Assembly (NCBI GenBank): GCA_947372865.1
Contig: CANBVJ010000003.1
Span: forward strand, 1-64,000
Length of the DNA stretch: 64,000 nucleotides
Direction: 5' to 3'
Source: Comamonadaceae bacterium
GTDB lineage: Bacteria; Pseudomonadota; Gammaproteobacteria; Burkholderiales; Burkholderiaceae_C
Positions 1 to 64,000 of this stretch are shown here, in pieces. The position numbers and the translations under genes were made by a program. The notes under the pieces were generated by a model. That model made no database searches, was not told where the DNA came from, and saw only the letters and a program-made list of their open reading frames with translations. Every line of letters begins with the position of its first letter. Positions within the stretch are counted from its first letter, which is position 1.

Positions 1-1514
1 TCGGCAAAGCCCTTGGTCACCCGCGCCACCTGGGCCACGGACACGCCTTTTTTCATCAAATCGAGCAGCCGGTCTGACGCGACCTCAAGTCCGCCGGACA
101 TGGCGATGCAGCCGCTTTGCGCCAGCAGTTCGGCCAGCTCAGGCGTAAAGGCTTTCTCAAAACGGATATTGCCCCACCATGACACTTTTAAATTGCGGCG
201 CAATATCTCTTGGGCCAGCGCTTTGAGCGCCTTGGGCGGCGCGGCCTCGTCCACAAAATGAAAGCCGGTCTGGCCGGTCTCGGCCACGATAGCTTCCATG
301 CGGTCCACCAGCGTGGTGGCAGACGCCGTCTCGTAGCGGGAGATGTAGTCTAGGCTCACGTCGCAAAAGCTGCACTTTTTCCAGTAGCAGCCTTGGGCCA
401 CGGTCAGCTTGTTCCAGCGCCCGTCGCTCCACAGGCGGTGCATGGGGTTGAGCATGTCCAGCAGCGACAGATATTTGCCCAGCGGCAAACCGTCCCAGGT
501 GGGCGTGCCCACGTCCTCGAAGGGCACGTCGGGTTCGGCCCAGTTGTGGTACCTGACTTGGCCGCTGGACGCGTCCCGCACAAAGGTGCGTACCAATCGG
601 CTGGCGGAGCGCTTGCCTCGCAGGTGTTCCAAGAGCGCCAGCAGGGGCCGCTCGCCCGCGTCTAGCGTGACAAAGTCCACATGGTCAAACAGCCGGGGCT
701 CGGTCATTTCGCGCAGCTCGGTGTTGACATAGCCGCCACCGAGCGCGATTTTGATATGGGGGTGGTGGGCGCGCACCGTCTGCGCAATGCGCAACGCGGC
801 GTACACGGCACCGGGAAAAGGCACGGATAAGAGCAGCAGTTGCGGCGCGTGCTGCGCTACGGCGGCCAGCGCCAAATCGCGCAGCACATCGCCAATCAGG
901 TTGGGGGGCGTTGCCAGCGCGGAGGCCAGTGGCTCGAAACTGGCCTGGCTGCCGGCCAGGCTTTCGGCGTAGCGCACAAATTCAAAGCGCGCATCAATCG
1001 CGTCGCGCAGCACATCAGCCAGGTCGTTCAGGTAGAGCGTGGCCAGGTGGCGCGCGCGGTCTTGCTGGCCCAGGGCGCCAAAGGCCCAGGCCAGCGGGTC
1101 GGCGGCTTCTGCGTCGCCATACACGTCCAGCGCCGCAAAGCGCGGTCCCTCGGGCAAGAAGCCGCGCCCGGCAATGCGGTGGCTGAGTGTGGAGTCGCGG
1201 CCCTGCAAAAACGCAATCGTGGGTGCAATCGTGGCGTGGTAGCTGGCAAAGTTGTCCAAAAAGCAGTGCACGCTGGCACTGCGCTGGGCTTCGGGCAAGG
1301 CCAGCGCATGGGTTTGCACGCGGCTCAGTCCCTCGGGCGTGAACAAGGCCAGCACCAAGGCCAGCGCCAAGTCGGCCTGCACCGCGTCTTCGCCCTGGGC
1401 GCGCAAAAAGCCGGTCAGGTAGGCGGTGGACGGGTAGGGCGTGTTGAGCTGCGTCATCGGCGGGATGATGCTCAGCACCCGTAAAGGGGCGCGGGGCGGG
1501 GCGGCTGTGCTCAT
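1..1514 (-). CDS. B12-binding radical SAM protein (partial, C-terminus outside window)
   Basis: Only the first 504 codons lie inside the window; the gene runs off the left edge. The N-terminal part has the Rossmann-like layout of cobalamin-binding domains, with a strand ending in LGGGYVN near residue 258. A radical SAM cluster motif follows: Cys376, Cys381 and Cys384 in GCYWKKCSFCD, so the spacing is C-x4-C-x2-C rather than the textbook C-x3-C-x2-C. Such enzymes bind a 4Fe-4S cluster, S-adenosylmethionine and usually cobalamin, and do methylations or radical rearrangements; the substrate cannot be read from the sequence. The ATG at 1514 is the first start after the gcvH stop and is preceded by only 34 bases, so it is probably the last gene of an etfQO-gcvH transcript. 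Family assignment is firm; function is unknown. Confidence 0.8.
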   Translation of the reverse strand, partial: MSTAAPPRAPLRVLSIIPPMTQLNTPYPSTAYLTGFLRAQGEDAVQADLALALVLALFTPEGLSRVQTHALALPEAQRSASVHCFLDNFASYHATIAPTIAFLQGRDSTLSHRIAGRGFLPEGPRFAALDVYGDAEAADPLAWAFGALGQQDRARHLATLYLNDLADVLRDAIDARFEFVRYAESLAGSQASFEPLASALATPPNLIGDVLRDLALAAVAQHAPQLLLLSVPFPGAVYAALRIAQTVRAHHPHIKIALGGGYVNTELREMTEPRLFDHVDFVTLDAGERPLLALLEHLRGKRSASRLVRTFVRDASSGQVRYHNWAEPDVPFEDVGTPTWDGLPLGKYLSLLDMLNPMHRLWSDGRWNKLTVAQGCYWKKCSFCDVSLDYISRYETASATTLVDRMEAIVAETGQTGFHFVDEAAPPKALKALAQEILRRNLKVSWWGNIRFEKAFTPELAELLAQSGCIAMSGGLEVASDRLLDLMKKGVSVAQVARVTKGFA

Positions 1515-1548
1515 GCGCGAATCAGCGCCGGGGTGCGGCGCTGCGGGA

Positions 1549-1920
1549 TCAGTTGGCAAAACCTGCGTAGGTGTGTTCGTCCATCAGCGCGTCAAGCTCC
1601 GTGGGCTGGCTTAGCTGCAGCTTGAAGAACCAGCCTTCGCCCAGAGGGTCGGTGTTGGCCAGGCTGGGGTCAGAGCGCAAGGCCTCGTTCACTTCGGTCA
1701 CGGTGCCACCCACGGGGGTAAACACGTCAGCCGCAGCCTTGACCGATTCCACCAGACCAGCCTTTTCGCCCGCCGCAAACACCGCGCCAATGGCGGGCAG
1801 CTCTACAAACACCACATCGCCCAGCACTTCCTGGGCGTGCACGGTGATGCCGACGGTGCCTGCAGGCGCCGCCTCGTCGTCGCGGGCAATCCAGACGTGT
1901 TCTTCGCTGTATTTCTTCAT
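1549..1920 (-). CDS. gcvH: Glycine cleavage system H protein (lipoyl carrier)
   Basis: This 123-residue protein has the normal length and motifs of GcvH, the lipoylated shuttle that carries the aminomethyl group between the P and T proteins of the glycine cleavage system. The lipoyl-accepting lysine is Lys61 in the ESVKAAADV motif, and the N-terminus MKKYSEEHVW is typical. The start at 1920 leaves a 5-base gap to the etfQO stop; a longer in-frame reading would run back into etfQO and gives non-family sequence. No gcvT or gcvP is adjacent. Instead the gene sits between electron-transfer-flavoprotein:ubiquinone oxidoreductase and a radical SAM gene, so this may be a second copy or a lipoyl carrier for another enzyme. 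Confidence 0.92.
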   Translation of the reverse strand: MKKYSEEHVWIARDDEAAPAGTVGITVHAQEVLGDVVFVELPAIGAVFAAGEKAGLVESVKAAADVFTPVGGTVTEVNEALRSDPSLANTDPLGEGWFFKLQLSQPTELDALMDEHTYAGFAN

Positions 1921-1925
1921 GGCGA

Positions 1926-3617
1926 TCACATCCCGGCGTAGTTGGGGCCGCCGCCGCCTTCGGGCGTGACCCAGACGATGTTTTGCGTCGGGTCTTTGAT
2001 GTCGCAGGTCTTGCAATGCACGCAGTTTTGGGCGTTGATTTGCAATTGGTCGGAGTTGTCGTCGGCCTTCACAAACTCATAGACGCCGGCCGGGCAGTAG
2101 CGCGCCTCGGGGCCGGCATATTGAGCCAGGTTGATGCGCACGGGTACCGACGCGTCTTTGAGCGTCAGGTGCGCGGGCTGATTTTCTTCGTGGTTGGTGT
2201 TGCTGATGAAGACGCTGCTCAGGCGGTCAAAGGTGAGTTTGCCGTCGGGCTTGGGGTAATCAATCGGCTTGCATTGGGCGGCAGGCTTGAGGTATTCGTG
2301 GTCCGCCTTGTCGCGGTGCAGCGTCCAGGGAATATGGCCGCGCAGTACAAACTGCTCAAAGCCGTTCATGAGCGTGGCGACGGTCAGGCCGTGCTTAAAC
2401 CAGTTTTTGAAGTTGCGATCTTTGTTGAGCTCGGTGTGCAACCAACTCTTCTCGAACGCTTCGGGGTAAGCGGTCAGCTCGTCGTGCTGGCGGCCCGCCA
2501 CCACGGCCTCAAACGCAGCCTCGCCAGCCTGCATGCCGGTTTTGATGGCGGCGTGGCTGCCCTTGATGCGGCCCACGTTCAGATAGCCCGCATTGCAACC
2601 CACCAGTGCGCCTCCGGGGAACACGGTTTTGGGCAAGGAATTGATGCCGCTGGCGTTAATAGCGCGCGCCCCATACGACAAGCGCTTGGCTGTGACCTCG
2701 CCCTTGTCGTTTTCAAAGTAGTAGCGCACGTTGGGGTGGGTTTTCCAGCGCTGCAGCTCTTCAAACGGGCTCAGGTAGGGGTTGGTGTAGCCCAGGCCGG
2801 TTACAAAACCGAGCGCCACTTTGTTGCCTTCAAGATGGTACAAAAAGGCGCCACCGTAGGTGTCAGATGACATGGGCCAACCGGCGGTGTGCATCACAAA
2901 ACCGGGCTGGTGGCGGCTGGGGTCAATTTCCCACAGCTCTTTGATGCCAAGGCCAAAGCTTTGCGGGTCGCGCCCGGCGTCAAGCTGGTACTTGGCAATC
3001 AGTTGCTTGCCCAGATGGCCGCGCGCGCCTTCGGCAAACACGGTGTATTTTCCCAACAATTCCATGCCCAACTGAAAGCTGTCCAAGGGCGCGCCGTCTT
3101 TGCCGATGCCCATATTGCCGGTGGACACGCCTTTGACCGCGCCGTCATCGGTGTACAAAATTTCAGCGCCGGTAAAGCCCGGGAAAATTTCCACGCCCAG
3201 CGCCTCCGCCTGCTCGGCCAGCCATTTGGTCACGGCACCCAGGCTGACAATGTAGTTGCCATGGTTGTCGGCAAACGGGGGCAAAACCATATTTGGCACG
3301 CGAAAGCCCGACTTTTCGCCCAAGAACACATAGGCGTCATCCGTCACGGGTTGGTTGAGAGGTGCGCCTAGCGCTTTCCAGTCGGGAATCAGTTCGGTCA
3401 GGGCCTTGGGGTCCATGATGGCGCCTGACAAAATATGCGCGCCTGGCTCGGAGCCTTTTTCCAGCACCACCACCGACACGTCCTTGCCCTTTTCAGCAGC
3501 GAGCTGCTTGACGCGAATCGCCGTGGCCAGGCCGCCGGGGCCGCCGCCTACGACGACCACGTCGTATTCCATTGACTCACGGGGTCCGAACTGGGCCAGT
3601 ATTTCTTGGTTTGTCAT
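1926..3617 (-). CDS. etfQO: Electron transfer flavoprotein-ubiquinone oxidoreductase
   Basis: The product (563 residues) takes electrons from reduced ETF, mainly produced by acyl-CoA and amino-acid dehydrogenases, and passes them to ubiquinone at the inner membrane. An N-terminal FAD-binding motif VVGGGPGGLATAI lies near residues 19-31, and the C-terminus has the ferredoxin-like 4Fe-4S region with CPAGVYEF and NCVHCKTCDIKDP. Length matches the family. I chose the ATG at 3617 (MTNQEILAQFG), preceded by a short GAG-type Shine-Dalgarno; the longer reading adds 28 residues with no family character. It is the first gene of a probable operon with gcvH and the radical SAM gene, and it diverges from an SDR gene that could belong to the same acyl-CoA pathway. 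Confidence 0.95.
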   Translation of the reverse strand: MTNQEILAQFGPRESMEYDVVVVGGGPGGLATAIRVKQLAAEKGKDVSVVVLEKGSEPGAHILSGAIMDPKALTELIPDWKALGAPLNQPVTDDAYVFLGEKSGFRVPNMVLPPFADNHGNYIVSLGAVTKWLAEQAEALGVEIFPGFTGAEILYTDDGAVKGVSTGNMGIGKDGAPLDSFQLGMELLGKYTVFAEGARGHLGKQLIAKYQLDAGRDPQSFGLGIKELWEIDPSRHQPGFVMHTAGWPMSSDTYGGAFLYHLEGNKVALGFVTGLGYTNPYLSPFEELQRWKTHPNVRYYFENDKGEVTAKRLSYGARAINASGINSLPKTVFPGGALVGCNAGYLNVGRIKGSHAAIKTGMQAGEAAFEAVVAGRQHDELTAYPEAFEKSWLHTELNKDRNFKNWFKHGLTVATLMNGFEQFVLRGHIPWTLHRDKADHEYLKPAAQCKPIDYPKPDGKLTFDRLSSVFISNTNHEENQPAHLTLKDASVPVRINLAQYAGPEARYCPAGVYEFVKADDNSDQLQINAQNCVHCKTCDIKDPTQNIVWVTPEGGGGPNYAGM

Positions 3618-3682
3618 GAAGGTCTCGCTGGATAATGAATACGAACACGGCGCGCCCTGGGCTACGCGGCATCTGGGCCGAC

Positions 3683-3699
3683 GCCCCGTCTGGCGGGGC
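3683..3699. promoter_or_regulatory. GC-rich hairpin in the etfQO/SDR divergent spacer
   Basis: GCCCCG and CGGGGC form a perfect 6-bp stem around the 5-base loop TCTGG. No T-run follows on either strand and both flanking genes point away, so it is not a terminator for them. It may be a structured 5' leader element of etfQO or chance pairing in GC-rich DNA. Confidence 0.3.
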
Positions 3700-3706
3700 A
3701 TAAAGC

Positions 3707-3724
3707 GACAGATTTTATTCTGTC
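3707..3724. promoter_or_regulatory. Perfect inverted repeat, candidate operator
   Basis: The half-sites GACAGA and TCTGTC are perfect complements separated by the AT-rich hexamer TTTTAT, giving an 18-bp palindromic site. It lies in the 157-base spacer between the divergent starts of etfQO (3617) and the SDR gene (3775), about 50 bases upstream of the SDR start. Geometry fits a dimeric transcription factor, but no regulator gene is nearby to name it. Confidence 0.4.
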
Positions 3725-3774
3725 ACGCAGGCCTGCCCGTGCGCTTGTTGCAATTACTTATGGAGATAACACGC

Positions 3775-4557
3775 ATGGCTTATCAGTTGGATCTTTCCGG
3801 GCGCGTCGCCTTTGTCACCGGCGCCAGTGGTGGCCTGGGCGCCCAGTTTGCCAAAACCCTGGCCCGCGCCGGTGCGGCGGTGGTGTTGGCCAGTCGCCGA
3901 CAGGACAAGCTCAAAGCCTTGCGCGCCGAAATTGAGGGCGAGGGTGGCAGCGCCCACACGGTCGAGCTCGACGTCACCGACCACGCCTCCATCAAAGCCG
4001 CCGTGGCGCGCGCCGAGACCGAGGTCGGCTCTATCGATATTCTGGTCAATAACTCTGGCGTCAGCACCACCCAGCGCCTGCAAGACGTGGCGCCCGAAGA
4101 CTTTGACTACGTGTTTGGCACCAACACCAAAGGCGCCTTTTTTGTGGCGCAAGAAGTGGGCAAACGCATGCTGGCGCGCGCCAAAGGCACGGCTCCAGGG
4201 GGTTTTACCGGCGGGCGCATTGTCAATATCGCGTCCATGGCAGGCCTGCGGGTGCTGCCGCAAATCGGCGTGTATTGCATGAGCAAGGCCGCAGTCATCC
4301 ACATGACCAAGGCCATGGCGGTGGAATGGGGCAAGTTTGGCATCAACGTCAACGCCATCTGCCCGGGCTACATTGACACCGAAATCAACCATGCCCACTG
4401 GGAAACCGAAGGCGGTAAAAAACTGGTGCAAATGCTGCCGCGCAAACGCATTGGCAACCCGCAAGACCTGGATGCGCTCCTGGTGATGCTGTGTTCGGAC
4501 CAAAGCCACTTTATCAATGGCGCCGTGATCGCCGCAGACGACGGCTTTGCCGCCTGA
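3775..4557 (+). CDS. SDR family NAD(P)-dependent oxidoreductase
   Basis: A classical short-chain dehydrogenase/reductase of 260 residues. The nucleotide-binding motif TGASGGLG is at residues 15-22, the structural motif appears as NNSG (usually NNAG) at 92-95, and the catalytic residues are Ser154, Tyr167 and Lys171 (YCMSK). The start at 3775 is set by a GGAG ribosome-binding site about 10 bases upstream; longer in-frame readings run back through the spacer and into etfQO antisense. The substrate is not readable; 3-hydroxyacyl-CoA or 3-oxoacyl substrates are plausible given etfQO across the spacer and another SDR converging on its 3' end. Confidence 0.88.
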   Translation: MAYQLDLSGRVAFVTGASGGLGAQFAKTLARAGAAVVLASRRQDKLKALRAEIEGEGGSAHTVELDVTDHASIKAAVARAETEVGSIDILVNNSGVSTTQRLQDVAPEDFDYVFGTNTKGAFFVAQEVGKRMLARAKGTAPGGFTGGRIVNIASMAGLRVLPQIGVYCMSKAAVIHMTKAMAVEWGKFGINVNAICPGYIDTEINHAHWETEGGKKLVQMLPRKRIGNPQDLDALLVMLCSDQSHFINGAVIAADDGFAA

Positions 4558-4582
4558 AGTCCGGCGCGCCCGCAGTAGCCAT

Positions 4583-4622
4583 AAAAAAGGCCGCGTCCAC
4601 CCGAGGGTGGAGCGGCCTTTTT
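4583..4622. terminator. Bidirectional rho-independent terminator
   Basis: A run of six A, then a GC-rich stem (AAGGCCGC paired with GCGGCCTT, extended by TCCACCC/GGGTGGA), then a run of T. Because A-run and T-run flank the stem, it can terminate both the plus-strand SDR gene ending at 4557 and the minus-strand SDR gene ending at 4644. Confidence 0.88.
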
Positions 4623-4643
4623 CGCCCTCGGGGGCTTGGCTAC

Positions 4644-5402
4644 TTAGCGCGGTGCCAGGCGAATGGCGCCGTCCAGGCGAATCACTTCGCCGTTGAGCAT
4701 GTCGTTCTCAAAAATATGCTGTGCCAGCTTGGCGTAATCCTGCGGCGTGCCCAGGCGTGAGGGGAAGGGGACGCTGGCGGCCAGCGAATCTTGCACTTCC
4801 TGGGGCATGCCAAACATCATGGGCGTGCCAAAAATGCCGGGGGCAATCGTCATATTGCGGATACCGTTGCGCGCCAAGTCGCGGGCGATCGGCAGCGTCA
4901 TGCCCACAATGCCGCCCTTGGAGGCGCTGTAAGCGGCCTGGCCAATTTGGCCGTCGTAGGCAGCCACGGACGCGGTGGAAATCATCACGCCGCGCTCGCC
5001 CGTAGCTTCGGGTTCGTTTTTGCACATGGCGTCGGCAGCCAGGCGAATCATGTTAAAGCTGCCCACCAGGTTGACGGTAATGCACTTGGTAAACAGACCC
5101 AGGTTGTGCGCGCCGTGCTTGCCCACGGTCTTTTCTGCGGGGGCAATGCCAGCGCAGTTGACCAAGCCCATCAGCTTGCCCAGTGAAACCGCCTTGGCTA
5201 CCACGGCCTGGCCGTCGGCTTCGTTGCTCACGTCGCACTTGACGAAGGCGCCGCCAATCTCACGCGCAATGGCTTCGCCTTTTTCGGCTTGCATGTCAGC
5301 AATCACCACAACGCCGCCCTTGGCGCTGAGCATGCGCGCCGTGCCTTCACCCAGGCCCGATGCGCCACCGGTGACGATAAATACTTTTCCTGCAATTTCC
5401 AT
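4644..5402 (-). CDS. SDR family 3-hydroxyacyl-CoA dehydrogenase-like protein
   Basis: A 252-residue short-chain dehydrogenase of the type related to 3-hydroxy-2-methylbutyryl-CoA dehydrogenase/HSD17B10. Visible are TGGASGLG at residues 11-18, the conserved NCAGIAPA stretch that replaces NNAG in this subfamily, and the catalytic YSASK. The C-terminal block [13 protein letters not shown]...[13 protein letters not shown] is characteristic of the subfamily. It would oxidise 3-hydroxyacyl-CoA intermediates of branched-chain amino-acid or fatty-acid breakdown with NAD+. The ATG at 5402 begins [10 protein letters not shown]; the longer reading adds unrelated residues. It is transcribed alone and converges on the other SDR gene. 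Confidence 0.87.
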
Positions 5403-5587
5403 GGAATGCTCCGACTCTGTGAGGTTGAAAAAATCTGCGTGGCGCGTCCTGCAAGGCGCTGCGCCGCCGGGCAATTATGTCGCACCGTTCCTTCGGAACC
5501 CTGACGGCGCCAGTCGTTGCGCCGAGCGTGGCGCAGCTTTTTTCTTTGGCGCTGGTAAACGCGCTGGATCAAACCTTGGATTTGTGC

Positions 5588-5596
5588 TGCTATACT
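5588..5596 (+). promoter_or_regulatory. Extended -10 promoter element of tRNA-Val
   Basis: The string TGCTATACT is an extended -10 element (TGn followed by TATACT). It would start transcription near 5603, leaving a leader of about 9 bases before the tRNA. No clear -35 hexamer was seen, which extended -10 promoters tolerate. Confidence 0.55.
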
Positions 5597-5611
5597 TCGA
5601 GGCTGAATTTC

Positions 5612-5688
5612 AGGCGCATAGCTCAGCTGGTTAGAGCACCACCTTGACATGGTGGGGGTCGTTGGTTCGAGTCCAATTGCGCCTACCA
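5612..5688 (+). tRNA. tRNA-Val (anticodon GAC)
   Basis: The 77-base sequence folds as a full cloverleaf. Acceptor AGGCGCA pairs with TGCGCCT, the anticodon arm is CCACC-TTGACAT-GGTGG with anticodon GAC, the T arm is GTTGG-TTCGAGT-CCAAT, and the 3' CCA is encoded. It decodes GUC/GUU valine codons. The gene has its own upstream -10 element and a downstream hairpin terminator, so it is a single-gene transcript. Confidence 0.97.
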
Positions 5689-5705
5689 ATAATGGTATAT
5701 AAATC

Positions 5706-5739
5706 AAGCACTTAGCGGAAACGCCTGGTGCTTTTTTTT
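5706..5739 (+). terminator. Rho-independent terminator after tRNA-Val
   Basis: AAGCAC pairs with GTGCTT, with partial pairing of TTAGCG and CGCCTG around a GAAA loop, followed directly by eight T. It begins 18 bases after the tRNA CCA end. Confidence 0.8.
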
Positions 5740-5819
5740 ATTTTTGTACGGATCAAAGGGACGGCCGCGCGTGGAGCTTGGTCTTGGAGTCAAAACCTGC
5801 GGCCTGCAAGTTTTTGTGG

Positions 5820-6764
5820 TCATCGATCCAGAAACGCCTGCGCTGCGGCGACCGTGGCCGCAGGGTCCTCTTCGTGCCCCACGTGCCCTAACTTGTCAAA
5901 CATCACGACTTGGCAGTTGGAAATATCGCGGTGGAACTTTTCGGCATTCTCTGGAGGTATGAGTCGGTCAAGGCCGCCCCACATCACCAAGGTTGGCTGC
6001 TTTATCTGCTGGATCTGTGCTTCAAATTCTCCGGCCTTGTTTTGGGAGAAACGTGCTGCCAAGGATTTTCGATTGCCGGTGCGCAGGGTGAGTTCGTAAT
6101 AGCGATCAATCAGTTCAGTAGTGATCTGGGATGGGTCGCCATAGACATTACGCAAACTTGACTCGATGACCCGGCGCGGGAGGATGTTGGCCATTAGGCC
6201 GCTGAGCATCGGAATTTGTGCCAGTTTGAAGCCAATCGGCACGGATGCAGCGTTGGTGGCGTATCCGGCGGAATCGACCAATATCAGCTTGCTCACGCGG
6301 TCTGGGTAGTCAACCGCGGTCTTCCAGGCCACGTAACCCCCCAATGAATTGCCAGCCAGCACCGCGTGCTGAATGTTTAGCGCGTCCATGAGGGATGCAA
6401 CGAAATGCGAATACACAGGCATGTGGTAGTTGCCATCAATCGTGGGTCCAGTGAGGCCAAAACCAGGTAAATCAACGCGAATAACGCGGTGCTTCGCCTG
6501 GAGCACATTGGCCCAACCGTCCCACGTGTGCAAGCTCGACGACGTGCCATGCAGCAGCACAATCGGTTGCGGGTCGTCGCGTGGACCTTCATCCCGCAGA
6601 TGGACTTGCATGCCGTCCACCAAAATGAATTGGGATGGCGGTGTGGCCCAGCGCTGTCCTAAATTCTCGGCTGACCGGTCCGGTGCCCAGACGGCAACAA
6701 TGCCCACGATGAAGAGCAGCGCGACGGAACCAAGAACGACGCCGAGAATTTTGAGCTTTTTCAT
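5820..6764 (-). CDS. Membrane-anchored alpha/beta hydrolase
   Basis: A 314-residue alpha/beta-fold hydrolase. An N-terminal hydrophobic helix (about residues 5-26, ILGVVLGSVALLFIVGIVAV) probably anchors it to the inner membrane with the domain outside the cytoplasm. The oxyanion region is LLHGTSSS, the nucleophile elbow GNSLGG, the acid is in WGGLDRLIP and the histidine in the final GHVGHEED. I chose the ATG at 6764 (MKKLKILG) because GGACGAG lies 3 bases upstream; the ATG at 6785 has no such site. Two sampled 60-base lines of this gene are about 48-53% G+C against about 63% in dxs, and it sits just downstream of a tRNA gene, so it may have been acquired. The substrate is unknown. Confidence 0.85.
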   Translation of the reverse strand: MKKLKILGVVLGSVALLFIVGIVAVWAPDRSAENLGQRWATPPSQFILVDGMQVHLRDEGPRDDPQPIVLLHGTSSSLHTWDGWANVLQAKHRVIRVDLPGFGLTGPTIDGNYHMPVYSHFVASLMDALNIQHAVLAGNSLGGYVAWKTAVDYPDRVSKLILVDSAGYATNAASVPIGFKLAQIPMLSGLMANILPRRVIESSLRNVYGDPSQITTELIDRYYELTLRTGNRKSLAARFSQNKAGEFEAQIQQIKQPTLVMWGGLDRLIPPENAEKFHRDISNCQVVMFDKLGHVGHEEDPAATVAAAQAFLDR

Positions 6765-6871
6765 TGACTCGTCCATTAGAGACATAGCTAGCTATCGTAG
6801 AACAGATTATCTGGCCTGACTGCGGAGCCGCCCAGGGATAAGCGTGATCGTCTTGTGCGCCAAGCCTCCAA

Positions 6872-8890
6872 TCAAGGTTTAAGGCCCAAACCCGCTGGCA
6901 AAACCACCCCCCGCATCGCCACCTGCGCCAGCTTGAAAAACACGTCCGTGTTGTCAATCACCCCGGTAAATGAATAAGCGCCAGGGCCGAAGGCAGATAA
7001 GGGGATGTCGGTAGCCGTGTGCACCGCGCTGTCGCCCGGCACCTGGCCGGTGACCATGTATTTGCCATCAAGATCACGCGCCATAGGGCCGGCCGGGTAG
7101 GCGGCCAGAGGCTCTTTTTTCACGAAGGGTTGTTGACCATCCTGCAGTGGGCGCTCGTTGGTGCGGAAGTCTTCCATGCGGTCGGTATTGGCGCCATAGC
7201 CCACCAGCAGGCGGTTGTCGATGTCTACCGTCTCTGGGTAGCCGTCAGCGGCAATGCGGTATTTGGGAAAACCGGCCTGTTCGTAGACACCGACCACAGC
7301 GTCGCGCAGTGCGGTGCCGCCGCCTTCGCGCACCAGCGTTTGCAGGCGCGCGTCGCTCACTTTGGAGCCGCCAATCAGTGCCACACCGGCGCATTCGTGG
7401 TCGGCGGTGACGATCACCAGCGTGTCCTTGTGCTGCGCCGCATAGGTCTGGGCCAGGCCGACGGCACGGTCAAATTCGAGCGTATCGAGCATCCAGCGTT
7501 CGGTGTCCATGGCGTGGGCTTGCTTGTCAATCGAGGCGCCTTCGACCATCAGCACAAAGCCTTTTCTCTGGCGGTCGAGCACGCGCAGGGCCTTGGCGGT
7601 CATTTCGTCGAGCATGGGCTGGTCAGGAAAACCATAGTCGTCCACCACCCGGCCTGTCACGCCGCGGGCCTTGTTGCGCCGGCCGTCCATCTTGTCCAGT
7701 GCCACGTTCATGTTGGAGTGGGCAAACAGGCCGAGCAAACGCTCGGTCTTGTCGCCGTCAATGGCGTCCATGCTGGTCTTGTCGCTGGCGTATTGAAAGC
7801 CGACGCGCTGAAAGTCACCCAGCAGATCGCGGTCCTTGTCGAGGGCGCCTGCAGACGCCCCCCAGCGCTTGACGATGTCGGCCGTGTGCGCATCGGTGGC
7901 AGAAAAGGCGTAGTCGCTGCGGTCGCCGCGCGCCGAACCGGGCGTGGTGGATGGCATGAACCATTTGCGTCCGCCGCCCATCAGCACCGTGAGGCCCGTC
8001 AGGTGGCGGTCGTCCAGAAACTGGTCCACGATGCCGGTGCCTGCGCCGCGGCTGCTGGTATGCACCGCGTTACCGGCGGGGGTGGCGTCAAACACGTCGG
8101 CGGTGGTGACCAGGCCCAGCGCCTTGCCCTGGGTGCGATGCAGGTATTCGCTCAGGTATTCGATGCGCGGGTTGTCAAAGGCGTCGGTGGTGTCGTCGGG
8201 GAATACGCCTTCTTCGTTGTTGTTGTTTTTGTTGCCCGAGACATAGGCCGTCATGCCGGGCGCCGAGTCGGTCACCACCGAGTTGAGCGAGGCGGTTTTC
8301 ACCATGCCGGTCACCGGGAAGGTGTCCATGGCCAGTGGCGTGATCACTTTGCCTTGCGCGTAACCCCCGGCCACGATGCGCGCAGCCGTGCGCTGCGCTG
8401 CACCCATGCCGTCGCCCAGCAAGATGATGATGTTCTTGACCTTTTGGCCGCCGGGCACCAGCGGCACGATCTCAAAGTTGCTCGTGGCGGTGACCGCTTG
8501 GCCGTCGCTTTGGGTGGCCGTCACTGTCAATTGGTGCACGCCTGGTTTGTCTACGCTCACAGCGCGCACGCTGGCCACGGTGGCGTTGGGGGGCACGCCT
8601 TTGAGGCAGGCGGACTCGCACACTTTGAGCGCCACGTTGGCGCCTAATGCTTTGCCGTCAATCGCAAAGCTTGCGCTGCGGATGCTTTTGCCCGCATCGT
8701 CGGGGCGCAGCGTGGCCTGCAGGTCAAAACGCTGGCCGGGCAAAAAACGGGCAATCACCGGTGCGGCCTGGCCGCTGGAGAAAAGCTCGCTCGGCGGCGT
8801 GAGGCGCGTGACGGTGGGGGCGGCTTGGGCACAGAGGGCGAGGGCACACAGGGCCAAGGCGGTCAGCGGTGGCAGGGCAGGAAATTGCAT
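6872..8890 (-). CDS. Alkaline phosphatase (PhoA superfamily) with N-terminal extension
   Basis: This 672-residue secreted enzyme belongs to the alkaline phosphatase superfamily and releases phosphate from organic monoesters in the periplasm. A Sec signal peptide covers about residues 1-23 (cleavage after AQA). Residues from about 25 to 145 look like a beta-rich, Ig-like domain before the catalytic core, which makes the protein longer than E. coli PhoA (471). The core opens at NIIILLGDGMG, has the nucleophile in TDSAPGMTAY, and the metal-binding EGASIDKQAH and ADHECAG. Family members usually show ADHETGG, so ADHECAG is a small deviation. A phosphate-starvation (Pho) box was not recognised upstream. 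Confidence 0.9.
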   Translation of the reverse strand: MQFPALPPLTALALCALALCAQAAPTVTRLTPPSELFSSGQAAPVIARFLPGQRFDLQATLRPDDAGKSIRSASFAIDGKALGANVALKVCESACLKGVPPNATVASVRAVSVDKPGVHQLTVTATQSDGQAVTATSNFEIVPLVPGGQKVKNIIILLGDGMGAAQRTAARIVAGGYAQGKVITPLAMDTFPVTGMVKTASLNSVVTDSAPGMTAYVSGNKNNNNEEGVFPDDTTDAFDNPRIEYLSEYLHRTQGKALGLVTTADVFDATPAGNAVHTSSRGAGTGIVDQFLDDRHLTGLTVLMGGGRKWFMPSTTPGSARGDRSDYAFSATDAHTADIVKRWGASAGALDKDRDLLGDFQRVGFQYASDKTSMDAIDGDKTERLLGLFAHSNMNVALDKMDGRRNKARGVTGRVVDDYGFPDQPMLDEMTAKALRVLDRQRKGFVLMVEGASIDKQAHAMDTERWMLDTLEFDRAVGLAQTYAAQHKDTLVIVTADHECAGVALIGGSKVSDARLQTLVREGGGTALRDAVVGVYEQAGFPKYRIAADGYPETVDIDNRLLVGYGANTDRMEDFRTNERPLQDGQQPFVKKEPLAAYPAGPMARDLDGKYMVTGQVPGDSAVHTATDIPLSAFGPGAYSFTGVIDNTDVFFKLAQVAMRGVVLPAGLGLKP

Positions 8891-8957
8891 GGCGGTCTCC
8901 GATCAATAAAAAGAGTCAAAGCAAAAAAGGGGGGGGCTTGGCGGCAAACGCGCGGCC

Positions 8958-9497
8958 TTAGTGCGTGTGTTGCAGGCTGTGCAGGTACTGGGTGACTTCA
9001 AAGCGGTTCATACCGCGAATGGCCTCCGGCGCGAGTTGAATGCGGAACCAGGACACGCGACCATCGCGCTCTTCTTGGCGGCCCACTTCCAGCGTACCGG
9101 TCACTTCCACCAGGCCGCGGGCATGGGCTACGGCCCAGTCTTGTTGGTCAGCGTCCAGGCGCACAAACACGGTAGCTGGGGGCAGATCGTCGGCCTCGCC
9201 ATCGGCGTGCTGGCTCATCAGCACCGGGCGGGGGGTGAGCAAAAACTGCCCGAGCGTGGCCACTTCTTGCTGCACCACGTAGCCGGTGATCCGCACCTGT
9301 CGGCCCTGTAACTGGCGCAGGCGCTCGCTGATCACCAGGCCCTTGGGACCCACGGGCATCTGGAAGAAGTCGTGCAGGCGCAGCGCCTCGGGCGGCACAG
9401 GCTGAGACACGGTTGCCGTGGCCGCTGATTGGGCAAAGGCGCTTACGGCCAGGGTGGCGACCAGGGCCAATGCGGCTGCGCGCAAAGTTTGGCGCAT
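8958..9497 (-). CDS. Small secreted protein, function unknown
   Basis: A 179-residue protein with a clear Sec signal peptide (MRQTLRAAALALVATLAVSAFA, cleavage near residue 22) followed by a soluble domain. I do not recognise a named family. The middle part (about residues 60-150) reads as an alternating beta pattern, QVRITGYVVQQ then VFVRLD then GLVEVTGTLEVG, consistent with an OB-like barrel. An ATG 33 bases upstream (9530) would add MTLFHFDCCGA and spoil the signal peptide, so 9497 is preferred; neither has a strong ribosome-binding site. The gene lies 67 bases upstream of the alkaline phosphatase on the same strand and may be co-transcribed with it. Confidence 0.7.
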   Translation of the reverse strand: MRQTLRAAALALVATLAVSAFAQSAATATVSQPVPPEALRLHDFFQMPVGPKGLVISERLRQLQGRQVRITGYVVQQEVATLGQFLLTPRPVLMSQHADGEADDLPPATVFVRLDADQQDWAVAHARGLVEVTGTLEVGRQEERDGRVSWFRIQLAPEAIRGMNRFEVTQYLHSLQHTH

Positions 9498-9649
9498 GGC
9501 GCCACAGCAATCAAAGTGGAATAGGGTCATAGATCGGGTGGCTGCAAGCAGCCCGTGCGAGCGCGAAAGCGCCGCTTGTCCCGAGATTAAAAGCGCTTTA
9601 TGTCTGCGCCGTGACAGGCCGACGCATCGACCCTAAAAATACCCCGCGC

Positions 9650-10429
9650 CTAGGCCAGCACGTCCGTGCCGGTATCAAAACTGTCGGCAAACGTGAAATA
9701 AATCGAGGTAAAAAACATGGCCGCCATTACCAGCGCGCACGGGAACAGCACGGCCGCTACCACCTCTTCGCTCCCCGAGAAGCTCGCCACCAGCGCAATG
9801 GCGGTGCCAACCAAAATAAAGAAGGCCATCCAGGTCAAGCTGTAAACCAGAAAAGCGCCAAAGTTGCGCCAGCAGGCCACCACACTAAAAAAGAGGCTTT
9901 TTACGGGCGACATGCCGTGCCAGTGCACTAGCGCCGGGGCGTGCCAAAACAGCAAAGACAGCGGCAAATACAAGACCATGGCCAGCAGGGCCGCGGACTC
10001 AAAGCTGCCATCTTGCAGCACATCGGCGCCCACGCTGCCACCTATCAAATAGAGCTTGGCGAACTTGCCGCCGTCCATCAGGGCCGAGCACGCCAACACC
10101 AGCAAAAACCCGGCCGCGTACAAGACGCCCAACACCACCATGGACCGCAGTTCCTTGCGCCCGGCCCGAAAGCCGCTCAGTAAAACCGCAGGCATGGGGA
10201 ATTTGCCTTTGACCGCCTCTTGCGTGGCTGCCATCAGGCCCAGCGTGGCGCCGGGCAGCAGCGCCAGTGCCAGCGCGTTACCCAAAACCGGCACCATGCT
10301 CAGCACCGACATCAGCAACATGAAGATAAAAAACAAGCCCGAGAGCGCCAACGGCTGGCGCAAAAAGGTTTTAACGCCCAGCTTGACCCACAAAACGCCC
10401 TGGCGGGCCGGAAGGATGTTGAGTTTCAT
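9650..10429 (-). CDS. BPSS1780-family integral membrane protein
   Basis: A 259-residue polytopic membrane protein resembling the uncharacterised BPSS1780 family found in Burkholderiales. The N-terminal MKLNILPARQGVLWVK block is typical of the family. About six hydrophobic segments can be seen (for example residues 30-60, 98-118 and 150-166). Its start codon overlaps the thrB stop in an ATGA junction, so translation is probably coupled to homoserine kinase. No function is established for the family, and the coupling to thrB suggests nothing specific beyond shared expression. Confidence 0.82.
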   Translation of the reverse strand: MKLNILPARQGVLWVKLGVKTFLRQPLALSGLFFIFMLLMSVLSMVPVLGNALALALLPGATLGLMAATQEAVKGKFPMPAVLLSGFRAGRKELRSMVVLGVLYAAGFLLVLACSALMDGGKFAKLYLIGGSVGADVLQDGSFESAALLAMVLYLPLSLLFWHAPALVHWHGMSPVKSLFFSVVACWRNFGAFLVYSLTWMAFFILVGTAIALVASFSGSEEVVAAVLFPCALVMAAMFFTSIYFTFADSFDTGTDVLA

Positions 10430-11436
10430 GCGGTCGTTTCAGGTTCAAAGTCTGATTGCGGCAGGCCGGTGGCCTGGGGATGGTTGATGCGCTGGCGCAG
10501 CAGGCGCTCAAAGCGGGTCGGGTCGTGGGGCTTGAGCATGCTTGCTTCGCGCGGCAAATACCAGTCCCACAGGCGCGAGAGCCAAAAGCGCAGGGCGGCG
10601 GCGCGCAGCATGGCGGGCAGCAATTTGCGCTCTGCCGCCTCCAGCGGGCGCACGCTGGCATAAGCCGCCAAGAAGGCCTGGGCGCGCTCATCAATGGCCG
10701 CGCCGCTGTCCAGATCCACGCACCAGTCGTTCAGGCACACCGCGATGTCAAACACCCAGGCGTCATTACCGGCAAAGTAAAAGTCAAAAAAGCCGCTAAG
10801 CACAGACTCGCTGCCCTCGGTGGCGGCCGGGGTGAACATGACGTTGTCGCGAAACAGGTCCGCATGGATGGGGCCGCGCGGCAGCGCTGCATAGTGCGCC
10901 AAGGTGGCAACGTGGTTTTGGTAGGCCAGCTCGGACTGCAGCAGCGTGGCTTGGGCGGGCTCCAGGTGGGGCAAGACCACCGGCACGGTTTCGTTCCACC
11001 AGGGCAGGGTGCGCAAATTGTCTTGGCGCAGGGCAAAGCTGCGGCCCACCAGGTGCATGCGCGCCAGCGTGGCGCCCACCTGCGCGCAGTGGGCTGCGCT
11101 GGGCGCGAGTTCGCTTTTGCCCGCGAGCATGTTCACCACGGCAGCCGGTTTGCCACACAGGGAATGCACCACTTCGCCCTGGACGTTGGGCGCTGGGTTG
11201 GGCACGGCGATGCCGTTGGCAGCCAAGTGCGCCATCAGGCGCAGGTAATAGGGGAGTTGTTCGGCTGTCAGGCGCTCGAACAGGGTCAGCACGTAGCTGG
11301 GGCCTTCGGTATGGGCAAAGTAGTTGGTGTTCTCGATGCCGCCCGAACAGCCTTGCAGGCTGGTGAGCCGCTCCAGCCCCAGGCTTTCGAACAGGGTACT
11401 GGCCTGCGTGAATGAAACTTCCGTGTAAACCGCCAT
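10426..11436 (-). CDS. thrB: Homoserine kinase (APH-fold, type II)
   Basis: The product (336 residues) phosphorylates homoserine to O-phosphohomoserine in threonine synthesis. It is the protein-kinase-like (aminoglycoside phosphotransferase fold) homoserine kinase used by many proteobacteria rather than the GHMP type. Visible are the N-terminal MAVYTEVSF, the GIENTNYF loop, the catalytic HADLFRDNV and the metal-binding FFDFYFAG. The start at 11436 gives the family N-terminus; the 39-residue upstream extension does not belong. It diverges from polA across a 140-base spacer and overlaps the downstream membrane-protein gene by 4 bases. Confidence 0.94.
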   Translation of the reverse strand: MAVYTEVSFTQASTLFESLGLERLTSLQGCSGGIENTNYFAHTEGPSYVLTLFERLTAEQLPYYLRLMAHLAANGIAVPNPAPNVQGEVVHSLCGKPAAVVNMLAGKSELAPSAAHCAQVGATLARMHLVGRSFALRQDNLRTLPWWNETVPVVLPHLEPAQATLLQSELAYQNHVATLAHYAALPRGPIHADLFRDNVMFTPAATEGSESVLSGFFDFYFAGNDAWVFDIAVCLNDWCVDLDSGAAIDERAQAFLAAYASVRPLEAAERKLLPAMLRAAALRFWLSRLWDWYLPREASMLKPHDPTRFERLLRQRINHPQATGLPQSDFEPETTA

Positions 11437-11510
11437 GAACCCAACCCGTGTAAGTGGACGCCGATACGACTCAAGCGCAGGGTGTATCCGGCGCCAAAAG
11501 GCCAATGGTG

Positions 11511-11516
11511 ATTGTA
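11511..11516 (-). promoter_or_regulatory. Candidate -10 element for thrB
   Basis: On the minus strand TACAAT (preceded by C) sits about 75 bases upstream of the thrB start. No convincing -35 hexamer was found at 16-18 bases, so this is weak support. Confidence 0.3.
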
Positions 11517-11576
11517 GAGCGGGCACTTGCGCGCTTTTTCGCGTGGAGGCCACGCTGGCAAAGGCAAAATACCCCC

Positions 11577-14432
11577 ATGCACCAAGCCCCCAACACCCTT
11601 TTGCTGATCGACGGATCGAGCTATTTGTACCGCGCCTTCCACGCCATGCCCGACTTGCGCGCCATTCCCGGTGACCCCACCAGCAGCCCCACCGGCGCGG
11701 TGCGCGGCATGGTCAACATGATGCAGGCGCTCAAAAAAGAGGTGCCTGCGGCCTATGTGGCCTGCATTTTTGACGCCAAGGGACCGACCTTTCGTGACGC
11801 TATTTATCCCCAATACAAAGCCCAGCGCGCGCCCATGCCCGACGATTTGCGCCTGCAAATTGCACCCATCCACGAGGTGGTGCACCTGTTAGGCATGCGG
11901 GTGCTTGACGTGCCCGGCGTGGAAGCCGACGATGTGATCGGCACGCTGGCCGTATTGGCGGCCGCCCAGGGCATGGAAGTGGTGGTCAGCAGCGGCGACA
12001 AAGATTTGGCGCAACTCGTTAACGAGCGCATCACCATCATCGACACCATGAACGGCAAGCGCCGTGATATGGCCGGCGTGCTCGAAGAGTTTGGTGTGCC
12101 CGCGCACCTGATGCTCGACTACCAGACCCTGGTGGGCGACACCGTGGACAACGTGCCCGGCGTGTCCAAGGTCGGCCCCAAGACGGCGGTGAAATGGCTG
12201 CAGGAATACGGCAATCTGGAATCGGTGGTGGCCAACGCCGACAACATCAAGGGCGTGGTGGGCGAGAACCTGCGCAAAGCGCTGGAATGGTTGCCCACCG
12301 GGCGCCAGTTGCTGACCATCAAGACCGACTGCGACCTGCGCGACTGGTTGCCGGGCTTGCCCGCGTTTGATGAACTGCTCGCCCGCCCCGAAGAGACCGC
12401 CGGTTTGCACGATTTTTATGAGCGCGTGGGCTTTAAAGGGCTGGCCCGTACGGCGGCAGCCCAAATGACCAAAGAGGCGCCCCGCGCAGGCGCGGCCGGC
12501 GAGCCTGACTTGTTCTCGGACGGCACCGCCGCGCGAGCGCCCGCCACCAGCGCCGCTGCGGCAGACGCTGCTGACGCTGCTGACGTGCCGGGCCAAAGCA
12601 GCCTGTTTGGCGACGACGCCCCGGTGCGCGCCACCCATTACGAAACCGTGCTGACCTGGGGCGCGCTGGAGCGCTGGCTTGCGGTAGTGCAGGGTGCCGA
12701 CCTGGTGGCCGTGGACACCGAGACCACCTCGATTGACGAGATGCGCGCCGAAATCGTGGGTATCAGCCTGTGCGTGCTGGCAGGCGAGGCCGCCTATATT
12801 CCGCTGGCGCATCGCTACCCCGGCGCGCCCGAGCAGCTCTCGCGCGACGACGTGCTGGCCCGCCTCAAACCCTGGTTGCAAGACCCGCTGCGCCACAAGC
12901 TAGGCCAGCACGTCAAATACGACCGCCATGTGTTTGCCAACCACGGCATCGAGGTGCAGGGCTACGCCCACGACACCATGCTGCAAAGCTACGTGCTTGA
13001 GGTGCACAAGCCCCACAGCCTGGCCAGTTTGGCCGAGCGCCACCTGGGGCGCAGCGGCCTGAGCTTTGAAGACCTGTGTGGCAAAGGCGCCAGCCAGATC
13101 TGCTTTGACCAGGTGGACATCGCCCGCGCTGCGGAATATGCCTGCGAAGACGCCGACATGGCGCTCGAATTGCACCAGATCCTGTGGCCGCAGATTGCCG
13201 CCAACGAGAAACTGCGCTTTGTCTACGAGCTGGAAATCGCCAGCAGCGAGGCGCTTTATCGCATTGAGCGCAATGGCGTGCTGATTGACGCACCCACCCT
13301 GGCCGCCCAAAGCCAGACCCTGGGCGCGCGCATTTTGGAGCTGGAAACCGAGGCCCACGCCCTGGCCGGTCAGCCCTTTAATTTGAGCAGCCCCAAGCAG
13401 ATTGGCGAAATATTCTTTACCAAACTCGGCCTTCCCGTGGTCAAGAAAACCGCCACTGGTGCGCCCAGCACCGACGAAGAAGTGCTGGAAAAGCTGGCCG
13501 AAGACTTTCCGCTGCCGGCCAAAATCTTGGAGCACCGCGGCCTGTCCAAGCTCAAGGGCACGTACACCGACAAGCTGGCCCAACTGGCCCACCCGCGCAC
13601 AGGCCGGGTGCACACGCACTATGCCCAAGCCGTGGCCGTCACCGGGCGCTTGTCCAGCAACGACCCCAATTTGCAGAACATTCCGATCCGCACGCCCGAG
13701 GGGCGGCGCGTGCGCGAGGCCTTTGTGGCGCCGGCGGGCAGCGTGATTGCCAGCGCCGATTACAGCCAGATTGAGCTGCGCATCATGGCGCACATCAGCG
13801 GGGACGAGGCGCTTCTGCACGCCTTCCAGCAAGGCCTGGACGTGCACCGTGCCACCGCCGCCGAAGTGTTTGGCGTGACCGTGGACCAGGTCAGCACCGA
13901 GCAGCGCCGCTACGCCAAGGTGATCAACTTTGGCCTGATTTACGGCATGAGCGCCTACGGCCTGGCGCGCAACCTGGGCATTGACAACACCGCCGCCAAA
14001 AACTACATCGAACGTTACTTTGCACGGTTCTCGGGCGTGAAGCGTTATATGGACGACACCCGCGCCCAGGCCAAGGCGCGCGGCTATGTAGAAACCGTGT
14101 TCGGTCGGCGCCTGTACCTGCCCGAGATCAATTCCCCCAACGGCCAGCGCCGTGCCGGAGCCGAGCGCGCCGCCATTAACGCGCCCATGCAGGGCACGGC
14201 GGCAGACCTGATCAAGCTGAGCATGGTCAAGGTGCAGCAGGTGCTGGACGCCGAGCACCGCGCCACCAAAATGATCATGCAGGTGCACGACGAGCTGGTG
14301 TTTGAGGTGCCGCAGGCTGAGGTGGAATGGCTGAAGGTCGAAATTCCGCGCCTGATGGCCGAAGTTGCCACGCTGAAGGTGCCGCTTTTGGCCGAGATGG
14401 GCGTGGGCCCCAACTGGGATCAGGCGCATTAA
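11577..14432 (+). CDS. polA: DNA polymerase I
   Basis: A full-length 951-residue DNA polymerase I for Okazaki-fragment maturation and excision repair. The N-terminal 5'-3' exonuclease region (about 1-300) has LLIDGSSYLYRAFHA and EADDVIGTLA. A low-complexity Ala-rich linker lies near residues 305-340. The 3'-5' exonuclease keeps its metal ligands in AVDTETTSIDEM, so proofreading should be active. The polymerase domain has SADYSQIELRIMAH (motif A), KVINFGLIYGMS (motif B) and QVHDELVFEV (motif C). The ATG at 11577 gives the normal N-terminus MHQAPNTLLLIDG; upstream in-frame codons run into the thrB spacer and are not family-like. Confidence 0.97.
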   Translation: MHQAPNTLLLIDGSSYLYRAFHAMPDLRAIPGDPTSSPTGAVRGMVNMMQALKKEVPAAYVACIFDAKGPTFRDAIYPQYKAQRAPMPDDLRLQIAPIHEVVHLLGMRVLDVPGVEADDVIGTLAVLAAAQGMEVVVSSGDKDLAQLVNERITIIDTMNGKRRDMAGVLEEFGVPAHLMLDYQTLVGDTVDNVPGVSKVGPKTAVKWLQEYGNLESVVANADNIKGVVGENLRKALEWLPTGRQLLTIKTDCDLRDWLPGLPAFDELLARPEETAGLHDFYERVGFKGLARTAAAQMTKEAPRAGAAGEPDLFSDGTAARAPATSAAAADAADAADVPGQSSLFGDDAPVRATHYETVLTWGALERWLAVVQGADLVAVDTETTSIDEMRAEIVGISLCVLAGEAAYIPLAHRYPGAPEQLSRDDVLARLKPWLQDPLRHKLGQHVKYDRHVFANHGIEVQGYAHDTMLQSYVLEVHKPHSLASLAERHLGRSGLSFEDLCGKGASQICFDQVDIARAAEYACEDADMALELHQILWPQIAANEKLRFVYELEIASSEALYRIERNGVLIDAPTLAAQSQTLGARILELETEAHALAGQPFNLSSPKQIGEIFFTKLGLPVVKKTATGAPSTDEEVLEKLAEDFPLPAKILEHRGLSKLKGTYTDKLAQLAHPRTGRVHTHYAQAVAVTGRLSSNDPNLQNIPIRTPEGRRVREAFVAPAGSVIASADYSQIELRIMAHISGDEALLHAFQQGLDVHRATAAEVFGVTVDQVSTEQRRYAKVINFGLIYGMSAYGLARNLGIDNTAAKNYIERYFARFSGVKRYMDDTRAQAKARGYVETVFGRRLYLPEINSPNGQRRAGAERAAINAPMQGTAADLIKLSMVKVQQVLDAEHRATKMIMQVHDELVFEVPQAEVEWLKVEIPRLMAEVATLKVPLLAEMGVGPNWDQAH

Positions 14433-14573
14433 CCTGGGTGCGCCAGCGCACGCGGTGCTGCGGCACAATCCCAAGGCTGGCCCTTTGCGGGCCGGCAACA
14501 CCCGCCGCGCCAACCACGGCTTCACAGCACGCGCGCCGCTAACGCTCTTTTCAAACCAAGGGACCAACCCGCC

Positions 14574-15467
14574 ATGAACCAAGACACCATGCAAGATGCC
14601 CACGCACTGCTTGACGCGCGCCCCAGCGACGCCCAACCCAGCCGCCGTACCGCCCTGAAAGCCGCCGCAGGCGCTGGTTTTGCCGCCGCCGTGCTGCCAG
14701 TTACTGCCCAAACTCTGGTCGTCACGTCCAGTGATGGTTTGCTGGCCGGCCCGGTCAAGATTGACGTGGGCGGCTACGCCTTGCCCGCCTACCGCGCAGC
14801 GCCCCTGAACGCCAAAAACGCGCCGGTCGTGCTGGTGGTGCCAGAGATCTTTGGCCTGCACGAACACATTGCAGACGTAGCGCGCCGCCTGGCCCGCCTA
14901 GGCTACATGGCCATTGCGCCCGACCTGATGGCGCGCCAGGGTGACGCATCCAGCTACGCCGACATGGGCAAGCTCATGGCCGAGGTGGTGTCCAAAGTGC
15001 CCGACGCCCAAGTCATGGCGGACTTGGATGCCACCGTGGCCTGGGCCACGCGCAACGGTGGCGACACATCGCGCCTTGCGATTACGGGGTTTTGCTGGGG
15101 CGGACGCATCGTGTGGCTCTATACCGCGCACCAGCCGCAAATCAAAGCCGGTATTGCCTGGTACGGCCGCCTGGTGGGCCAAAGCACGCCGCTCACGCCA
15201 GTGCATCCGGTGGACGTGGCGGCCAAGCTGCATGCGCCGGTGCTGGGCCTGTACGGAGGTGCGGACACGGGCATTCCCTTGGCTACGGTGGACGCCATGA
15301 AAGCCGCCTTGGCCGCCGCACCGGCACCCGCCAAGGCCTCGCAATTTGTGGTTTACCCCGACACGCCGCACGCTTTTCATGCCGACTACCGCCCGTCTTA
15401 CCGCAAGGAAGCGGCGCAAGACGGCTGGCAGCGCCTGACGCAGTGGCTCAAGCAGCACGGCGTATGA
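14574..15467 (+). CDS. Dienelactone hydrolase family protein, Tat-exported
   Basis: A 297-residue dienelactone-hydrolase-family enzyme. The nucleophile is a cysteine in GFCWGG, as in true dienelactone hydrolases, with the aspartate in YGGADTGIP and the histidine in YPDTPHAFHADY. The N-terminus carries a twin-arginine type signal, SRRTALKAAAGAGFAAAVLP near residues 23-42, so the folded enzyme is probably exported. Dienelactone hydrolases open lactone rings in chloroaromatic breakdown, but many family members have other ester substrates, and no aromatic pathway genes are adjacent. It follows polA by 141 bases and precedes the ZIP gene by 31 bases on the same strand. Confidence 0.9.
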   Translation: MNQDTMQDAHALLDARPSDAQPSRRTALKAAAGAGFAAAVLPVTAQTLVVTSSDGLLAGPVKIDVGGYALPAYRAAPLNAKNAPVVLVVPEIFGLHEHIADVARRLARLGYMAIAPDLMARQGDASSYADMGKLMAEVVSKVPDAQVMADLDATVAWATRNGGDTSRLAITGFCWGGRIVWLYTAHQPQIKAGIAWYGRLVGQSTPLTPVHPVDVAAKLHAPVLGLYGGADTGIPLATVDAMKAALAAAPAPAKASQFVVYPDTPHAFHADYRPSYRKEAAQDGWQRLTQWLKQHGV

Positions 15468-15498
15468 GCATGGTTTTTCTGCAGCGCAAGGGTCCCCG

Positions 15499-16332
15499 AT
15501 GATTTTGTTTGCCATTCTGGTTGGCACCTTGTTCGCGGGCGTGGGCAGCGTCTGGGTGGCCGCCGCCCTGAGTTTTGGCGTGCTGGCGCGCTACACCCAG
15601 CACATGCTGAGTCTGGCGGCCGGCGCTCTGCTGGCCACCGCGTTCATGCACCTCTTGCCCGAGGCGTTTGAAAGCGGTATCGGCCCGGACCACCTGTTCA
15701 TGACGCTGCTCATTGGTCTGGTGTTTTTCTTTTTGCTGGACAAGGCCGAGCTTTGGCACCACGGGCATGAACACGGCGCACACCCGCCCGAAGACGCCCC
15801 TGCGGCAGAACACGCCCACGCCCCTGGCGCTGCACACGACCATGGGCACGACCACGCCCACGGGCATTCGCACGGCCACACCGGCGGCGGCTGGGCGGTG
15901 CTGGCGGGTGACAGCGTGCATTGTTTTGGCGACGGCGTGTTGATTGCGGCGGCCTTTATGGCCGACATGCGCCTGGGCGCCATTGCGGCTGTTGCGGTGC
16001 TGGCGCACGAGGTGCCGCACCACATGGGCGACCTGATGGTTTTGCGCTCCAGCACCACAGACCGCAAGGCCGCGCTGATCAAGGTATCGCTGGCCGGTTC
16101 GGTCACAGCGCTGGGTGGTGTACTGGGTTTTTGGCTGGTGGAACAGCTCGCAGAGTTGTTGCCCTACTTTTTGGTGGTGGCCTCCAGCAGCTTTATGTAT
16201 GTGGCGCTGGCCGACCTGATTCCCCAGTTGCAAAAGCGCCTGGGCGCCCGGCAGACCGCCGCGCAAATCGCATGGCTGTTGATCGGCATTGGTCTGGTGA
16301 CCCTGGTCAGCACTTTGGCCCACCAGCATTAG
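15499..16332 (+). CDS. ZIP family divalent metal transporter
   Basis: A 277-residue inner-membrane protein of the ZIP family, which imports zinc or other divalent cations. Metal-site helices show HCFGDGVLIA and HEVPHHMGD, the signature of helices IV and V. Between helices III and IV a cytoplasmic loop (about residues 86-128) is very rich in histidine (repeats of the HGHDHAHGHSHGH kind), typical of zinc-sensing or buffering loops. The stop is 41 bases before the outer-membrane efflux gene, so it may be read with the RND operon. No Zur box was recognised. Confidence 0.9.
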   Translation: MILFAILVGTLFAGVGSVWVAAALSFGVLARYTQHMLSLAAGALLATAFMHLLPEAFESGIGPDHLFMTLLIGLVFFFLLDKAELWHHGHEHGAHPPEDAPAAEHAHAPGAAHDHGHDHAHGHSHGHTGGGWAVLAGDSVHCFGDGVLIAAAFMADMRLGAIAAVAVLAHEVPHHMGDLMVLRSSTTDRKAALIKVSLAGSVTALGGVLGFWLVEQLAELLPYFLVVASSSFMYVALADLIPQLQKRLGARQTAAQIAWLLIGIGLVTLVSTLAHQH

Positions 16333-16373
16333 CCGCAGCTTCTTTGCCGTGCTTCGCTGCCATTTTTGAATTG

Positions 16374-17837
16374 ATGAAACGTATTTCTATGCCTGCAATG
16401 CTGAGCCCTGGTGGAATGCGGCCCTGGCCATGGCTTGCGCTGGGCGCCTTGTTACTTTCGGGTTGTGCGCTTGGCCTGCCGCCCAAGACCGAGCCCCTGC
16501 AGGTGAGCCCGCAGTGGCAAGCGCCGCTGCCGCACCAGGGCCAGATCAGCAGCCTGCGTGGCTGGTGGCAAGCCCAGGGCGACCCGCTTTTGCTCGATTT
16601 GCTGGATGCCGCCCAAGACGCCAGTGCCAGCGTCGCCCAGGCCGGTGCGCGCCTGCAGTCGGCGCGCGCCAGCCAGGCCGCAGCCCGTGCCGCACTGCTG
16701 CCGCGCGTGGATGGCAGTCTGTCCACTAGCCGGGGCCAGACCCAGCCAAACATGCCGGTCGCCACCAGCACCAGCATTGGCGCACAGGCCTCTTGGGAGC
16801 TTGATTTGGTAGGCGCCAACCGGGTCGTCAAAGACGCCGCCGACGCGCAAGTCCAAGCCGGTCAAGCCCAATGGCACGACGCCCGGGTGGCGGTAGCCGC
16901 CGAGGTGGCCAACACCTACTTCGGACTGCGCGCCTGCCGCCGTCAGGCCGATATTGCCGCGCGCGACGCCGCCTCGCGCCAGGAAAGCGCGCGCCTTACC
17001 GACCTGTTGCTGGGCGCCGGACTGGTGCGCAGCGGCGATTTGGCTTTGGCCCAAGCCAGTGCCGCCGACAGCCGCCGCCGCCTGACCCAGCAAAACGCCG
17101 ACTGCGATCTGTCGGTCAAAGCCCTGGTGGCCTTGACGGCGCTGGACGAACCCACCCTGCGCCAGCGCCTGAGCGCCAGCCCCGCGCCTGCGTCAGAGCT
17201 GCCAGGCTTTACCGTGGCGACCGTGCCTGCCCAAACTATCAGGCAGCGCCCCGACATCTTTACCGCCGAGCGCGATGTGCTGGTCGCCAGCGCTGCCGTG
17301 GGCAGTGCCCAGGCCCAACGCTGGCCGCGCCTGACCTTGAGCGGCTCCATAGGCGCCTTGCGCTACAGCAGCGCCGGGGCGGACACCGACATGAGCACCT
17401 GGTCCTTTGGCCCGCTGGCCCTGAGCTTGCCGCTGTTTGACGCCGGGCAGCGCGCTGCCAACGTGGACGCCGCGCAAGCCAACTACGCCCAAAGCGTGGT
17501 GGCCTACCGCGCCAAGGTACGCGCAGCCGTGCGCGAGGTGGAAGACGCGCTGGTGGCATTGCAAAGCGCCCAGGCCCGGCGTGCTGACGCCACGCTCGCG
17601 TTGCGCGGCTACGCCCAGGCTTTGGACTCCAGCGCCCAGCGCTACCAACAAGGTATGGCCAGTCTGGTGGAGCTCGAAGAGGCCCGCCGCTACGCCCTGG
17701 CCGCCGAGTCGGCGCTGGACGCATTGCAACTTGAGCGCCAACGCGCCTGGGTCAGCCTGTACCGGGCTGCAGGCGGCGGTTGGGAGCCCGAAGGCGCACA
17801 GGCCGCATCGGCGCCCGGCCCCGGCGCCACGCCCTGA
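16374..17837 (+). CDS. RND efflux outer-membrane lipoprotein (NodT/OprM type)
   Basis: A 487-residue outer-membrane channel of the TolC/NodT family. It begins with a lipoprotein signal whose lipobox is LLSGC (Cys near residue 30), followed by two repeated outer-membrane-efflux domains with long heptad-rich helices, for example the ARLQSARASQAAARAALLPR region and RAAVREVEDALVALQSAQAR. The start at 16374 places the signal peptide correctly. It is the first gene of an operon with a membrane-fusion protein and an RND pump, and would form the exit duct through the outer membrane. Gene order (channel, adaptor, pump) differs from the commoner adaptor-pump-channel order. Confidence 0.92.
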   Translation: MKRISMPAMLSPGGMRPWPWLALGALLLSGCALGLPPKTEPLQVSPQWQAPLPHQGQISSLRGWWQAQGDPLLLDLLDAAQDASASVAQAGARLQSARASQAAARAALLPRVDGSLSTSRGQTQPNMPVATSTSIGAQASWELDLVGANRVVKDAADAQVQAGQAQWHDARVAVAAEVANTYFGLRACRRQADIAARDAASRQESARLTDLLLGAGLVRSGDLALAQASAADSRRRLTQQNADCDLSVKALVALTALDEPTLRQRLSASPAPASELPGFTVATVPAQTIRQRPDIFTAERDVLVASAAVGSAQAQRWPRLTLSGSIGALRYSSAGADTDMSTWSFGPLALSLPLFDAGQRAANVDAAQANYAQSVVAYRAKVRAAVREVEDALVALQSAQARRADATLALRGYAQALDSSAQRYQQGMASLVELEEARRYALAAESALDALQLERQRAWVSLYRAAGGGWEPEGAQAASAPGPGATP

Positions 17838-17867
17838 TTTGCCAAGAACCGACCAAATACCTGCTGC

Positions 17868-19109
17868 ATGAACTCGAAAGCTGCCTCCATGAATGTGTTG
17901 ACCGTACTGATCCACCCCCGCCTGGCGCTAGGCCTGCTGGCCTTTGGTGCCTTGCTTGTTGGCTCGGGCTTGCTGGCGGGCAAATCGCTTGCCGCTGACC
18001 CCAAGCCTGCGGCGGGTGCGGCTGCCAAACCGGCGCTCACGGTGAATACGGTGCAAGCCACCACGCGCAGCATTCCTACGGTGTTGGCGGCCAACGGCAA
18101 TGTGCTGGCCTGGCAAGAGGCCAGCGTGGGCGCCGAAATTGGTGGCGTCCGGGTGCAAGAGCTACACGCCAATGTGGGCGACACGGTGCAGCGCGGCCAG
18201 TTGCTGGCCAGCCTGGTGTCGGATGGCGTGCAGGCCGATGTGGCCCTGGCGCGCGCCCAACTGGCCGAGGCCCAGGCCAACAGCGCAGACGCACTCGCTA
18301 ACGCCGAGCGCGCCCGCAGCCTGCAAAACACCGGCGCCATCAGCGCCCAGCAAATTGCCCAACTTTTAACAGCGGAGCAAACCGCCAAGGCCCGCGTCGA
18401 ATCCGCCAAGGCCGCCTTGGACGCGCAACTGCTGCGCCTCAAACACACCCAGGTGCTGGCCCCCGACAGCGGCACCATCACCCAGCGCAATGCCGCACTG
18501 GGCGCGGTGGTGGGTGCGGGCAGCGAGATGTTTCGCATGGTCCGCCAGGGCCGCCTGGAGTGGCGTGCCGAGCTGACATCGGCCGAACTCGGCCGGGTGC
18601 CGGTGGGTACCTCTGTAGTGGTGAGCGCGCCCGGCGGCGCGCAGGCGCAAGGGCGGGTGCGCATGGTGGCGCCCACCGTTGACGCGCAAACCCGCCTGGG
18701 CTTGGTGTACGTGGATTTGCTGGCGCCCGTGGCGCCGTCCAAGGCGCCGCTGTCGCAAGGTTTTAAACCCGGCATGTACGCGCAGGGCAGCTTTGTGCTG
18801 GGCAAGTCGGACGCGCTGACGATTCCGCAGCAAGCGGTGGTGGTGCGCGACGGCTTTAGCTACTGCTTTGCGGTGCAGCCTGACGGGCGCGTGGCGCAAC
18901 TCAAGATCAGCACCGGGCGGCGGGTGGGTGATGCGTCTGGCGGCCTGATTGAGGTGCTGGGTGGCTTGCCCCAAGGCGCGGTGGTGGTGGCCGGTGGCGC
19001 CGGCTTTCTGAACGACGGCGACACGGTGAAAACCGTGGCCGCCGCCCCAAAGGCCGCACCTTTGGCGCCAAAAGCTGCGGTGGCTGCCAGCGCGGCGCGC
19101 GCGCCCTAA
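17868..19109 (+). CDS. RND efflux periplasmic adaptor (membrane fusion protein)
   Basis: A 413-residue HlyD/AcrA-type adaptor that links the inner-membrane pump to the outer-membrane channel. A signal anchor lies near residues 20-43. The biotinyl-lipoyl-like halves flank a helical hairpin: GVRVQELHANVGDTVQRGQLLA, then about 80 residues of heptad-rich helix, then LLRLKHTQVLAPDSGTI; beta-barrel and membrane-proximal domains follow with the typical QQAVVVRDG. The last 20 residues are an Ala/Pro/Lys-rich tail. It starts 30 bases after the channel gene and stops just before the pump gene. Confidence 0.92.
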   Translation: MNSKAASMNVLTVLIHPRLALGLLAFGALLVGSGLLAGKSLAADPKPAAGAAAKPALTVNTVQATTRSIPTVLAANGNVLAWQEASVGAEIGGVRVQELHANVGDTVQRGQLLASLVSDGVQADVALARAQLAEAQANSADALANAERARSLQNTGAISAQQIAQLLTAEQTAKARVESAKAALDAQLLRLKHTQVLAPDSGTITQRNAALGAVVGAGSEMFRMVRQGRLEWRAELTSAELGRVPVGTSVVVSAPGGAQAQGRVRMVAPTVDAQTRLGLVYVDLLAPVAPSKAPLSQGFKPGMYAQGSFVLGKSDALTIPQQAVVVRDGFSYCFAVQPDGRVAQLKISTGRRVGDASGGLIEVLGGLPQGAVVVAGGAGFLNDGDTVKTVAAAPKAAPLAPKAAVAASAARAP

Positions 19110-19118
19110 GGAGTGGGT

Positions 19119-22100
19119 GTGAACTTTTCCTCGCTATCGATCAAGAACCCGGTTCCGGCCATCATGCTGTTTGCCCTGCTGTCGCTGGCAGGGTTGCTGG
19201 CGTTTCGTGGCAGCGTGGTGCAAGACTTTCCGGACATTGAGCTGCCCATCGTCACGGTCAGCGCCAGCCTGAGCGGGGCGGCACCGGCGCAGTTGGAAAC
19301 CGAAGTAGCCCGCAAGATCGAGGACGCCGTGGCCAGCCTGGCCGGGGTTAAAAACATTTACACCAAGGTATTGGATGGCAGCGCCACGGTGACGGTGGAA
19401 TTTGTGCTGGAAAAGCCCATCAACGAAGCCGTTAACGATGTGCGCGACGCCGTGGCCAGCGTGCGTGCAGATTTGCCCGGCGAAATGCGCGACCCGTCCG
19501 TGACCAAGGCGTCCACCGCCGGGCGCGTGGTGCTGGCCTTTACCGCCCAGGCAGCGATTGAGGCGGGCAAAGCACCGCTGGACGACGAGGCGGTGAGCTG
19601 GTTTGTGGACAACACGGTGGCCAAGCGCCTGCGCGCAGTGCCCGGCGTGGGCGCCGTCAAACGCTTGGGCGGCGTCAGCCGCGAAGTGCGGGTGGAGCTC
19701 AATACCGCCCAAATGGCGGCCTTGCAGGTGGCAGCGGTGGACGTATCACGTCGCCTGCGCTTGGTGCAACAAGAGTCGCCCGGTGGCCGGGGCGACGTGA
19801 GCGGCGCCGAGCAGGCGGTGCGCACCATTGCCACCGTGCAATCAGCCGCCGAACTCGCAGGCCTGGATTTGCCGCTGGCCGATGGCCGCCATATTCGCCT
19901 GGGCGATGTGGCGCGCGTAACAGACACGGTCAGCGAGCCGCGTGCGCTGGCCACCATGAACGGCAAGCCGGTAGTGGGCTTTGAGGTGTTTCGCACCAAG
20001 GGCGCCAGTGAAGTGGAGGTGGCGCGTGGCGCCCGCGCGGCAGTGGCCGCCTTGCAGGCCGAACACCCCAACATCGTGCTGGAGGCGGTGATCGACAACG
20101 CCCGCCCGGTGCAGGAGAACTTTGCGGGCTCCATGGAACTGCTCTACGAAGGCGCTTTGCTGGCGGTGCTGGTGGTGTGGTGGTTTTTGCGCGACTGGCG
20201 CGCCACCCTGGTGGCGGCTGCGGCCTTGCCGCTTTCGGTGATTCCCACCTTTTTGGGTCTGAAGTATTTTGGCTACACGCTCAACACGGTGACGCTGCTG
20301 TCGCTGGCGCTGGTGGTGGGCGTGCTGGTGGACGACGCGATTGTGGAGATTGAGAACATTGCGCGCCACCTGCGCATGGGCAAAACGCCGTTCCAGGCGG
20401 CTATGGAGGCGGCCGACGAGATTGGCATGGCGGTGATTGCCACTACCTTTGCGCTGGTGGCGGTGTTTTTGCCGACCGCCTTTATGGGCGGCGTGCCGGG
20501 CCTGTTTTTCAAGCAGTTTGGCTGGACGGCGGTGCTGGCGATTGTGGCCTCGCTGATGGTGGCGCGGCTGCTCACGCCCATGATGGCGGCCTATATCTTG
20601 CGCTCGCCACTGGATGCGAACGGTGAATTGCAAAGCACCGAGCCGCCCGACGGCTGGATCATGGCCCGCTATATGCGCGCCATGCGCTGGTGCCTACGCC
20701 ACCGCTGGTGGACCGCCTTGGGCGCGGCGCTGTTTTTTGTGGGCTCCATCGCCCTGGTGCCGCTGTTGCCCACCGGCTTTGTGCCGGCCGCTGACCGCGA
20801 CCAAACCCAGGTGACGCTGGAGCTGCCCCCCGGCAGCACGCTGAACGAGACGGCAGATGTGGCAGAACGGGTGCGCCAGTCCGTCATGGCGCTGCCTCAA
20901 GTGGTGGGCGTGTTCAGCTCGATTGGCGGAGGGTCGAGTGGCGACGCTTTTGCGCCTGGCGCTGCGGCCGAAGCCCGGCGCGCGGTGTTGACGATTACCA
21001 CCGTGCACCGCACCGAGCGCGCCGAGTCCATGACCGGCGTGGACGCGCTGATTCGCACCCGCTTGGCCGAGATTGCCGGAGCCCGCTTTAACGTTGGCCC
21101 GCCTGACACGGGTACCAAAATGCAGATGGTGCTCAAAAGCGAAGACCCGCTGGTACTCTTGCAAACTGCGCAGACGGTGGAGCGTGAACTGCGTACGCTC
21201 AAGGCTATTGGCAATGTGAGCTCCAGCGCCTCGCTGGTGCGCCCTGAAATCACTGTGCGCCCCGACTTTGCCCGGGCGGCGGACGCCGGCGTTACCGCAG
21301 CCAGCATCGGTGAGACGGTGCGCGTGGCCACGGCGGGCGACTACGACACGGCGCTGTCCAAGCTCAATCTGTCGCAACGCCAGGTGCCCATTCGCGTCAA
21401 GCTGCCCGACGCCACGCGCGCCGACCTGGCCGCGCTGGAGCGCCTGACCGTGCCCGGCAAAAACGGGCCGGTGCTGCTGGGCAGCGTGGCCACGCTCAGC
21501 ATGGAAAGCGGCCCGGCGCAGATTGACCGCCTCAACCGCAACCGCAACGTTACCTTTGACGTGGAACTGGGCAGCCGCACCCTGGGCGATGTCAATACCG
21601 AGGCGCGCGCCTTGCCCAGCCTGAAAAACCTGCCGCCTGCGGTGTCGATTGCCGAACTCGGCGACGCGCAGGAAATGCAGGCCTTGTTTGCCAGCTTTGG
21701 TATTGCCATGGGCATTGGCGTGCTTTGCATTTATGGCGTGTTGGTGCTTTTGTTCAAAGACTTTTTGCAGCCGGTCACGATTTTGGCGGCACTGCCGCTG
21801 AGTATTGGCGGGGCATTTGTTCTCTTGCTGCTGACCGGTCGGGCGCTGTCGATGCCGACCATGATCGGCCTGATCATGCTCATGGGCATCGTCACCAAAA
21901 ACTCGATTCTGCTGGTGGACTACGCCATTCTTGCGCGCCAAGCGGGCATGGCGCGCTTTGACGCGCTGGTGGACGCCTGCCACAAACGCAGCCGCCCGAT
22001 TGTGATGACCACCATCGCCATGGGCGCGGGCATGATGCCGCTGGCCCTGGGTTGGGGCGCGGACCCGAGCTTTCGCTCCCCCATGGCGATTGCCGTGATC

Positions 22101-22232
22101 GGCGGGCTGATCACGTCTACGTTGCTGAGCCTGCTGGTCGTGCCTGCGGTGTTCACCTTTGTGGACGATCTGGCGCGCCTGCTGGGGCGCTTGGTGCGCC
22201 GCCAGCCCAAGGGTGAAGGGCTGCAGGGATAA
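19119..22232 (+). CDS. RND family efflux pump, inner-membrane permease
   Basis: A 1,037-residue resistance-nodulation-division transporter with the twelve-helix, two-large-periplasmic-loop layout. The TM4 motif is GVLVDDAIVEIENI, containing the Asp-Asp pair used for proton relay and typical of the HAE1 (drug/hydrophobe) group rather than the heavy-metal group, which usually shows a different TM4 signature. It therefore probably exports drugs or other amphiphiles by proton antiport. I chose the GTG at 19119 because AAGGAG at 19108-19113 is spaced 5 bases from it; a GTG at 19113 overlaps that site. It ends the operon begun at 16374. Confidence 0.94.
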   Translation: MNFSSLSIKNPVPAIMLFALLSLAGLLAFRGSVVQDFPDIELPIVTVSASLSGAAPAQLETEVARKIEDAVASLAGVKNIYTKVLDGSATVTVEFVLEKPINEAVNDVRDAVASVRADLPGEMRDPSVTKASTAGRVVLAFTAQAAIEAGKAPLDDEAVSWFVDNTVAKRLRAVPGVGAVKRLGGVSREVRVELNTAQMAALQVAAVDVSRRLRLVQQESPGGRGDVSGAEQAVRTIATVQSAAELAGLDLPLADGRHIRLGDVARVTDTVSEPRALATMNGKPVVGFEVFRTKGASEVEVARGARAAVAALQAEHPNIVLEAVIDNARPVQENFAGSMELLYEGALLAVLVVWWFLRDWRATLVAAAALPLSVIPTFLGLKYFGYTLNTVTLLSLALVVGVLVDDAIVEIENIARHLRMGKTPFQAAMEAADEIGMAVIATTFALVAVFLPTAFMGGVPGLFFKQFGWTAVLAIVASLMVARLLTPMMAAYILRSPLDANGELQSTEPPDGWIMARYMRAMRWCLRHRWWTALGAALFFVGSIALVPLLPTGFVPAADRDQTQVTLELPPGSTLNETADVAERVRQSVMALPQVVGVFSSIGGGSSGDAFAPGAAAEARRAVLTITTVHRTERAESMTGVDALIRTRLAEIAGARFNVGPPDTGTKMQMVLKSEDPLVLLQTAQTVERELRTLKAIGNVSSSASLVRPEITVRPDFARAADAGVTAASIGETVRVATAGDYDTALSKLNLSQRQVPIRVKLPDATRADLAALERLTVPGKNGPVLLGSVATLSMESGPAQIDRLNRNRNVTFDVELGSRTLGDVNTEARALPSLKNLPPAVSIAELGDAQEMQALFASFGIAMGIGVLCIYGVLVLLFKDFLQPVTILAALPLSIGGAFVLLLLTGRALSMPTMIGLIMLMGIVTKNSILLVDYAILARQAGMARFDALVDACHKRSRPIVMTTIAMGAGMMPLALGWGADPSFRSPMAIAVIGGLITSTLLSLLVVPAVFTFVDDLARLLGRLVRRQPKGEGLQG

Positions 22233-22283
22233 GGCGCTAGGGCGAAGGCGGGCAGGGCGGCTGCGCTGTCTGCCGCGCAGCTT

Positions 22284-23153
22284 TTAGCCTTGGGCTACCG
22301 GGCGGGCCGGGTCGCTGCACCACTCGCTCCAGCTCCCGGCAAACAGGGCGCTGCCGCTCAGGCCCGCAATCTCCATGGCCAGCACATTGGGAATGGCGCT
22401 CACGCCGCTGCCGCAGTGGTGCACCACGCCAGACGCCGGGTGCGCGCCCAGCAGCGCTTCCAACTCTGCGCGCAACACGGCTTCGGGTTTGAAAAAACCC
22501 TCGGGCGTCAGGTTTTGGCCAAAGGGGCGGTTCAGCGCGCCGGGAATGTGGCCGGCCACCGGGTCCAGCGGCTCCACCTCGCCCTTGAAGCGGGGCGTGG
22601 CGCGGGCGTCCACAATGGTTTGCGTGGGGCGGCCCAACTGGCGCAGCACAGTGGTGGCGTCCACCAAAGCCACTTTGGAAGCAGATACGGCAAAGGCGCC
22701 GGTTGCGCTTGGGGCAGCCTGGTCGCCAGACGCCAGCGCGCCGCCTTGCGCCGTCCAGGCCTGCAAGCCGCCGTCGAGCACCGCCACCGCGTCATGACCC
22801 AGCCATTTCAGCATCCACCACAGGCGCCCGCAGTAGCCCGCCCCCAGGCGGTCGTAGACAACGGCTTGTTTGGTGTTGTCGAACCCCATGCTCGTCAGCC
22901 ACCGTGCAAACACCTCGCGCGCGGGCAGCGGGTGGCGCCCGCCGCTCAGGGCGCCCGTCAGGGCGGGGTCGCCCTTAGCGCTCAGGTCATTGTTCAGGTC
23001 GGCGTAAACGGCGCCCGCAATATGGCTTTGGGCAAACATGGCCCGTCCGGCCTGCGGCTGGGCCAGGTCAAAGCTGCAGTCAAACACCTGCAGTGGCGCG
23101 CTGCTGGATTGCAGGGCCTGGAGTTGGGCAACAGAGATCAGCGTGGTGTACAT
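22284..23153 (-). CDS. Sulfurtransferase, two-domain rhodanese (SseA type)
   Basis: A 289-residue tandem rhodanese-domain protein. The C-terminal active site is HHCGSGVSAIPN with the catalytic cysteine, and the N-terminal domain is inactive as usual; the interdomain PRFKGEVEPLDPVAGHIPGA is the family signature. The CGSGVS loop is the mercaptopyruvate-sulfurtransferase kind rather than the CRKGVT of thiosulfate enzymes. It moves sulfane sulfur from 3-mercaptopyruvate to an acceptor such as cyanide or thiols. The ATG at 23153 has a strong AGGAGG site 9 bases upstream. It converges on the RND operon. Confidence 0.92.
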   Translation of the reverse strand: MYTTLISVAQLQALQSSSAPLQVFDCSFDLAQPQAGRAMFAQSHIAGAVYADLNNDLSAKGDPALTGALSGGRHPLPAREVFARWLTSMGFDNTKQAVVYDRLGAGYCGRLWWMLKWLGHDAVAVLDGGLQAWTAQGGALASGDQAAPSATGAFAVSASKVALVDATTVLRQLGRPTQTIVDARATPRFKGEVEPLDPVAGHIPGALNRPFGQNLTPEGFFKPEAVLRAELEALLGAHPASGVVHHCGSGVSAIPNVLAMEIAGLSGSALFAGSWSEWCSDPARPVAQG

Positions 23154-23249
23154 GGCAGGTGCCTCCTGGGTGCTTGGGGTGTAGGGCAAGGCTGGAGGCG
23201 TAAAAATCAGGGCGCAGGCGATAGGCGTCTTACATTGAACAGGCCGCGC

Positions 23250-24167
23250 TCAATGCTCCTCAGCCGGGGTATTGGGAATAGCACGCGAGCGCAGCAAGGT
23301 GGCCAAGAGGCCGCTGACCACAATCACCGCGATTCCCGCCCAGCCCATGGGCGCAATGTGGTCGCCAAACAAAAGCAGGCTGTAGCCGCTGGCAAACACA
23401 ATGCCCGAATACTGCATGCTGGCCACCACCAGCGTGGCGCCCTTGCGGTAGGCGCGCGTCATGCACCACTGGCCCAGCGAGGCCAGCACGCCAATGGGTA
23501 CAACCCAGGCGGCGTCTTGCCAGCGCACCTGGTCCCAGGGCGTGACGGGCGAAAACACCAGGCCAGCGCCGCCCAGCACCATGGTGCCCACCGCAAAATA
23601 AAAAACGGTGCGTTCTTCAGGCTCGCCCACCTTGCCCAGTGCGGTGACCTGCATATACGCCAGTGCTGCGCCTATGCCCGAGAGCAAACCCACCACACCG
23701 GCAAAAAGCTGGTCGTGGTCGATGGTGGGGCGCAGCGTCATCACCACCCCGGCAAAGCCCAGCAGCACCGTGCCCATGAGCGGACCCTGGCCTTGCCCCT
23801 GGCCGTAGAGCAGGGCGCCGCCCAAAATAAAGGCCGCCACCCAAACGCCGCTCATGTAGTTCAGCGTCATGGCGGTGGCCAGCGGCAAATGCGCAATGGC
23901 GTAAAACCACGAGCCCAGCGACATCACGCCAATCACGCTGCGCGTGAGGTGCATCATGGGCACCGGCGTGCGCAGGCTCGCGCCCCGGGCGCGCACCATC
24001 ACCGCCATGAACACCACGCCGACCACGCCCCGGTAAAAAATGAGTTCAAAGGTGCCAAAGCTGATGGAGGCGGTTTTGATGCCCACGGCCATGGTGGCAA
24101 ACAAAAACGCACCCAGCACCATCCACAGGGCGGGCGCGCTGCTGCCCGCGCCCGCGCGTTCGCTCAT
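23250..24167 (-). CDS. EamA/DMT family transporter
   Basis: A 305-residue inner-membrane protein with ten predicted helices arranged as two EamA repeats, typical of the drug/metabolite transporter superfamily. The first repeat starts at WMVLGAFLFATMAVGIK and the second at FAGVVGLLSGIGAALAYM. Substrates of the family are amino acids, nucleobases or other metabolites and cannot be told here. The ATG at 24167 overlaps the stop of the upstream Rieske oxygenase gene in an ATGA junction, so the two are coupled; the transporter may handle the oxygenase substrate or product. Confidence 0.87.
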   Translation of the reverse strand: MSERAGAGSSAPALWMVLGAFLFATMAVGIKTASISFGTFELIFYRGVVGVVFMAVMVRARGASLRTPVPMMHLTRSVIGVMSLGSWFYAIAHLPLATAMTLNYMSGVWVAAFILGGALLYGQGQGQGPLMGTVLLGFAGVVMTLRPTIDHDQLFAGVVGLLSGIGAALAYMQVTALGKVGEPEERTVFYFAVGTMVLGGAGLVFSPVTPWDQVRWQDAAWVVPIGVLASLGQWCMTRAYRKGATLVVASMQYSGIVFASGYSLLLFGDHIAPMGWAGIAVIVVSGLLATLLRSRAIPNTPAEEH

Positions 24168-25360
24168 GCCGCGTCCAGCGCAGCGCCGGCCATACGGGCG
24201 CGGTACCACTCGTGGAAATGCTGCATGCCGTCTTCCATCGGGCTTTGGTAGGGGCCCACTTCGTTGTCGCCCCTCTGCAGCAGGGCCTTGCGACCGGCGT
24301 CCATGCGCTCGGCGATCTCGTCGTCTTCCACGCAGGTTTCCATGTAGGCGGCTTGTTGCGCCTCGATAAATTCGCGCTCAAAGGCGGCAATTTCTTCGGG
24401 GTAGTAAAACTCCACCATGTTCATGGTCTTGTCCACGCCCATAGGGTGCAGGGTGGACACGGTCAGCACGTGTGGGTACCACTCCACCATGGTGTGCGGG
24501 TAATAGGTGAGCCAGATGGCGCCAAACTTGGGTGGCACGCCACTGCGGTAGTTCAGCAAGGCGCTTTGCCAGCGCTCGTAGGCGGGTGAGCCGCCGCGTG
24601 CGTCGGCCTTGCCCAAGCGGTTGGCGGTGCCCACGGTTTGCACCGAATAGTGTTCCTTGAACTCCCAGCGCAGGTCGTCACAGGTCACAAAGTTGCCCAG
24701 GCCGGGGTGGAAAGGGCCGACGTGGTAGTCCTCCAGATACACCTCGATAAAGGTTTTCCAGTTGTAGTTGCACTCGTGCATTTCCACCCGGTCCAGCACA
24801 TAGCCCTCAAAGTCCAGGTCCGCGCGCGGGCCCAAACCGGCCATGTGGGCGGCCACGTTGACCGCGCCGCCCTCAAAGAGCAGTCCGTTCCATTCTTGCA
24901 GGGGGTAATTGTTCAGGTTCAGACACGGGTCCACCGCAAAGTGCGGCGCGCCTATGAGCTTGCCCACGGGTGCGGCATGGGTGCCGCTCTGCGGGCCTTG
25001 GTAAGTCCAGCGGTGCAGGGGGCAGACGATGTTGCCGCTGGCATTGCCCGCCGCGTTGCCGGGGCCGCCCTGGGGGTCCAGCAGCGAGCCGCGTCCCTGC
25101 AAAATAAGCGCCTGGCGGTGGCGGCAGACGTTGGACACCAGCTCGATGCCGCTGCCGTTATGCACCAACACGCGGCCGCCTTGTTCTTGGGGCAGGGCGT
25201 AAAAGTCGCCCAGTTTGGGCACGCTCAGGGAATGGCCCACGTAGCGTGGCCCGGTTTTGAAGATGCTTTGCATCTCTTGCGCATAAAGCGCCGGGTCAAA
25301 ATAGCTTGAAACTGGTAGTTGGCTTAAAGCCTGCTGCAGTTGAAGACTTAAATCAGACAT
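24164..25360 (-). CDS. Rieske [2Fe-2S] ring-hydroxylating oxygenase, alpha subunit
   Basis: A 398-residue aromatic-ring-hydroxylating-type oxygenase. The Rieske cluster ligands are in CRHRQA (near residue 79) and CPLHRWTYQG, with an unusually long Gly/Asn-rich insertion (GGPGNAAGNASGN) between them. The catalytic mononuclear iron site is EDYHVGPFHPG, with the two histidines. The family hydroxylates or demethylates aromatic, amine or betaine-like substrates using electrons from a separate reductase; neither a beta subunit nor a reductase gene is adjacent. It is followed with overlap by an EamA transporter. The long spacer upstream (25361-25556) is shared with divergent xseB. Confidence 0.88.
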   Translation of the reverse strand: MSDLSLQLQQALSQLPVSSYFDPALYAQEMQSIFKTGPRYVGHSLSVPKLGDFYALPQEQGGRVLVHNGSGIELVSNVCRHRQALILQGRGSLLDPQGGPGNAAGNASGNIVCPLHRWTYQGPQSGTHAAPVGKLIGAPHFAVDPCLNLNNYPLQEWNGLLFEGGAVNVAAHMAGLGPRADLDFEGYVLDRVEMHECNYNWKTFIEVYLEDYHVGPFHPGLGNFVTCDDLRWEFKEHYSVQTVGTANRLGKADARGGSPAYERWQSALLNYRSGVPPKFGAIWLTYYPHTMVEWYPHVLTVSTLHPMGVDKTMNMVEFYYPEEIAAFEREFIEAQQAAYMETCVEDDEIAERMDAGRKALLQRGDNEVGPYQSPMEDGMQHFHEWYRARMAGAALDAA

Positions 25361-25462
25361 AGGAACCTGACCTAAAGACTCCCCACAGGGAGAATGCGCC
25401 CAAAGCGCCGGGAAAAGAAGCCCGGCAGCCCCAAGGTGCGGCCGGTAGCGAAGGAGGGCGAT

Positions 25463-25468
25463 TGTAGC
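25463..25468 (-). promoter_or_regulatory. Candidate -10 element for the Rieske oxygenase gene
   Basis: TACAAT preceded by C on the minus strand, about 100 bases upstream of the start codon. No clear -35 partner was found; the remainder of this 196-base spacer shows only GC-rich sequence and a short CTCCC/GGGAG hairpin near 25380. Confidence 0.28.
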
Positions 25469-25556
25469 CTTGCGGGGGTGCTCGCCCGCGCCGGTGGGGT
25501 GGCATAAAATCGTGCCAATCCGACCACCAGCTTCTTCTTGTCAAGCAGCGTCTACC

Positions 25557-25808
25557 ATGCCCAAGGCCAGTTCCCCGTCCCCCGCCCCCGAGACCGCGCC
25601 ATTGCCAGCCCATTACGAGGCCGCTATGCAAGAGCTGGAAACCCTGGTAGCCCGCATGGAGTCGGGCGATTTGCCGCTAGACCAATTGCTGGCCAGCTAC
25701 GAGCGTGGTGCGGCTTTGTTGCAGCTTTGCCGCGACAAGCTGCAGGCGGTGGAGGACCAGATCAAGGTGCTGGACAAGGGTGTGCTCAAACCCTGGAAAA
25801 GCGCGTGA
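25557..25808 (+). CDS. xseB: Exodeoxyribonuclease VII small subunit
   Basis: An 83-residue protein matching XseB, the helical small subunit of exonuclease VII. The core reads [38 protein letters not shown] and [12 protein letters not shown]. Its ATG at 25557 gives a short Pro/Ala-rich N-terminal tail before the conserved helix. The stop codon overlaps the GTG start of ispA by four bases (GTGA), the standard xseB-ispA-dxs arrangement of proteobacteria. Confidence 0.93.
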
Positions 25809-26743
25809 ATCTGACACACCCTTTTTCGCTGGACGTCTGGAGCCGCAAGCAGCTCGCGGCGGTGGAGACGGCTTTGTCTACCTGGGTTACGGCAGACCCC
25901 GTGCCTGCGCTTGGCTGGGGCGCGCCCCAGGGCTTGGTGCAAGCCATGCGCTACGCCGTGCTTGACGGCGGCAAGCGCTTGCGCCCGCTGCTCGCACTTG
26001 CCGCTTTTGAGGCCGTTGCGGCGCCCGACACCCCAAACCACCCGAGCGCCGCCTTGCGCGCCGCCTGCGCGGTCGAGCTGATCCACGCCTATTCTTTGGT
26101 GCACGACGACATGCCCTGCATGGACAACGACGTGCTGCGCCGTGGCAAACCCACGGTGCACGTGCAGTTTGGCGAGGCTGGCGCTTTGCTGGCCGGTGAC
26201 GCGCTCCAGGCTTTAGCCTTTGAGCTGCTCACCCCGGACGACGGCAGCGTGCCGCTAGCGGTGCAAGGGCGCTTGTGCGCTTTGCTGGCGCGCGCGGCCG
26301 GCAGCACCGGCATGGCCGGGGGCCAGGCGATTGACCTGGCCAGCGTGGGCCAAGCGCTCAACGAGCAGGCGCTGCGCCACATGCACCAACTCAAGACTGG
26401 CGCACTCTTGCAAGCCAGCGTGATGCTGGGCGCTGCCTGCGGCCAGGCCAGCGACCAGGCACGGCGCGCGCTTTCAGGCTATGGTCAGGCTCTGGGCTTG
26501 GCCTTTCAGGTCGTGGACGATGTGCTCGACGTCACGGCCGATTCCGCCACCCTGGGCAAGACCGCAGGCAAAGACGCCGACAACGACAAGCCCACCTACG
26601 TTTCCTTGATGGGTCTGGAAAACAGCCAGCGCTACGCCCAAGACCTGCTGGCCCAGGCCCATGCCGCACTGGGCGCCAGCGGCTTGTCCAACACGGCAGC
26701 TCTGGCGGGCCTGGCCGACATGGTGGTGCATCGCAGCCACTGA
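25805..26743 (+). CDS. ispA: Farnesyl diphosphate synthase / polyprenyl synthetase
   Basis: A 312-residue trans-isoprenyl diphosphate synthase that condenses dimethylallyl or geranyl diphosphate with isopentenyl diphosphate. The first Asp-rich motif is [10 protein letters not shown], the second is DDVLDVTAD, and GGKRLRPLL and MAGGQAIDL are also present. It supplies farnesyl diphosphate for ubiquinone and undecaprenyl carriers. The start is a GTG at 25805 that overlaps the xseB stop, so translation is coupled; no other start preserves the N-terminal helix. The dxs gene follows within 80 bases. Confidence 0.94.
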
Positions 26744-26820
26744 GTCCCTGAATGTGAATACCTAATTACACTGACATCGTGACGTTTACATTGACAACAT
26801 CCGCTCAGACAGACCCCCCC

Positions 26821-28689
26821 ATGCCCCATTCCACGCAAGCCCGTGCATCTTTGCTGCCCGGTATCCACAGTCCGCAGGACCTGCGGCGCCTGCCGCGCGC
26901 CGACCTGCGCGCCGTGGCCGACGAGGTGCGCGCCTATGTGCTGGAGAGCGTGTCCAAAACCGGCGGCCATCTCAGCTCCAACCTGGGCACCGTCGAGCTC
27001 ACCGTCGCCTTGCACTATGTTTTCAATACCCCCACAGACCGCTTGGTATGGGACGTGGGCCACCAGACCTATCCGCACAAAATCCTGACGGGGCGGCGCG
27101 AACGCATGTCCACCTTGCGCCAGTTGGGCGGCTTGAGCGGCTTTCCGCAGCGCACCGAGAGCGAGTTCGACACCTTTGGTACCGCGCATTCCAGCACCTC
27201 CATTTCTGCCGCCCTGGGCATGGCCATGGCGGCCAAGATCAAGGGGGACGACCGCTATTCGGTGGCCATCATTGGCGACGGCGCGCTCACCGCCGGCATG
27301 GCGTTTGAGGCGCTCAACAACGCCGGCGTGGAAGACTGCCGTCTGCTGGTCATCCTGAACGACAACGAAATGAGCATCAGCCCGCCCGTGGGCGCGCTCA
27401 ACCGCTACTTGGCCCAGCTCATGAGCGGTCAGTTTTACGCCAAGGCCAAAAGCATGGGCAAAAGCGTGCTCAAAGGCGCGCCCACCTTGTTTGAGCTGGC
27501 CAAGCGCATTGAGGAACACGCCAAGGGCATGGTGGTGCCAGCCACCTTGTTTGAGCAGTTTGGCTTTAACTACATCGGCCCGATTGACGGCCACGACCTC
27601 GACTCGCTGATCCCGACCCTGGAGAACATTCGCCACCTGCGCGGCCCGCAGTTTCTGCACGTAGTGACCAAAAAAGGCCAGGGCTACGAACACGCCGAAG
27701 CCGATCCGGTGGCCTACCACGGCCCGGGCAAGTTTGATCCGGCCGTGGGTCTGCAAAAACCGGCGGTCGCGCCCAAAACCACCTTTACCCAGGTGTTTGG
27801 CCAGTGGCTGTGCGATATGGCGGCCCATGACGAGCGCATGGTCGGCATTACCCCGGCCATGCGCGAAGGCTCTGGGCTGGTGGAATTTGAGGCGCGCTTT
27901 CCCACTCGCTACTTTGACGTGGGCATTGCCGAGCAGCACGCGGTGACCTTTGCCGCAGGACTGGCTACCGAGGGCCTCAAACCCGTGGTGGCGATTTATT
28001 CCACCTTTTTGCAGCGCGCCTACGACCAACTGATCCACGACGTGGCCATCCAGAATCTGCCGGTGGTGTTTGCGCTGGACCGCGCTGGTTTGGTGGGCGC
28101 TGATGGTGCCACCCACGCCGGGGCCTATGACATCGCGTTTTTGCGCTGCATTCCCAACATGGCCATTGCCTGCCCGGCCGACGAAAACGAGTGCCGCCAG
28201 TTGCTCAGCACCGCCTACGCCCAAAACCAGCCGGTGGCCGTGCGCTACCCGCGCGGCAGCGGCGCGGGCGTGGCCACCAGCGCCAGCTTGGACGGTTTGC
28301 CTTTTGGCAAGGGCGAGATTCGCCGCCAGGGCACGGGCATCGCCATTTTGGCCTTTGGAACCTTGCTGCAGCCCGCGCTGGCGGCCGCCCAGGCGCTGAA
28401 CGCCACGGTGGTCAATATGCGCTGGGCCAAGCCGCTGGATGCCCAATTGCTGCTCGAAGTGGCCAAAACCCATGCCGCCCTGGTGACCGTGGAAGACGGC
28501 GCCCTGATGGGCGGCGCAGGCAGCGCGGTGCTCGAAGCCTTGCAGGCCGCGCAGCAAACCGTGCCGGTGTTGCAACTCGGTTTGCCTGACGTGTTCATTG
28601 AACACGGCGACCCGGTCAAGCTGATGGCCATGCAAGGGCTGGACGCAGTGGGAATAGAGGCGTCGATTCGCGCCCGCTTCCTGCCCTGA
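26821..28689 (+). CDS. dxs: 1-deoxy-D-xylulose-5-phosphate synthase
   Basis: A 622-residue thiamine-diphosphate enzyme that condenses pyruvate and glyceraldehyde 3-phosphate, the first step of the MEP isoprenoid pathway. Visible are [21 protein letters not shown], the ThDP/Mg motif [18 protein letters not shown] with LNDNEMSIS, and in the second half [17 protein letters not shown] and [15 protein letters not shown]. Length equals the family norm from the ATG at 26821; a GTG at 26779 would add 14 residues and neither start has a good ribosome-binding site. It is the last gene of the xseB-ispA-dxs unit. Confidence 0.95.
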
Positions 28690-28709
28690 TACCGGGCGAA
28701 GCCCGAGGG

Positions 28710-28742
28710 AAAACCCCCGCGCGGGTGGGCCTTGGGGGTTTC
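28710..28742 (+). terminator. Probable rho-independent terminator after dxs
   Basis: AAAACCCCC and GGGGGTTT can pair around a GC-rich loop, followed by a short T-rich end. It begins about 20 bases after the dxs stop. The T-run is short, so efficiency is uncertain. Confidence 0.5.
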
Positions 28743-28748
28743 TACAAT
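28743..28748 (+). promoter_or_regulatory. Candidate -10 element for the TRAP binding-protein gene
   Basis: TACAAT preceded by C, about 80 bases upstream of the dctP-type start and directly after the dxs terminator. No -35 hexamer stands out. A 10-bp palindrome GCTTGCAAGC follows at about 28753. Confidence 0.3.
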
Positions 28749-28827
28749 CAAGCTTGCAAGCAAGCCACGGCGCAGCGCCCAAACGCTGCACTTTGGCGAA
28801 TCGTCTTACCTTTACCGGAGTATTCCT

Positions 28828-29907
28828 ATGGATCGTCGTTCAATCATCAAAAAAGCAGGACTTGCTGGCGTTCTGGCCGCTGGCATGGCGCCCGCCGTGC
28901 ACGCGCAGTCCACCTTGCGTTGGCGCGTGGCGTCGAGCTTTCCCAAGTCGCTCGACACCTTGTTTGGAACCTGCGAAGTTTTCGCCAAAAAAGTGAGCGA
29001 AATGAGCGGTGGCAAGTTTGTCATCAGCACCCATGCCGCAGGTGAACTGATGCCTGCGTTTGGTGTGTTGGACGGCGTGTCCAACGGCACGGTGGAAATG
29101 GCGCACACCGCTCCGTATTACTTTTTCGGAAAAGATCCCACGTACGCGCTGGACTGTGCTGTGCCCTTTGGACTCAACAGCCGCCAAATGACGGCCTGGA
29201 TGTACGAAGGCAATGGCCTGAAGCTCACACGTGAGTTTTACGCCAAAGTCGGCATCGTCAACTTTCCCATGGGAAACACCGGCGTGCAAATGGGCGGCTG
29301 GTTCCGCAAGGAAATCCACTCCGTGGCGGACCTCAAGGGCCTGAAGTTCCGCTGCGGCGGTTTTGCCGGACGCATGCTGGAACGCCTGGGCGTGGTGCCG
29401 TCCAACATTCCTGGCGGCGAGATTTACCAGGCGCTGGAAAAAGGCACGATCGACGCCGCCGAGTGGGTCGGTCCTTATGATGACCTGAAACTGGGCTTCA
29501 GCAAGGTCGCGCCCCATTACTACTACCCCGGATTTTGGGAAGCGGGCCCTCAGTTGTCGCTCTATGTCAACCAAAAGGCTTATGACAGTTTGCCCAGCGA
29601 ATACAAGGCCATCGTGGAATCGGCCTCTGCCTACGCGCACATTGACATGCAGGCCAAATACGACGCGCGCAATATGCCTGCGCTCAAAACCCTGATTGGC
29701 CAGGGCGTGAAATTGCATGCCTTCCCCAAGGAAATCCTGACCGCGTCCTTCAAAGCGGCCATGGATGTGTACGCCGAGTTGAACGACACCAACCCCGCCT
29801 GGAAAAAAATCTACACCGACTACGCAGCCTTCCGCAAGGAAAGCAATCTGTGGTTCGGTCTGGCCGAAGCGTCTATGGACGACTTCATGCAGGCGCAGAA
29901 GTTCTAA
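28828..29907 (+). CDS. TRAP transporter solute-binding protein (TakP/DctP family)
   Basis: A 359-residue periplasmic binding protein of a tripartite ATP-independent periplasmic transporter. The signal MDRRSIIKKAGLAGVLAAG has a twin arginine, so Tat export is likely. The ligand-binding core resembles TakP, the 2-oxo-acid binding protein, with FRCGGFAGRMLERLGV, the block GTIDAAEWVGPYDDLKLGF and the following HYYYPGFWE. A 2-oxo acid or related carboxylate is thus the best guess for ligand. CCGGAG lies 7 bases before the ATG. The membrane subunits are not downstream but on the opposite strand just past a shared terminator. Confidence 0.9.
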   Translation: MDRRSIIKKAGLAGVLAAGMAPAVHAQSTLRWRVASSFPKSLDTLFGTCEVFAKKVSEMSGGKFVISTHAAGELMPAFGVLDGVSNGTVEMAHTAPYYFFGKDPTYALDCAVPFGLNSRQMTAWMYEGNGLKLTREFYAKVGIVNFPMGNTGVQMGGWFRKEIHSVADLKGLKFRCGGFAGRMLERLGVVPSNIPGGEIYQALEKGTIDAAEWVGPYDDLKLGFSKVAPHYYYPGFWEAGPQLSLYVNQKAYDSLPSEYKAIVESASAYAHIDMQAKYDARNMPALKTLIGQGVKLHAFPKEILTASFKAAMDVYAELNDTNPAWKKIYTDYAAFRKESNLWFGLAEASMDDFMQAQKF

Positions 29908-29924
29908 GCCCGTTCGATTGACGT

Positions 29925-29954
29925 AAAAAAACCCCGCCAAGGCGGGGTTTTTTT
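29925..29954. terminator. Bidirectional rho-independent terminator
   Basis: Seven A, stem CCCCGCC / GGCGGGG with a two-base AA loop, then seven T. It serves the plus-strand binding-protein gene ending at 29907 and the minus-strand dctM ending at 29997. Confidence 0.93.
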
Positions 29955-29996
29955 ATGGGCTCCTTTGGTACTGCGAAGCGCCAAAGGGCAGGGCGC

Positions 29997-31733
29997 TCAA
30001 GGCTTTTTGGCCTGGTCGTCCTTCATGGATTCCATCAGACGTTTCATCGGATCTTCCTTTTCGTCCGCACTTTCCGGCTTGGCCGCGTCGGTGGCGTCTT
30101 TGTCGTCCGACTTTTGCTGCGAATCGGTTTGCATTTGCTGGAATACCTGTTCGGCGTCCACCGTGGGCTCATTGCCCAAGCCGCTGGACACCAGCGACGG
30201 AAAAGCGATGATCATCCCCACCATCAGCACCTGAATCACGACGAAGGGCACAGCGCCCCAGTAAATCTGCTCGATGGTGATTTTCTTGATCGGCTTTTTC
30301 GTGACCTTGTCGATGTAATCCTCGTGCGGCGCCACGCTGCGCAGGTAGAACAAGGCAAATCCAAACGGCGGGTGCATGAAGGAGGTTTGCATATTGACGG
30401 CCAGCAACACGCCAAACCAGACCAAGTCGATGCCCAGCTTTTCAGCCACCGGCCCGATGAGCGGGATGATGATGAAGGCCAGCTCAAAGAAGTCCAAAAA
30501 GAAGGCCAGCACAAACACCAAAATGTTCACGACGATCAAAAAGCCCAACTGCCCGCCGGGCAGGCCGGTCAACAGGTGCTCCACCCATTTGGGGCCGTCC
30601 ACGCCCTGGAACGCCAGGCTGAACACCGTGGCGCCCAGCAGGATAAAGAGCACAAAGCACGACAGCTTCATGGTCGAATCCATGGCCTGGCGGATCAGCT
30701 TGAGGTCAATGCGCCCGCGCATCAGCGCCATGGCCAGGGCGCCCACAGCCCCCATGGCGCCGCCCTCTGTGGGGGTGGCAATTCCCAAAAAGATGGTGCC
30801 CAGCACCAGAAAAATCAGGGCCAGGGGCGGAATCATCACAAACGTCACCCGCTCGGCCATATTCGACAGCAGGCCCAGGCCGGTGATCCGGTTGATGACC
30901 GCCAACACAAAGGCCATGCCCACGCCCACGCACAGCGAGGTCACGATCAGTTCGTCCAGCGGCGTACCCTCGGGCCGCCACTTGGCAAAAGTGATGGCGC
31001 ACAGGGTGGCGCCTACCACCACCAGCCCCAGGGAACGCAGGCCGGAACTGCCGTCTGGCTCGCGGATCGTGCGCGCTTCGGGCGGCAGGGCCGGCACCCA
31101 GTGCGGGCGCACAAAGCTGAGCACCAGGATGTAGCCCACGTACAAGGCCGTCAGGACAAAGCCGGGAATAAACGCGCCCTTGTACAGGTCGCCCACGCTT
31201 TTGCCCAACTGGTCGGCCAGCACGATCAACACCAGCGAGGGCGGAATAATCTGCGCCAGCGTGCCCGAGGCCGCAATGACGCCGCCGGCCACACGCCGGT
31301 CGTAGCCATAGCGCAGCATGATGGGCAGCGAAATCAACCCCATCGAAATCACCGACGCCGCCACCACCCCGGTGGTAGCGGCCAGCATGGCGCCCACAAA
31401 AATGACCGCATAGGCCAGCCCGCCGCGAATCGGGCCAAACAATTGGCCAATGGTGTCGAGCAAGTCTTCGGCCATGCCGGAGCGCTCCAGAATCAGCCCC
31501 ATGAACGTAAAAAACGGAATAGCCAGCAGCGTGTCGTTTTGCATGATGCCGAACATGCGCAGCGGCAAGCTTTGCAAAAAGGCCGGCTGGATCATGCCCA
31601 GTTCAATGGCTACCACGCCAAAAAACAAACCGCATGCCGCCAGCGAAAACGCCACGGCGTAGCCAAACAACAAAAACAGGATGAGCGCCGCAAACATGAT
31701 AGGCGCCATATTGGCGGTCAGGAACTCGGTCAT
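29997..31733 (-). CDS. dctM: TRAP transporter large permease subunit (DctM)
   Basis: A 578-residue polytopic membrane protein of the DctM family, the sodium-coupled transport subunit of a TRAP system. Family motifs include LAIPFFTFMGLILERSGMA, GAMLAATTGVVAASV and LGIATPTEGGAMGAVGA. Typical DctM proteins are about 425-440 residues; this one has an extended central loop and a charged C-terminal tail of about 70 residues rich in Asp, Glu, Lys and Gln (after about residue 508) that is probably cytoplasmic. It overlaps the dctQ stop in an ATGA junction. Together with dctQ it should serve the TakP-like binding protein encoded on the other strand. Confidence 0.92.
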   Translation of the reverse strand: MTEFLTANMAPIMFAALILFLLFGYAVAFSLAACGLFFGVVAIELGMIQPAFLQSLPLRMFGIMQNDTLLAIPFFTFMGLILERSGMAEDLLDTIGQLFGPIRGGLAYAVIFVGAMLAATTGVVAASVISMGLISLPIMLRYGYDRRVAGGVIAASGTLAQIIPPSLVLIVLADQLGKSVGDLYKGAFIPGFVLTALYVGYILVLSFVRPHWVPALPPEARTIREPDGSSGLRSLGLVVVGATLCAITFAKWRPEGTPLDELIVTSLCVGVGMAFVLAVINRITGLGLLSNMAERVTFVMIPPLALIFLVLGTIFLGIATPTEGGAMGAVGALAMALMRGRIDLKLIRQAMDSTMKLSCFVLFILLGATVFSLAFQGVDGPKWVEHLLTGLPGGQLGFLIVVNILVFVLAFFLDFFELAFIIIPLIGPVAEKLGIDLVWFGVLLAVNMQTSFMHPPFGFALFYLRSVAPHEDYIDKVTKKPIKKITIEQIYWGAVPFVVIQVLMVGMIIAFPSLVSSGLGNEPTVDAEQVFQQMQTDSQQKSDDKDATDAAKPESADEKEDPMKRLMESMKDDQAKKP

Positions 31734-32347
31734 TTCTGTGCTCCGATGTGGGCGGCTTCACGGGCGGCTACTTCTTTCTCCAGCAAAAACTCGGCGAACT
31801 CCTGCTCGGGCGTCTTGGCGCCCTGTTTCTTGCTGGGGTCGGGTATGCGCCCCTGTAAAAACGCGATCCGTTTGATGAGCTCGGACACCGCCTGCAGCGC
31901 CAGCAGCAGCATGCCGATGGGCAGGAGCGCAAATACCGGCCAGCGGATCAGGCCCCCGGCGTTGGACGATACCTCTTGCGTGGCGTAGGCGTTGAGCACC
32001 AAGGGCATGGACAGCTTGATGATCATGTAGGCAAAAGGCAGCAAAAACACGCAAATGCCGACGATATCGATCCAAATCTGGGTGCGCTTGGAGAAGCGCC
32101 CGGACACCACGTCAATTTTGACGTGCTCCTGGCGCAGCAAGGTGTAGCCCGAAGCCAGCAGGAACACAGCCGCAAACAGGTACCACTGGATTTCTAGAAA
32201 GGCGTTGGAACTCATATTGAAGGCCTTGCGCATGAGCGCGTTGCCCGTGCTGATCAGCACCGCAAACAGCACCAGCCAGGCCACCCAACGGCCGACCCAT
32301 TCGCTTAAGCGGTCAATCTGCTTGGAAAGGGAAAGTAAAAAGTTCAT
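31730..32347 (-). CDS. dctQ: TRAP transporter small permease subunit (DctQ)
   Basis: A 205-residue protein with four hydrophobic helices (about residues 20-38, 52-70, 93-113 and 132-155), matching the DctQ subunit. Motifs typical of the subunit are SSNAFLEIQWYLFAAVFLLASGY and LLRQEHVKIDV. A charged tail of about 45 residues follows helix four. The ATG at 32347 is chosen because GGATG lies upstream and because the 18-residue longer reading is hydrophilic and non-family. It is the first gene of the dctQM pair. Confidence 0.9.
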   Translation of the reverse strand: MNFLLSLSKQIDRLSEWVGRWVAWLVLFAVLISTGNALMRKAFNMSSNAFLEIQWYLFAAVFLLASGYTLLRQEHVKIDVVSGRFSKRTQIWIDIVGICVFLLPFAYMIIKLSMPLVLNAYATQEVSSNAGGLIRWPVFALLPIGMLLLALQAVSELIKRIAFLQGRIPDPSKKQGAKTPEQEFAEFLLEKEVAAREAAHIGAQK

Positions 32348-32467
32348 CGTGCATCCAATCGTCGGCTGTTTATTGGTTTTATTGTGTTTTTCACTGCGCA
32401 AGGGTAACCGCTAAATTGGCGGAGGCATGTTTGAGGCCGAGCCAGCGCGCCTAGGGGAAACACGTAG

Positions 32468-33751
32468 TCAGTGCAGCCAGTGGTATTGCGCCAGGTACAC
32501 CATCGCCCCGGCGAAGTAGCCAGCCAGCGCCAGCGCGCTGACTTTGCGCAGGTACCAAAGAAAATCAATGCGCTCCAGCCCCATCGCAGCTACGCCAGCG
32601 GCTGATCCGATGATCAGAATCGAGCCACCCGTGCCGGCGCAATAGGCCATGAATTCCCACAAAAAGTGGTCGACGGGGTACTTGGCCAGGTCGTACATGC
32701 CCATCGACGCGGCCACCAGCGGCACGTTGTCCACCACCGCGCTGGCAAGTCCGATCACCATCACGATCAGGTCCAGGCGGCCCACGGTCACGTCCAGCCA
32801 GTGCGCCAGCGCGCCCAGAATGTGGCTGTGCTCCAGCACTGCCACCGCCAGCAAGATGCCAATAAAGAAGACGATAGAGCCCATGTCAATGCGCGCCAGG
32901 GCGCTGACCAGCGTCAGGTGCTGCTTTTGCGCATCGTCCTTGCGGTGGTGCATCAGATCCGCCACCGCCCACAGCAGGCCCAGACCCAGCAAAATGCCCA
33001 AAAACGGCGGCAAGTGCGTCACGGACTTGAACACCGGCACCAGCACCAGCACGCCCAAACCCAGCACCAGCACCACCGTTCGCTCCAGCGGGGTGGTGGG
33101 CAGCGTGGTTTTCTCGGTGCTGCGCTGTGGCGCTACCACCGACCGATCGCCCAAGAGCCAGCCGGTCAGGGCCAGCGGCACCAGCAAGTTCACCATGGAC
33201 GCCAAGAACACGCCCTGAATAATGGCCAAGGTGGTGACCTGCCCGCCAATCCACAGCATGGTGGTGGTGACGTCGCCAATCGGCGTCCAGGCGCCCCCGG
33301 CATTGGCGGCGATCACGATCACGCCGGCAAACGACAGGCGGTCTTCGCGCTCGGCCAAGAGGCGCTTCATCAGCGAGACCATCACGATGGTGGTGGTCAG
33401 GTTGTCCAAAATGGCGCTCAAAAAGAAGGTGGCAAAGCCCACCATCCACATCAGCGTGGACAGGCGCGTGGTTTTGATCAGGGCCGTGAGCACCTCAAAG
33501 CCGTCATGGGCGTCTATCACTTCGACAATGGCCATGGCGGCAATCAGAAAAAATACAATTTGCGCGGTACCCATGAGCGATTCACCTAGCTGGGTGTTGA
33601 CCAGCGCAGCGTCACCTTGGGCCAGGGCATAGACCGTCCAGAGCAGTCCCGCGCCCATCAGGGCGCTGGCCGATTTGTTGACTTTGAGGGGGTGCTCCAG
33701 CGCGATCGCCAGGTAGGCGAATACAAAGAGCAAAGACAAAAGCAGGGTCAT
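32468..33751 (-). CDS. nhaD: Sodium:proton antiporter NhaD
   Basis: A 427-residue ion-transporter-superfamily protein resembling NhaD-type Na+/H+ antiporters. About twelve membrane segments are visible, with the characteristic LDNLTTTIVMVSLM, NAGGAWTPIGDVTTTMLWI and, in the second half, SAVVDNVPLVAASMGM and GTGGSILIIGSAAGVAAMG. It exchanges internal sodium for external protons and helps pH and salt homeostasis; it could also recycle Na+ taken up with TRAP substrates, since dctQM follow on the same strand. The stop lies 120 bases before dctQ. A short tandem repeat sits just upstream of the start. Confidence 0.92.
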   Translation of the reverse strand: MTLLLSLLFVFAYLAIALEHPLKVNKSASALMGAGLLWTVYALAQGDAALVNTQLGESLMGTAQIVFFLIAAMAIVEVIDAHDGFEVLTALIKTTRLSTLMWMVGFATFFLSAILDNLTTTIVMVSLMKRLLAEREDRLSFAGVIVIAANAGGAWTPIGDVTTTMLWIGGQVTTLAIIQGVFLASMVNLLVPLALTGWLLGDRSVVAPQRSTEKTTLPTTPLERTVVLVLGLGVLVLVPVFKSVTHLPPFLGILLGLGLLWAVADLMHHRKDDAQKQHLTLVSALARIDMGSIVFFIGILLAVAVLEHSHILGALAHWLDVTVGRLDLIVMVIGLASAVVDNVPLVAASMGMYDLAKYPVDHFLWEFMAYCAGTGGSILIIGSAAGVAAMGLERIDFLWYLRKVSALALAGYFAGAMVYLAQYHWLH

Positions 33752-33808
33752 GGGGTCATCGTGGCAAAGACGTCAGGCAGGCGTTCTACCACGTTGAACC
33801 GGCGCTCA

Positions 33809-33856
33809 GTCACGGGCTAAGTCACGGGCTAAGTCAAGGGCTAAGTTTTGGGCTAT
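33809..33856. repeat. Four-copy 12-bp tandem repeat
   Basis: Consecutive 12-mers are GTCACGGGCTAA, GTCACGGGCTAA, GTCAAGGGCTAA and GTTTTGGGCTAT; the first two are identical and the others diverge by one and four bases. The last copy contains the stop codon of the response-regulator/cyclase gene. The array fills half of the 101-base gap upstream of nhaD on the same transcript. No function is evident. Confidence 0.9.
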
Positions 33857-34998
33857 GCCTCAGGTGCCAGGCGGCGCACCAAAAAGTGGGTCGTTACTTT
33901 GCCAATTCCCTTGCACAGGATGGCACCTGCTGGCTCCATGGCAAAGCGGCCTTTCAATGCCGCGTACGTGGCAGGAGCAAGCTGCGCCCGCCCGGGGTGC
34001 GAGGTCGATTCCATGCGGCTGGCGACGTTGACGGTATTGCCCCACAGGTCATAAGAAAACTTGGTGTACCCAATCACCCCCGCCACGACCGGCCCCGTGC
34101 CTATGCCAATACGCATCTCCAGCGCCTGGGCGTTGGACTGGTTGAAAGCGGCCAGATCGTCAAACATGCCCAGCGCCATGTCGGCGCAGAGTTCGGCGTG
34201 GTCAGCCCGCGGAATGGGCAAGCCACCGGCAACCATATAGGCGTCGCCAATGGTCTTGATCTTTTCCAGGCCCAGAGCGTCGGCGCGCTTGTCAAAGCGG
34301 GTAAACAGGTCGTTGAGCAGCCGAACCAGTTCGGTAGCCGAAATCTGGGACGACATTTCGGTAAACCCAATCAGGTCGCTGAACAGGATGGACACCTCGG
34401 GGTATGCGCCCGAAATGTGCTGCTCACCCCGTTTGAGGCGTTCGGCAATAGCCCGCGGCAAGATGTTGAGCATCAGCTTTTCGGTTTTGAGTTGCTCCAA
34501 TTCCAGACGCTGGGTTTTTTGGTCCAAAGCCACCAGGCGTTCGCGCTCCAGGTCACGCAGGCGTTTTTTCTCGAAACACGAAAAGATACGGGCCTTGAGC
34601 AGCACCGGGTTAAAGGGCTTGGGCAGGTAGTCTTCGGCGCCAATTTCGATGCATTGGTAGGCCCGTTCCAAGGCGCTAGCGCCCGAGATCACAATCACCG
34701 CAAGGGCCTGCAGGCGGTTGTCTGCGCGCAGCATTTCCAGCACACCCAGGCCGTCGAGTTCGGGCATTTCCATGTCCAGCAGCAGCAAATCAAAAGGCTG
34801 GTGCTTTAGCATCTCCAGCGCCTTGAGGCCGTCCTTAGCCTGGGCGATTTGCACAATCCCCAGCGCCTGGAGTTGATGCACCAAAATCAAGCGCAAGGTG
34901 CGGCTGTCGTCGGCCACCAGCACGCGGAAGTCCGAAAAATCCACGCCACGCGCCACGCTGGCCGGTGGACCCAAGGCAAGACCCAAGCGTTCATGCAT
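33853..34998 (-). CDS. Response regulator receiver fused to class III adenylate cyclase
   Basis: A 381-residue two-domain output protein. Residues 24-140 are a CheY-like receiver with the acidic pocket Asp30-Asp31, phosphoacceptor Asp75 (LLLLDMEMPELDG), Ser106 and Lys128. A charged coiled-coil (about 143-178) joins it to a class III nucleotide cyclase. Metal-binding Asp208 (LFSDLIGF) and Asp252 (TIGDAYM), adenine-selecting Lys246 and Asp317 (SYDLWGNT), and transition-state Asn324 and Arg328 are all present, so it should make cAMP rather than cGMP. The ATG at 34998 overlaps the cheR stop by eight bases; an ATG at 35022 would add eight residues. It is the last gene of the chemosensory operon and its only evident output. 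Confidence 0.93.
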   Translation of the reverse strand: MHERLGLALGPPASVARGVDFSDFRVLVADDSRTLRLILVHQLQALGIVQIAQAKDGLKALEMLKHQPFDLLLLDMEMPELDGLGVLEMLRADNRLQALAVIVISGASALERAYQCIEIGAEDYLPKPFNPVLLKARIFSCFEKKRLRDLERERLVALDQKTQRLELEQLKTEKLMLNILPRAIAERLKRGEQHISGAYPEVSILFSDLIGFTEMSSQISATELVRLLNDLFTRFDKRADALGLEKIKTIGDAYMVAGGLPIPRADHAELCADMALGMFDDLAAFNQSNAQALEMRIGIGTGPVVAGVIGYTKFSYDLWGNTVNVASRMESTSHPGRAQLAPATYAALKGRFAMEPAGAILCKGIGKVTTHFLVRRLAPEA

Positions 34999-35803
34999 GG
35001 GTGTAGCAGCGCAGTGGTCCAAACTGCACCCCTTTGAAAGCCACTATGTCCCCTATGGATTCTGTGGCGCCCAAGGCCAGCACGCCATCGGGCTGGTGCA
35101 ATTGCCGCCGCAGGTGGTTCAACACCCGTGTCTTGGTGTCTTGCAAAAAGTAAATCAGCACATTGCGCAACAAAATCAAATCAAATTTTGGGTAGTTGGG
35201 GGGCGTCTCCAGCAGGTTGGCCTGCGAGAAGTTCACGCGGCTTCTCATTTGGGGTCGCACCTGGTAACGCTGTGTGCCGACTTTCTCAAAGTATTTGTGC
35301 ACCAGGTGCGCGTCCAGGCCGCGCTGGACCTCGACGGTGGAATACAGGCCGGTGCGTGCTTTATCCAGCGCCGCATTGGAAATGTCGGTGGCCTGAATAA
35401 AAACATCCCAGCCCTGGAGCTCGGGGAAATGCTCTTGCAGCAAGATTGCCAGGCTATAGGCCTCTTGTCCGGTGGACACACCCGCGCAGCAAATGCGCAG
35501 CGCCTTGTGCTGGCGCGTTCGGGCAAGCAAGGCGGGAATCAGGTGCTCTGCCAGCGCGTTAAAAAACGCCCGGTCCCGAAAAAACTGGGTTTCGTGGGTG
35601 GCCAAGGCCTCAAATGCGCGTTGGTGCAAGGGCCCTACGGGGGTGCGCAGCAAGGTTTGCAGCAAGCCCAGCACGGTCTCGCCCTGCTGCTGCGCGAGCG
35701 GCGCCAGGCGAGATTCGACCAAATACTGCTTGTTGGCGTCCAGGTGAATGCCGGTGTGCTGCTCCACCAGGCGGTAAAAGGGCAGAAGCACCGGATCAGC
35801 CAT
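34991..35803 (-). CDS. cheR: Chemotaxis protein methyltransferase CheR
   Basis: A 270-residue S-adenosylmethionine-dependent methyltransferase that methylates receptor glutamates. After a short helical N-terminal domain come ALATHETQFFRD, the SAM-binding RICCAGVSTGQEAYSLA and ILLRNVLIYF. Family CheR enzymes often show W/GCST or AGCSTG here; AGVSTG keeps the glycines. The start at 35803 overlaps the cheB stop by eight bases (ATGGCTGA), so translation is coupled. It has no TPR extension. The receptor in this operon lacks a C-terminal NWETF-type tether. Confidence 0.94.
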   Translation of the reverse strand: MADPVLLPFYRLVEQHTGIHLDANKQYLVESRLAPLAQQQGETVLGLLQTLLRTPVGPLHQRAFEALATHETQFFRDRAFFNALAEHLIPALLARTRQHKALRICCAGVSTGQEAYSLAILLQEHFPELQGWDVFIQATDISNAALDKARTGLYSTVEVQRGLDAHLVHKYFEKVGTQRYQVRPQMRSRVNFSQANLLETPPNYPKFDLILLRNVLIYFLQDTKTRVLNHLRRQLHQPDGVLALGATESIGDIVAFKGVQFGPLRCYTHA

Positions 35804-36983
35804 AGGGCACTTTCGGGCCACGCGCCTGGCGCGTGCGAAACAGCAGCTCTTGCGGGATTTTGTGCAGCGGCAGAATCCGGTCGGCCAAGCCCAGTTGCGT
35901 GACGGCGCCCGCCATGCCCCAGACCACGCTGGATTTTTCGTCTTGCACCAGCACCTGGCCGCTGCGGGCTTTCACGTCCTGGCAGCCGCGCAGGCCGTCG
36001 TAGCCCATGCCGGTCAACACCAGCGCCAACAGGCCCGGGCCATAGACCTGCGCCGCCGACTGGAACAGCACATCCACCGAAGGGCGGCAGGAATTGACGG
36101 GCGGGTCATGCGACAGCACCATCAACACCCGTTGGCCCCGACACGTCAACGCCAGATGCTGCCCGCCTGGCGCCAGGTAAGCGGTGCCCGCCTGCGGCAC
36201 CTCACCGTGCTGCGCCTCTTTGACTGCCATCAGGCCCGCGCCACTGAGCCGGGCCGCCAAAAGCGGGGTGAAAGTGGGCGGCATGTGCTGAACAATAAAG
36301 ACCGGCACCGGCAAAGGCGCCGCCAGCAAACCAAAAATATGCTTCAAGGCCAGAGGCCCGCCGGTGGACACGCCAATCACCAAGGCGGTTACGGAAGGGC
36401 TCGGCAAGGGTATTTGGCTTGGCCGCCAAGGCAGATCGGGTGCCTGTGCGTCGCCCAGTGCGTCATTCAAACCGCCGGGGGACTCGGGCATCGGGCGGCG
36501 CGTCGGCGTGTCGGCTACCAAGGCGCGTGCGCGCCGCCTTGCGCGCTGCGCCAGGCCCAGGATCTTGGGCACCAGTTCGGCCTCCAGCACCGCAAATGCC
36601 TGTTCCATGCTGCCCTTGGTGGCGCTGGGTTTGCAGACGTAATCGCTGGCACCGGCCGCCAAGGCCAGTGCGCTGGTCGGGGCGCCGCGCTGGGTCAGTG
36701 TGCTGAACATGATGATGGGCAGGCGCGGGCTGGCCTTGCGGATTTCTCGCAGGGCGCCCAGGCCGTCAAGCTCGGGCATGTCAATGTCGAGCGTCACCAC
36801 GTCAGGCTGGAGTTCGCGCACCCGGGCGATGGCCTGCACGCCGTTGGCCGCGTAGCCCACCACCTCAAGCGCCGGGTGCTTGGACAAGGCCGTGGCAATG
36901 ATGCGGCGCATAACGGACGAGTCGTCCACCACCAGTACCCGGATTTTTGTGTCTGCGTTGGTGGACATGGTGCGCCCGTTCAT
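35796..36983 (-). CDS. cheB: Protein-glutamate methylesterase CheB
   Basis: A 395-residue response-regulator methylesterase that removes receptor methyl groups when phosphorylated by CheA. The receiver domain has Asp20-Asp21, phosphoacceptor Asp66 (TLDIDMPELDG), Thr/Ser in STLTQRG and Lys118. A Pro/Arg-rich linker (about 145-195) precedes the catalytic domain, whose triad is Ser206 (GVSTGGP), His233 (VQHMPP) and Asp329 (GMGYDG). I prefer the ATG at 36983, which overlaps the cheW stop as ATGA; ATGs at 36968 and 36992 are alternatives. It feeds the adaptation arm of this pathway. Confidence 0.94.
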   Translation of the reverse strand: MNGRTMSTNADTKIRVLVVDDSSVMRRIIATALSKHPALEVVGYAANGVQAIARVRELQPDVVTLDIDMPELDGLGALREIRKASPRLPIIMFSTLTQRGAPTSALALAAGASDYVCKPSATKGSMEQAFAVLEAELVPKILGLAQRARRRARALVADTPTRRPMPESPGGLNDALGDAQAPDLPWRPSQIPLPSPSVTALVIGVSTGGPLALKHIFGLLAAPLPVPVFIVQHMPPTFTPLLAARLSGAGLMAVKEAQHGEVPQAGTAYLAPGGQHLALTCRGQRVLMVLSHDPPVNSCRPSVDVLFQSAAQVYGPGLLALVLTGMGYDGLRGCQDVKARSGQVLVQDEKSSVVWGMAGAVTQLGLADRILPLHKIPQELLFRTRQARGPKVPYG

Positions 36984-37414
36984 TCCACGCAAGCAAAGAC
37001 CAGTTTGTTCGCGTCCAGAACCAGCAGCAATGCGTCAGCCAATGGGTGGAACCCGACGATGACTTCGGCCGCTGCCGCTGGCAGATGGCTGGGCGGCACG
37101 TCAAACTGTGCCGGATCCAGCGCCACGATGTCGCAAATGGCGTCCACCACCAAGGCGAACACCGTGCCCCGCAAGCGCAGGTAAACCGCCATGGCGCCGT
37201 CTTCGCTGGCGCGGGGCGGCAAGCCCAAGCGTTTGCGCAGGTCGATGGCCGTCACGATCTGGCCCCGCAAATTGACCAAGCCCGACACCGCGTACGGCGC
37301 CAGGGGCACGGGCGTAATTACCGGGCAGGCGGCAAGCTCCAGCACCTGGTCGCTGGGAATGCAAAAGTAAAAGCCTTCGGCATAAAACGTGGTCAAGGAC
37401 AGCTTGCCGGTCAT
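36980..37414 (-). CDS. cheW: Chemotaxis coupling protein CheW
   Basis: A 144-residue single CheW domain that links receptor and CheA kinase. The sequence FCIPSDQVLEL near the N-terminus and VSGLVNLRGQIVTAIDLRKRL near residues 42-62 are standard CheW signatures. Its ATG overlaps the cheA stop (ATGA) and its stop overlaps the cheB start, so it is translated as part of a coupled chain. CheA itself already carries two CheW-like domains, so this is a third copy of the fold in the system. Confidence 0.94.
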   Translation of the reverse strand: MTGKLSLTTFYAEGFYFCIPSDQVLELAACPVITPVPLAPYAVSGLVNLRGQIVTAIDLRKRLGLPPRASEDGAMAVYLRLRGTVFALVVDAICDIVALDPAQFDVPPSHLPAAAAEVIVGFHPLADALLLVLDANKLVFACVE

Positions 37415-39660
37415 GCGGGCAGGCTTTCCAGTGGTGGCGGCGCATGGGTGAGGGCAGTCGCCGCGTGCGCCTGGCCCGGCGCGGGGTCAAGTTGGCATTG
37501 CCGCAGTATTTCCTGCATGTCCAAAATACTGAGCACCTGCGCGCCAAAAATCGCGCTGCCCACAATTCCCCGTTGGGGGGGCGATACAAGGATGATTTCC
37601 GGGGCGATATGCACAATGTCGTGGATCCGCGCCACCACCAGGCCCAAGGGCTGGCCCTGGTGGTAGTGCACGATCACCGTTAGGGTGTCCGAAATTTCGG
37701 CGCGCTGAGGCGCCACACCTTCGATGTAGTCCGACAACCACACCAGCCGCATGATCTGGTCGCCGTACACCAGCACGTCCTGGCTGCCGCGCGGGGCTAG
37801 CTGGCGGGCGGAAAAGGTTTCCAGCCGGTCCACATAGTCCAGCGCCACGGCGAGGCGCGGTATGGACGGCAGGTCAAACAGCAGCATGGCTTGGGTGCTG
37901 GCCACGGGCGGCGACAGGTCGTTGAGCTCGGCCTTAAACGCCTTGTCCGCCAGTTTGGATGCCAGCCCCGAGCGCAGGGCAAGGCCGCCCACGTCCAAAA
38001 TGAGTGCCACCTGCCCGTCACCCAAAATAGTGGCGCCGCTGTAAATTCTGCTGCTTTTAAGCAGCGGCCCCACCGACTTGACGACCACTTCCTGCATGAA
38101 AAGCACCTTGTCCACGACCAGGCCAAACACCAGGTCCCCCGCCTGCACCACCACCACGTGCCGGGCGCAGTTCGCGTCGGTTGGGGGCGGCGCCAGTGCA
38201 AGTTCTTGTTGCAAATAGGTCAGAGGAATCAGCGTGTCGCGCAAACGGAATACAGACACGCCATAAAAGTCCTCGACGCGCGGGTCGGACGGGGCCAGGC
38301 GGATCATCTCCAGCAGGTGGTTTTGCGCGATGGCAAAGCGCTGCTCGGCGCACTGCACAAACAAGGCCGGCAAGATCGCTAAGGTCAGGGGAATTTGCAG
38401 GCGCAGCGTGGTGCCTTCGGGTCCGGTGCGCATATCGACCGCGCCACCAATGTGCTGCACATGCGTGCGCACCACGTCCAGGCCCACGCCCCTCCCGGAC
38501 CAGTGCGTGACCGACGCCTTGGTAGAAAAGCCCGGTAGGTAAGTGAAATCCAGGATTTCCCGCTGCGTCATGCGGGCGGCGCGCTCCTGCGTCACCAGCC
38601 CTTTTTCCACTGCGGTGTGGGCCACCAGCGCCAGGTCAACGCCGCCGCCGTCGTCGGCGACTTCAATCACGACCATGCCGTTTTCGTGCAGGGAGCGCAG
38701 GCTCACGGTTCCGGTTTCGCTCTTGCCGCTCGCCAGCCGCTGTGCGGGGGGTTCAATGCCGTGATCCACACTGTTGCGCAAAATGTGGATCAGCGGGTCG
38801 CGGATGGCGTCCAGCAGCGTGCGGTCAAGCTCGGTTTGCGCCCCGATTTGCACGAGCTGGACTTTTTTGCCACAGTCCTGCGCCATGTCGCGCACCAGTC
38901 GGGGAAATTTGGACCACAGGCTGCTGACGGCCTGCATGCGCGTTTTCATGACGCGCTCCTGCAATTCCAGCGTAATCAGGTCAATGGTGCGCACGGTGCT
39001 GGCAAAGTGGGCGTCTGCGCTGTGGTCCGTAAAGGACAACAGGCGGTTGCGGGCAAGCACCATTTCGCTCACCAGGTTCATTAGGGTGTCGAGCGCCTCC
39101 ACGCTGACCTTGACAGGCGCCAACAGTTCGGATGTGTTTGCTGCGCCTGGCAGCATGGGTTCGAGGTCCGGGTCAAAGATGGGTTCGGGTGCGGATTGCA
39201 GGGATTGCGCCTTTATGGCTGCGCCGCCGGGTGAGGGCGGCACCCCATCGTCCGATGCGCCTGCAAAAGGCGCGCGCCCCTCGGCCAAGGCGCGCAGACG
39301 CTGCAGCAAGGCGTCGTCGTCCCCGGCGGGCTCAACGCGCTGTGCGGCGATGCCGCGCACAATGAGGCGCAGGCAGTCCAGGCTCGCCAGCAGCGCGTCT
39401 GTCAGCGGCATGTCGGCCACCAATGCGCCCTCGCGCAGCTTGGTCAGCAGGGATTCGCCCGCGTGCGCCACCTTTTCCAGGCGCCCAAAGGAAAAAAAGC
39501 CGCTACTGCCCTTGAGCGTGTGCAGCGCCCGAAAAATACTGCCCAAGAGTTTTTTGTCTTGTGGCGTGGTTTCGAGCTGCACCAGATCGGCGTCGAGCTG
39601 GTCGAATATCTCCTGCGCCTCCAGCAAGAATTCATCCAGGATATGCGCGCTGTTGAGCAT
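37411..39660 (-). CDS. cheA: Chemotaxis histidine kinase CheA with two CheW-like domains
   Basis: A 749-residue hybrid-free CheA. The HPt domain has the phosphorylated His47 in ALHTLKGSSGFF. A flexible Pro/Ala-rich stretch (about 130-180) replaces the usual P2 CheY-docking domain. The dimerisation helices contain LMNLVSEMVLARNRLL, and the kinase domain shows the N box HILRNSVDHGIE, the G1 box VADDGGGVDL and the G2 box GRGVGLDVV. Two CheW-like regulatory domains follow, one from about residue 440 to 570 and another from about 590 to 740 (FGLVVDKVL and LGLVVARIHDIV). It phosphorylates the receivers of CheB and the cyclase. The cheW start overlaps its stop. Confidence 0.94.
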   Translation of the reverse strand: MLNSAHILDEFLLEAQEIFDQLDADLVQLETTPQDKKLLGSIFRALHTLKGSSGFFSFGRLEKVAHAGESLLTKLREGALVADMPLTDALLASLDCLRLIVRGIAAQRVEPAGDDDALLQRLRALAEGRAPFAGASDDGVPPSPGGAAIKAQSLQSAPEPIFDPDLEPMLPGAANTSELLAPVKVSVEALDTLMNLVSEMVLARNRLLSFTDHSADAHFASTVRTIDLITLELQERVMKTRMQAVSSLWSKFPRLVRDMAQDCGKKVQLVQIGAQTELDRTLLDAIRDPLIHILRNSVDHGIEPPAQRLASGKSETGTVSLRSLHENGMVVIEVADDGGGVDLALVAHTAVEKGLVTQERAARMTQREILDFTYLPGFSTKASVTHWSGRGVGLDVVRTHVQHIGGAVDMRTGPEGTTLRLQIPLTLAILPALFVQCAEQRFAIAQNHLLEMIRLAPSDPRVEDFYGVSVFRLRDTLIPLTYLQQELALAPPPTDANCARHVVVVQAGDLVFGLVVDKVLFMQEVVVKSVGPLLKSSRIYSGATILGDGQVALILDVGGLALRSGLASKLADKAFKAELNDLSPPVASTQAMLLFDLPSIPRLAVALDYVDRLETFSARQLAPRGSQDVLVYGDQIMRLVWLSDYIEGVAPQRAEISDTLTVIVHYHQGQPLGLVVARIHDIVHIAPEIILVSPPQRGIVGSAIFGAQVLSILDMQEILRQCQLDPAPGQAHAATALTHAPPPLESLPA

Positions 39661-39716
39661 GGTCAGGGTTTAAGAAGGGCAGGGCGTTCAGGCTTGAAAT
39701 GTAGACACACCAATGC

Positions 39717-41519
39717 CTAAATCTGTACCTTGCTGACCAGGGTTTGTAATTCTGTGGCCATTTCGCGCAGCTTGGCAGCCGCTTGTTCGGCGCTGCTGGC
39801 GCCCTGCGAAGTGTCGCGTGACACCTGCGACACCGAGCCCACGTTTCTGGCGATCTCCGCGCTGCCGTTGGCTGCGCTGCTGACCGCCTTGCCGATTTCG
39901 TTGGCGGTGGCGGCCTGTTCTTCTACCGCGCTGGCAATGACGCTGGCGATATCGTCAATTTTCCGGATGATCTCGGCGATCGCACCGATGGAGGACACGG
40001 CGCCTTGCACGTCCCCCTGGATGTTGGCAATGCTTTTGCTGATTTCGTCGGTAGCACGCGAGGTCTGGCGGGCCAGCTCCTTCACCTCATTGGCCACCAC
40101 GGCAAAGCCCTTGCCCAGCTCGCCGGCCCGCGCCGCTTCGATGGTGGCGTTGAGCGCCAGCAAATTGGTTTGCTCGGCAATGGACGAGATGACCTTCAAT
40201 ACGCTGCCGATTTCCTGGCTGCTGACACCCAGTTTGGCCATGGTTTGCGTGGTGGCCCGTGCTTCGACCACCGCCCGGTTAGTGACGGCAGACGCCGCCA
40301 TGGCGTTGGACGAAATCTCCCGAATGCTTACGCTGAGCTCTTCAACGCCGGTGGAAACCTGCTGCATATTGCCGCTCACTTGTGTGGCGGCTGCCGCTGC
40401 GGACGCGGCCTGCGCGGTGGTTTCTTCTGCGTTGGAGCTCATCTGGATGCTTACAATTGATAGGTCTTGCGCAGCCAGCGACAGGCTGCTTGCGTTGGCG
40501 GAAATTGCCTTGAACGCCTGGCGCGCCGTGTCAATGAGCTGGTTGACCTGCGCGGAAACGTCCAGCAAAAAGCCCTCTTTCCCCTCCAGTAGCACGGTTG
40601 CCGTGAAGTCGCCATTGGCTGCCGCGCTGATGGTTTCACCGATCTGCCGGGTGGTTTCCTGCGCCAGAAGCTGGTTTTTATGCTCGGCCTGGGCCGCCTG
40701 GCGGGCCTGTTGCAGGCTTTTTTGGAGCAGCGCCACGGCGCGCGCCATTTCTCCGATTTCGTTGTCGCAGTCGGTGTTGAGCAACGGCACGTCCAACTCG
40801 CCCTCGGCCAGTTCAAGCAAGACCCGCTTGAAGTCTTGTACCGGGGCGATGACAGAGGTGGCAACTAGGTAAATCGTCAACAGCGACAAGCCCATCGCCC
40901 CCAGGTACAAAGACAGCTGCACGCGGGTGAGCAAATCGCCCCGTTCAATGGCCGTATTGACTGCGTCCCGCACACTTTGGGTTTTTTGCGTTGTGATCTC
41001 GCCAAGGGAGGCGGTCAAGGCTTCTTGGGTGCCGATGTATTGCGCAGACCGAATCCATTGGGTGGCTTGGGCCACGCCATCGGGGCCTTGGGCGAGCTGC
41101 ATGGCCCGGTCAACCAGCAGGTAGTAAGCGTCCAGCGGCTGGGCCAATGCCTCCAGTTTTGCCTTGGTTTGCGGCGTGCTGCTGGTCGCTTTTGCCTGTT
41201 CGTACACATTGAGCAAGTTGCGCTTGGCCGTCACGGTGCTGGCCGCCGCCTTGTCTGCGTTCGCGGTGTCGAGCGCGCTGACGTAGAGAACGAAGGCGCT
41301 GGTGTTGCGCGCGATGTTGTGGACCTCCAGGTTCATCTCCCGCACATTGGAAATTCCCAGCACGTCTTGGCTGTACAGCGTGAATGTGAAGCCTTTGATC
41401 TTTTCGATGCCCCGCAAGGACGCCGCGGTCAGCAACGAGGTCAACAGCAACACCACGCCAAATCCAATCAGCAGCTTGGTCTTCACGCTGAGCCGGGCAA
41501 ACGCATTGGAATTGCGCAT
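39717..41519 (-). CDS. Methyl-accepting chemotaxis protein (chemosensory receptor)
   Basis: A 600-residue transmembrane chemoreceptor. TM1 is about residues 13-35, an all-helical four-helix-bundle-like periplasmic sensor spans about 36-205, TM2 is near 206-226, and a HAMP segment follows ([23 protein letters not shown]). A further helical stretch precedes the signalling domain, whose hairpin tip is [19 protein letters not shown]. The protein ends [11 protein letters not shown], without a pentapeptide tether for CheR/CheB. GGAGG lies 6 bases before the ATG. It is the first gene of the operon and presumably sets the input; the ligand is unknown. The cheA start is 56 bases downstream. Confidence 0.94.
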
Positions 41520-41637
41520 TCTTTTCCTCCGTTCATAAAAACAGCAGTTCCGCGCTCAGCCCCAGCGCAGCACCGGTGTGGCGTGCAGCCAGCGCCCGAA
41601 TCGGGTGAGCCGCTACAAACGCAAAAAACTGTTTTTA

Positions 41638-41643
41638 ATTATA
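41638..41643 (-). promoter_or_regulatory. Candidate -10 element of the chemosensory operon
   Basis: An exact TATAAT on the minus strand, about 120 bases upstream of the receptor start, in an unusually AT-rich stretch (roughly 41,625-41,705) of an otherwise GC-rich region. TTGCCG lies upstream but 21 bases away, too far for a standard -35; no better -35 was found. Confidence 0.4.
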
Positions 41644-41733
41644 TCTCTTACTATTATTGGTATTTATTGCGGCAATTATTTGAATGAAAAATTCCGCATG
41701 CAGCGACCCAAAGTGCCGCCGAATACGGCAGGT

Positions 41734-42561
41734 TCAGGGCTGCGCCAGGATTGCCGATGGCTTCAAAAAGGCCCAAAGCGCATCGAGTACGGCCTCTGGC
41801 GCTTCTTCCATCAGCGCGTGGCCGGCAGCTACGCGGCACACCGTGGCTTGGCGCGCCAAGGCCACCAGGCTTTGCGCCGCCTTGGGCGGCGTCATCTGGT
41901 CGTTGTCACCCAGCAAAAACAGGGCAGGGCATTGCACTTTTGGCATGGCTTGCTCGCCGCCGTTGTAGCTGTCGCATGCCTTGAAGCTGCGGTAAAACAC
42001 ATTGACCTGGGTGTTACTGGCCAGCACGCGGCGCATCAGGGCACGCCCGGCGCCGTGCAGCCAAGTGCCCGGCCCCAGTGTGGAGGGCGGCGGCGCCATC
42101 ATGGAATGGGAAAAGGTGTTGACCATGTCAATGCCTTGCATGGGCGCCGACACGGCGGCTTCCAGCAGCGCCACAGACACCCGCATGGGGTACGCGGTGC
42201 CCAGCAAGGCCAGGTGGCTCACGCGTTCAGGCGCCAGCGCTGCGGCCTCGAGCGCAATCAGCGAGCCCAGGCTGTGGCCTACCAGCGCGGCCTTTTGCAC
42301 GCCCAGCGCGTCCAGCAGGGAAATCACGGTGCGCGCGGCCTGTTCTACCGTCTCAGGGGCGTCACCGGCGCTCTTGCAGTGGCCGGGCAGGTCGATGGCC
42401 AGCACGTTGAAGCCGTGGTTGGCAAAGTAGCGGCTTTGCAGAATCCAGACACTGTGGTCATTGAGCGCGCCATGCACAAAAACCACGGTGGGGCGTTCGG
42501 GCGCAAAGTCCTTGCCTGCGGTGTAGGCGTACAAACTGGCATCGTTAACGGTAATGAACAC
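41734..42561 (-). CDS. Alpha/beta hydrolase
   Basis: A 275-residue soluble alpha/beta-fold hydrolase. The oxyanion loop is FVHGALND, the nucleophile elbow GHSLGS (Ser near residue 96), the acid is in [11 protein letters not shown] and the histidine in [11 protein letters not shown]. This looks like the esterase/epoxide-hydrolase-like group acting on small esters, but nothing narrows the substrate. It is transcribed alone, divergent from the LhgO-like oxidoreductase, and its 3' end faces the start region of the chemoreceptor with a 215-base gap that holds the AT-rich promoter region noted separately. Confidence 0.87.
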
Positions 42562-42695
42562 GTGGAAATCCTTGTGAAGCGGCGCAATCAGCCCATTGTG
42601 CCCAACTCACACCCGCGCTTTTCCAACGCGGCGACTGCGCCATACTGCACTCCCCGGGTCGCCCCGACCCAGCCCTCGCCCTGAAGGATCAACCC

Positions 42696-43826
42696 ATGGA
42701 CAACTTAAACGCCAAGGCCGAGCCGGTAGACGCCGTCGTCATCGGCGCGGGCGTGGTGGGGCTGGCGGTGGCCCGCAGTCTGGCGCTGGCCGGGCGCGAG
42801 GTCTGGGTGCTGGAGGCGGAGGGCGCCATAGGCACGGGCGTGAGTGCACGCAACAGCGAGGTGATTCACGCCGGCATTTACTACGCCGCAGGCGCCTTGA
42901 AAGCACGCCTGTGCGTGCAGGGACGCCAGCAGCTCTACGCCTATTGCGCAGAGCGCGCCATTGCGCACCAGCGTTGCGGCAAGCTCATCGTGGCCAGCAC
43001 GCCCGTGCAGGTGGAGCTGCTGCGTGCCACCCAAGCCAAGGCGCAGGCCAACGGGGTGGACGACTTGCAATGGCTTAGCCGCGCGCAAGCGCAGGCCCTG
43101 GAGCCCGCGCTGGAATGCCACGCAGCGCTGTTGTCGCCCAGCACCGGCATTGTGGACAGCCACGCGCTGATGCTGTCTTTGCAGGCAGACATCGAGAACG
43201 CCGGCGGCCAGGTCGTACTCAACGCGGCGGTGGACGTTGTAGCGCTTGGTCACGGCGCGGATAGCCGCCATCGGGTGCAAACGGCGGACGGCACTTGCCT
43301 GGCGGCGCGCACCGTGGTCAACGCGGCAGGTCTGTCGGCGCCGACGCTGGCCCGGCGCATGAAAGGCTTGGCCGCTGACAAGGTGCCCACACCGTTTTAC
43401 GCCAAAGGCAGCTATTTCTCGCTCTCTAGCCGCGCACCCTTTCGCCATTTGGTCTACCCGGTGCCCGAGGTGGCAGGTTTGGGCGTGCACCTGACGCTGG
43501 ACCTGGGCGGTCAGGCCAAGTTTGGTCCGGACGTGGAATGGGTGGACACGCCCGACGCCTTTACCGTGGACCCAGCGCGGGCAGAGGGTTTTTACGCCGC
43601 CGTGCGCCAGTATTGGCCGGGTTTGCCCGACGGCGCCTTGCAGCCCGCGTATGCCGGGATTCGCCCCAAAATCAGTGGCCCCGGCGCCCCGGCTGCTGAT
43701 TTTTGCGTCCAAGGCCCGCAAGACCATGGCGTGACGGGCTTGGTGAACCTGTTCGGCATTGAATCACCCGGCCTGACCAGCGCGCTGGCGCTGGGCGACT
43801 GGGTGGCGCGGCTGCTCGAAGCCTGA
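42696..43826 (+). CDS. FAD-dependent oxidoreductase, L-2-hydroxyglutarate oxidase-like
   Basis: A 376-residue DAO-family flavoenzyme. The FAD-binding motif [19 protein letters not shown] covers about residues 12-30, followed by [13 protein letters not shown], a sequence characteristic of the L-2-hydroxyglutarate dehydrogenase/oxidase (LhgO) group. The C-terminal [10 protein letters not shown] and [14 protein letters not shown] are also typical. It would oxidise a 2-hydroxy acid, probably L-2-hydroxyglutarate, delivering electrons to quinone or oxygen. It is a single gene between divergent and convergent neighbours. Substrate assignment is by resemblance only. Confidence 0.88.
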
Positions 43827-43851
43827 GGCAGCCCAGGCGCCAAGTTGGCGC

Positions 43852-45147
43852 TCAGGCCGCCTTTTCTGCCACCTTGAGCGCGCGCTTGAGGTCGTCTACC
43901 AAATCGTCCGGGTCCTCCAGGCCAATCGACAGGCGGATGGTGCCCGGGCCGATACCGGCGCTCTTGAGCGCCGCGTCGTCCATGCGGAAGTGGGTGGTGC
44001 TGGCCGGGTGGATCACCAGGCTGCGGCAGTCGCCCACGTTGGCCAGATGGCTGAAAATTTTCAGGCCCTCAATGAATTTTTGCCCCTGGGCGCGCGTGCC
44101 CTTGATGTCAAAACTAAACACCGACCCGGCGCCACGTGGCAGCAGCTTCTTGGCCAGTGCGTGGCTGGGGTGGGTGTCCAACATGGGGTGGCCCACGCGC
44201 GAGACCATGGGGTGGCTCGCCAAAAACTGCACCACTTTTTCGGTATTGCCCATGTGGCGCGCCATGCGCAGGGGCAGGGTCTCAATCCCTTGCAGGATCA
44301 GCCAGGCGCTGTGCGGGCTCATGCAGGCGCCAAAGTCGCGCAAGCCCTCGCGCCGCGCGCGCAGCAAAAAGGCGCCCACCGTGCTTTCCTCGCTGAACAC
44401 CATGTTGTGAAACCCGGCGTACACCTGGCTGAGTTCGGCAAACTTGCCGGACTTTTCCCAGTCAAAGGCGCCGGAATCAACCACCACGCCGCCCACCACC
44501 GTGCCGTGGCCGGACAAAAACTTGGTCGCCGAGTGGTAGACCAGGTCGGCGCCGTGGTCAAAAGGCTTGATCAGCCAGGGCGAGGTGAGTGTGGAATCCA
44601 CCAGAAGCGGCACACCGTTCTCATGCGCCAAAGCGCTGATGGCGCCAATGTCGAGCACGTCCAGACCGGGGTTGCCCACGGTTTCACCAAAGAACAGCTT
44701 GGTGTTGGGGCGCACGGCGGCCCGCCAGGCGTCCAGGTCGTTGGGGTTGACGAAGGTGGTGTCAATGCCAAAGCGCCTGAGCGTGTAGTGCAGCAGGTTG
44801 TGCGAGCCGCCATACAGCGCGGTAGACGCCACGATGTGCGAGCCCGCGCCCATCAGCGTGCAAATCGCCAGGTGCAGTGCGGCCTGGCCGCTGGCCGTGG
44901 TGATGGCGCCTATGCCGCCTTCGAGTGCTGAGACGCGCTGCTCCAGCACCGCGTTGGTCGGGTTGCTGATGCGGCTGTAGACGTGGCCAGCGCGTTCCAG
45001 GTTAAAGAGCGAAGCCGCCTGGTCGCTGGACTCAAAGACAAACGAGGTCGTCAGGTGGATCGGCACCGCGCGGGCGCCGGTGGCGTCGGGGCTGGCGCCT
45101 GCGTGCAGGGCCAAGGTGTCAAATCCGGGGTCAGCGTAGCCGGTCAT
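43852..45147 (-). CDS. metY: O-acetylhomoserine sulfhydrylase (aminocarboxypropyltransferase)
   Basis: A 431-residue PLP enzyme of the Cys/Met metabolism family that makes homocysteine (or methionine with methanethiol) from O-acetylhomoserine. The PLP lysine is in YHSATKFLSGHG, and YSRISNPTNAVLEQRVSALE and SLVIHPASTTH are family signatures; length fits MetY rather than the shorter MetB/MetZ. The ATG at 45147 gives the usual MTGYADPGFDTLALHAG; the 14-residue longer reading is not family-like. The 112-base spacer to the divergent CBS gene is too short for a large riboswitch and I saw none. Confidence 0.92.
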   Translation of the reverse strand: MTGYADPGFDTLALHAGASPDATGARAVPIHLTTSFVFESSDQAASLFNLERAGHVYSRISNPTNAVLEQRVSALEGGIGAITTASGQAALHLAICTLMGAGSHIVASTALYGGSHNLLHYTLRRFGIDTTFVNPNDLDAWRAAVRPNTKLFFGETVGNPGLDVLDIGAISALAHENGVPLLVDSTLTSPWLIKPFDHGADLVYHSATKFLSGHGTVVGGVVVDSGAFDWEKSGKFAELSQVYAGFHNMVFSEESTVGAFLLRARREGLRDFGACMSPHSAWLILQGIETLPLRMARHMGNTEKVVQFLASHPMVSRVGHPMLDTHPSHALAKKLLPRGAGSVFSFDIKGTRAQGQKFIEGLKIFSHLANVGDCRSLVIHPASTTHFRMDDAALKSAGIGPGTIRLSIGLEDPDDLVDDLKRALKVAEKAA

Positions 45148-45259
45148 AGGGTGTCTCTCGGTTGATATAGGGCGTTTTTCACGGCCCATTGTGGGCTATA
45201 TTCAAGTGCAGATTGTCACAGGCGCACGCCGCGCCATGGAACCATCGAGAGGAGACACC

Positions 45260-45718
45260 ATGAAAGTCAGCGATATCTTGCGCGTCAAGGGCGGAACCCT
45301 GTTTACCGCCCACCCTGACGAAGCCCTGTCCCACGCAGCGCAGTTGATGGCCGAGCGCGACATCGGCTCGCTGGTGGTGATGGAGCACGGCGACCTGGTC
45401 GGCATGCTCACCTTTCGCGAGGTGATTCAGGCGGTGGTCAAAAATGGCGGATCGCTGGGCGTCATGCTGGTTCGCAGCGCCATGGACGACGCGCCCCTGA
45501 CCTGCACTATGGAAACCGAAATGGACGAGGTCCGCCGCATGATGCTTGACCGCCACGCCCGCTACATGCCGGTCATGGACAAACGCATGCTCATGGGCGT
45601 GATCAGCTTCTACGACGTGGCCAAGGCCGTGGTGGACAGCCAGAATTTTGAGAATAAGATGCTCAAGGCCTACATCCGCGACTGGCCGGGGCAGGACGAG
45701 GCTGAGAAACCCGCCTGA
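45260..45718 (+). CDS. CBS domain-pair protein
   Basis: A 152-residue protein made almost wholly of two CBS domains: MKVSDILRVKGGTLFTA...IGSLVVMEHGDLVGMLTFREV, then DAPLTCTMETEMDEVRRMMLDRHARYMPVMD...LMGVISFYDVAKAV. Paired CBS modules bind adenine nucleotides and act as energy sensors, but a stand-alone protein like this has no defined partner. GAGAGGAG lies 6 bases before the ATG at 45260. It is followed by aroC 58 bases on and may share its transcript. Confidence 0.9.
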   Translation: MKVSDILRVKGGTLFTAHPDEALSHAAQLMAERDIGSLVVMEHGDLVGMLTFREVIQAVVKNGGSLGVMLVRSAMDDAPLTCTMETEMDEVRRMMLDRHARYMPVMDKRMLMGVISFYDVAKAVVDSQNFENKMLKAYIRDWPGQDEAEKPA

Positions 45719-45776
45719 CTTTCGCGGCGAGGCCCAAGCGCTGGGCCCCGCGCGCCCTCAGGGATAATGCAGCCCC

Positions 45777-46880
45777 ATGAGCGGCAACACCTTCGGCACC
45801 CTATTCGCAGTCACCAACTTTGGTGAATCCCACGGCCCAGCCATTGGCTGCGTGATTGACGGCTGCCCGCCGGGCATGGACTTGTGTGAGGCCGACATCC
45901 AGCACGACCTCGACCGCCGCCGCCCCGGCACCAGCCGACACGTGACCCAGCGCAACGAGCCTGACGCAGTGCAAATTTTGAGCGGCGTCTACCAGGGCAA
46001 AACCACCGGCACCCCGATTGCGCTGCTGATCCAGAACACCGACCAGCGCAGCAAGGACTACGGCAACATTCTGGAAACCTTCCGCCCCGGCCACGCCGAT
46101 TACAGCTATTTCCAGAAATACGGCATTCGTGACCCGCGCGGCGGTGGCCGCTCCAGCGCCCGCATGACCGCGCCCATGGTGGCGGCCGGCGCGGTAGCCA
46201 AAAAATGGCTCAAAGAGAAATTTGGCACTGAGTTTCGCGGCTGCATGACGCAAATCGGTGACAAGGCGATTGGTTTTGAGAGCTGGAGCCATGTGCCCAA
46301 CAACCCATTCTTTGCCCCGGTGGCCGACGTGCAGGGGTTGGAGGACTACATGGACGCGCTGCGCAAGGCGGGCGACTCCTGTGGCGCGCGCATCCGCGTG
46401 TCGGCGTCCAACGTGCCTGTGGGCCTGGGCGAGCCGCTGTTTGACAAGATGGATGCCGATATCGCCTACGCCATGATGGGCATCAATGCGGTCAAGGGCG
46501 TGGAAATTGGCGCTGGGTTTGCCAGTGTGGCCCAGCGCGGCACCACGCACGGCGACTCGCTATCGCCTCAGGGCTTTATGAGCAACAACGCCGGCGGCGT
46601 CTTGGGCGGCATCACCACCGGGCAAGACCTGGAAGTGAGTATTGCCATCAAACCGACCAGCTCCATCATCACGCCACGCGCCTCGATTGACGTGCAAGGC
46701 CAAGCCACCGAGGTGGTGACCAAAGGCCGGCACGACCCCTGCGTGGGCATACGCGCCACCCCGATTGCCGAGGCCATGCTGGCCCTGGTGGTGATGGACC
46801 ACGTTTTGCGCCACCGCGCCCAGTGTGGCGATGTGCAGACTGCGCTGCCCGCCATTGCGGCCCAGGCGCCCGCGCCCTGA
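45777..46880 (+). CDS. aroC: Chorismate synthase
   Basis: A 367-residue enzyme that converts 5-enolpyruvylshikimate 3-phosphate to chorismate, the last shikimate-pathway step, using reduced FMN. The three family signatures are present: [19 protein letters not shown] near the N-terminus, the [19 protein letters not shown] helix, and [16 protein letters not shown] at the end. The length is normal. The ATG at 45777 is just 8 bases after a GATAAT that could be a -10 element, so the mRNA may be nearly leaderless. A broken aroQ follows 44 bases later. Confidence 0.96.
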
Positions 46881-46924
46881 ATTCACCCGTCCCTCCACCA
46901 CGCTGCTCTTGAACTGGACACTCC

Positions 46925-47371
46925 ATGAAAACCGCCCTGATCCTGAACGGCCCCAACCTCAACCTGCTGGGCACGCGCGAACCTGCGGTCTATGGCATCC
47001 AAACGTTGGCCGATGTGCAAGCCCTGTGCCAGACGGCCTGCGCCGCGCAAGGCTTTACGCTGGACTTTCGGCAAAGCAACTCGGAAGGCACACTCGTGGA
47101 CTGGATTCATGAGGCCGGGCGCATGCAGGCGGCAGACCAGTTGGCCGGTGTGGTACTTAACGCCGGTGCGTACACGCACACCAGCGTGGCGCTGCACGAC
47201 GCCATCAAGGGCACAGGCATTGCACTCATTGAGCTGCACATCAGCAATGTGCATGCACGCTAGGCGTTTCGCCACCACTCCTTTATTTCGCCCGCCGCCA
47301 AGGCGGTAATGGCGGGCTTTGGCGTGCAGGGTTACGCCTTGGCCATCGCCGGTTTGGCTGGTTTGCAATAA
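46925..47371 (+). pseudogene. aroQ: 3-dehydroquinate dehydratase type II, interrupted by in-frame TAG
   Basis: The frame begins as a normal type II dehydroquinase: [20 protein letters not shown], catalytic Tyr in [14 protein letters not shown] and [11 protein letters not shown]. At 47261-47263 a TAG replaces the codon for the conserved Glu of the HAREAFRHHS motif. Past it the same frame continues without shift as AFRHHSFISPAAKAVMAGFG and ends at a TAA at 47371, giving 148 codons, the family length. The stop cuts the product to 112 residues and removes the active-site Arg of FRHHS and the last helix, so the short form is probably inactive. A single GAG-to-TAG change, a base-calling error or suppression of amber could each explain it. 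Confidence 0.88.
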
Positions 47372-47407
47372 GCCACGCCTTTTTCATTTGTTGCACGAGA
47401 TCGCCCC

Positions 47408-48067
47408 ATGACCACCACCCTCAAAATTGATTTTGTCTCTGACATCGCTTGCCCCTGGTGCGCCGTGGGCTTGGGCGCCTTGGAAGGCGCACTCAAGCGC
47501 TTGGCGCCAGATGTGCGCGCCGAGCTGCATTTCCAGCCCTTTGAGCTCAACCCCAACATGCCCGCCGGTGGCCAGGACTTGACCGAGCACATTACCGAAA
47601 AATACGGATCCACCCCCGAGCAACAGGCGCAAATGCGCGAGACCATTCGCCAGCGCGGCGCCGAGGTCGGCTTCACCTTCAACCCCGGCGGCCGGGGCCG
47701 GGTGTACAACACCTTTGACGCCCACCGCCTGCTACATTGGGCCGGATTGGTCGGCGCGGACGGCCCGCAATACGCCCTGAAAAAGGCCTTGTTGGAGTCC
47801 TACCAAGGCCGCGCCGAATGTGTGGAGTCGCACGAAGTGCTGCTGGCCGCCGTCAAGGCCGCAGGCATGGACGTGGTGCAGGCCCAAGCCATTTTGGAGA
47901 GCGACACCTACGGCGACGAGGTGCGCGCAGTGGAGCGCTATTACCAGGGCGCTGGCATTCGCTCGGTGCCAGCCATCATCATCAACGACCGCCATTTGAT
48001 CTCGGGCGGGCAGCCGGTTGAGGTGTTTGAGCAGGCGCTGCGCCAGATTGCGTCTGGCGCGGCCTGA
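47408..48067 (+). CDS. DsbA-family oxidoreductase (FrnE/2-hydroxychromene isomerase-like)
   Basis: A 219-residue thioredoxin-fold protein of the DsbA/FrnE group. The redox motif is CPWC in DIACPWCAVG near residue 15, and the conserved cis-proline loop is GIRSVPAIIIN. There is no signal peptide, so unlike DsbA it acts in the cytoplasm. FrnE-type members of this group have disulphide oxidoreductase activity; a glutathione-dependent isomerase role is less likely because the CxxC is intact. It begins 36 bases after the aroQ remnant and its stop touches the start of the next gene. Confidence 0.88.
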   Translation: MTTTLKIDFVSDIACPWCAVGLGALEGALKRLAPDVRAELHFQPFELNPNMPAGGQDLTEHITEKYGSTPEQQAQMRETIRQRGAEVGFTFNPGGRGRVYNTFDAHRLLHWAGLVGADGPQYALKKALLESYQGRAECVESHEVLLAAVKAAGMDVVQAQAILESDTYGDEVRAVERYYQGAGIRSVPAIIINDRHLISGGQPVEVFEQALRQIASGAA

Positions 48068-48772
48068 ATGCCGGGCAGCGAGGCGCGCACGGGCCTGCGG
48101 GCAGTGGTGCTGGGCGCCAGCGGTGCGCTAGGTGCTGCCTTTGTGGACTTGTTGCGTGCAGATGCGCGCTTTGCCGAAGTGCTGGCCTTGTCCCGCAGCA
48201 GCACGCCGGGCTTCTCACTTGAATCAGAGGCCAGTATCCAGGCTTGTGCGCAACAGGTGAGGCAGGGCGACCCGCTTGCGTGGGTGATTGACGCCACGGG
48301 CGCGCTCGAAATCGATGGCGTTGGCCCGGAGAAACGGCTCGACGCCCTGAACGCCACGGCGTTAATGCGCGCCTTTGAGGTCAATGCCGTTGGCCCGGCG
48401 CTGCTGATGAAGCACTTTATTCCGCTGCTCGCCACCGACCAGCCCACGGTGTTTGCCACCTTGTCCGCCCGCGTGGGCAGCATTGAGGACAACCATAAGG
48501 GCGGCTGGTACGGCTACCGCGCAGCAAAGGCGGCGCGCAATATGCTGCTGCAAACCGCTGCCATCGAGGCGCACCGGCGCCGTCCGCTGGCCGTGTTTGC
48601 GGCCCTGCAACCCGGCACCGTGCGCTCGCGCTTGAGCCAGCGCTTTGTTGCGCCCGACGACGCACTGGCACCCGAGGCGTCAGCAGCGCAGATGCTGCAA
48701 GTGCTGGACCAACTGCGCCCCACCGGACGAGCGCAGTTTGTGGACTACCGTGGTGCGGCCATTGCCTGGTGA
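48068..48772 (+). CDS. SDR family protein, C-factor-like
   Basis: A 234-residue short-chain dehydrogenase whose ATG follows directly after the upstream stop. The Rossmann motif is VVLGASGALGAAFVDLL, the catalytic residues are in LSARVGSIED and YGYRAAKAA (YxxxK), and PGTVRSRLS follows. The shape is that of the C-factor (CsgA)-like SDR group, which lacks known substrates in most bacteria. It forms a two-gene unit with the FrnE-like gene. Confidence 0.82.
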   Translation: MPGSEARTGLRAVVLGASGALGAAFVDLLRADARFAEVLALSRSSTPGFSLESEASIQACAQQVRQGDPLAWVIDATGALEIDGVGPEKRLDALNATALMRAFEVNAVGPALLMKHFIPLLATDQPTVFATLSARVGSIEDNHKGGWYGYRAAKAARNMLLQTAAIEAHRRRPLAVFAALQPGTVRSRLSQRFVAPDDALAPEASAAQMLQVLDQLRPTGRAQFVDYRGAAIAW

Positions 48773-48876
48773 AATAGCAAACCGCGTGTCCAGTCCGGCA
48801 CAGTAGCGACCGAGCGGCGCGCAGACAATGCCCGACGACTGCCGCTTCGGTGCCGCTCACTTTTTACCTCACGCCC

Positions 48877-50061
48877 ATGCCCCAAACCACTCCCGCCACA
48901 CGCCAAGAACCACTGCCCCGGGTGCTGTGGTCGCTTTTGTTTGGCAACTTTGTGATTGGCACGGGCGTCATGGTCGTGCCGGGCACGCTCAATGACATAG
49001 CCACGTCCTTGGCGGTGTCCGTGGCGGTGGCCGGGCAGCTGATTACGGCAGCGGCGGTGATGATGTTTGTGGGCGCGCCGCTCTTGGCCAGTGTGGTGGC
49101 CGGCTGGGACCGGCGGCGCCTGCTGGCGCTGTCCATGCTGTGGTACGCCGTGTTTTTGGCTTTGAGCGCACTGATGCCCGACTTTGCCTCGCTGATGGTG
49201 GTGCGGGTGCTGGCGGTCATTTCGCCGGCGATCTTTACGCCACAAGCTGCTGCCTGTATTGGGCTGCTGGTCACGCCTGCGCAGCGGGGGCGCGCCATTA
49301 CTTTTGTGTTTTTGGGCTGGTCGGTGGCCTCGGTCGTGGGCGTGCCGCTGGGGGCCTGGATTGGTGGCACGCTGGGCTGGCGCGCCGCCTTTGGCGTGGT
49401 GGCGGTGCTCAGCTTGATGAGCGCTGCATGGGTCTGGCGCAGCCTGCCCGATGGCATTCGGCCCGCGGCTTTTTCGCGCGCGGCCTGGGGCGAGACGCTG
49501 CAGTCGCGCGCGCTGATGCTGTGCGTGGCGGTGACGCTGCTCTATTCAGCCGGGCAGTTCGTGCTGTTTTCTTACTTCGCGCCCTATTTCAAACTGCATT
49601 TGCAGGTCACACCGCTGGAGCTGAGCCTGTTGTTTGCCTGTTTTGGCGCCTGCGGCCTCTTTGGCAATGTGCTGATGTCACGGCATATCGACCGTATCGG
49701 TGCGCCGCGCGCGGTAACGTGGGCGGTGGGGAGCATGGCGCTGAGTCTCTTGGTTTGGCCCTTAACCACCAGCTTGGCACTGGCTGCGCTGATATGCGTG
49801 CCCTGGGGCTTGGGCTGCTTTGCCTCCAATTCGGCGCAGCAGGCGCGGCTGGTGGGCATTGCGCCACTCTTGGCGCCCGGCTCGATTGCGCTCAACAGCG
49901 CGGCCATGTACGCCGGCCAGGCGCTGGGAGCGGGCAGCGGCGGCTGGCTGATCGCCCAGGGCCAGATGGATACGCTGCACTGGTATGGCTTGTCTGGATT
50001 GCTCGCCGCCATGGCCATGAGCTGGTGGGCTACCCGCCAGCCCACGCACCGGTTTCGCTAA
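48877..50061 (+). CDS. Major facilitator superfamily transporter
   Basis: A 394-residue polytopic protein with the twelve-helix MFS layout. Between TM2 and TM3 the sequence VVAGWDRRRLLALSM stands for the usual G-x3-D-R/K-x-G-R/K loop, and PLGAWIGGTLGWRAAF corresponds to TM5 motif C, typical of drug:proton antiporters. The ATG at 48877 gives a short cytoplasmic N-terminus; a GTG at 48850 would add nine residues. It is transcribed alone after the C-factor-like SDR gene. Substrate unknown, probably an exporter. Confidence 0.88.
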   Translation: MPQTTPATRQEPLPRVLWSLLFGNFVIGTGVMVVPGTLNDIATSLAVSVAVAGQLITAAAVMMFVGAPLLASVVAGWDRRRLLALSMLWYAVFLALSALMPDFASLMVVRVLAVISPAIFTPQAAACIGLLVTPAQRGRAITFVFLGWSVASVVGVPLGAWIGGTLGWRAAFGVVAVLSLMSAAWVWRSLPDGIRPAAFSRAAWGETLQSRALMLCVAVTLLYSAGQFVLFSYFAPYFKLHLQVTPLELSLLFACFGACGLFGNVLMSRHIDRIGAPRAVTWAVGSMALSLLVWPLTTSLALAALICVPWGLGCFASNSAQQARLVGIAPLLAPGSIALNSAAMYAGQALGAGSGGWLIAQGQMDTLHWYGLSGLLAAMAMSWWATRQPTHRFR

Positions 50062-50073
50062 GGCAGCACCCGG

Positions 50074-50601
50074 TCAGAAGTCGATGGGCAGCGGCTTGGG
50101 CAATTTGTCGTCCGGGTACAGGCTGTATTCGTCCCAGACGCCTTCGCCGTAATGCTGGTCGCACAGCGCCTCAATCTCGTCCAGGGTGTTGAACACCGTG
50201 CTGAACATGCGGTCGTAAAAGAAGGGCTGGTCGGTGTGTTCGCCCGGGCGCACTTCGATGTGGTAGCCGTGCACCCAGACGCGCTTGCCCGCGTGCTTGG
50301 CCTCAAACGCCGCGCGGCGCTTGAAAAATTCGGCCTCTTCGTATTCGTCGTCGCTCAGGCGGCGCAGGTGGTAGGCGTTGCCGTGCAGGGGGTGCGCGGG
50401 GTCAAGCTGCAAGTCCACCATTTCCCAGACGGGCGAGATTTGGCTCGCTACATTGGCCAGTTCTTCGGGCGTGATGTCGCCTTCCCAGTGCACCACGTCA
50501 ATACAGCGGGAATTGCCGACTTCGCCGTCCCAGATGCTGGCGCTGTGCTTCATGCTGGCGGGGTGCGGTGCGGTGTGTTTTTTCATGGAAAGGGTGCGCA
50601 T
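50074..50601 (-). CDS. Conserved-looking hypothetical protein, unknown function
   Basis: A 175-residue soluble acidic protein with no recognisable domain. It has no signal peptide or membrane segment. Notable are conserved-looking aromatic/acid patches such as IDVVHWEGD, RRLSDDEYEEAEFFKRR, WVHGYHIEV and FYDRMFSTVFNTLDEIEALC, which look like a small alpha/beta fold. An ATG at 50586 (MKKHTAP) is an alternative start; neither has a strong ribosome-binding site. Codon use matches its neighbours, which supports a real gene. It converges on the MFS gene and diverges from mltG. Confidence 0.7.
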   Translation of the reverse strand: MRTLSMKKHTAPHPASMKHSASIWDGEVGNSRCIDVVHWEGDITPEELANVASQISPVWEMVDLQLDPAHPLHGNAYHLRRLSDDEYEEAEFFKRRAAFEAKHAGKRVWVHGYHIEVRPGEHTDQPFFYDRMFSTVFNTLDEIEALCDQHYGEGVWDEYSLYPDDKLPKPLPIDF

Positions 50602-50697
50602 AAGCGCTTGGGCTACGGTAAAGAGATCGGCCCGCAGTCTAACGCTGCTAGCTTGCGTGGCGCTTTATGATGGGATTTTTGTAAAACGTCAGGGAGC

Positions 50698-51714
50698 ATG
50701 AAAAACGTGCGTTCATTTCGGGGCTGCCTGCTGCGGCTCGTGCTGGGTTTTGTTGTGGGTGCGGCGCTGTTGGGCGCAGCGCTTGCGCACTGGTGGGTCA
50801 ATGCGCCACTGCGCCTTAACGCGCCCTTGGTGGATCTGTGGATTGAGCCGGGGAACAGCCCGCGCGAGGTGGCGGCCGTGGTGGCCCGGTCGGGCGTGGA
50901 CGTGCCGCCGCCGCTTTTGTATTGGTGGTTTCGCCTGTCAGGCCAGGCCCGCCAGATTCGGGCGGGCAGCTACGAGCTGCAAGGCGAAATCAGCCCGCGC
51001 AGTCTGTTGCAAAAAATTGTGCAAGGCGACGAGGCTTCGCGCAGCGTGACCCTGGTGGAAGGCTGGAACTTTCGCCAGGTGCGTGATGCGCTCAAACGCG
51101 CCGAAAACCTCAAGCCCGAAGCTGCTGCAATGAGCGACGCCCAGCTCATGCAGCAGCTCGGTCGCCCCGGCTTGGCGCCAGAGGGGCGGTTTTTTCCGGA
51201 CACGTACACCTATTCCAAGGGCGCCAGCGACTTGGCGGTGTTGCAACGCGCCTTGCGCGCCATGGACGCACGCTTGGCAACCGTATGGGCGCAGCGCAAC
51301 ACCCAGGTGCCGCTGCAAAACGCAGACCAGGCCCTGATTTTGGCCAGCATCATTGAAAAAGAGACCGGGCGCACCAGCGACCAGCCTCAGATTTCGGCGG
51401 TGTTCAACAACCGCTTGCTGATCGGCATGCGCCTGCAGACCGACCCGAGCGTGATTTACGGCCTGGGCGCGTCTTTTGACGGCAATTTGCGCAAAGCCGA
51501 TTTGCAGGCCGATACGCCTTTTAATACCTACACCCGCAGCGGACTGCCGCCCACGCCCATTGCCATGCCCGGGCGCCAGGCCCTGCACGCGGCGGTGCAT
51601 CCGGCGCCCAGCCGGGCGCTCTATTTTGTGGCCAGGGGCGATGGCAGCAGCGTGTTTAGCGACACACTGGACGCCCATAACCGCGCGGTCAACCAGTTTC
51701 AGCGTGGAAAATAG
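50698..51714 (+). CDS. mltG: Endolytic murein transglycosylase MltG (YceG-like)
   Basis: A 338-residue inner-membrane lytic transglycosylase that cuts nascent glycan chains and so sets their length. One N-terminal helix (about residues 8-33) anchors it, a LysM-like region follows, and the catalytic domain contains GWNFRQVRDAL, EGRFFPDTY and the active-site Glu in LASIIEKET. TDPSVIYGLG and YNTYTRSGLPP-type signatures (here FNTYTRSGLPPTPI) close the domain. GGGAG precedes the ATG. It is followed by tmk 27 bases on, a common pairing. Confidence 0.95.
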   Translation: MKNVRSFRGCLLRLVLGFVVGAALLGAALAHWWVNAPLRLNAPLVDLWIEPGNSPREVAAVVARSGVDVPPPLLYWWFRLSGQARQIRAGSYELQGEISPRSLLQKIVQGDEASRSVTLVEGWNFRQVRDALKRAENLKPEAAAMSDAQLMQQLGRPGLAPEGRFFPDTYTYSKGASDLAVLQRALRAMDARLATVWAQRNTQVPLQNADQALILASIIEKETGRTSDQPQISAVFNNRLLIGMRLQTDPSVIYGLGASFDGNLRKADLQADTPFNTYTRSGLPPTPIAMPGRQALHAAVHPAPSRALYFVARGDGSSVFSDTLDAHNRAVNQFQRGK

Positions 51715-51741
51715 CCGCTTGTAAGCAGTACTAAGAGAAAT

Positions 51742-52398
51742 ATGAACGGTTTATTCATCAGCTTTGAAGGCATTGACGGCGCAGGCAAGTCCACCCATAT
51801 TGCCGCCCTGGCGCAGGCGTTTGAGGCGCAGGGAAGGGCGGTCACCCTGACCCGCGAGCCCGGTGGCACGCCGCTGGCCGAGACTTTGCGCGCCATGGTG
51901 CTCAATGAACCGATGGACGCGCTAACCGAGTCGCTCTTGGTGTTTGCCGCGCGGCGCGACCACATCGGCCGCGTGATTGCACCCGCTCTGGCCCAGGGCC
52001 GCGTGGTGGTGTGCGACCGTTTTTCGGATGCCACCTTTGCTTACCAGGGCGCCGGGCGCGAATTTGATTGGGACGTATTGCACACGCTGGAGCGCTGGGT
52101 GCAGGGTCCTAGCGCCGCAGCCCTGGCCAACGGCACCGCACCCAAGCTGCTGCAGCCCGACTTGACGCTGTGGTTTGACCTGCCCGCCACCGTGGCGGCG
52201 CAGCGCCTGGCAGGCGCCCGGGTGCCTGACAAGTTTGAGGCGCAGCCAGCCGCTTTTTTTGAAAAAGTATCCGCAGGCTACGCCCGCCGCCTGCGCGAAG
52301 ACCCGGCGCGCTTTGCCCGCATTGACGCCAACCAAGGCCCCGATGGCGTGTGGATGGAAGTGCTGGCTGCCTTGCGCGCCAAAGGCCTGTTGCCATGA
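51742..52398 (+). CDS. tmk: Thymidylate kinase
   Basis: A 218-residue dTMP kinase that makes dTDP for DNA synthesis. The P-loop is [11 protein letters not shown] near residues 7-17, the DR motif is [19 protein letters not shown], and [12 protein letters not shown] carries the substrate-binding arginine. The LID region is in [12 protein letters not shown]. The stop overlaps the holB start by four bases (ATGA). Arrangement tmk-holB-pilZ-tatD is conserved in many proteobacteria. Confidence 0.96.
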
Positions 52399-53438
52399 GC
52401 CCCGCAGCTGCCGAAACCAACGCCCCCGCGCTGGCGCCCTGGATCGCGGCGCAAACCGCTGATTTATTGGCCCAGCGCGGCCACGCCTGGCTGCTGATGG
52501 GGCCGTCCGGCTTGGGGCAATACGACCTGGCGCTGCAACTGGTGCGCGCCTGGCTGTGCGAACACCCCAGCGCCGCCGGGGCCTGTGGCCAATGCGGCAG
52601 CTGCCACGCCATTGAGGTGCGCACCCACGCGGACCTGTGTGTGCTGATGCCTGAGACCTGGATGATCCGCCTCAACTGGCCGCTGAGCGAGCGCGCCCAG
52701 GGCGAGATTGACGACAAAAAGCGCAAGCCCAGCAAGGAAATCCGCGTGGACGCCATGCGCGATGCAGTCGAGTTTTCGCAGCGCACCAGCGCGCGGGGCC
52801 GGGGCAAGGCGGTGCTGGTTTTTCCGGCCGAAGACATGAACAACATCACCGCCAACGCCTTGCTCAAGACGCTGGAAGAGCCGCCGGGCGACGTCAAATT
52901 TGTGCTGGCCAGCGAATCGGCGCACCAGTTGCTGCCCACCATCCGCAGCCGCTGCCTGGGCCACACCATGCGCTGGCCCGACGCGGCCACCAGCCAGCGG
53001 TGGCTGCAAGCCCAGGGCGTGGACGCCGGGCTGGCCCAACAAGCGCTGCTGGCCACGGGCGGTCGGCCCCAGGACGCACTGGCGTTTGCCCAGTCGGGCT
53101 TGGACCTGGCGGTGTGGTCGACCTTTTGCAAAGCCATGGTGCGTGGCGACGTGGCCCTGGTGCGCGACTGGAGCCCGGTCGAACTTTTGGCTACGCAGCA
53201 AAAGCTTTGCCACGATTTGCTGGCTGTGAGCGTGGGCGCGGCGCCGCGTTTTTTTGCTGCCTCGGATTTGCTGCCTGGTGCCTCGGTTGCCACGCTGACG
53301 CAGTGGAGCCGTTCGCTCAACGTGCAGCAGCGCACCATTGACCATCCCTTTAACGCCGGCCTGCTGTTGGAGGCGCTGGTAAGCCAGGCCCAGCAGGTCT
53401 TGTCCGCCTGCGTCGCATCGCCGGGGTCCAGCCGGTAG
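52395..53438 (+). CDS. holB: DNA polymerase III subunit delta prime
   Basis: A 347-residue clamp-loader subunit. The P-loop is degenerate, [11 protein letters not shown], with Gln in place of Lys, as expected since delta prime does not hydrolyse ATP. A zinc-binding cluster CGQCGSCH lies near residues 62-69, and [18 protein letters not shown] with the sensor SRC (PTIRSRC) is typical. An insertion of about 25 residues rich in Lys/Arg ([15 protein letters not shown]) follows the zinc region. The ATG at 52395 overlaps the tmk stop, so the two are coupled. Confidence 0.93.
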
Positions 53439-53460
53439 TCCGTTTTTTGAAAGTCTCGCC

Positions 53461-53874
53461 ATGGCACTAAATTCCAGCTTTAACACCCCCAGCGCCTCGC
53501 CCGGCTGGTCTGATTCGGTTTTGAGCGCGGGCAGCATGCGCCCCAGCGTGATGCAACTCACGCTCAAGGACCGGTCCGCCCTGTACGCCGCCTATATTCC
53601 CGCGTTCAAAGACGGCGGCATTTTTAGCAACACCAGCCGCGAATACGCACTCGGCGACGAGCTTTATGTGCTGTTGACCCTGCCAGACGATCCGCAACGC
53701 CACGCGATTGCGGGCATCGTGGCCTGGATCACGCCGGCCAACGCCCAGTCCGGGCGCGCGCAGGGCGTGGGCATCCGGTTTCCGAGCGACCAAAGCGCAG
53801 CGGCCGTCAAAGGGAAGATTGAAACCATGCTGGGCCCGTTGCTGTTGTCCGAGCGCCCAAACCAGACGATTTAA
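53461..53874 (+). CDS. pilZ: PilZ domain protein (type IV pilus PilZ)
   Basis: A 137-residue PilZ-domain protein of the PilZ type proper, needed for type IV pilus assembly. The core is GGIFSNTSREYALGDELYVLLTLPDD and VAWITPANAQSGRAQGVGIRF. As in PilZ itself, the RxxxR and D/NxSxxG c-di-GMP-binding motifs are not complete (only GxF-type remains), so it probably works through protein contacts. It lies between holB and tatD in the conserved order, 22 and 16 bases from its neighbours. Confidence 0.92.
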   Translation: MALNSSFNTPSASPGWSDSVLSAGSMRPSVMQLTLKDRSALYAAYIPAFKDGGIFSNTSREYALGDELYVLLTLPDDPQRHAIAGIVAWITPANAQSGRAQGVGIRFPSDQSAAAVKGKIETMLGPLLLSERPNQTI

Positions 53875-53890
53875 CACGTTATTGCCACCA

Positions 53891-54685
53891 ATGTTCACTG
53901 ATTCTCACTGCCATTTGAATTTTCCAGAGCTCAAAAGTGCGCTTCCCGAAATCCGCCAGGCCATGACTATGGCCCAGGTCAGTCGCGCCCTGTGCATTTG
54001 CACCACGCTGGAGGAGTTTGGCGATGTGCACGGCCTGGCGCTGGAATATGACAACTTTTGGGCAACAGTGGGGGTGCACCCGGACAATGAGGGCGTGACC
54101 GAACCGAGTTTGCAAGACCTGCTGGAACGCGGCGTGCTGCCGCGCGTGGTGGCGGTGGGCGAGACCGGGCTGGACTACTACCGGCTCAACGGCCGCAGCG
54201 TGGCGGACATGGAGTGGCAGCGTGCGCGTTTTCGCACCCACATTCGCGCAGCGCAGGCCTTGAACAAACCGCTGGTGATCCACACCCGCAGTGCATCAGA
54301 CGACACCCTGGCCATTTTGAAAGAGGAGGGCGAGGACGGACGCGCGGGCGCGGCCGGCGGCGTGTTCCATTGCTTTACCGAAACGGCGGCCGTGGCACAG
54401 GCTGCGCTGGAGGCGGGGTTTTACATCTCGTTCTCTGGCATTTTGACCTTTAAAACCGCCCAAGACCTGCGCGATGTGGCTGCCTGGGTGCCCCTGGACC
54501 GCATGTTGATCGAGACCGACAGCCCCTACTTGGCGCCCATGCCTCACCGTGGCAACACGAATAACCCGTCTTATGTGCCCTTTGTGGCGCAGCAAATTGC
54601 CACGCTGCGCGGCTGCAGCGTCGAGGAGGTGGCTGCCGCCACCAGTGTGAATTTCACCAGTTTGTTCTCTGGCGTTGCGGCATGA
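53891..54685 (+). CDS. tatD: TatD-family metal-dependent hydrolase
   Basis: A 264-residue TIM-barrel metal hydrolase with DNase activity in characterised relatives. Metal ligands are in MFTDSHCHLNF, VAVGETGLDYY, LVIHTRSASD, GVFHCFTET and LIETDSPYLAPMPHRG. The ATG at 53891 is directly before the first histidine motif, as in the family; longer readings cross into pilZ. Its stop overlaps the ankyrin-protein start in an ATGA junction. Confidence 0.94.
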   Translation: MFTDSHCHLNFPELKSALPEIRQAMTMAQVSRALCICTTLEEFGDVHGLALEYDNFWATVGVHPDNEGVTEPSLQDLLERGVLPRVVAVGETGLDYYRLNGRSVADMEWQRARFRTHIRAAQALNKPLVIHTRSASDDTLAILKEEGEDGRAGAAGGVFHCFTETAAVAQAALEAGFYISFSGILTFKTAQDLRDVAAWVPLDRMLIETDSPYLAPMPHRGNTNNPSYVPFVAQQIATLRGCSVEEVAAATSVNFTSLFSGVAA

Positions 54686-55341
54686 TTAATTTAATTAATT
54701 ACTTTAGATACATCGTCTATCTATTTGTTTTTATTGGATTTTCTTGTGCTAATGCGGGCTCCTACGAGGACTTTTTCCAGGCCGTCACGCGTGACGACGA
54801 CGCCAAAGTCAGCCAGTTGATTGCGCGCGGCTTTGACGCCAACACCATGGGCCCAGCGGGCGCGCCGGCTTTGTTGACGGCGATCCGCGAGCCTTCACCC
54901 AAGGTCATTGGTGTGCTGCTCAAAGTGCCAGGCATTCAGGCCGAAGTTCGCAACGCCAAAGACGAAAGCGCCTTGATGCTTGCGGCGCTGGCGGGCATGC
55001 AGGATGTCTGCGCGCGGCTGATTGCGTTGGACGCCGATGTCAACAAGACCGGCTGGACGCCGCTGCATTACGCAGCCACCGGCGGCCACGACGCTGTAAT
55101 TCGCTTGCTGCTTGAAAATTTTGCCTACATCGACGCTGAGTCGCCCAACCAGACCACGCCCTTGATGATGGCTGCCATGTACGGCAGCGCGAATAGCGTC
55201 AAGCTGCTGCTGGAAGCCGGCGCCGACGCCACGCTGCGCAACGCGGCAGGCCTGAGCGCTCTTGATTTTGCTGAACGCGGCGCACGACCGGACGCCTATG
55301 GCGCGATTGCCAAGCATCTCAAAGCCGGCCCGGGCACCTGA
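54682..55341 (+). CDS. Secreted ankyrin-repeat protein
   Basis: A 219-residue protein with a Sec signal peptide (about residues 1-24, cleavage near CANA) and four to five ankyrin repeats, for example KDESALMLAALAGMQDVCARLIALDAD, TGWTPLHYAATGGHDAVIRLLLE and TTPLMMAAMYGSANSVKLLLEAGAD. Ankyrin repeats mediate protein contacts; in the periplasm a partner is unknown. The first 70 bases are strikingly AT-rich compared with the rest of the gene. It overlaps the tatD stop by four bases, so it is the last gene of that operon, and it ends 37 bases before the dif-like site. Confidence 0.9.
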   Translation: MINLINYFRYIVYLFVFIGFSCANAGSYEDFFQAVTRDDDAKVSQLIARGFDANTMGPAGAPALLTAIREPSPKVIGVLLKVPGIQAEVRNAKDESALMLAALAGMQDVCARLIALDADVNKTGWTPLHYAATGGHDAVIRLLLENFAYIDAESPNQTTPLMMAAMYGSANSVKLLLEAGADATLRNAAGLSALDFAERGARPDAYGAIAKHLKAGPGT

Positions 55342-55378
55342 AGGCGGGTTAAAACATCCGATCTTTAGCTGCTCGAAT

Positions 55379-55406
55379 ACTTCATACGATGTATATTATG
55401 TTAACA
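55379..55406 (+). other. dif: Probable dif chromosome-dimer resolution site
   Basis: The centre and right arm are TGTATA and TTATGTTAACA, which match the E. coli dif centre (TGTATA) and XerD arm (TTATGTTAAAT) at 15 of 17 positions. The left, XerC-side arm ACTTCATACGA is looser, about 4 of 11 positions by my comparison. The 28-bp layout is 11 + 6 + 11. The spacer between the ankyrin and ureohydrolase genes is intergenic and AT-rich. GGGNAGGG octamers seen by eye point at this site from both sides. XerC/XerD would resolve chromosome dimers here. Confidence 0.72.
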
Positions 55407-55492
55407 AACGTATGCTCATCAAAAGTTGCGATTGGGCCAACCGCCGCCACACACCCGCTTGAGCGCCCGGCGTAAAACGACCACTTGTTGCA

Positions 55493-56542
55493 TCAAGGCT
55501 TGATCGAAGGGCTCAACGCCATCAGGCTCAAAATCTCAAACAGCATCTGCGCGCCGGCCTGGGCGGTATTGGTGCTGGCGTCGTACTGGGGCGCTACCTC
55601 CACCACATCGCCACCCACGATGTTCAGGCCCTTGAGCCCGTGCAGAATCGCCAGCGCCTCGCGGGTGCTTAAGCCCCCGATCTCGGGCGTGCCGGTGCCA
55701 GGAGCGAAGGCCGGGTCCAGTCCGTCCACGTCAAAGGTCACATAGGTCGGCCCGTCGCCCACCACGGCACGGGCCATACGGACGATTTCTTCGATGCCCA
55801 GGCGCTGCACTTCTTCGGCGTGCACCACCGTCATGCCGGCGTCTTTGGAAAACTCCCATAAGTATTCGGACGAGCCGCGAATTCCGATCTGGATGCAACG
55901 CGTCGGGTCCAGTACGCCGTCGAGTACCGCCAGGCGAAACGGGCCGCCATGGTGAAAACGGGTCTGGTCAAACTCGCCACCCGTGTCGCAATGGGCGTCG
56001 ATGTGCACCATGCCGATGGGCCCGGCGCGCCCCACGGCTTTCATGATCGGGTAAGTAATGGAGTGGTCGCCGCCCACAGTGAGCGGCAACACGCCCTGGT
56101 CTATCACCTGGTGGTACCAGGCCTCTAAATCTTCCATGCACATGGGCAGGCTGTAGCGGCTGCGAAAGGGCACATCGCCCACGTCGGCCACCCGTAGCGT
56201 GTGCACGGGAGCGACTTGCAGCACGTGGTTGTAGGGGCCGATGCGTTCAATGGTGCGCACGGCGCGCGGGCCAAAGCGCGCGCCTGGCCGGTTGCTGGCG
56301 CCCAGATCCATGGGCGCGCCCATGAGCGCCACCTGCAAATCGCCAAAATCAGGCGCCTTGGCGTCCACCGTGCGGGCTGGGGCTGAGAGCAAGGTCGGAA
56401 TGCCGGAATACGGCGCGGCGCGCGTGCCGCCTTCCGAAAAAATGCTGTCCGCCACCTGCTTGAACAGGGGGTCGTGCATGTCGGCGGCGGTGCCGCTGTA
56501 TTTGGCGCGCAGGGCGGCTAGTTGGTCTTGGCTTAAGGGCAT
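55493..56542 (-). CDS. Arginase/agmatinase-family ureohydrolase
   Basis: A 349-residue manganese (or nickel)-dependent ureohydrolase. Metal ligands are in GGDHSITYPIM, HIDAHCDTGG and FDVDGLDPAFAPGTGTPE. It is longer than E. coli agmatinase (306) through an N-terminal extension of about 60 residues, as in guanidinobutyrase, guanidinopropionase and related enzymes. It should cleave a guanidino group to urea plus an amine; the exact substrate (agmatine, guanidinobutyrate or another guanidine) is not readable. No putrescine-pathway gene is adjacent. The ATG at 56542 is followed by the natural MPLSQDQLAALRAKY. Confidence 0.88.
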   Translation of the reverse strand: MPLSQDQLAALRAKYSGTAADMHDPLFKQVADSIFSEGGTRAAPYSGIPTLLSAPARTVDAKAPDFGDLQVALMGAPMDLGASNRPGARFGPRAVRTIERIGPYNHVLQVAPVHTLRVADVGDVPFRSRYSLPMCMEDLEAWYHQVIDQGVLPLTVGGDHSITYPIMKAVGRAGPIGMVHIDAHCDTGGEFDQTRFHHGGPFRLAVLDGVLDPTRCIQIGIRGSSEYLWEFSKDAGMTVVHAEEVQRLGIEEIVRMARAVVGDGPTYVTFDVDGLDPAFAPGTGTPEIGGLSTREALAILHGLKGLNIVGGDVVEVAPQYDASTNTAQAGAQMLFEILSLMALSPSIKP

Positions 56543-56707
56543 GGCGGTTCCTCAGGGGTTGCCCAGGATGTTAGTGCAGTGCGCGAGTGGCGTCGGCCAG
56601 GTCGCCGACATTACAGACCAAGGGTTAGCCCTGCGGCCGCACCGCGCGGTGGCGCTTATTCTTGCGCCATATGACATATCAACCGTACTCCAAGAACTGG
56701 GGAATCC

Positions 56708-57499
56708 ATGAAAACCATCATTTATGAACAAGTGGGCGGGGTGGCCACCGTCACGCTCAACCGGCCCGAGGCGCTCAACGCGCTATCTTGGGAGATGAAC
56801 CACGAACTCGCCGAACTGAGTTCTCGCCTAGAGTTGGACGACAGCGTGCGCTGCGTGGTGCTGCAAGGCGCTGGCGACCATTTCATGGCCGGGGGCGACA
56901 TCAAGGGGTTTAGCTCCGGCCCGAGCGACGCGCAGTCGCGAAAGATCGGCTTTGAGCGCGGCATTGCCGAGACCCACAGCATCATCACCCTGCTCAAACG
57001 CATGCCCAAGCCGGTGATTGCCAGCGTACAAGGGGCGGTGGCCGGGTTTGGCGTGTCGCTCATGAGCGCCTGTGATCTGGTGGTGGCTGCGGACAACTGC
57101 TACTTCACCCTGGCCTATTGCCATATCGGCACCACGCCCGACGGCGGCGCCACCTACGCCCTGCCCCGCACCGTGGGCACCAAGCTGGCGATGGAAATTG
57201 CGCTCTTGGGCGACCGTTTTGACGCCGCGCGCGCCTTGCAACTGGGCCTGGTCAACCGGGTGGTGCCAGCGGCGCAGCGCCAAGAAGTAGCAGCCACCTT
57301 GGCGGCACGCCTGGCCAAAGGGCCCACCGCTGTTTATGGCCGCACTAAAAAGCTGATCAACGAATCGCACAACCACACGCTGGCCGAGCAGTTGCAGGCG
57401 GAACAAGAGAACTTTGTCGCATCGGCCCTGGGTGCCGACTTTGCCGAGGGCATCGCGGCCTTTGTAGCAAAGCGCAAGCCGAACTTTGTCGGCCACTGA
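56708..57499 (+). CDS. Enoyl-CoA hydratase/isomerase family protein
   Basis: A 263-residue crotonase-fold protein. It has LNRPEALNALSWEM, the oxyanion loop GAGDHFMAGGDIKGF and the second oxyanion/helix region VQGAVAGFGVSLMSACDLVVA, then THIG-like FTLAYCHIGTTPDGG. The second catalytic Glu of bifunctional hydratases is replaced by Gly or Asp in this region, so it might be an isomerase or a hydratase of unusual substrate. It would act in acyl-CoA breakdown. It precedes a nitronate monooxygenase gene by 38 bases on the same strand. Confidence 0.88.
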   Translation: MKTIIYEQVGGVATVTLNRPEALNALSWEMNHELAELSSRLELDDSVRCVVLQGAGDHFMAGGDIKGFSSGPSDAQSRKIGFERGIAETHSIITLLKRMPKPVIASVQGAVAGFGVSLMSACDLVVAADNCYFTLAYCHIGTTPDGGATYALPRTVGTKLAMEIALLGDRFDAARALQLGLVNRVVPAAQRQEVAATLAARLAKGPTAVYGRTKKLINESHNHTLAEQLQAEQENFVASALGADFAEGIAAFVAKRKPNFVGH

Positions 57500-57537
57500 T
57501 CCCCATTTTTTTACAACAAACCAAACGGAGGACCCCT

Positions 57538-58515
57538 ATGAAAACCTTGATCACAGAAATGTTCGGCATCCAGCACCCCATCATTCAGGGGGGAATGCAC
57601 TACGTGGGCTTTGCCGAATTGGCTGCCGCCGTCTCCAACGCCGGCGGCCTGGGCATCATCACCGGTCTGACCCAGCGCACGCCCGAGGCGCTGGCCGCCG
57701 AGATTGCCCGCTGCCGCACCATGACAGACAAACCCTTTGGCGTGAACCTGACCTTTTTGCCCACCGTGAGCTCGCCCGACTATCCGGGCTACATCAAAGC
57801 CATCATCGACGGGGGCGTCAAGGCGGTGGAAACCGCCGGCAACAACCCGCAAAAGTGGCTGCCCGCGCTGCACGAGGCCGGGGTCAAGGTGATCCACAAA
57901 TGCACCTCGGTGCGCCACGCGCTCAAGGCCGAGGCGATTGGCTGCGACGCTGTCAGCGTGGACGGTTTTGAGTGCGGCGGCCACCCCGGCGAGGACGATA
58001 TTCCCAACTTCATCTTGCTGCCGCGCGCGGCCGAGTCGCTCAAAATTCCCTTTGTGGCCTCGGGCGGCATGGCCGACGGCCGCTCACTTGTGGCGGCCTT
58101 GGCGCTGGGCGCCGAGGGCATCAACATGGGCACGCGCTTTATTGCCACGCAAGAGGCGCCAGTGCATGACAAGGTCAAGCAAGCCATCGTGGACGCGAGT
58201 GAGCTCGATACCCGCCTGGTGATGCGCCCCTTGCGCAACACCGAACGCGTGCTGCGCAACGCGGCGGTTGACCGACTGCTGGAAAAAGAACGTACGCTGG
58301 GCGCCAACATCAAGTTCGAGGACATCATTGACGAGGTGGCCGGCGTCTATCCGCGCATCATGCAAAACGGCGACATGGAAGCTGGCGCCTGGTCGTGCGG
58401 CATGGTGGCAGGGCTGATTCACGATGTGCCAACCGTCAAGGAACTGATCGACCGCATCATGGCGCAGGCCGAAGGCATCATCTACCGGCGCCTGGTCGGA
58501 CTGGGCCACAGCTAA
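57538..58515 (+). CDS. Nitronate monooxygenase-like FMN oxidoreductase
   Basis: A 325-residue TIM-barrel flavoenzyme of the 2-nitropropane dioxygenase family. FMN-binding features are IQGGMHYVGFAELAAAVSNAGGLG, the phosphate-binding VASGGMADGRSLVAALALGAEG and the general-base histidine in FECGGHPGEDDIP. Family members oxidise nitronates or act as NADH:quinone reductases. The EGINMGTRF segment is typical of the class that often sits with acyl-CoA genes, as here beside an enoyl-CoA hydratase. A GGAGG site precedes the ATG. Confidence 0.9.
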   Translation: MKTLITEMFGIQHPIIQGGMHYVGFAELAAAVSNAGGLGIITGLTQRTPEALAAEIARCRTMTDKPFGVNLTFLPTVSSPDYPGYIKAIIDGGVKAVETAGNNPQKWLPALHEAGVKVIHKCTSVRHALKAEAIGCDAVSVDGFECGGHPGEDDIPNFILLPRAAESLKIPFVASGGMADGRSLVAALALGAEGINMGTRFIATQEAPVHDKVKQAIVDASELDTRLVMRPLRNTERVLRNAAVDRLLEKERTLGANIKFEDIIDEVAGVYPRIMQNGDMEAGAWSCGMVAGLIHDVPTVKELIDRIMAQAEGIIYRRLVGLGHS

Positions 58516-58522
58516 GCCGTGC

Positions 58523-59431
58523 CTAAATATGGCCCCAAACCAGTAGCGCATCGCGGCCCTGGGTGACCAAATCCACCTTGGCGCCCACGGGTAGCAGCAC
58601 TTTGGTGGTCACATGGCCAAAGGGTAGGCCGGTGAGCACCGGCACCTTCACTTGGCTGCGCAACCAGCCGACCACGCTGGCGAGTTTGAAGCCTTTGTCG
58701 TGCGGCACTAGCTTGTAGTTGGTGAACTGGCCCAGCACAATCGCTTTTTGCTGCGCCAGCACGCCACTGTGCAAAAGTTGGGTCAGCATGCGCTCCAGGC
58801 GATAAGGGTGTTCGCCCACGTCTTCCAGAAACAATACACCGCCCCTGACCTTGGGCAAATACGGCGTCCCCAAGAGCGACACCAGCACCGCCAGATTGCC
58901 GCCCCAGAGCTTGGCGTTGTGTACTTCTAGCGCGGCGTTGGCCTCGGTTAAAGGCAGGCGCCAGCCCGCGCCCTCCCCTTGCTCCAGCAGCAAATCGTCA
59001 AAGCAGGCTTGCATGATCTCGTCCGGGCCGTCTGGCGCGCCAAAGTCTTCGCCAAGCGCCGGGCCTTGCCAGGTAATGGCACCGGTTTTGGCCATGACCG
59101 CCAGCTCAAAGGCCGTGAAATCGCTCAGGCCCACAAACTGCGTGCCCGTCTCAACCGCCTTGGCAATCGCGGCATAGGGCAGCGCGGGTAAAAGCCGCGT
59201 GAGCCCATAACCGCCGCGCGTAACCATGGCCACATCGGCGCCGCTGGCCGCCGCCCGGCCAATGGCCGCCAGCCGCGTGGCGTCGTCACCCGCAAAGCGC
59301 AGATGGCTAGTCAGGGCGTCAGCGTCTACCTCCACCTCGTGCCCCAGGGCGCGCAGGTGCTTAAGCCCGCGCTTGAAAGCCGCCTTGTCGCGCACCGCGC
59401 CCGAAGGCGAAAAAATGTAGATGTGGCTCAT
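58523..59431 (-). CDS. ldcA: LD-carboxypeptidase (muramoyltetrapeptide carboxypeptidase)
   Basis: A 302-residue cytoplasmic serine peptidase of the S66 family that removes D-Ala from recycled murein tetrapeptides. Visible are the N-terminal IYIFSPSGAV, MVTRGGYGLTRLLP, the nucleophile Ser in VGLSDFTAFE, the acid in LEDVGEHPYRLERM and GLPFGHVTTKVLLPVG with the histidine. The stop lies 7 bases from the end of the nitronate-monooxygenase gene on the other strand (convergent). The ATG at 59431 gives MSHIYIFSPSG, the family N-terminus. Confidence 0.93.
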   Translation of the reverse strand: MSHIYIFSPSGAVRDKAAFKRGLKHLRALGHEVEVDADALTSHLRFAGDDATRLAAIGRAAASGADVAMVTRGGYGLTRLLPALPYAAIAKAVETGTQFVGLSDFTAFELAVMAKTGAITWQGPALGEDFGAPDGPDEIMQACFDDLLLEQGEGAGWRLPLTEANAALEVHNAKLWGGNLAVLVSLLGTPYLPKVRGGVLFLEDVGEHPYRLERMLTQLLHSGVLAQQKAIVLGQFTNYKLVPHDKGFKLASVVGWLRSQVKVPVLTGLPFGHVTTKVLLPVGAKVDLVTQGRDALLVWGHI

Positions 59432-59465
59432 AGAAATGAATTGGGGTCAGATTCCAATTATTGGA

Positions 59466-60848
59466 TTAGCTTTTAGGGTGAAAAAACTGCAGCGCCTGCT
59501 GCGCAATGGGCTCGCCGTGCTCTTGCACAAAGTGGCCGGCTTGGGGCAAAAGCATCACTTCGCTGCAGCCGCGAATCTGCTTTTGCAAAGCGCGCATGAC
59601 TGGCTCGCCCAGCACCGGGTCTTGCTGGCCAATGGCCATCAGCGTCTGGCCAGCCCAGTCGTGCTGCCAAAACGCCTGGGCGCGGCGCGATACTTCCGCA
59701 CCCGGCGAATCCGCAAACTCGGGCACCATGGGCGGAAAAGCGCGCAGCGCTGCGCGGTGGCCCCGGTCGGGAAAAGGGGCGTTGTAGGCCTGCCACTCAG
59801 GCTCGGCCATCTGGGCGTTGCCCCGGGCAAACAGGCGGCCCACGTCAAATTCCGGGTTTTTGTCGCACCACTGGCGCCAGGCCAAAAAGCCAGGCGACAA
59901 GGGCTGCTCGCCGGTAGCCAGCGTAGTGTTCATCACCAGCAGTCCCCGGTAGCGCTGGGGCGCGTCCATGGGCAGGGTCAGGCCCAAAATGCCACCCCAG
60001 TCTTGCACCACCAGCACCACATTGCGCAAATCAAGCCGTTCCACCAACTCCAACAGCACCTGGCGATGGAAGTCAAAGCCATGAAACCCGTCTTTTTTGG
60101 GCTTGTCGCTTTTGCCAAACCCGATCAAATCGGGCGCCACCACCCGGTGCCCTGCCCCGGCAAAGACCGGAATCATCTTGCGGTACAGGTAGCTCCAGGC
60201 CGGGTTGCCGTGCAAACACAGGTAGGTGGTGTGCGCGTATGCGGGCCCCACGTCCAGGTAGTGCATGCGCAAACCGGCCAGCACTGGTAAGTCGCTCAGG
60301 AAATGGGGCGGCCAGGGGTAGTCGGGCACGTCGGTAAAACAGGCATCTGGCGTGCGCAAGGCGTCGTCGCGGACCGGGTTCATATTCAACCTTTTGGGTT
60401 TGAAGAAGTCTTGCAGCATAGACGCACAGCCGGCGGCCAGCACGCCACCCTGCACTTGCGTTTGGTGGTTCAGGGCGTCTTGACCAAACAGATTGAGCAC
60501 CGAGCCCGCCGCCCCCGTGCGCGGGTCCACCGCACCAAACACAACCCGCTTGAGGCGTGCGTGCAGCATCGCGCCGCTGCACATGGCGCAGGGCTCCAGG
60601 GTGACAAACAACTCGCAGCCGTCTAAGCGGTAATTGCCCAATGCCAAGGCTGCCGCGCGCAAGGCCGCGATCTCAGCATGGGCCGTGGGGTCATGCTGGC
60701 CAATCGGGGCATTGCGGCCGGTGGCGATCAGCGCACCGTCTTTAACCACCACAGCGCCCACCGGCACTTCGCCGTCTTGGGCGGCCAGCGCCGCCTGCTC
60801 TAGCGCCAGGCGCATCCAGTGCGCATCTGTGGGCTGACTTTCAGGCAT
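59466..60848 (-). CDS. tadA: tRNA adenosine deaminase TadA fused to DhlA-like haloalkane dehalogenase
   Basis: A single 460-residue frame encodes two enzymes. Residues 1-150 are TadA, the tRNA-Arg A34-to-inosine deaminase: zinc ligand His57 and catalytic Glu59 in TAHAEI, Cys87 and Cys90 in EPCAMC. A short linker (NMNPVRDD, about 156-162) leads to an alpha/beta hydrolase very like haloalkane dehalogenase DhlA: HGNPAWSYLYRKMIP, PDLIGFGKSDKP, nucleophile Asp283 with halide-binding Trp284 in VQDWGG, and the His in QAGHFVQEHGEP near the C-terminus. No stop or frameshift separates them. The ATG at 60848 lies past the paiB stop; a longer reading overlaps that gene. Dehalogenase activity itself is inference. 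Confidence 0.9.
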   Translation of the reverse strand: MPESQPTDAHWMRLALEQAALAAQDGEVPVGAVVVKDGALIATGRNAPIGQHDPTAHAEIAALRAAALALGNYRLDGCELFVTLEPCAMCSGAMLHARLKRVVFGAVDPRTGAAGSVLNLFGQDALNHQTQVQGGVLAAGCASMLQDFFKPKRLNMNPVRDDALRTPDACFTDVPDYPWPPHFLSDLPVLAGLRMHYLDVGPAYAHTTYLCLHGNPAWSYLYRKMIPVFAGAGHRVVAPDLIGFGKSDKPKKDGFHGFDFHRQVLLELVERLDLRNVVLVVQDWGGILGLTLPMDAPQRYRGLLVMNTTLATGEQPLSPGFLAWRQWCDKNPEFDVGRLFARGNAQMAEPEWQAYNAPFPDRGHRAALRAFPPMVPEFADSPGAEVSRRAQAFWQHDWAGQTLMAIGQQDPVLGEPVMRALQKQIRGCSEVMLLPQAGHFVQEHGEPIAQQALQFFHPKS

Positions 60849-60865
60849 GGCGCAGGCGGCGGTGT

Positions 60866-61501
60866 TCAGGCACCCAGACCCATTTGGCGCATCCACTGCC
60901 CCAGGGCTTGTTCGTCTGGGCTGCCTGCATCGTAGATTTCCAGCATGCGGGCGTGTGCTTCCGGACGATGTTGATTCACTTTAACTTTGCACTGCAAGCT
61001 TATGATTTTTAATGAAAATGCTACGATTCCCATAAGCATCTTGCCGGTGTAATCGTGCGGCAAGGCGCGCCACTGGTCGGCGTAGGCGGGCTCGTGGTCG
61101 GCAATCAACTGCTTGAGCAGCGCGTCTTTGGCGGCTTCGCCATCAAGCAAGGTGGCCTGCACGGTGCAATGCACGGCGATGTAATTCCAGGTCGGCACGC
61201 GCACCAGGTCGGGATACACCTTGGGCGACATATAGGCTTGCGGGCCCATGAAGGTAACGACCGCTTGCGCCCGGGCTTGCAGAAACTTCCAGTGCGGATT
61301 GCCGCGTGCGCAGTGGCCGAGCAAGGTGTGGGGCACCAGGGAGCCGTCTGGCCCGGGGCTTGATTCGAGATGCAGCGGCAAATGCGTCACGAATGGCAGA
61401 CCGCCCTCATCCACCGAAATCAGGCTGGCAAAGGGGTGGCTGCGCATGACCTGTGCTGCCACCAGGGCGTCCTTGGAGTCAAACTGCGCAGGTAGGTACA
61501 T
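60866..61501 (-). CDS. PaiB-like FMN-binding protein
   Basis: A 211-residue split-barrel FMN-binding protein resembling PaiB, the negative transcriptional regulator partner in sporulation control of Bacillus. It begins MYLPAQFDSKDALVAAQVMRSHPFASLIS, contains LLGHCARGNPHWKFL, VTFMGPQAYMSPKVY and VPTWNYIAVH, and ends with the KVNQHRPEAH family block. In proteobacteria it is usually assigned a pyridoxamine-phosphate-oxidase-like fold with unknown role. A patch near the 3' end (about 60,975-61,035) is AT-rich. It lies between guaA (9-base gap) and tadA on the same strand and is probably co-transcribed. Confidence 0.88.
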   Translation of the reverse strand: MYLPAQFDSKDALVAAQVMRSHPFASLISVDEGGLPFVTHLPLHLESSPGPDGSLVPHTLLGHCARGNPHWKFLQARAQAVVTFMGPQAYMSPKVYPDLVRVPTWNYIAVHCTVQATLLDGEAAKDALLKQLIADHEPAYADQWRALPHDYTGKMLMGIVAFSLKIISLQCKVKVNQHRPEAHARMLEIYDAGSPDEQALGQWMRQMGLGA

Positions 61502-61510
61502 GGGGCTCGC

Positions 61511-63160
61511 TCACTCCCACTCAATCGTCGCCGGGGGTTTTGAGCTCACGTCATAGGTCACGCGGTTAATCCCGCGCACCTCGTTGATGATGCGCCCAGA
61601 CACTTTTTTGAGCAGCGCGTAAGGCAGTTCGGCCCAGTCTGCGGTCATGAAATCGCTGGTTTGCACGGCGCGCAGGGCCACCACGTAGTCGTAGGTGCGG
61701 CCGTCGCCCATCACGCCCACGCTTTTCACGGGCAAAAACACGGTGAAGGCCTGGCTGGTGGCTTCATACCAGTTGTTGGGCACGCCGCCTGCGCCCGCCA
61801 CTTCGCCAGCCGCCGGAACGTAAGGCGTAGCGCGCAGTTCTTCGATAAAGATCGCATCAGCGCGGCGCAGCAGGTCGGCGTATTCTTTTTTGACCTCGCC
61901 CAAAATCCGCACGCCGAGGCCGGGGCCGGGAAAGGGATGGCGGTAGACCATGTCGTGCGGCAAGCCTAGCGCCACGCCGAGTTGGCGCACTTCGTCCTTG
62001 AACAGGTCGCGCAGGGGTTCGAGCAGTTTCAGGCCCAGCTGCTCGGGCAGGCCGCCCACGTTGTGATGGCTTTTGATAGTGACGGCTTTTTTGCTTTTAG
62101 CGCCGCCACTCTCGATCACGTCGGGGTAAATCGTGCCTTGGGCGAGGAAGGTAGCTCCTTTATGACCACCATTGCCCGCTTTGAGTTTTGCCGCTTGTTC
62201 TTTGAACACATCCACAAACAAGCCGCCAATGATCTTGCGCTTGGCCTCGGGCTCGCTCACGCCGGCCAGTTTGCCCAAAAAGAGCTCGCCGGCGTCCACG
62301 CGGATCACCTTGGCGTGCAGTTTGCCGACGAACATTTCCATCACCATGTCGCCTTCGTTCAGGCGCAGCAAGCCGTGGTCCACAAAAACGCAGGTGAGCT
62401 GGTCGCCAATGGCGCGGTGGATGAGTGCGGCCGCCACTGACGAATCCACGCCGCCGGACAGGCCCAAAATCACCTCCTCATTACCGACTTGTGCGCGAAT
62501 TTTGGCCACAGCTTCGGCCACATGGTCGTGCATCACCCAATCGGGGCGGGCGGCGCAAATATCAAGCACAAAGCGGTTCAGCAGCGCCTGCCCTTGCACC
62601 GTGTGCGTCACTTCGGGGTGAAATTGCACGCCATAGAAATGCCGCACTTCGTCGGCCATACCAGCAATCGGGCAACTCGGGGTGCTGGCCATCAGCTTGA
62701 AGCCGGGTGGCAGCTCAGTCACCTTGTCCCCGTGGCTCATCCAGACCTTGAGCATGCCGTGGTCTTCGGGCGTGGTGAAGTCGGCAATGTCCTTGAGCAA
62801 AGCGGTGTGGCCGTGGGCGCGCACTTCGGCGTAGCCAAACTCGCGGGTGTGGCCGCCTTCGACCTTGCCACCGAGCTGCTGCGCCATGGTTTGCATGCCG
62901 TAGCAAATGCCCAGCACCGGCACGCCCAGCGCAAACACGGCGGCCGGCGCGTTGTCGGTGCTGTCTTCGTACACGCTGGCGTGGCTGCCCGACAGGATGA
63001 CACCCTTGAGCGTGCCGTCTGCCGCGTACGCCCGCACCCAGTCGTCCGTCACGTCACAAGGATGAACCTCGCAATACACATGCGCTTCGCGCACCCGCCG
63101 GGCGATCAACTGCGTGACCTGGGAGCCGAAATCGAGAATGAGAATTTTGGAGTGCTGCAT
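61511..63160 (-). CDS. guaA: GMP synthase (glutamine-hydrolysing)
   Basis: A 549-residue bifunctional enzyme that converts XMP to GMP. The N-terminal class I amidotransferase domain has [13 protein letters not shown] with the nucleophile Cys and FHPEVTHT with the His. The ATP-pyrophosphatase domain has the P-loop [15 protein letters not shown], and the C-terminal dimerisation part ends KPPATIEWE, matching the conserved PPxTIEWE. The ATG at 63160 gives [14 protein letters not shown]; the upstream in-frame extension runs through the spacer into guaB antisense. It follows guaB in the guaBA operon. Confidence 0.96.
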
Positions 63161-63188
63161 GAATGTCAAATTGGGGAAAGTAAAAACG

Positions 63189-63216
63189 AAAAAGGCGTCT
63201 GGGAGCAGACGCCCTT
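63189..63216 (-). terminator. Hairpin terminator or attenuator downstream of guaB
   Basis: GGCGTCTG and CAGACGCC are perfect 8-bp complements around GGAG. On the minus strand the hairpin is followed by a run of T, so it would stop or attenuate guaB transcription before guaA. Confidence 0.75.
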
Positions 63217-63229
63217 TGGGGCAAAGAAG

Positions 63230-63312
63230 ATCAGTCGCCGCCGGGCCGCCCCAAGGCGACTGCGCCCCCTGCGGGGGGCAGCGAAGTACACGCAGTGACG
63301 AGCGTGGGGGCC
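63230..63312. repeat. Structured GC-rich intergenic element in the guaB-guaA spacer
   Basis: The spacer between guaB and guaA holds a dense block with GCCCCC/GGGGGC pairing around TGCG (63264-63279) and the string GCAGCGAAGTACACGCAGTG. From memory, closely similar strings recur in intergenic regions of Comamonadaceae chromosomes, so this may be a family-specific dispersed element. Only one copy was seen in this window. Confidence 0.5.
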
Positions 63313-63317
63313 ATTCT

Positions 63318-64000
<683 letters not shown>

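Follow-up and report, generated by a model that had tools for sequence, protein, structure and literature searches.

The closest described systems are the dif site of E. coli, with its XerC and XerD recombinases, FtsK and the FtsK-orienting octamer GGGNAGGG (KOPS), the dif of Rhodoferax ferrireducens, and the KOPS switches reported in Burkholderia and Cupriavidus. The locus described here lies at positions 55,379-55,406 of a 64,000-nucleotide stretch (the window), the first part (1-64,000) of a contig of 107,035 bases. It shares with E. coli the centre plus XerD arm (15 of 17 positions), the octamer, a polarity switch at dif and the partner genes, and differs in its XerC arm, which matches at only 4 of 11 positions, giving 19 of 28 for the whole site. 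The holB operon of E. coli is presumably hundreds of kb away from its dif. A nearer counterpart is the dif of R. ferrireducens DSM 15236, given as ACTTGATACGATGTATATTATGTTAAGT by Carnoy and Roten (2009, PMC2731167), which, as far as the accessible text goes, resembles the present site in its 28-bp length, centre, ATACGA inner XerC half and intergenic setting, and possibly in its location near the skew maximum. It differs at positions 5, 27 and 28 of 28 only, so that an alignment with known betaproteobacterial sites, suggested in the preliminary description of this DNA, yields a close match; by the same text, the unusual type of XerC arm is already published for this species. The accessible part of that paper holds no description of the gene neighbourhood of the R. 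ferrireducens dif, and states that dif is without an apparent specific genetic environment. The study of KOPS in Burkholderia, Cupriavidus and other replicons (PMC13342612), in its accessible part, concerns the same class or order, the same octamer and a switch at dif, and differs in covering other genera and in focusing on large secondary replicons. A search for literature joining dif, XerC and Comamonadaceae found none.

The 28 bp at 55,379-55,406 (plus strand) are almost certainly the single chromosomal dif of a betaproteobacterium that appears to belong to the Rhodoferax group. The site comprises two 11-bp arms around a 6-bp centre, namely the XerC arm ACTTCATACGA (55,379-55,389, plus strand), assigned to XerC by analogy with published dif sites, the central hexamer TGTATA (55,390-55,395, plus strand), and the well-conserved XerD arm TTATGTTAACA (55,396-55,406, plus strand). 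The agreement of centre and XerD arm with E. coli at 15 of 17 positions, from which the site was originally proposed, is correct, as is its placement in an intergenic AT-rich gap: 151 bp separate an ankyrin-repeat gene from a convergent arginase-family gene, with a G+C content of 0.48 in the gap and 0.25 in the dif site, versus 0.63 in the window. A search for further copies, also proposed at the outset, found one match to the 15-mer core at up to two mismatches, that at the locus itself, in an assembly of 3,008,539 bases in 84 contigs with an estimated completeness of 95.6%.

Among 37 same-genus genomes, this one included, 34 have exactly one dif match at up to one mismatch. The other three (G021, G030 and G036) have no match at this threshold, which counts against the dif reading, and G021, which is 99% complete, has none at up to three mismatches of the 21-mer. 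No homologue of the ankyrin gene was found in these three genomes or in G014, compatible with loss of dif or an assembly gap. Thirty of the 34 same-genus sites were fetched for comparison, and 29 of them contain the inner XerC half ATACGA. In the sole match of G014 (locus L023, at about 1485-1530), the centre and XerD arm are intact and unrelated sequence replaces the XerC arm, which may reflect an element junction, contamination or an assembly fault. A scoring matrix was built from 28 same-genus sites, leaving out the present site and dropping L023 for its missing XerC arm. With this matrix, 55,379-55,406 scores 56.1 of a possible 57.6 bits, compared with 5.2 bits for the next-best score in the 429 kb of this genome examined and 10.9 bits for the best score in 20 shuffled windows. 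More widely, the family dif 21-mer occurs in at least 118 stretches of named genomes, the genera among the matches listed including Rhodoferax, Acidovorax, Comamonas, Polaromonas, Limnohabitans and Curvibacter; the exact 28-mer of the window is present in 4 of the 118 matches listed. Two genomes contain double sites: in G040 (locus L236), 7.9 kb separate two dif-like sites, of which one lacks a normal XerC arm, and contig C1 of G196 has two perfect dif cores 29 kb apart on opposite strands. These are possibly integrated elements or duplications at dif.

The polarity of the octamer GGGNAGGG switches around the site. Ten plus-strand copies (1432, 4762, 11,002, 22,250, 25,190, 29,986, 39,677, 41,922, 44,272 and 51,831; span 1432-51,838) and three minus-strand copies (57,159, 58,971 and 60,150; span 57,159-60,157) point toward dif, and an exhaustive search of the window recovered all 13 at the positions first read by eye. 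It had also been stated that only plus-strand copies lie to the left and only minus-strand copies to the right. This is true of the left side; on the right, a fourth copy at 59,970, missed in that reading, is on the plus strand and points away from dif, which counts against the dif reading. The strand bias extends over the 107,035-base contig, with 10 plus-strand and no minus-strand copies left of dif and 1 and 9, respectively, to its right (Fisher P = 1.2e-4); 19 of the 20 octamers agree in pointing at dif, and the best single switch point lies between 51,831 and 57,159, an interval containing dif. Because the count in the window is at chance level (14 versus a mean of 12.3 in shuffles, 37 of 100 shuffles having at least 14), the octamer evidence is one of polarity and not of number. 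Across the genome the octamer is over-represented, with 267 and 206 copies on the two strands (473) versus 71 and 79 (150) for the reversed pattern, and two further contigs of this genome, C1 (30 plus, 2 minus) and C2 (0 plus, 12 minus), are distributed as expected of single-replichore pieces. In the 320 kb around dif of the complete relatives G001 and G007, 65 of 74 and 69 of 73 copies point toward dif, and the best switch interval contains dif. When octamers were ranked by the frequency with which they point at dif in six arms (those of this genome, G001 and G007), GGGNAGGG came out at the head of 71,188 one-gap octamers, with 153 copies toward dif and 14 away, and GGGCAGGG ranked first of 34,195 octamers, the latter also ranking first (of 31,424) in G001 and G007 alone.

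The proposal that the window may span the replication terminus is supported by the octamer switch that brackets dif, and by the position of dif opposite dnaA in the two complete relatives, on which this position rests, the present genome being split into contigs. On the 3,763,024-base chromosome of G001, dnaA (198) and dif (1,951,705) are 52% of the circle apart; on that of G007, of 3,889,336 bases, dnaA (652,563) and dif (2,503,493) are 48% apart. A turning point of GC skew near 55.4 kb, likewise anticipated, was recovered in part. The skew on the contig is weak and changes sign at dif (+0.0086 to the left, -0.0162 to the right), and the cumulative maximum lies 21.4 kb to the right of dif, which counts against the dif reading. 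This distance is close to the third quartile of published dif-to-skew-peak distances, measured on whole chromosomes, according to the accessible text of Carnoy and Roten (2009, PMC2731167). In the 320-kb stretches, the cumulative skew reaches its peak at a distance of 66 bp from dif in G001 and of about 2 kb in G007. GC skew was dropped as the main test, its signal on this contig being too weak.

Genes predicted to encode XerC, XerD and an FtsK with a gamma domain are present in the genome. XerD scores above its family cut-off (344.2 versus 329.6 bits) and aligns with the solved E. coli XerD over 285 residues, keeping the motifs that surround the catalytic residues. The second Xer protein has XerC as its best match but falls below the cut-off (310.1 versus 335.15 bits), which counts against the dif reading. 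A single FtsK-gamma domain (98.5 bits) contains the helix GYNRAARxxE, the same as in two solved FtsK proteins, whose residues presumably read KOPS. Together with the first rank of GGGNAGGG, this helix supports, at the level of sequence, the earlier suggestion that the species uses the E. coli octamer. By analogy with E. coli, XerC would bind 55,379-55,389 and XerD 55,396-55,406, while FtsK would load on GGGNAGGG and travel along both arms toward dif, there activating XerD, so that the XerC/XerD pair would resolve chromosome dimers at division.

The dif site is at the downstream end of a run of genes that are all transcribed toward it on the plus strand. These are an mltG-like gene (YceG family, PF02618; 50,698-51,714), the thymidylate kinase gene tmk (PF02223; 51,742-52,398), the DNA polymerase III delta-prime gene holB (PF13177, with TIGR00678 at 164 bits, below cut-off; 52,350-53,438, start uncertain), a PilZ-domain gene (PF07238; 53,461-53,874), tatD for a TatD-related DNase (PF01026; 53,891-54,685), and the ankyrin-repeat gene (PF12796 and others; 54,682-55,341), which ends 37 bp before dif. 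From the XerD side, the arginase-family gene (PF00491; 55,493-56,542, minus strand) converges on dif. In 22 of the 29 other same-genus loci, no more than 160 bp lie between the end of the ankyrin match and the XerC arm; in one this gap is 910 bp, in one tatD takes the place next to dif, and in five neither gene was seen (one of these with 62 bp of flank only). Among the 118 named-genome matches listed, which partly overlap the same-genus set and include some flanks too short to tell, an ankyrin gene is found on the side of the XerC arm in 73 (59 of them at 400 bp or less) and on the opposite, XerD side in 7, and the arginase-family gene is found on the XerD side in 4. In a comparison of 1,225 pairs drawn from 50 loci, with genes unselected, open reading frames within 2 kb are common to 38.2% of pairs on the XerC side versus 12.8% on the XerD side.

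This neighbourhood extends beyond the family. Of 11 dif loci belonging to further families of the order, six have the run (holB and tmk) beside dif, one of these six on the XerD side. These 11 loci gave rise to the idea of a holB-dif linkage, and counts are therefore also given without their genomes. The holB region, with 3 kb of upstream and 8 kb of downstream DNA, was scanned in 47 genomes, each representing a different one of the order's other families; f47, with 639 bp of downstream DNA, was dropped (n=46). Of the genomes that had raised the idea, ten were scanned; f7, found by its dif, was left out, and f41 was without a holB listing. The scan used a matrix of 17 published dif sites (shuffled maximum 13.1 bits) and a 17-bit cut-off chosen after the scores had been seen, by which f16 (14.9) and f30 (15.6) are not counted. 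A dif-like site was found in 16 of 46 families (11 of 36 without the ten idea-raising genomes), 12 of the 16 lying within about 0.3 kb of a tatD or ankyrin match. The XerC arm faces the genes in 13 and is reversed in 3, and none of the 16 lies in the 3 kb upstream of holB. Within the family of the present genome, G084 has a dif-like site 7.7 kb downstream of holB; the scanned holB region contains no such site in G122 and G155, also of this family, or in G087 and G125. In the class outside the order, a dif-like site is beside holB in 7 of 40 families, all in the same orientation, 6 of these 40 genomes having less than 5 kb of downstream DNA.

A genome-wide pattern search gave a dif-like match in 36 of the 47 order genomes and in 30 of the 40 from elsewhere in the class, on the contig of holB in 26 and 16, respectively. 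Some of these matches are weak, the A+T-rich G116 and G078 also matching the reversed control, and where a genome has two matches the one nearer holB was used. Matches within 10 kb downstream of holB number 16 in the order and 8 in the rest of the class, or 24 of the 66 beta- and gammaproteobacterial genomes, one per family, with a detectable site (18 of 57 without the idea-raising genomes), where chance would give about 0.4 in 66. Because the families share ancestry, this is to be read as conserved linkage and not as independent events, and the linkage most likely goes back to an ancestor of beta- and gammaproteobacteria. The match is on the strand of holB in 15 of 24 tabulated pairs of the order and in 16 of 16 of the class outside it. 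The tabulation covers 24 of the 26 same-contig pairs of the order, omitting G051, whose two matches lie on different strands and are each over 900 kb distant from holB, and G116, which has a weak match 49 kb upstream; the count of 16 within 10 kb is unaffected. The gene dnaX, distinguished from holB by having a longer frame, served as a control: of 29 class genomes, one (G186) has it at less than 10 kb from a dif-like match, and this is a second, weaker match. No earlier report of dif beside holB or tatD was found in a mostly non-subscription literature, including a term search of Kono et al. 2011 (PMC3025954).

Phages carrying the family dif exist, the 21-mer being present in 11 viral contigs (L223-L233) that all encode a Zot homologue, and a Zot homologue is also found at 3 of the 118 named-genome dif loci listed; the site could accordingly be an attachment scar or a dif copy left by a filamentous phage using Xer. 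This is extremely improbable and is not favoured, as the genome has one dif copy only, the neighbours are ankyrin and arginase-family genes without phage genes, 54,682-55,600 has no match in the phage collection, and the ankyrin gene adjoins dif in most same-genus loci. The viral contigs themselves look like filamentous phages integrating at the family dif by host XerCD, judging from their gene content. A Rep_trans-type replication protein gave nine matches across these 11 contigs and one genome locus. The dif loci with a Zot homologue in Acidovorax delafieldii DSM 64 (L115) and Comamonas sp. B21-038 (L163), and that of L204, are likely filamentous prophages at dif. The polarity of the octamer could also be a by-product of strand composition, through the G richness of the leading strand, instead of FtsK guidance, and several of 11 control octamers of the same composition are indeed polarised in G001 and G007 (e.g. 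GG.GAGGG, 45 toward and 6 away in G001). Against this, in all three genomes none of the other 11 patterns is as strongly polarised as GGGNAGGG, which also leads the one-gap octamers, and the present contig is almost without GC skew, yet 19 of its 20 octamers agree. We consider a purely compositional origin very unlikely, and retain the reading of the site as a dif toward which FtsK would be guided by KOPS.

For the gene neighbourhood of this dif, inheritance and slow rearrangement alone, with a pairing that has no function, are probably a sufficient explanation. The distance between dif and holB is loose, pairs on one contig being from about 1 kb to over 300 kb apart. Of the 24 tabulated pairs of the order, 9 have the reversed orientation, and linkage is lost in many families, no dif-like site of at least 17 bits being found within 8 kb downstream of holB in 30 of 46. 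Leading-strand genes are in general transcribed toward dif, so that the direction of the run is expected of any such gene. Evidence on the other side is that in 12 of 46 families dif and the run's last gene are still no more than about 0.3 kb apart, and that 38.2% of locus pairs share the XerC-side flank, versus 12.8% for the XerD side. A selected role for the pairing of dif with these genes is possible; for example, the 3' end of an essential run could provide a rearrangement-poor anchor for the terminus. That selection, beyond inertia, tends to keep dif at the downstream end of mltG-tmk-holB-tatD across beta- and gammaproteobacteria, with its XerC arm toward the genes, seems to us rather unlikely.

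The dif described here marks where the terminus lies in a genome assembled as 84 contigs. The site itself is ordinary and of a type published in 2009; of more importance is the gene neighbourhood it shares, which is the part that a specialist might not expect. It is at odds with the 2009 statement, in the accessible text of PMC2731167, that dif has no apparent specific environment. Gene order offers a way to look for dif sites that have diverged in sequence, and the neighbourhood raises the question of what keeps a site of 28 bp next to this run even as the sequence on its other side changes.
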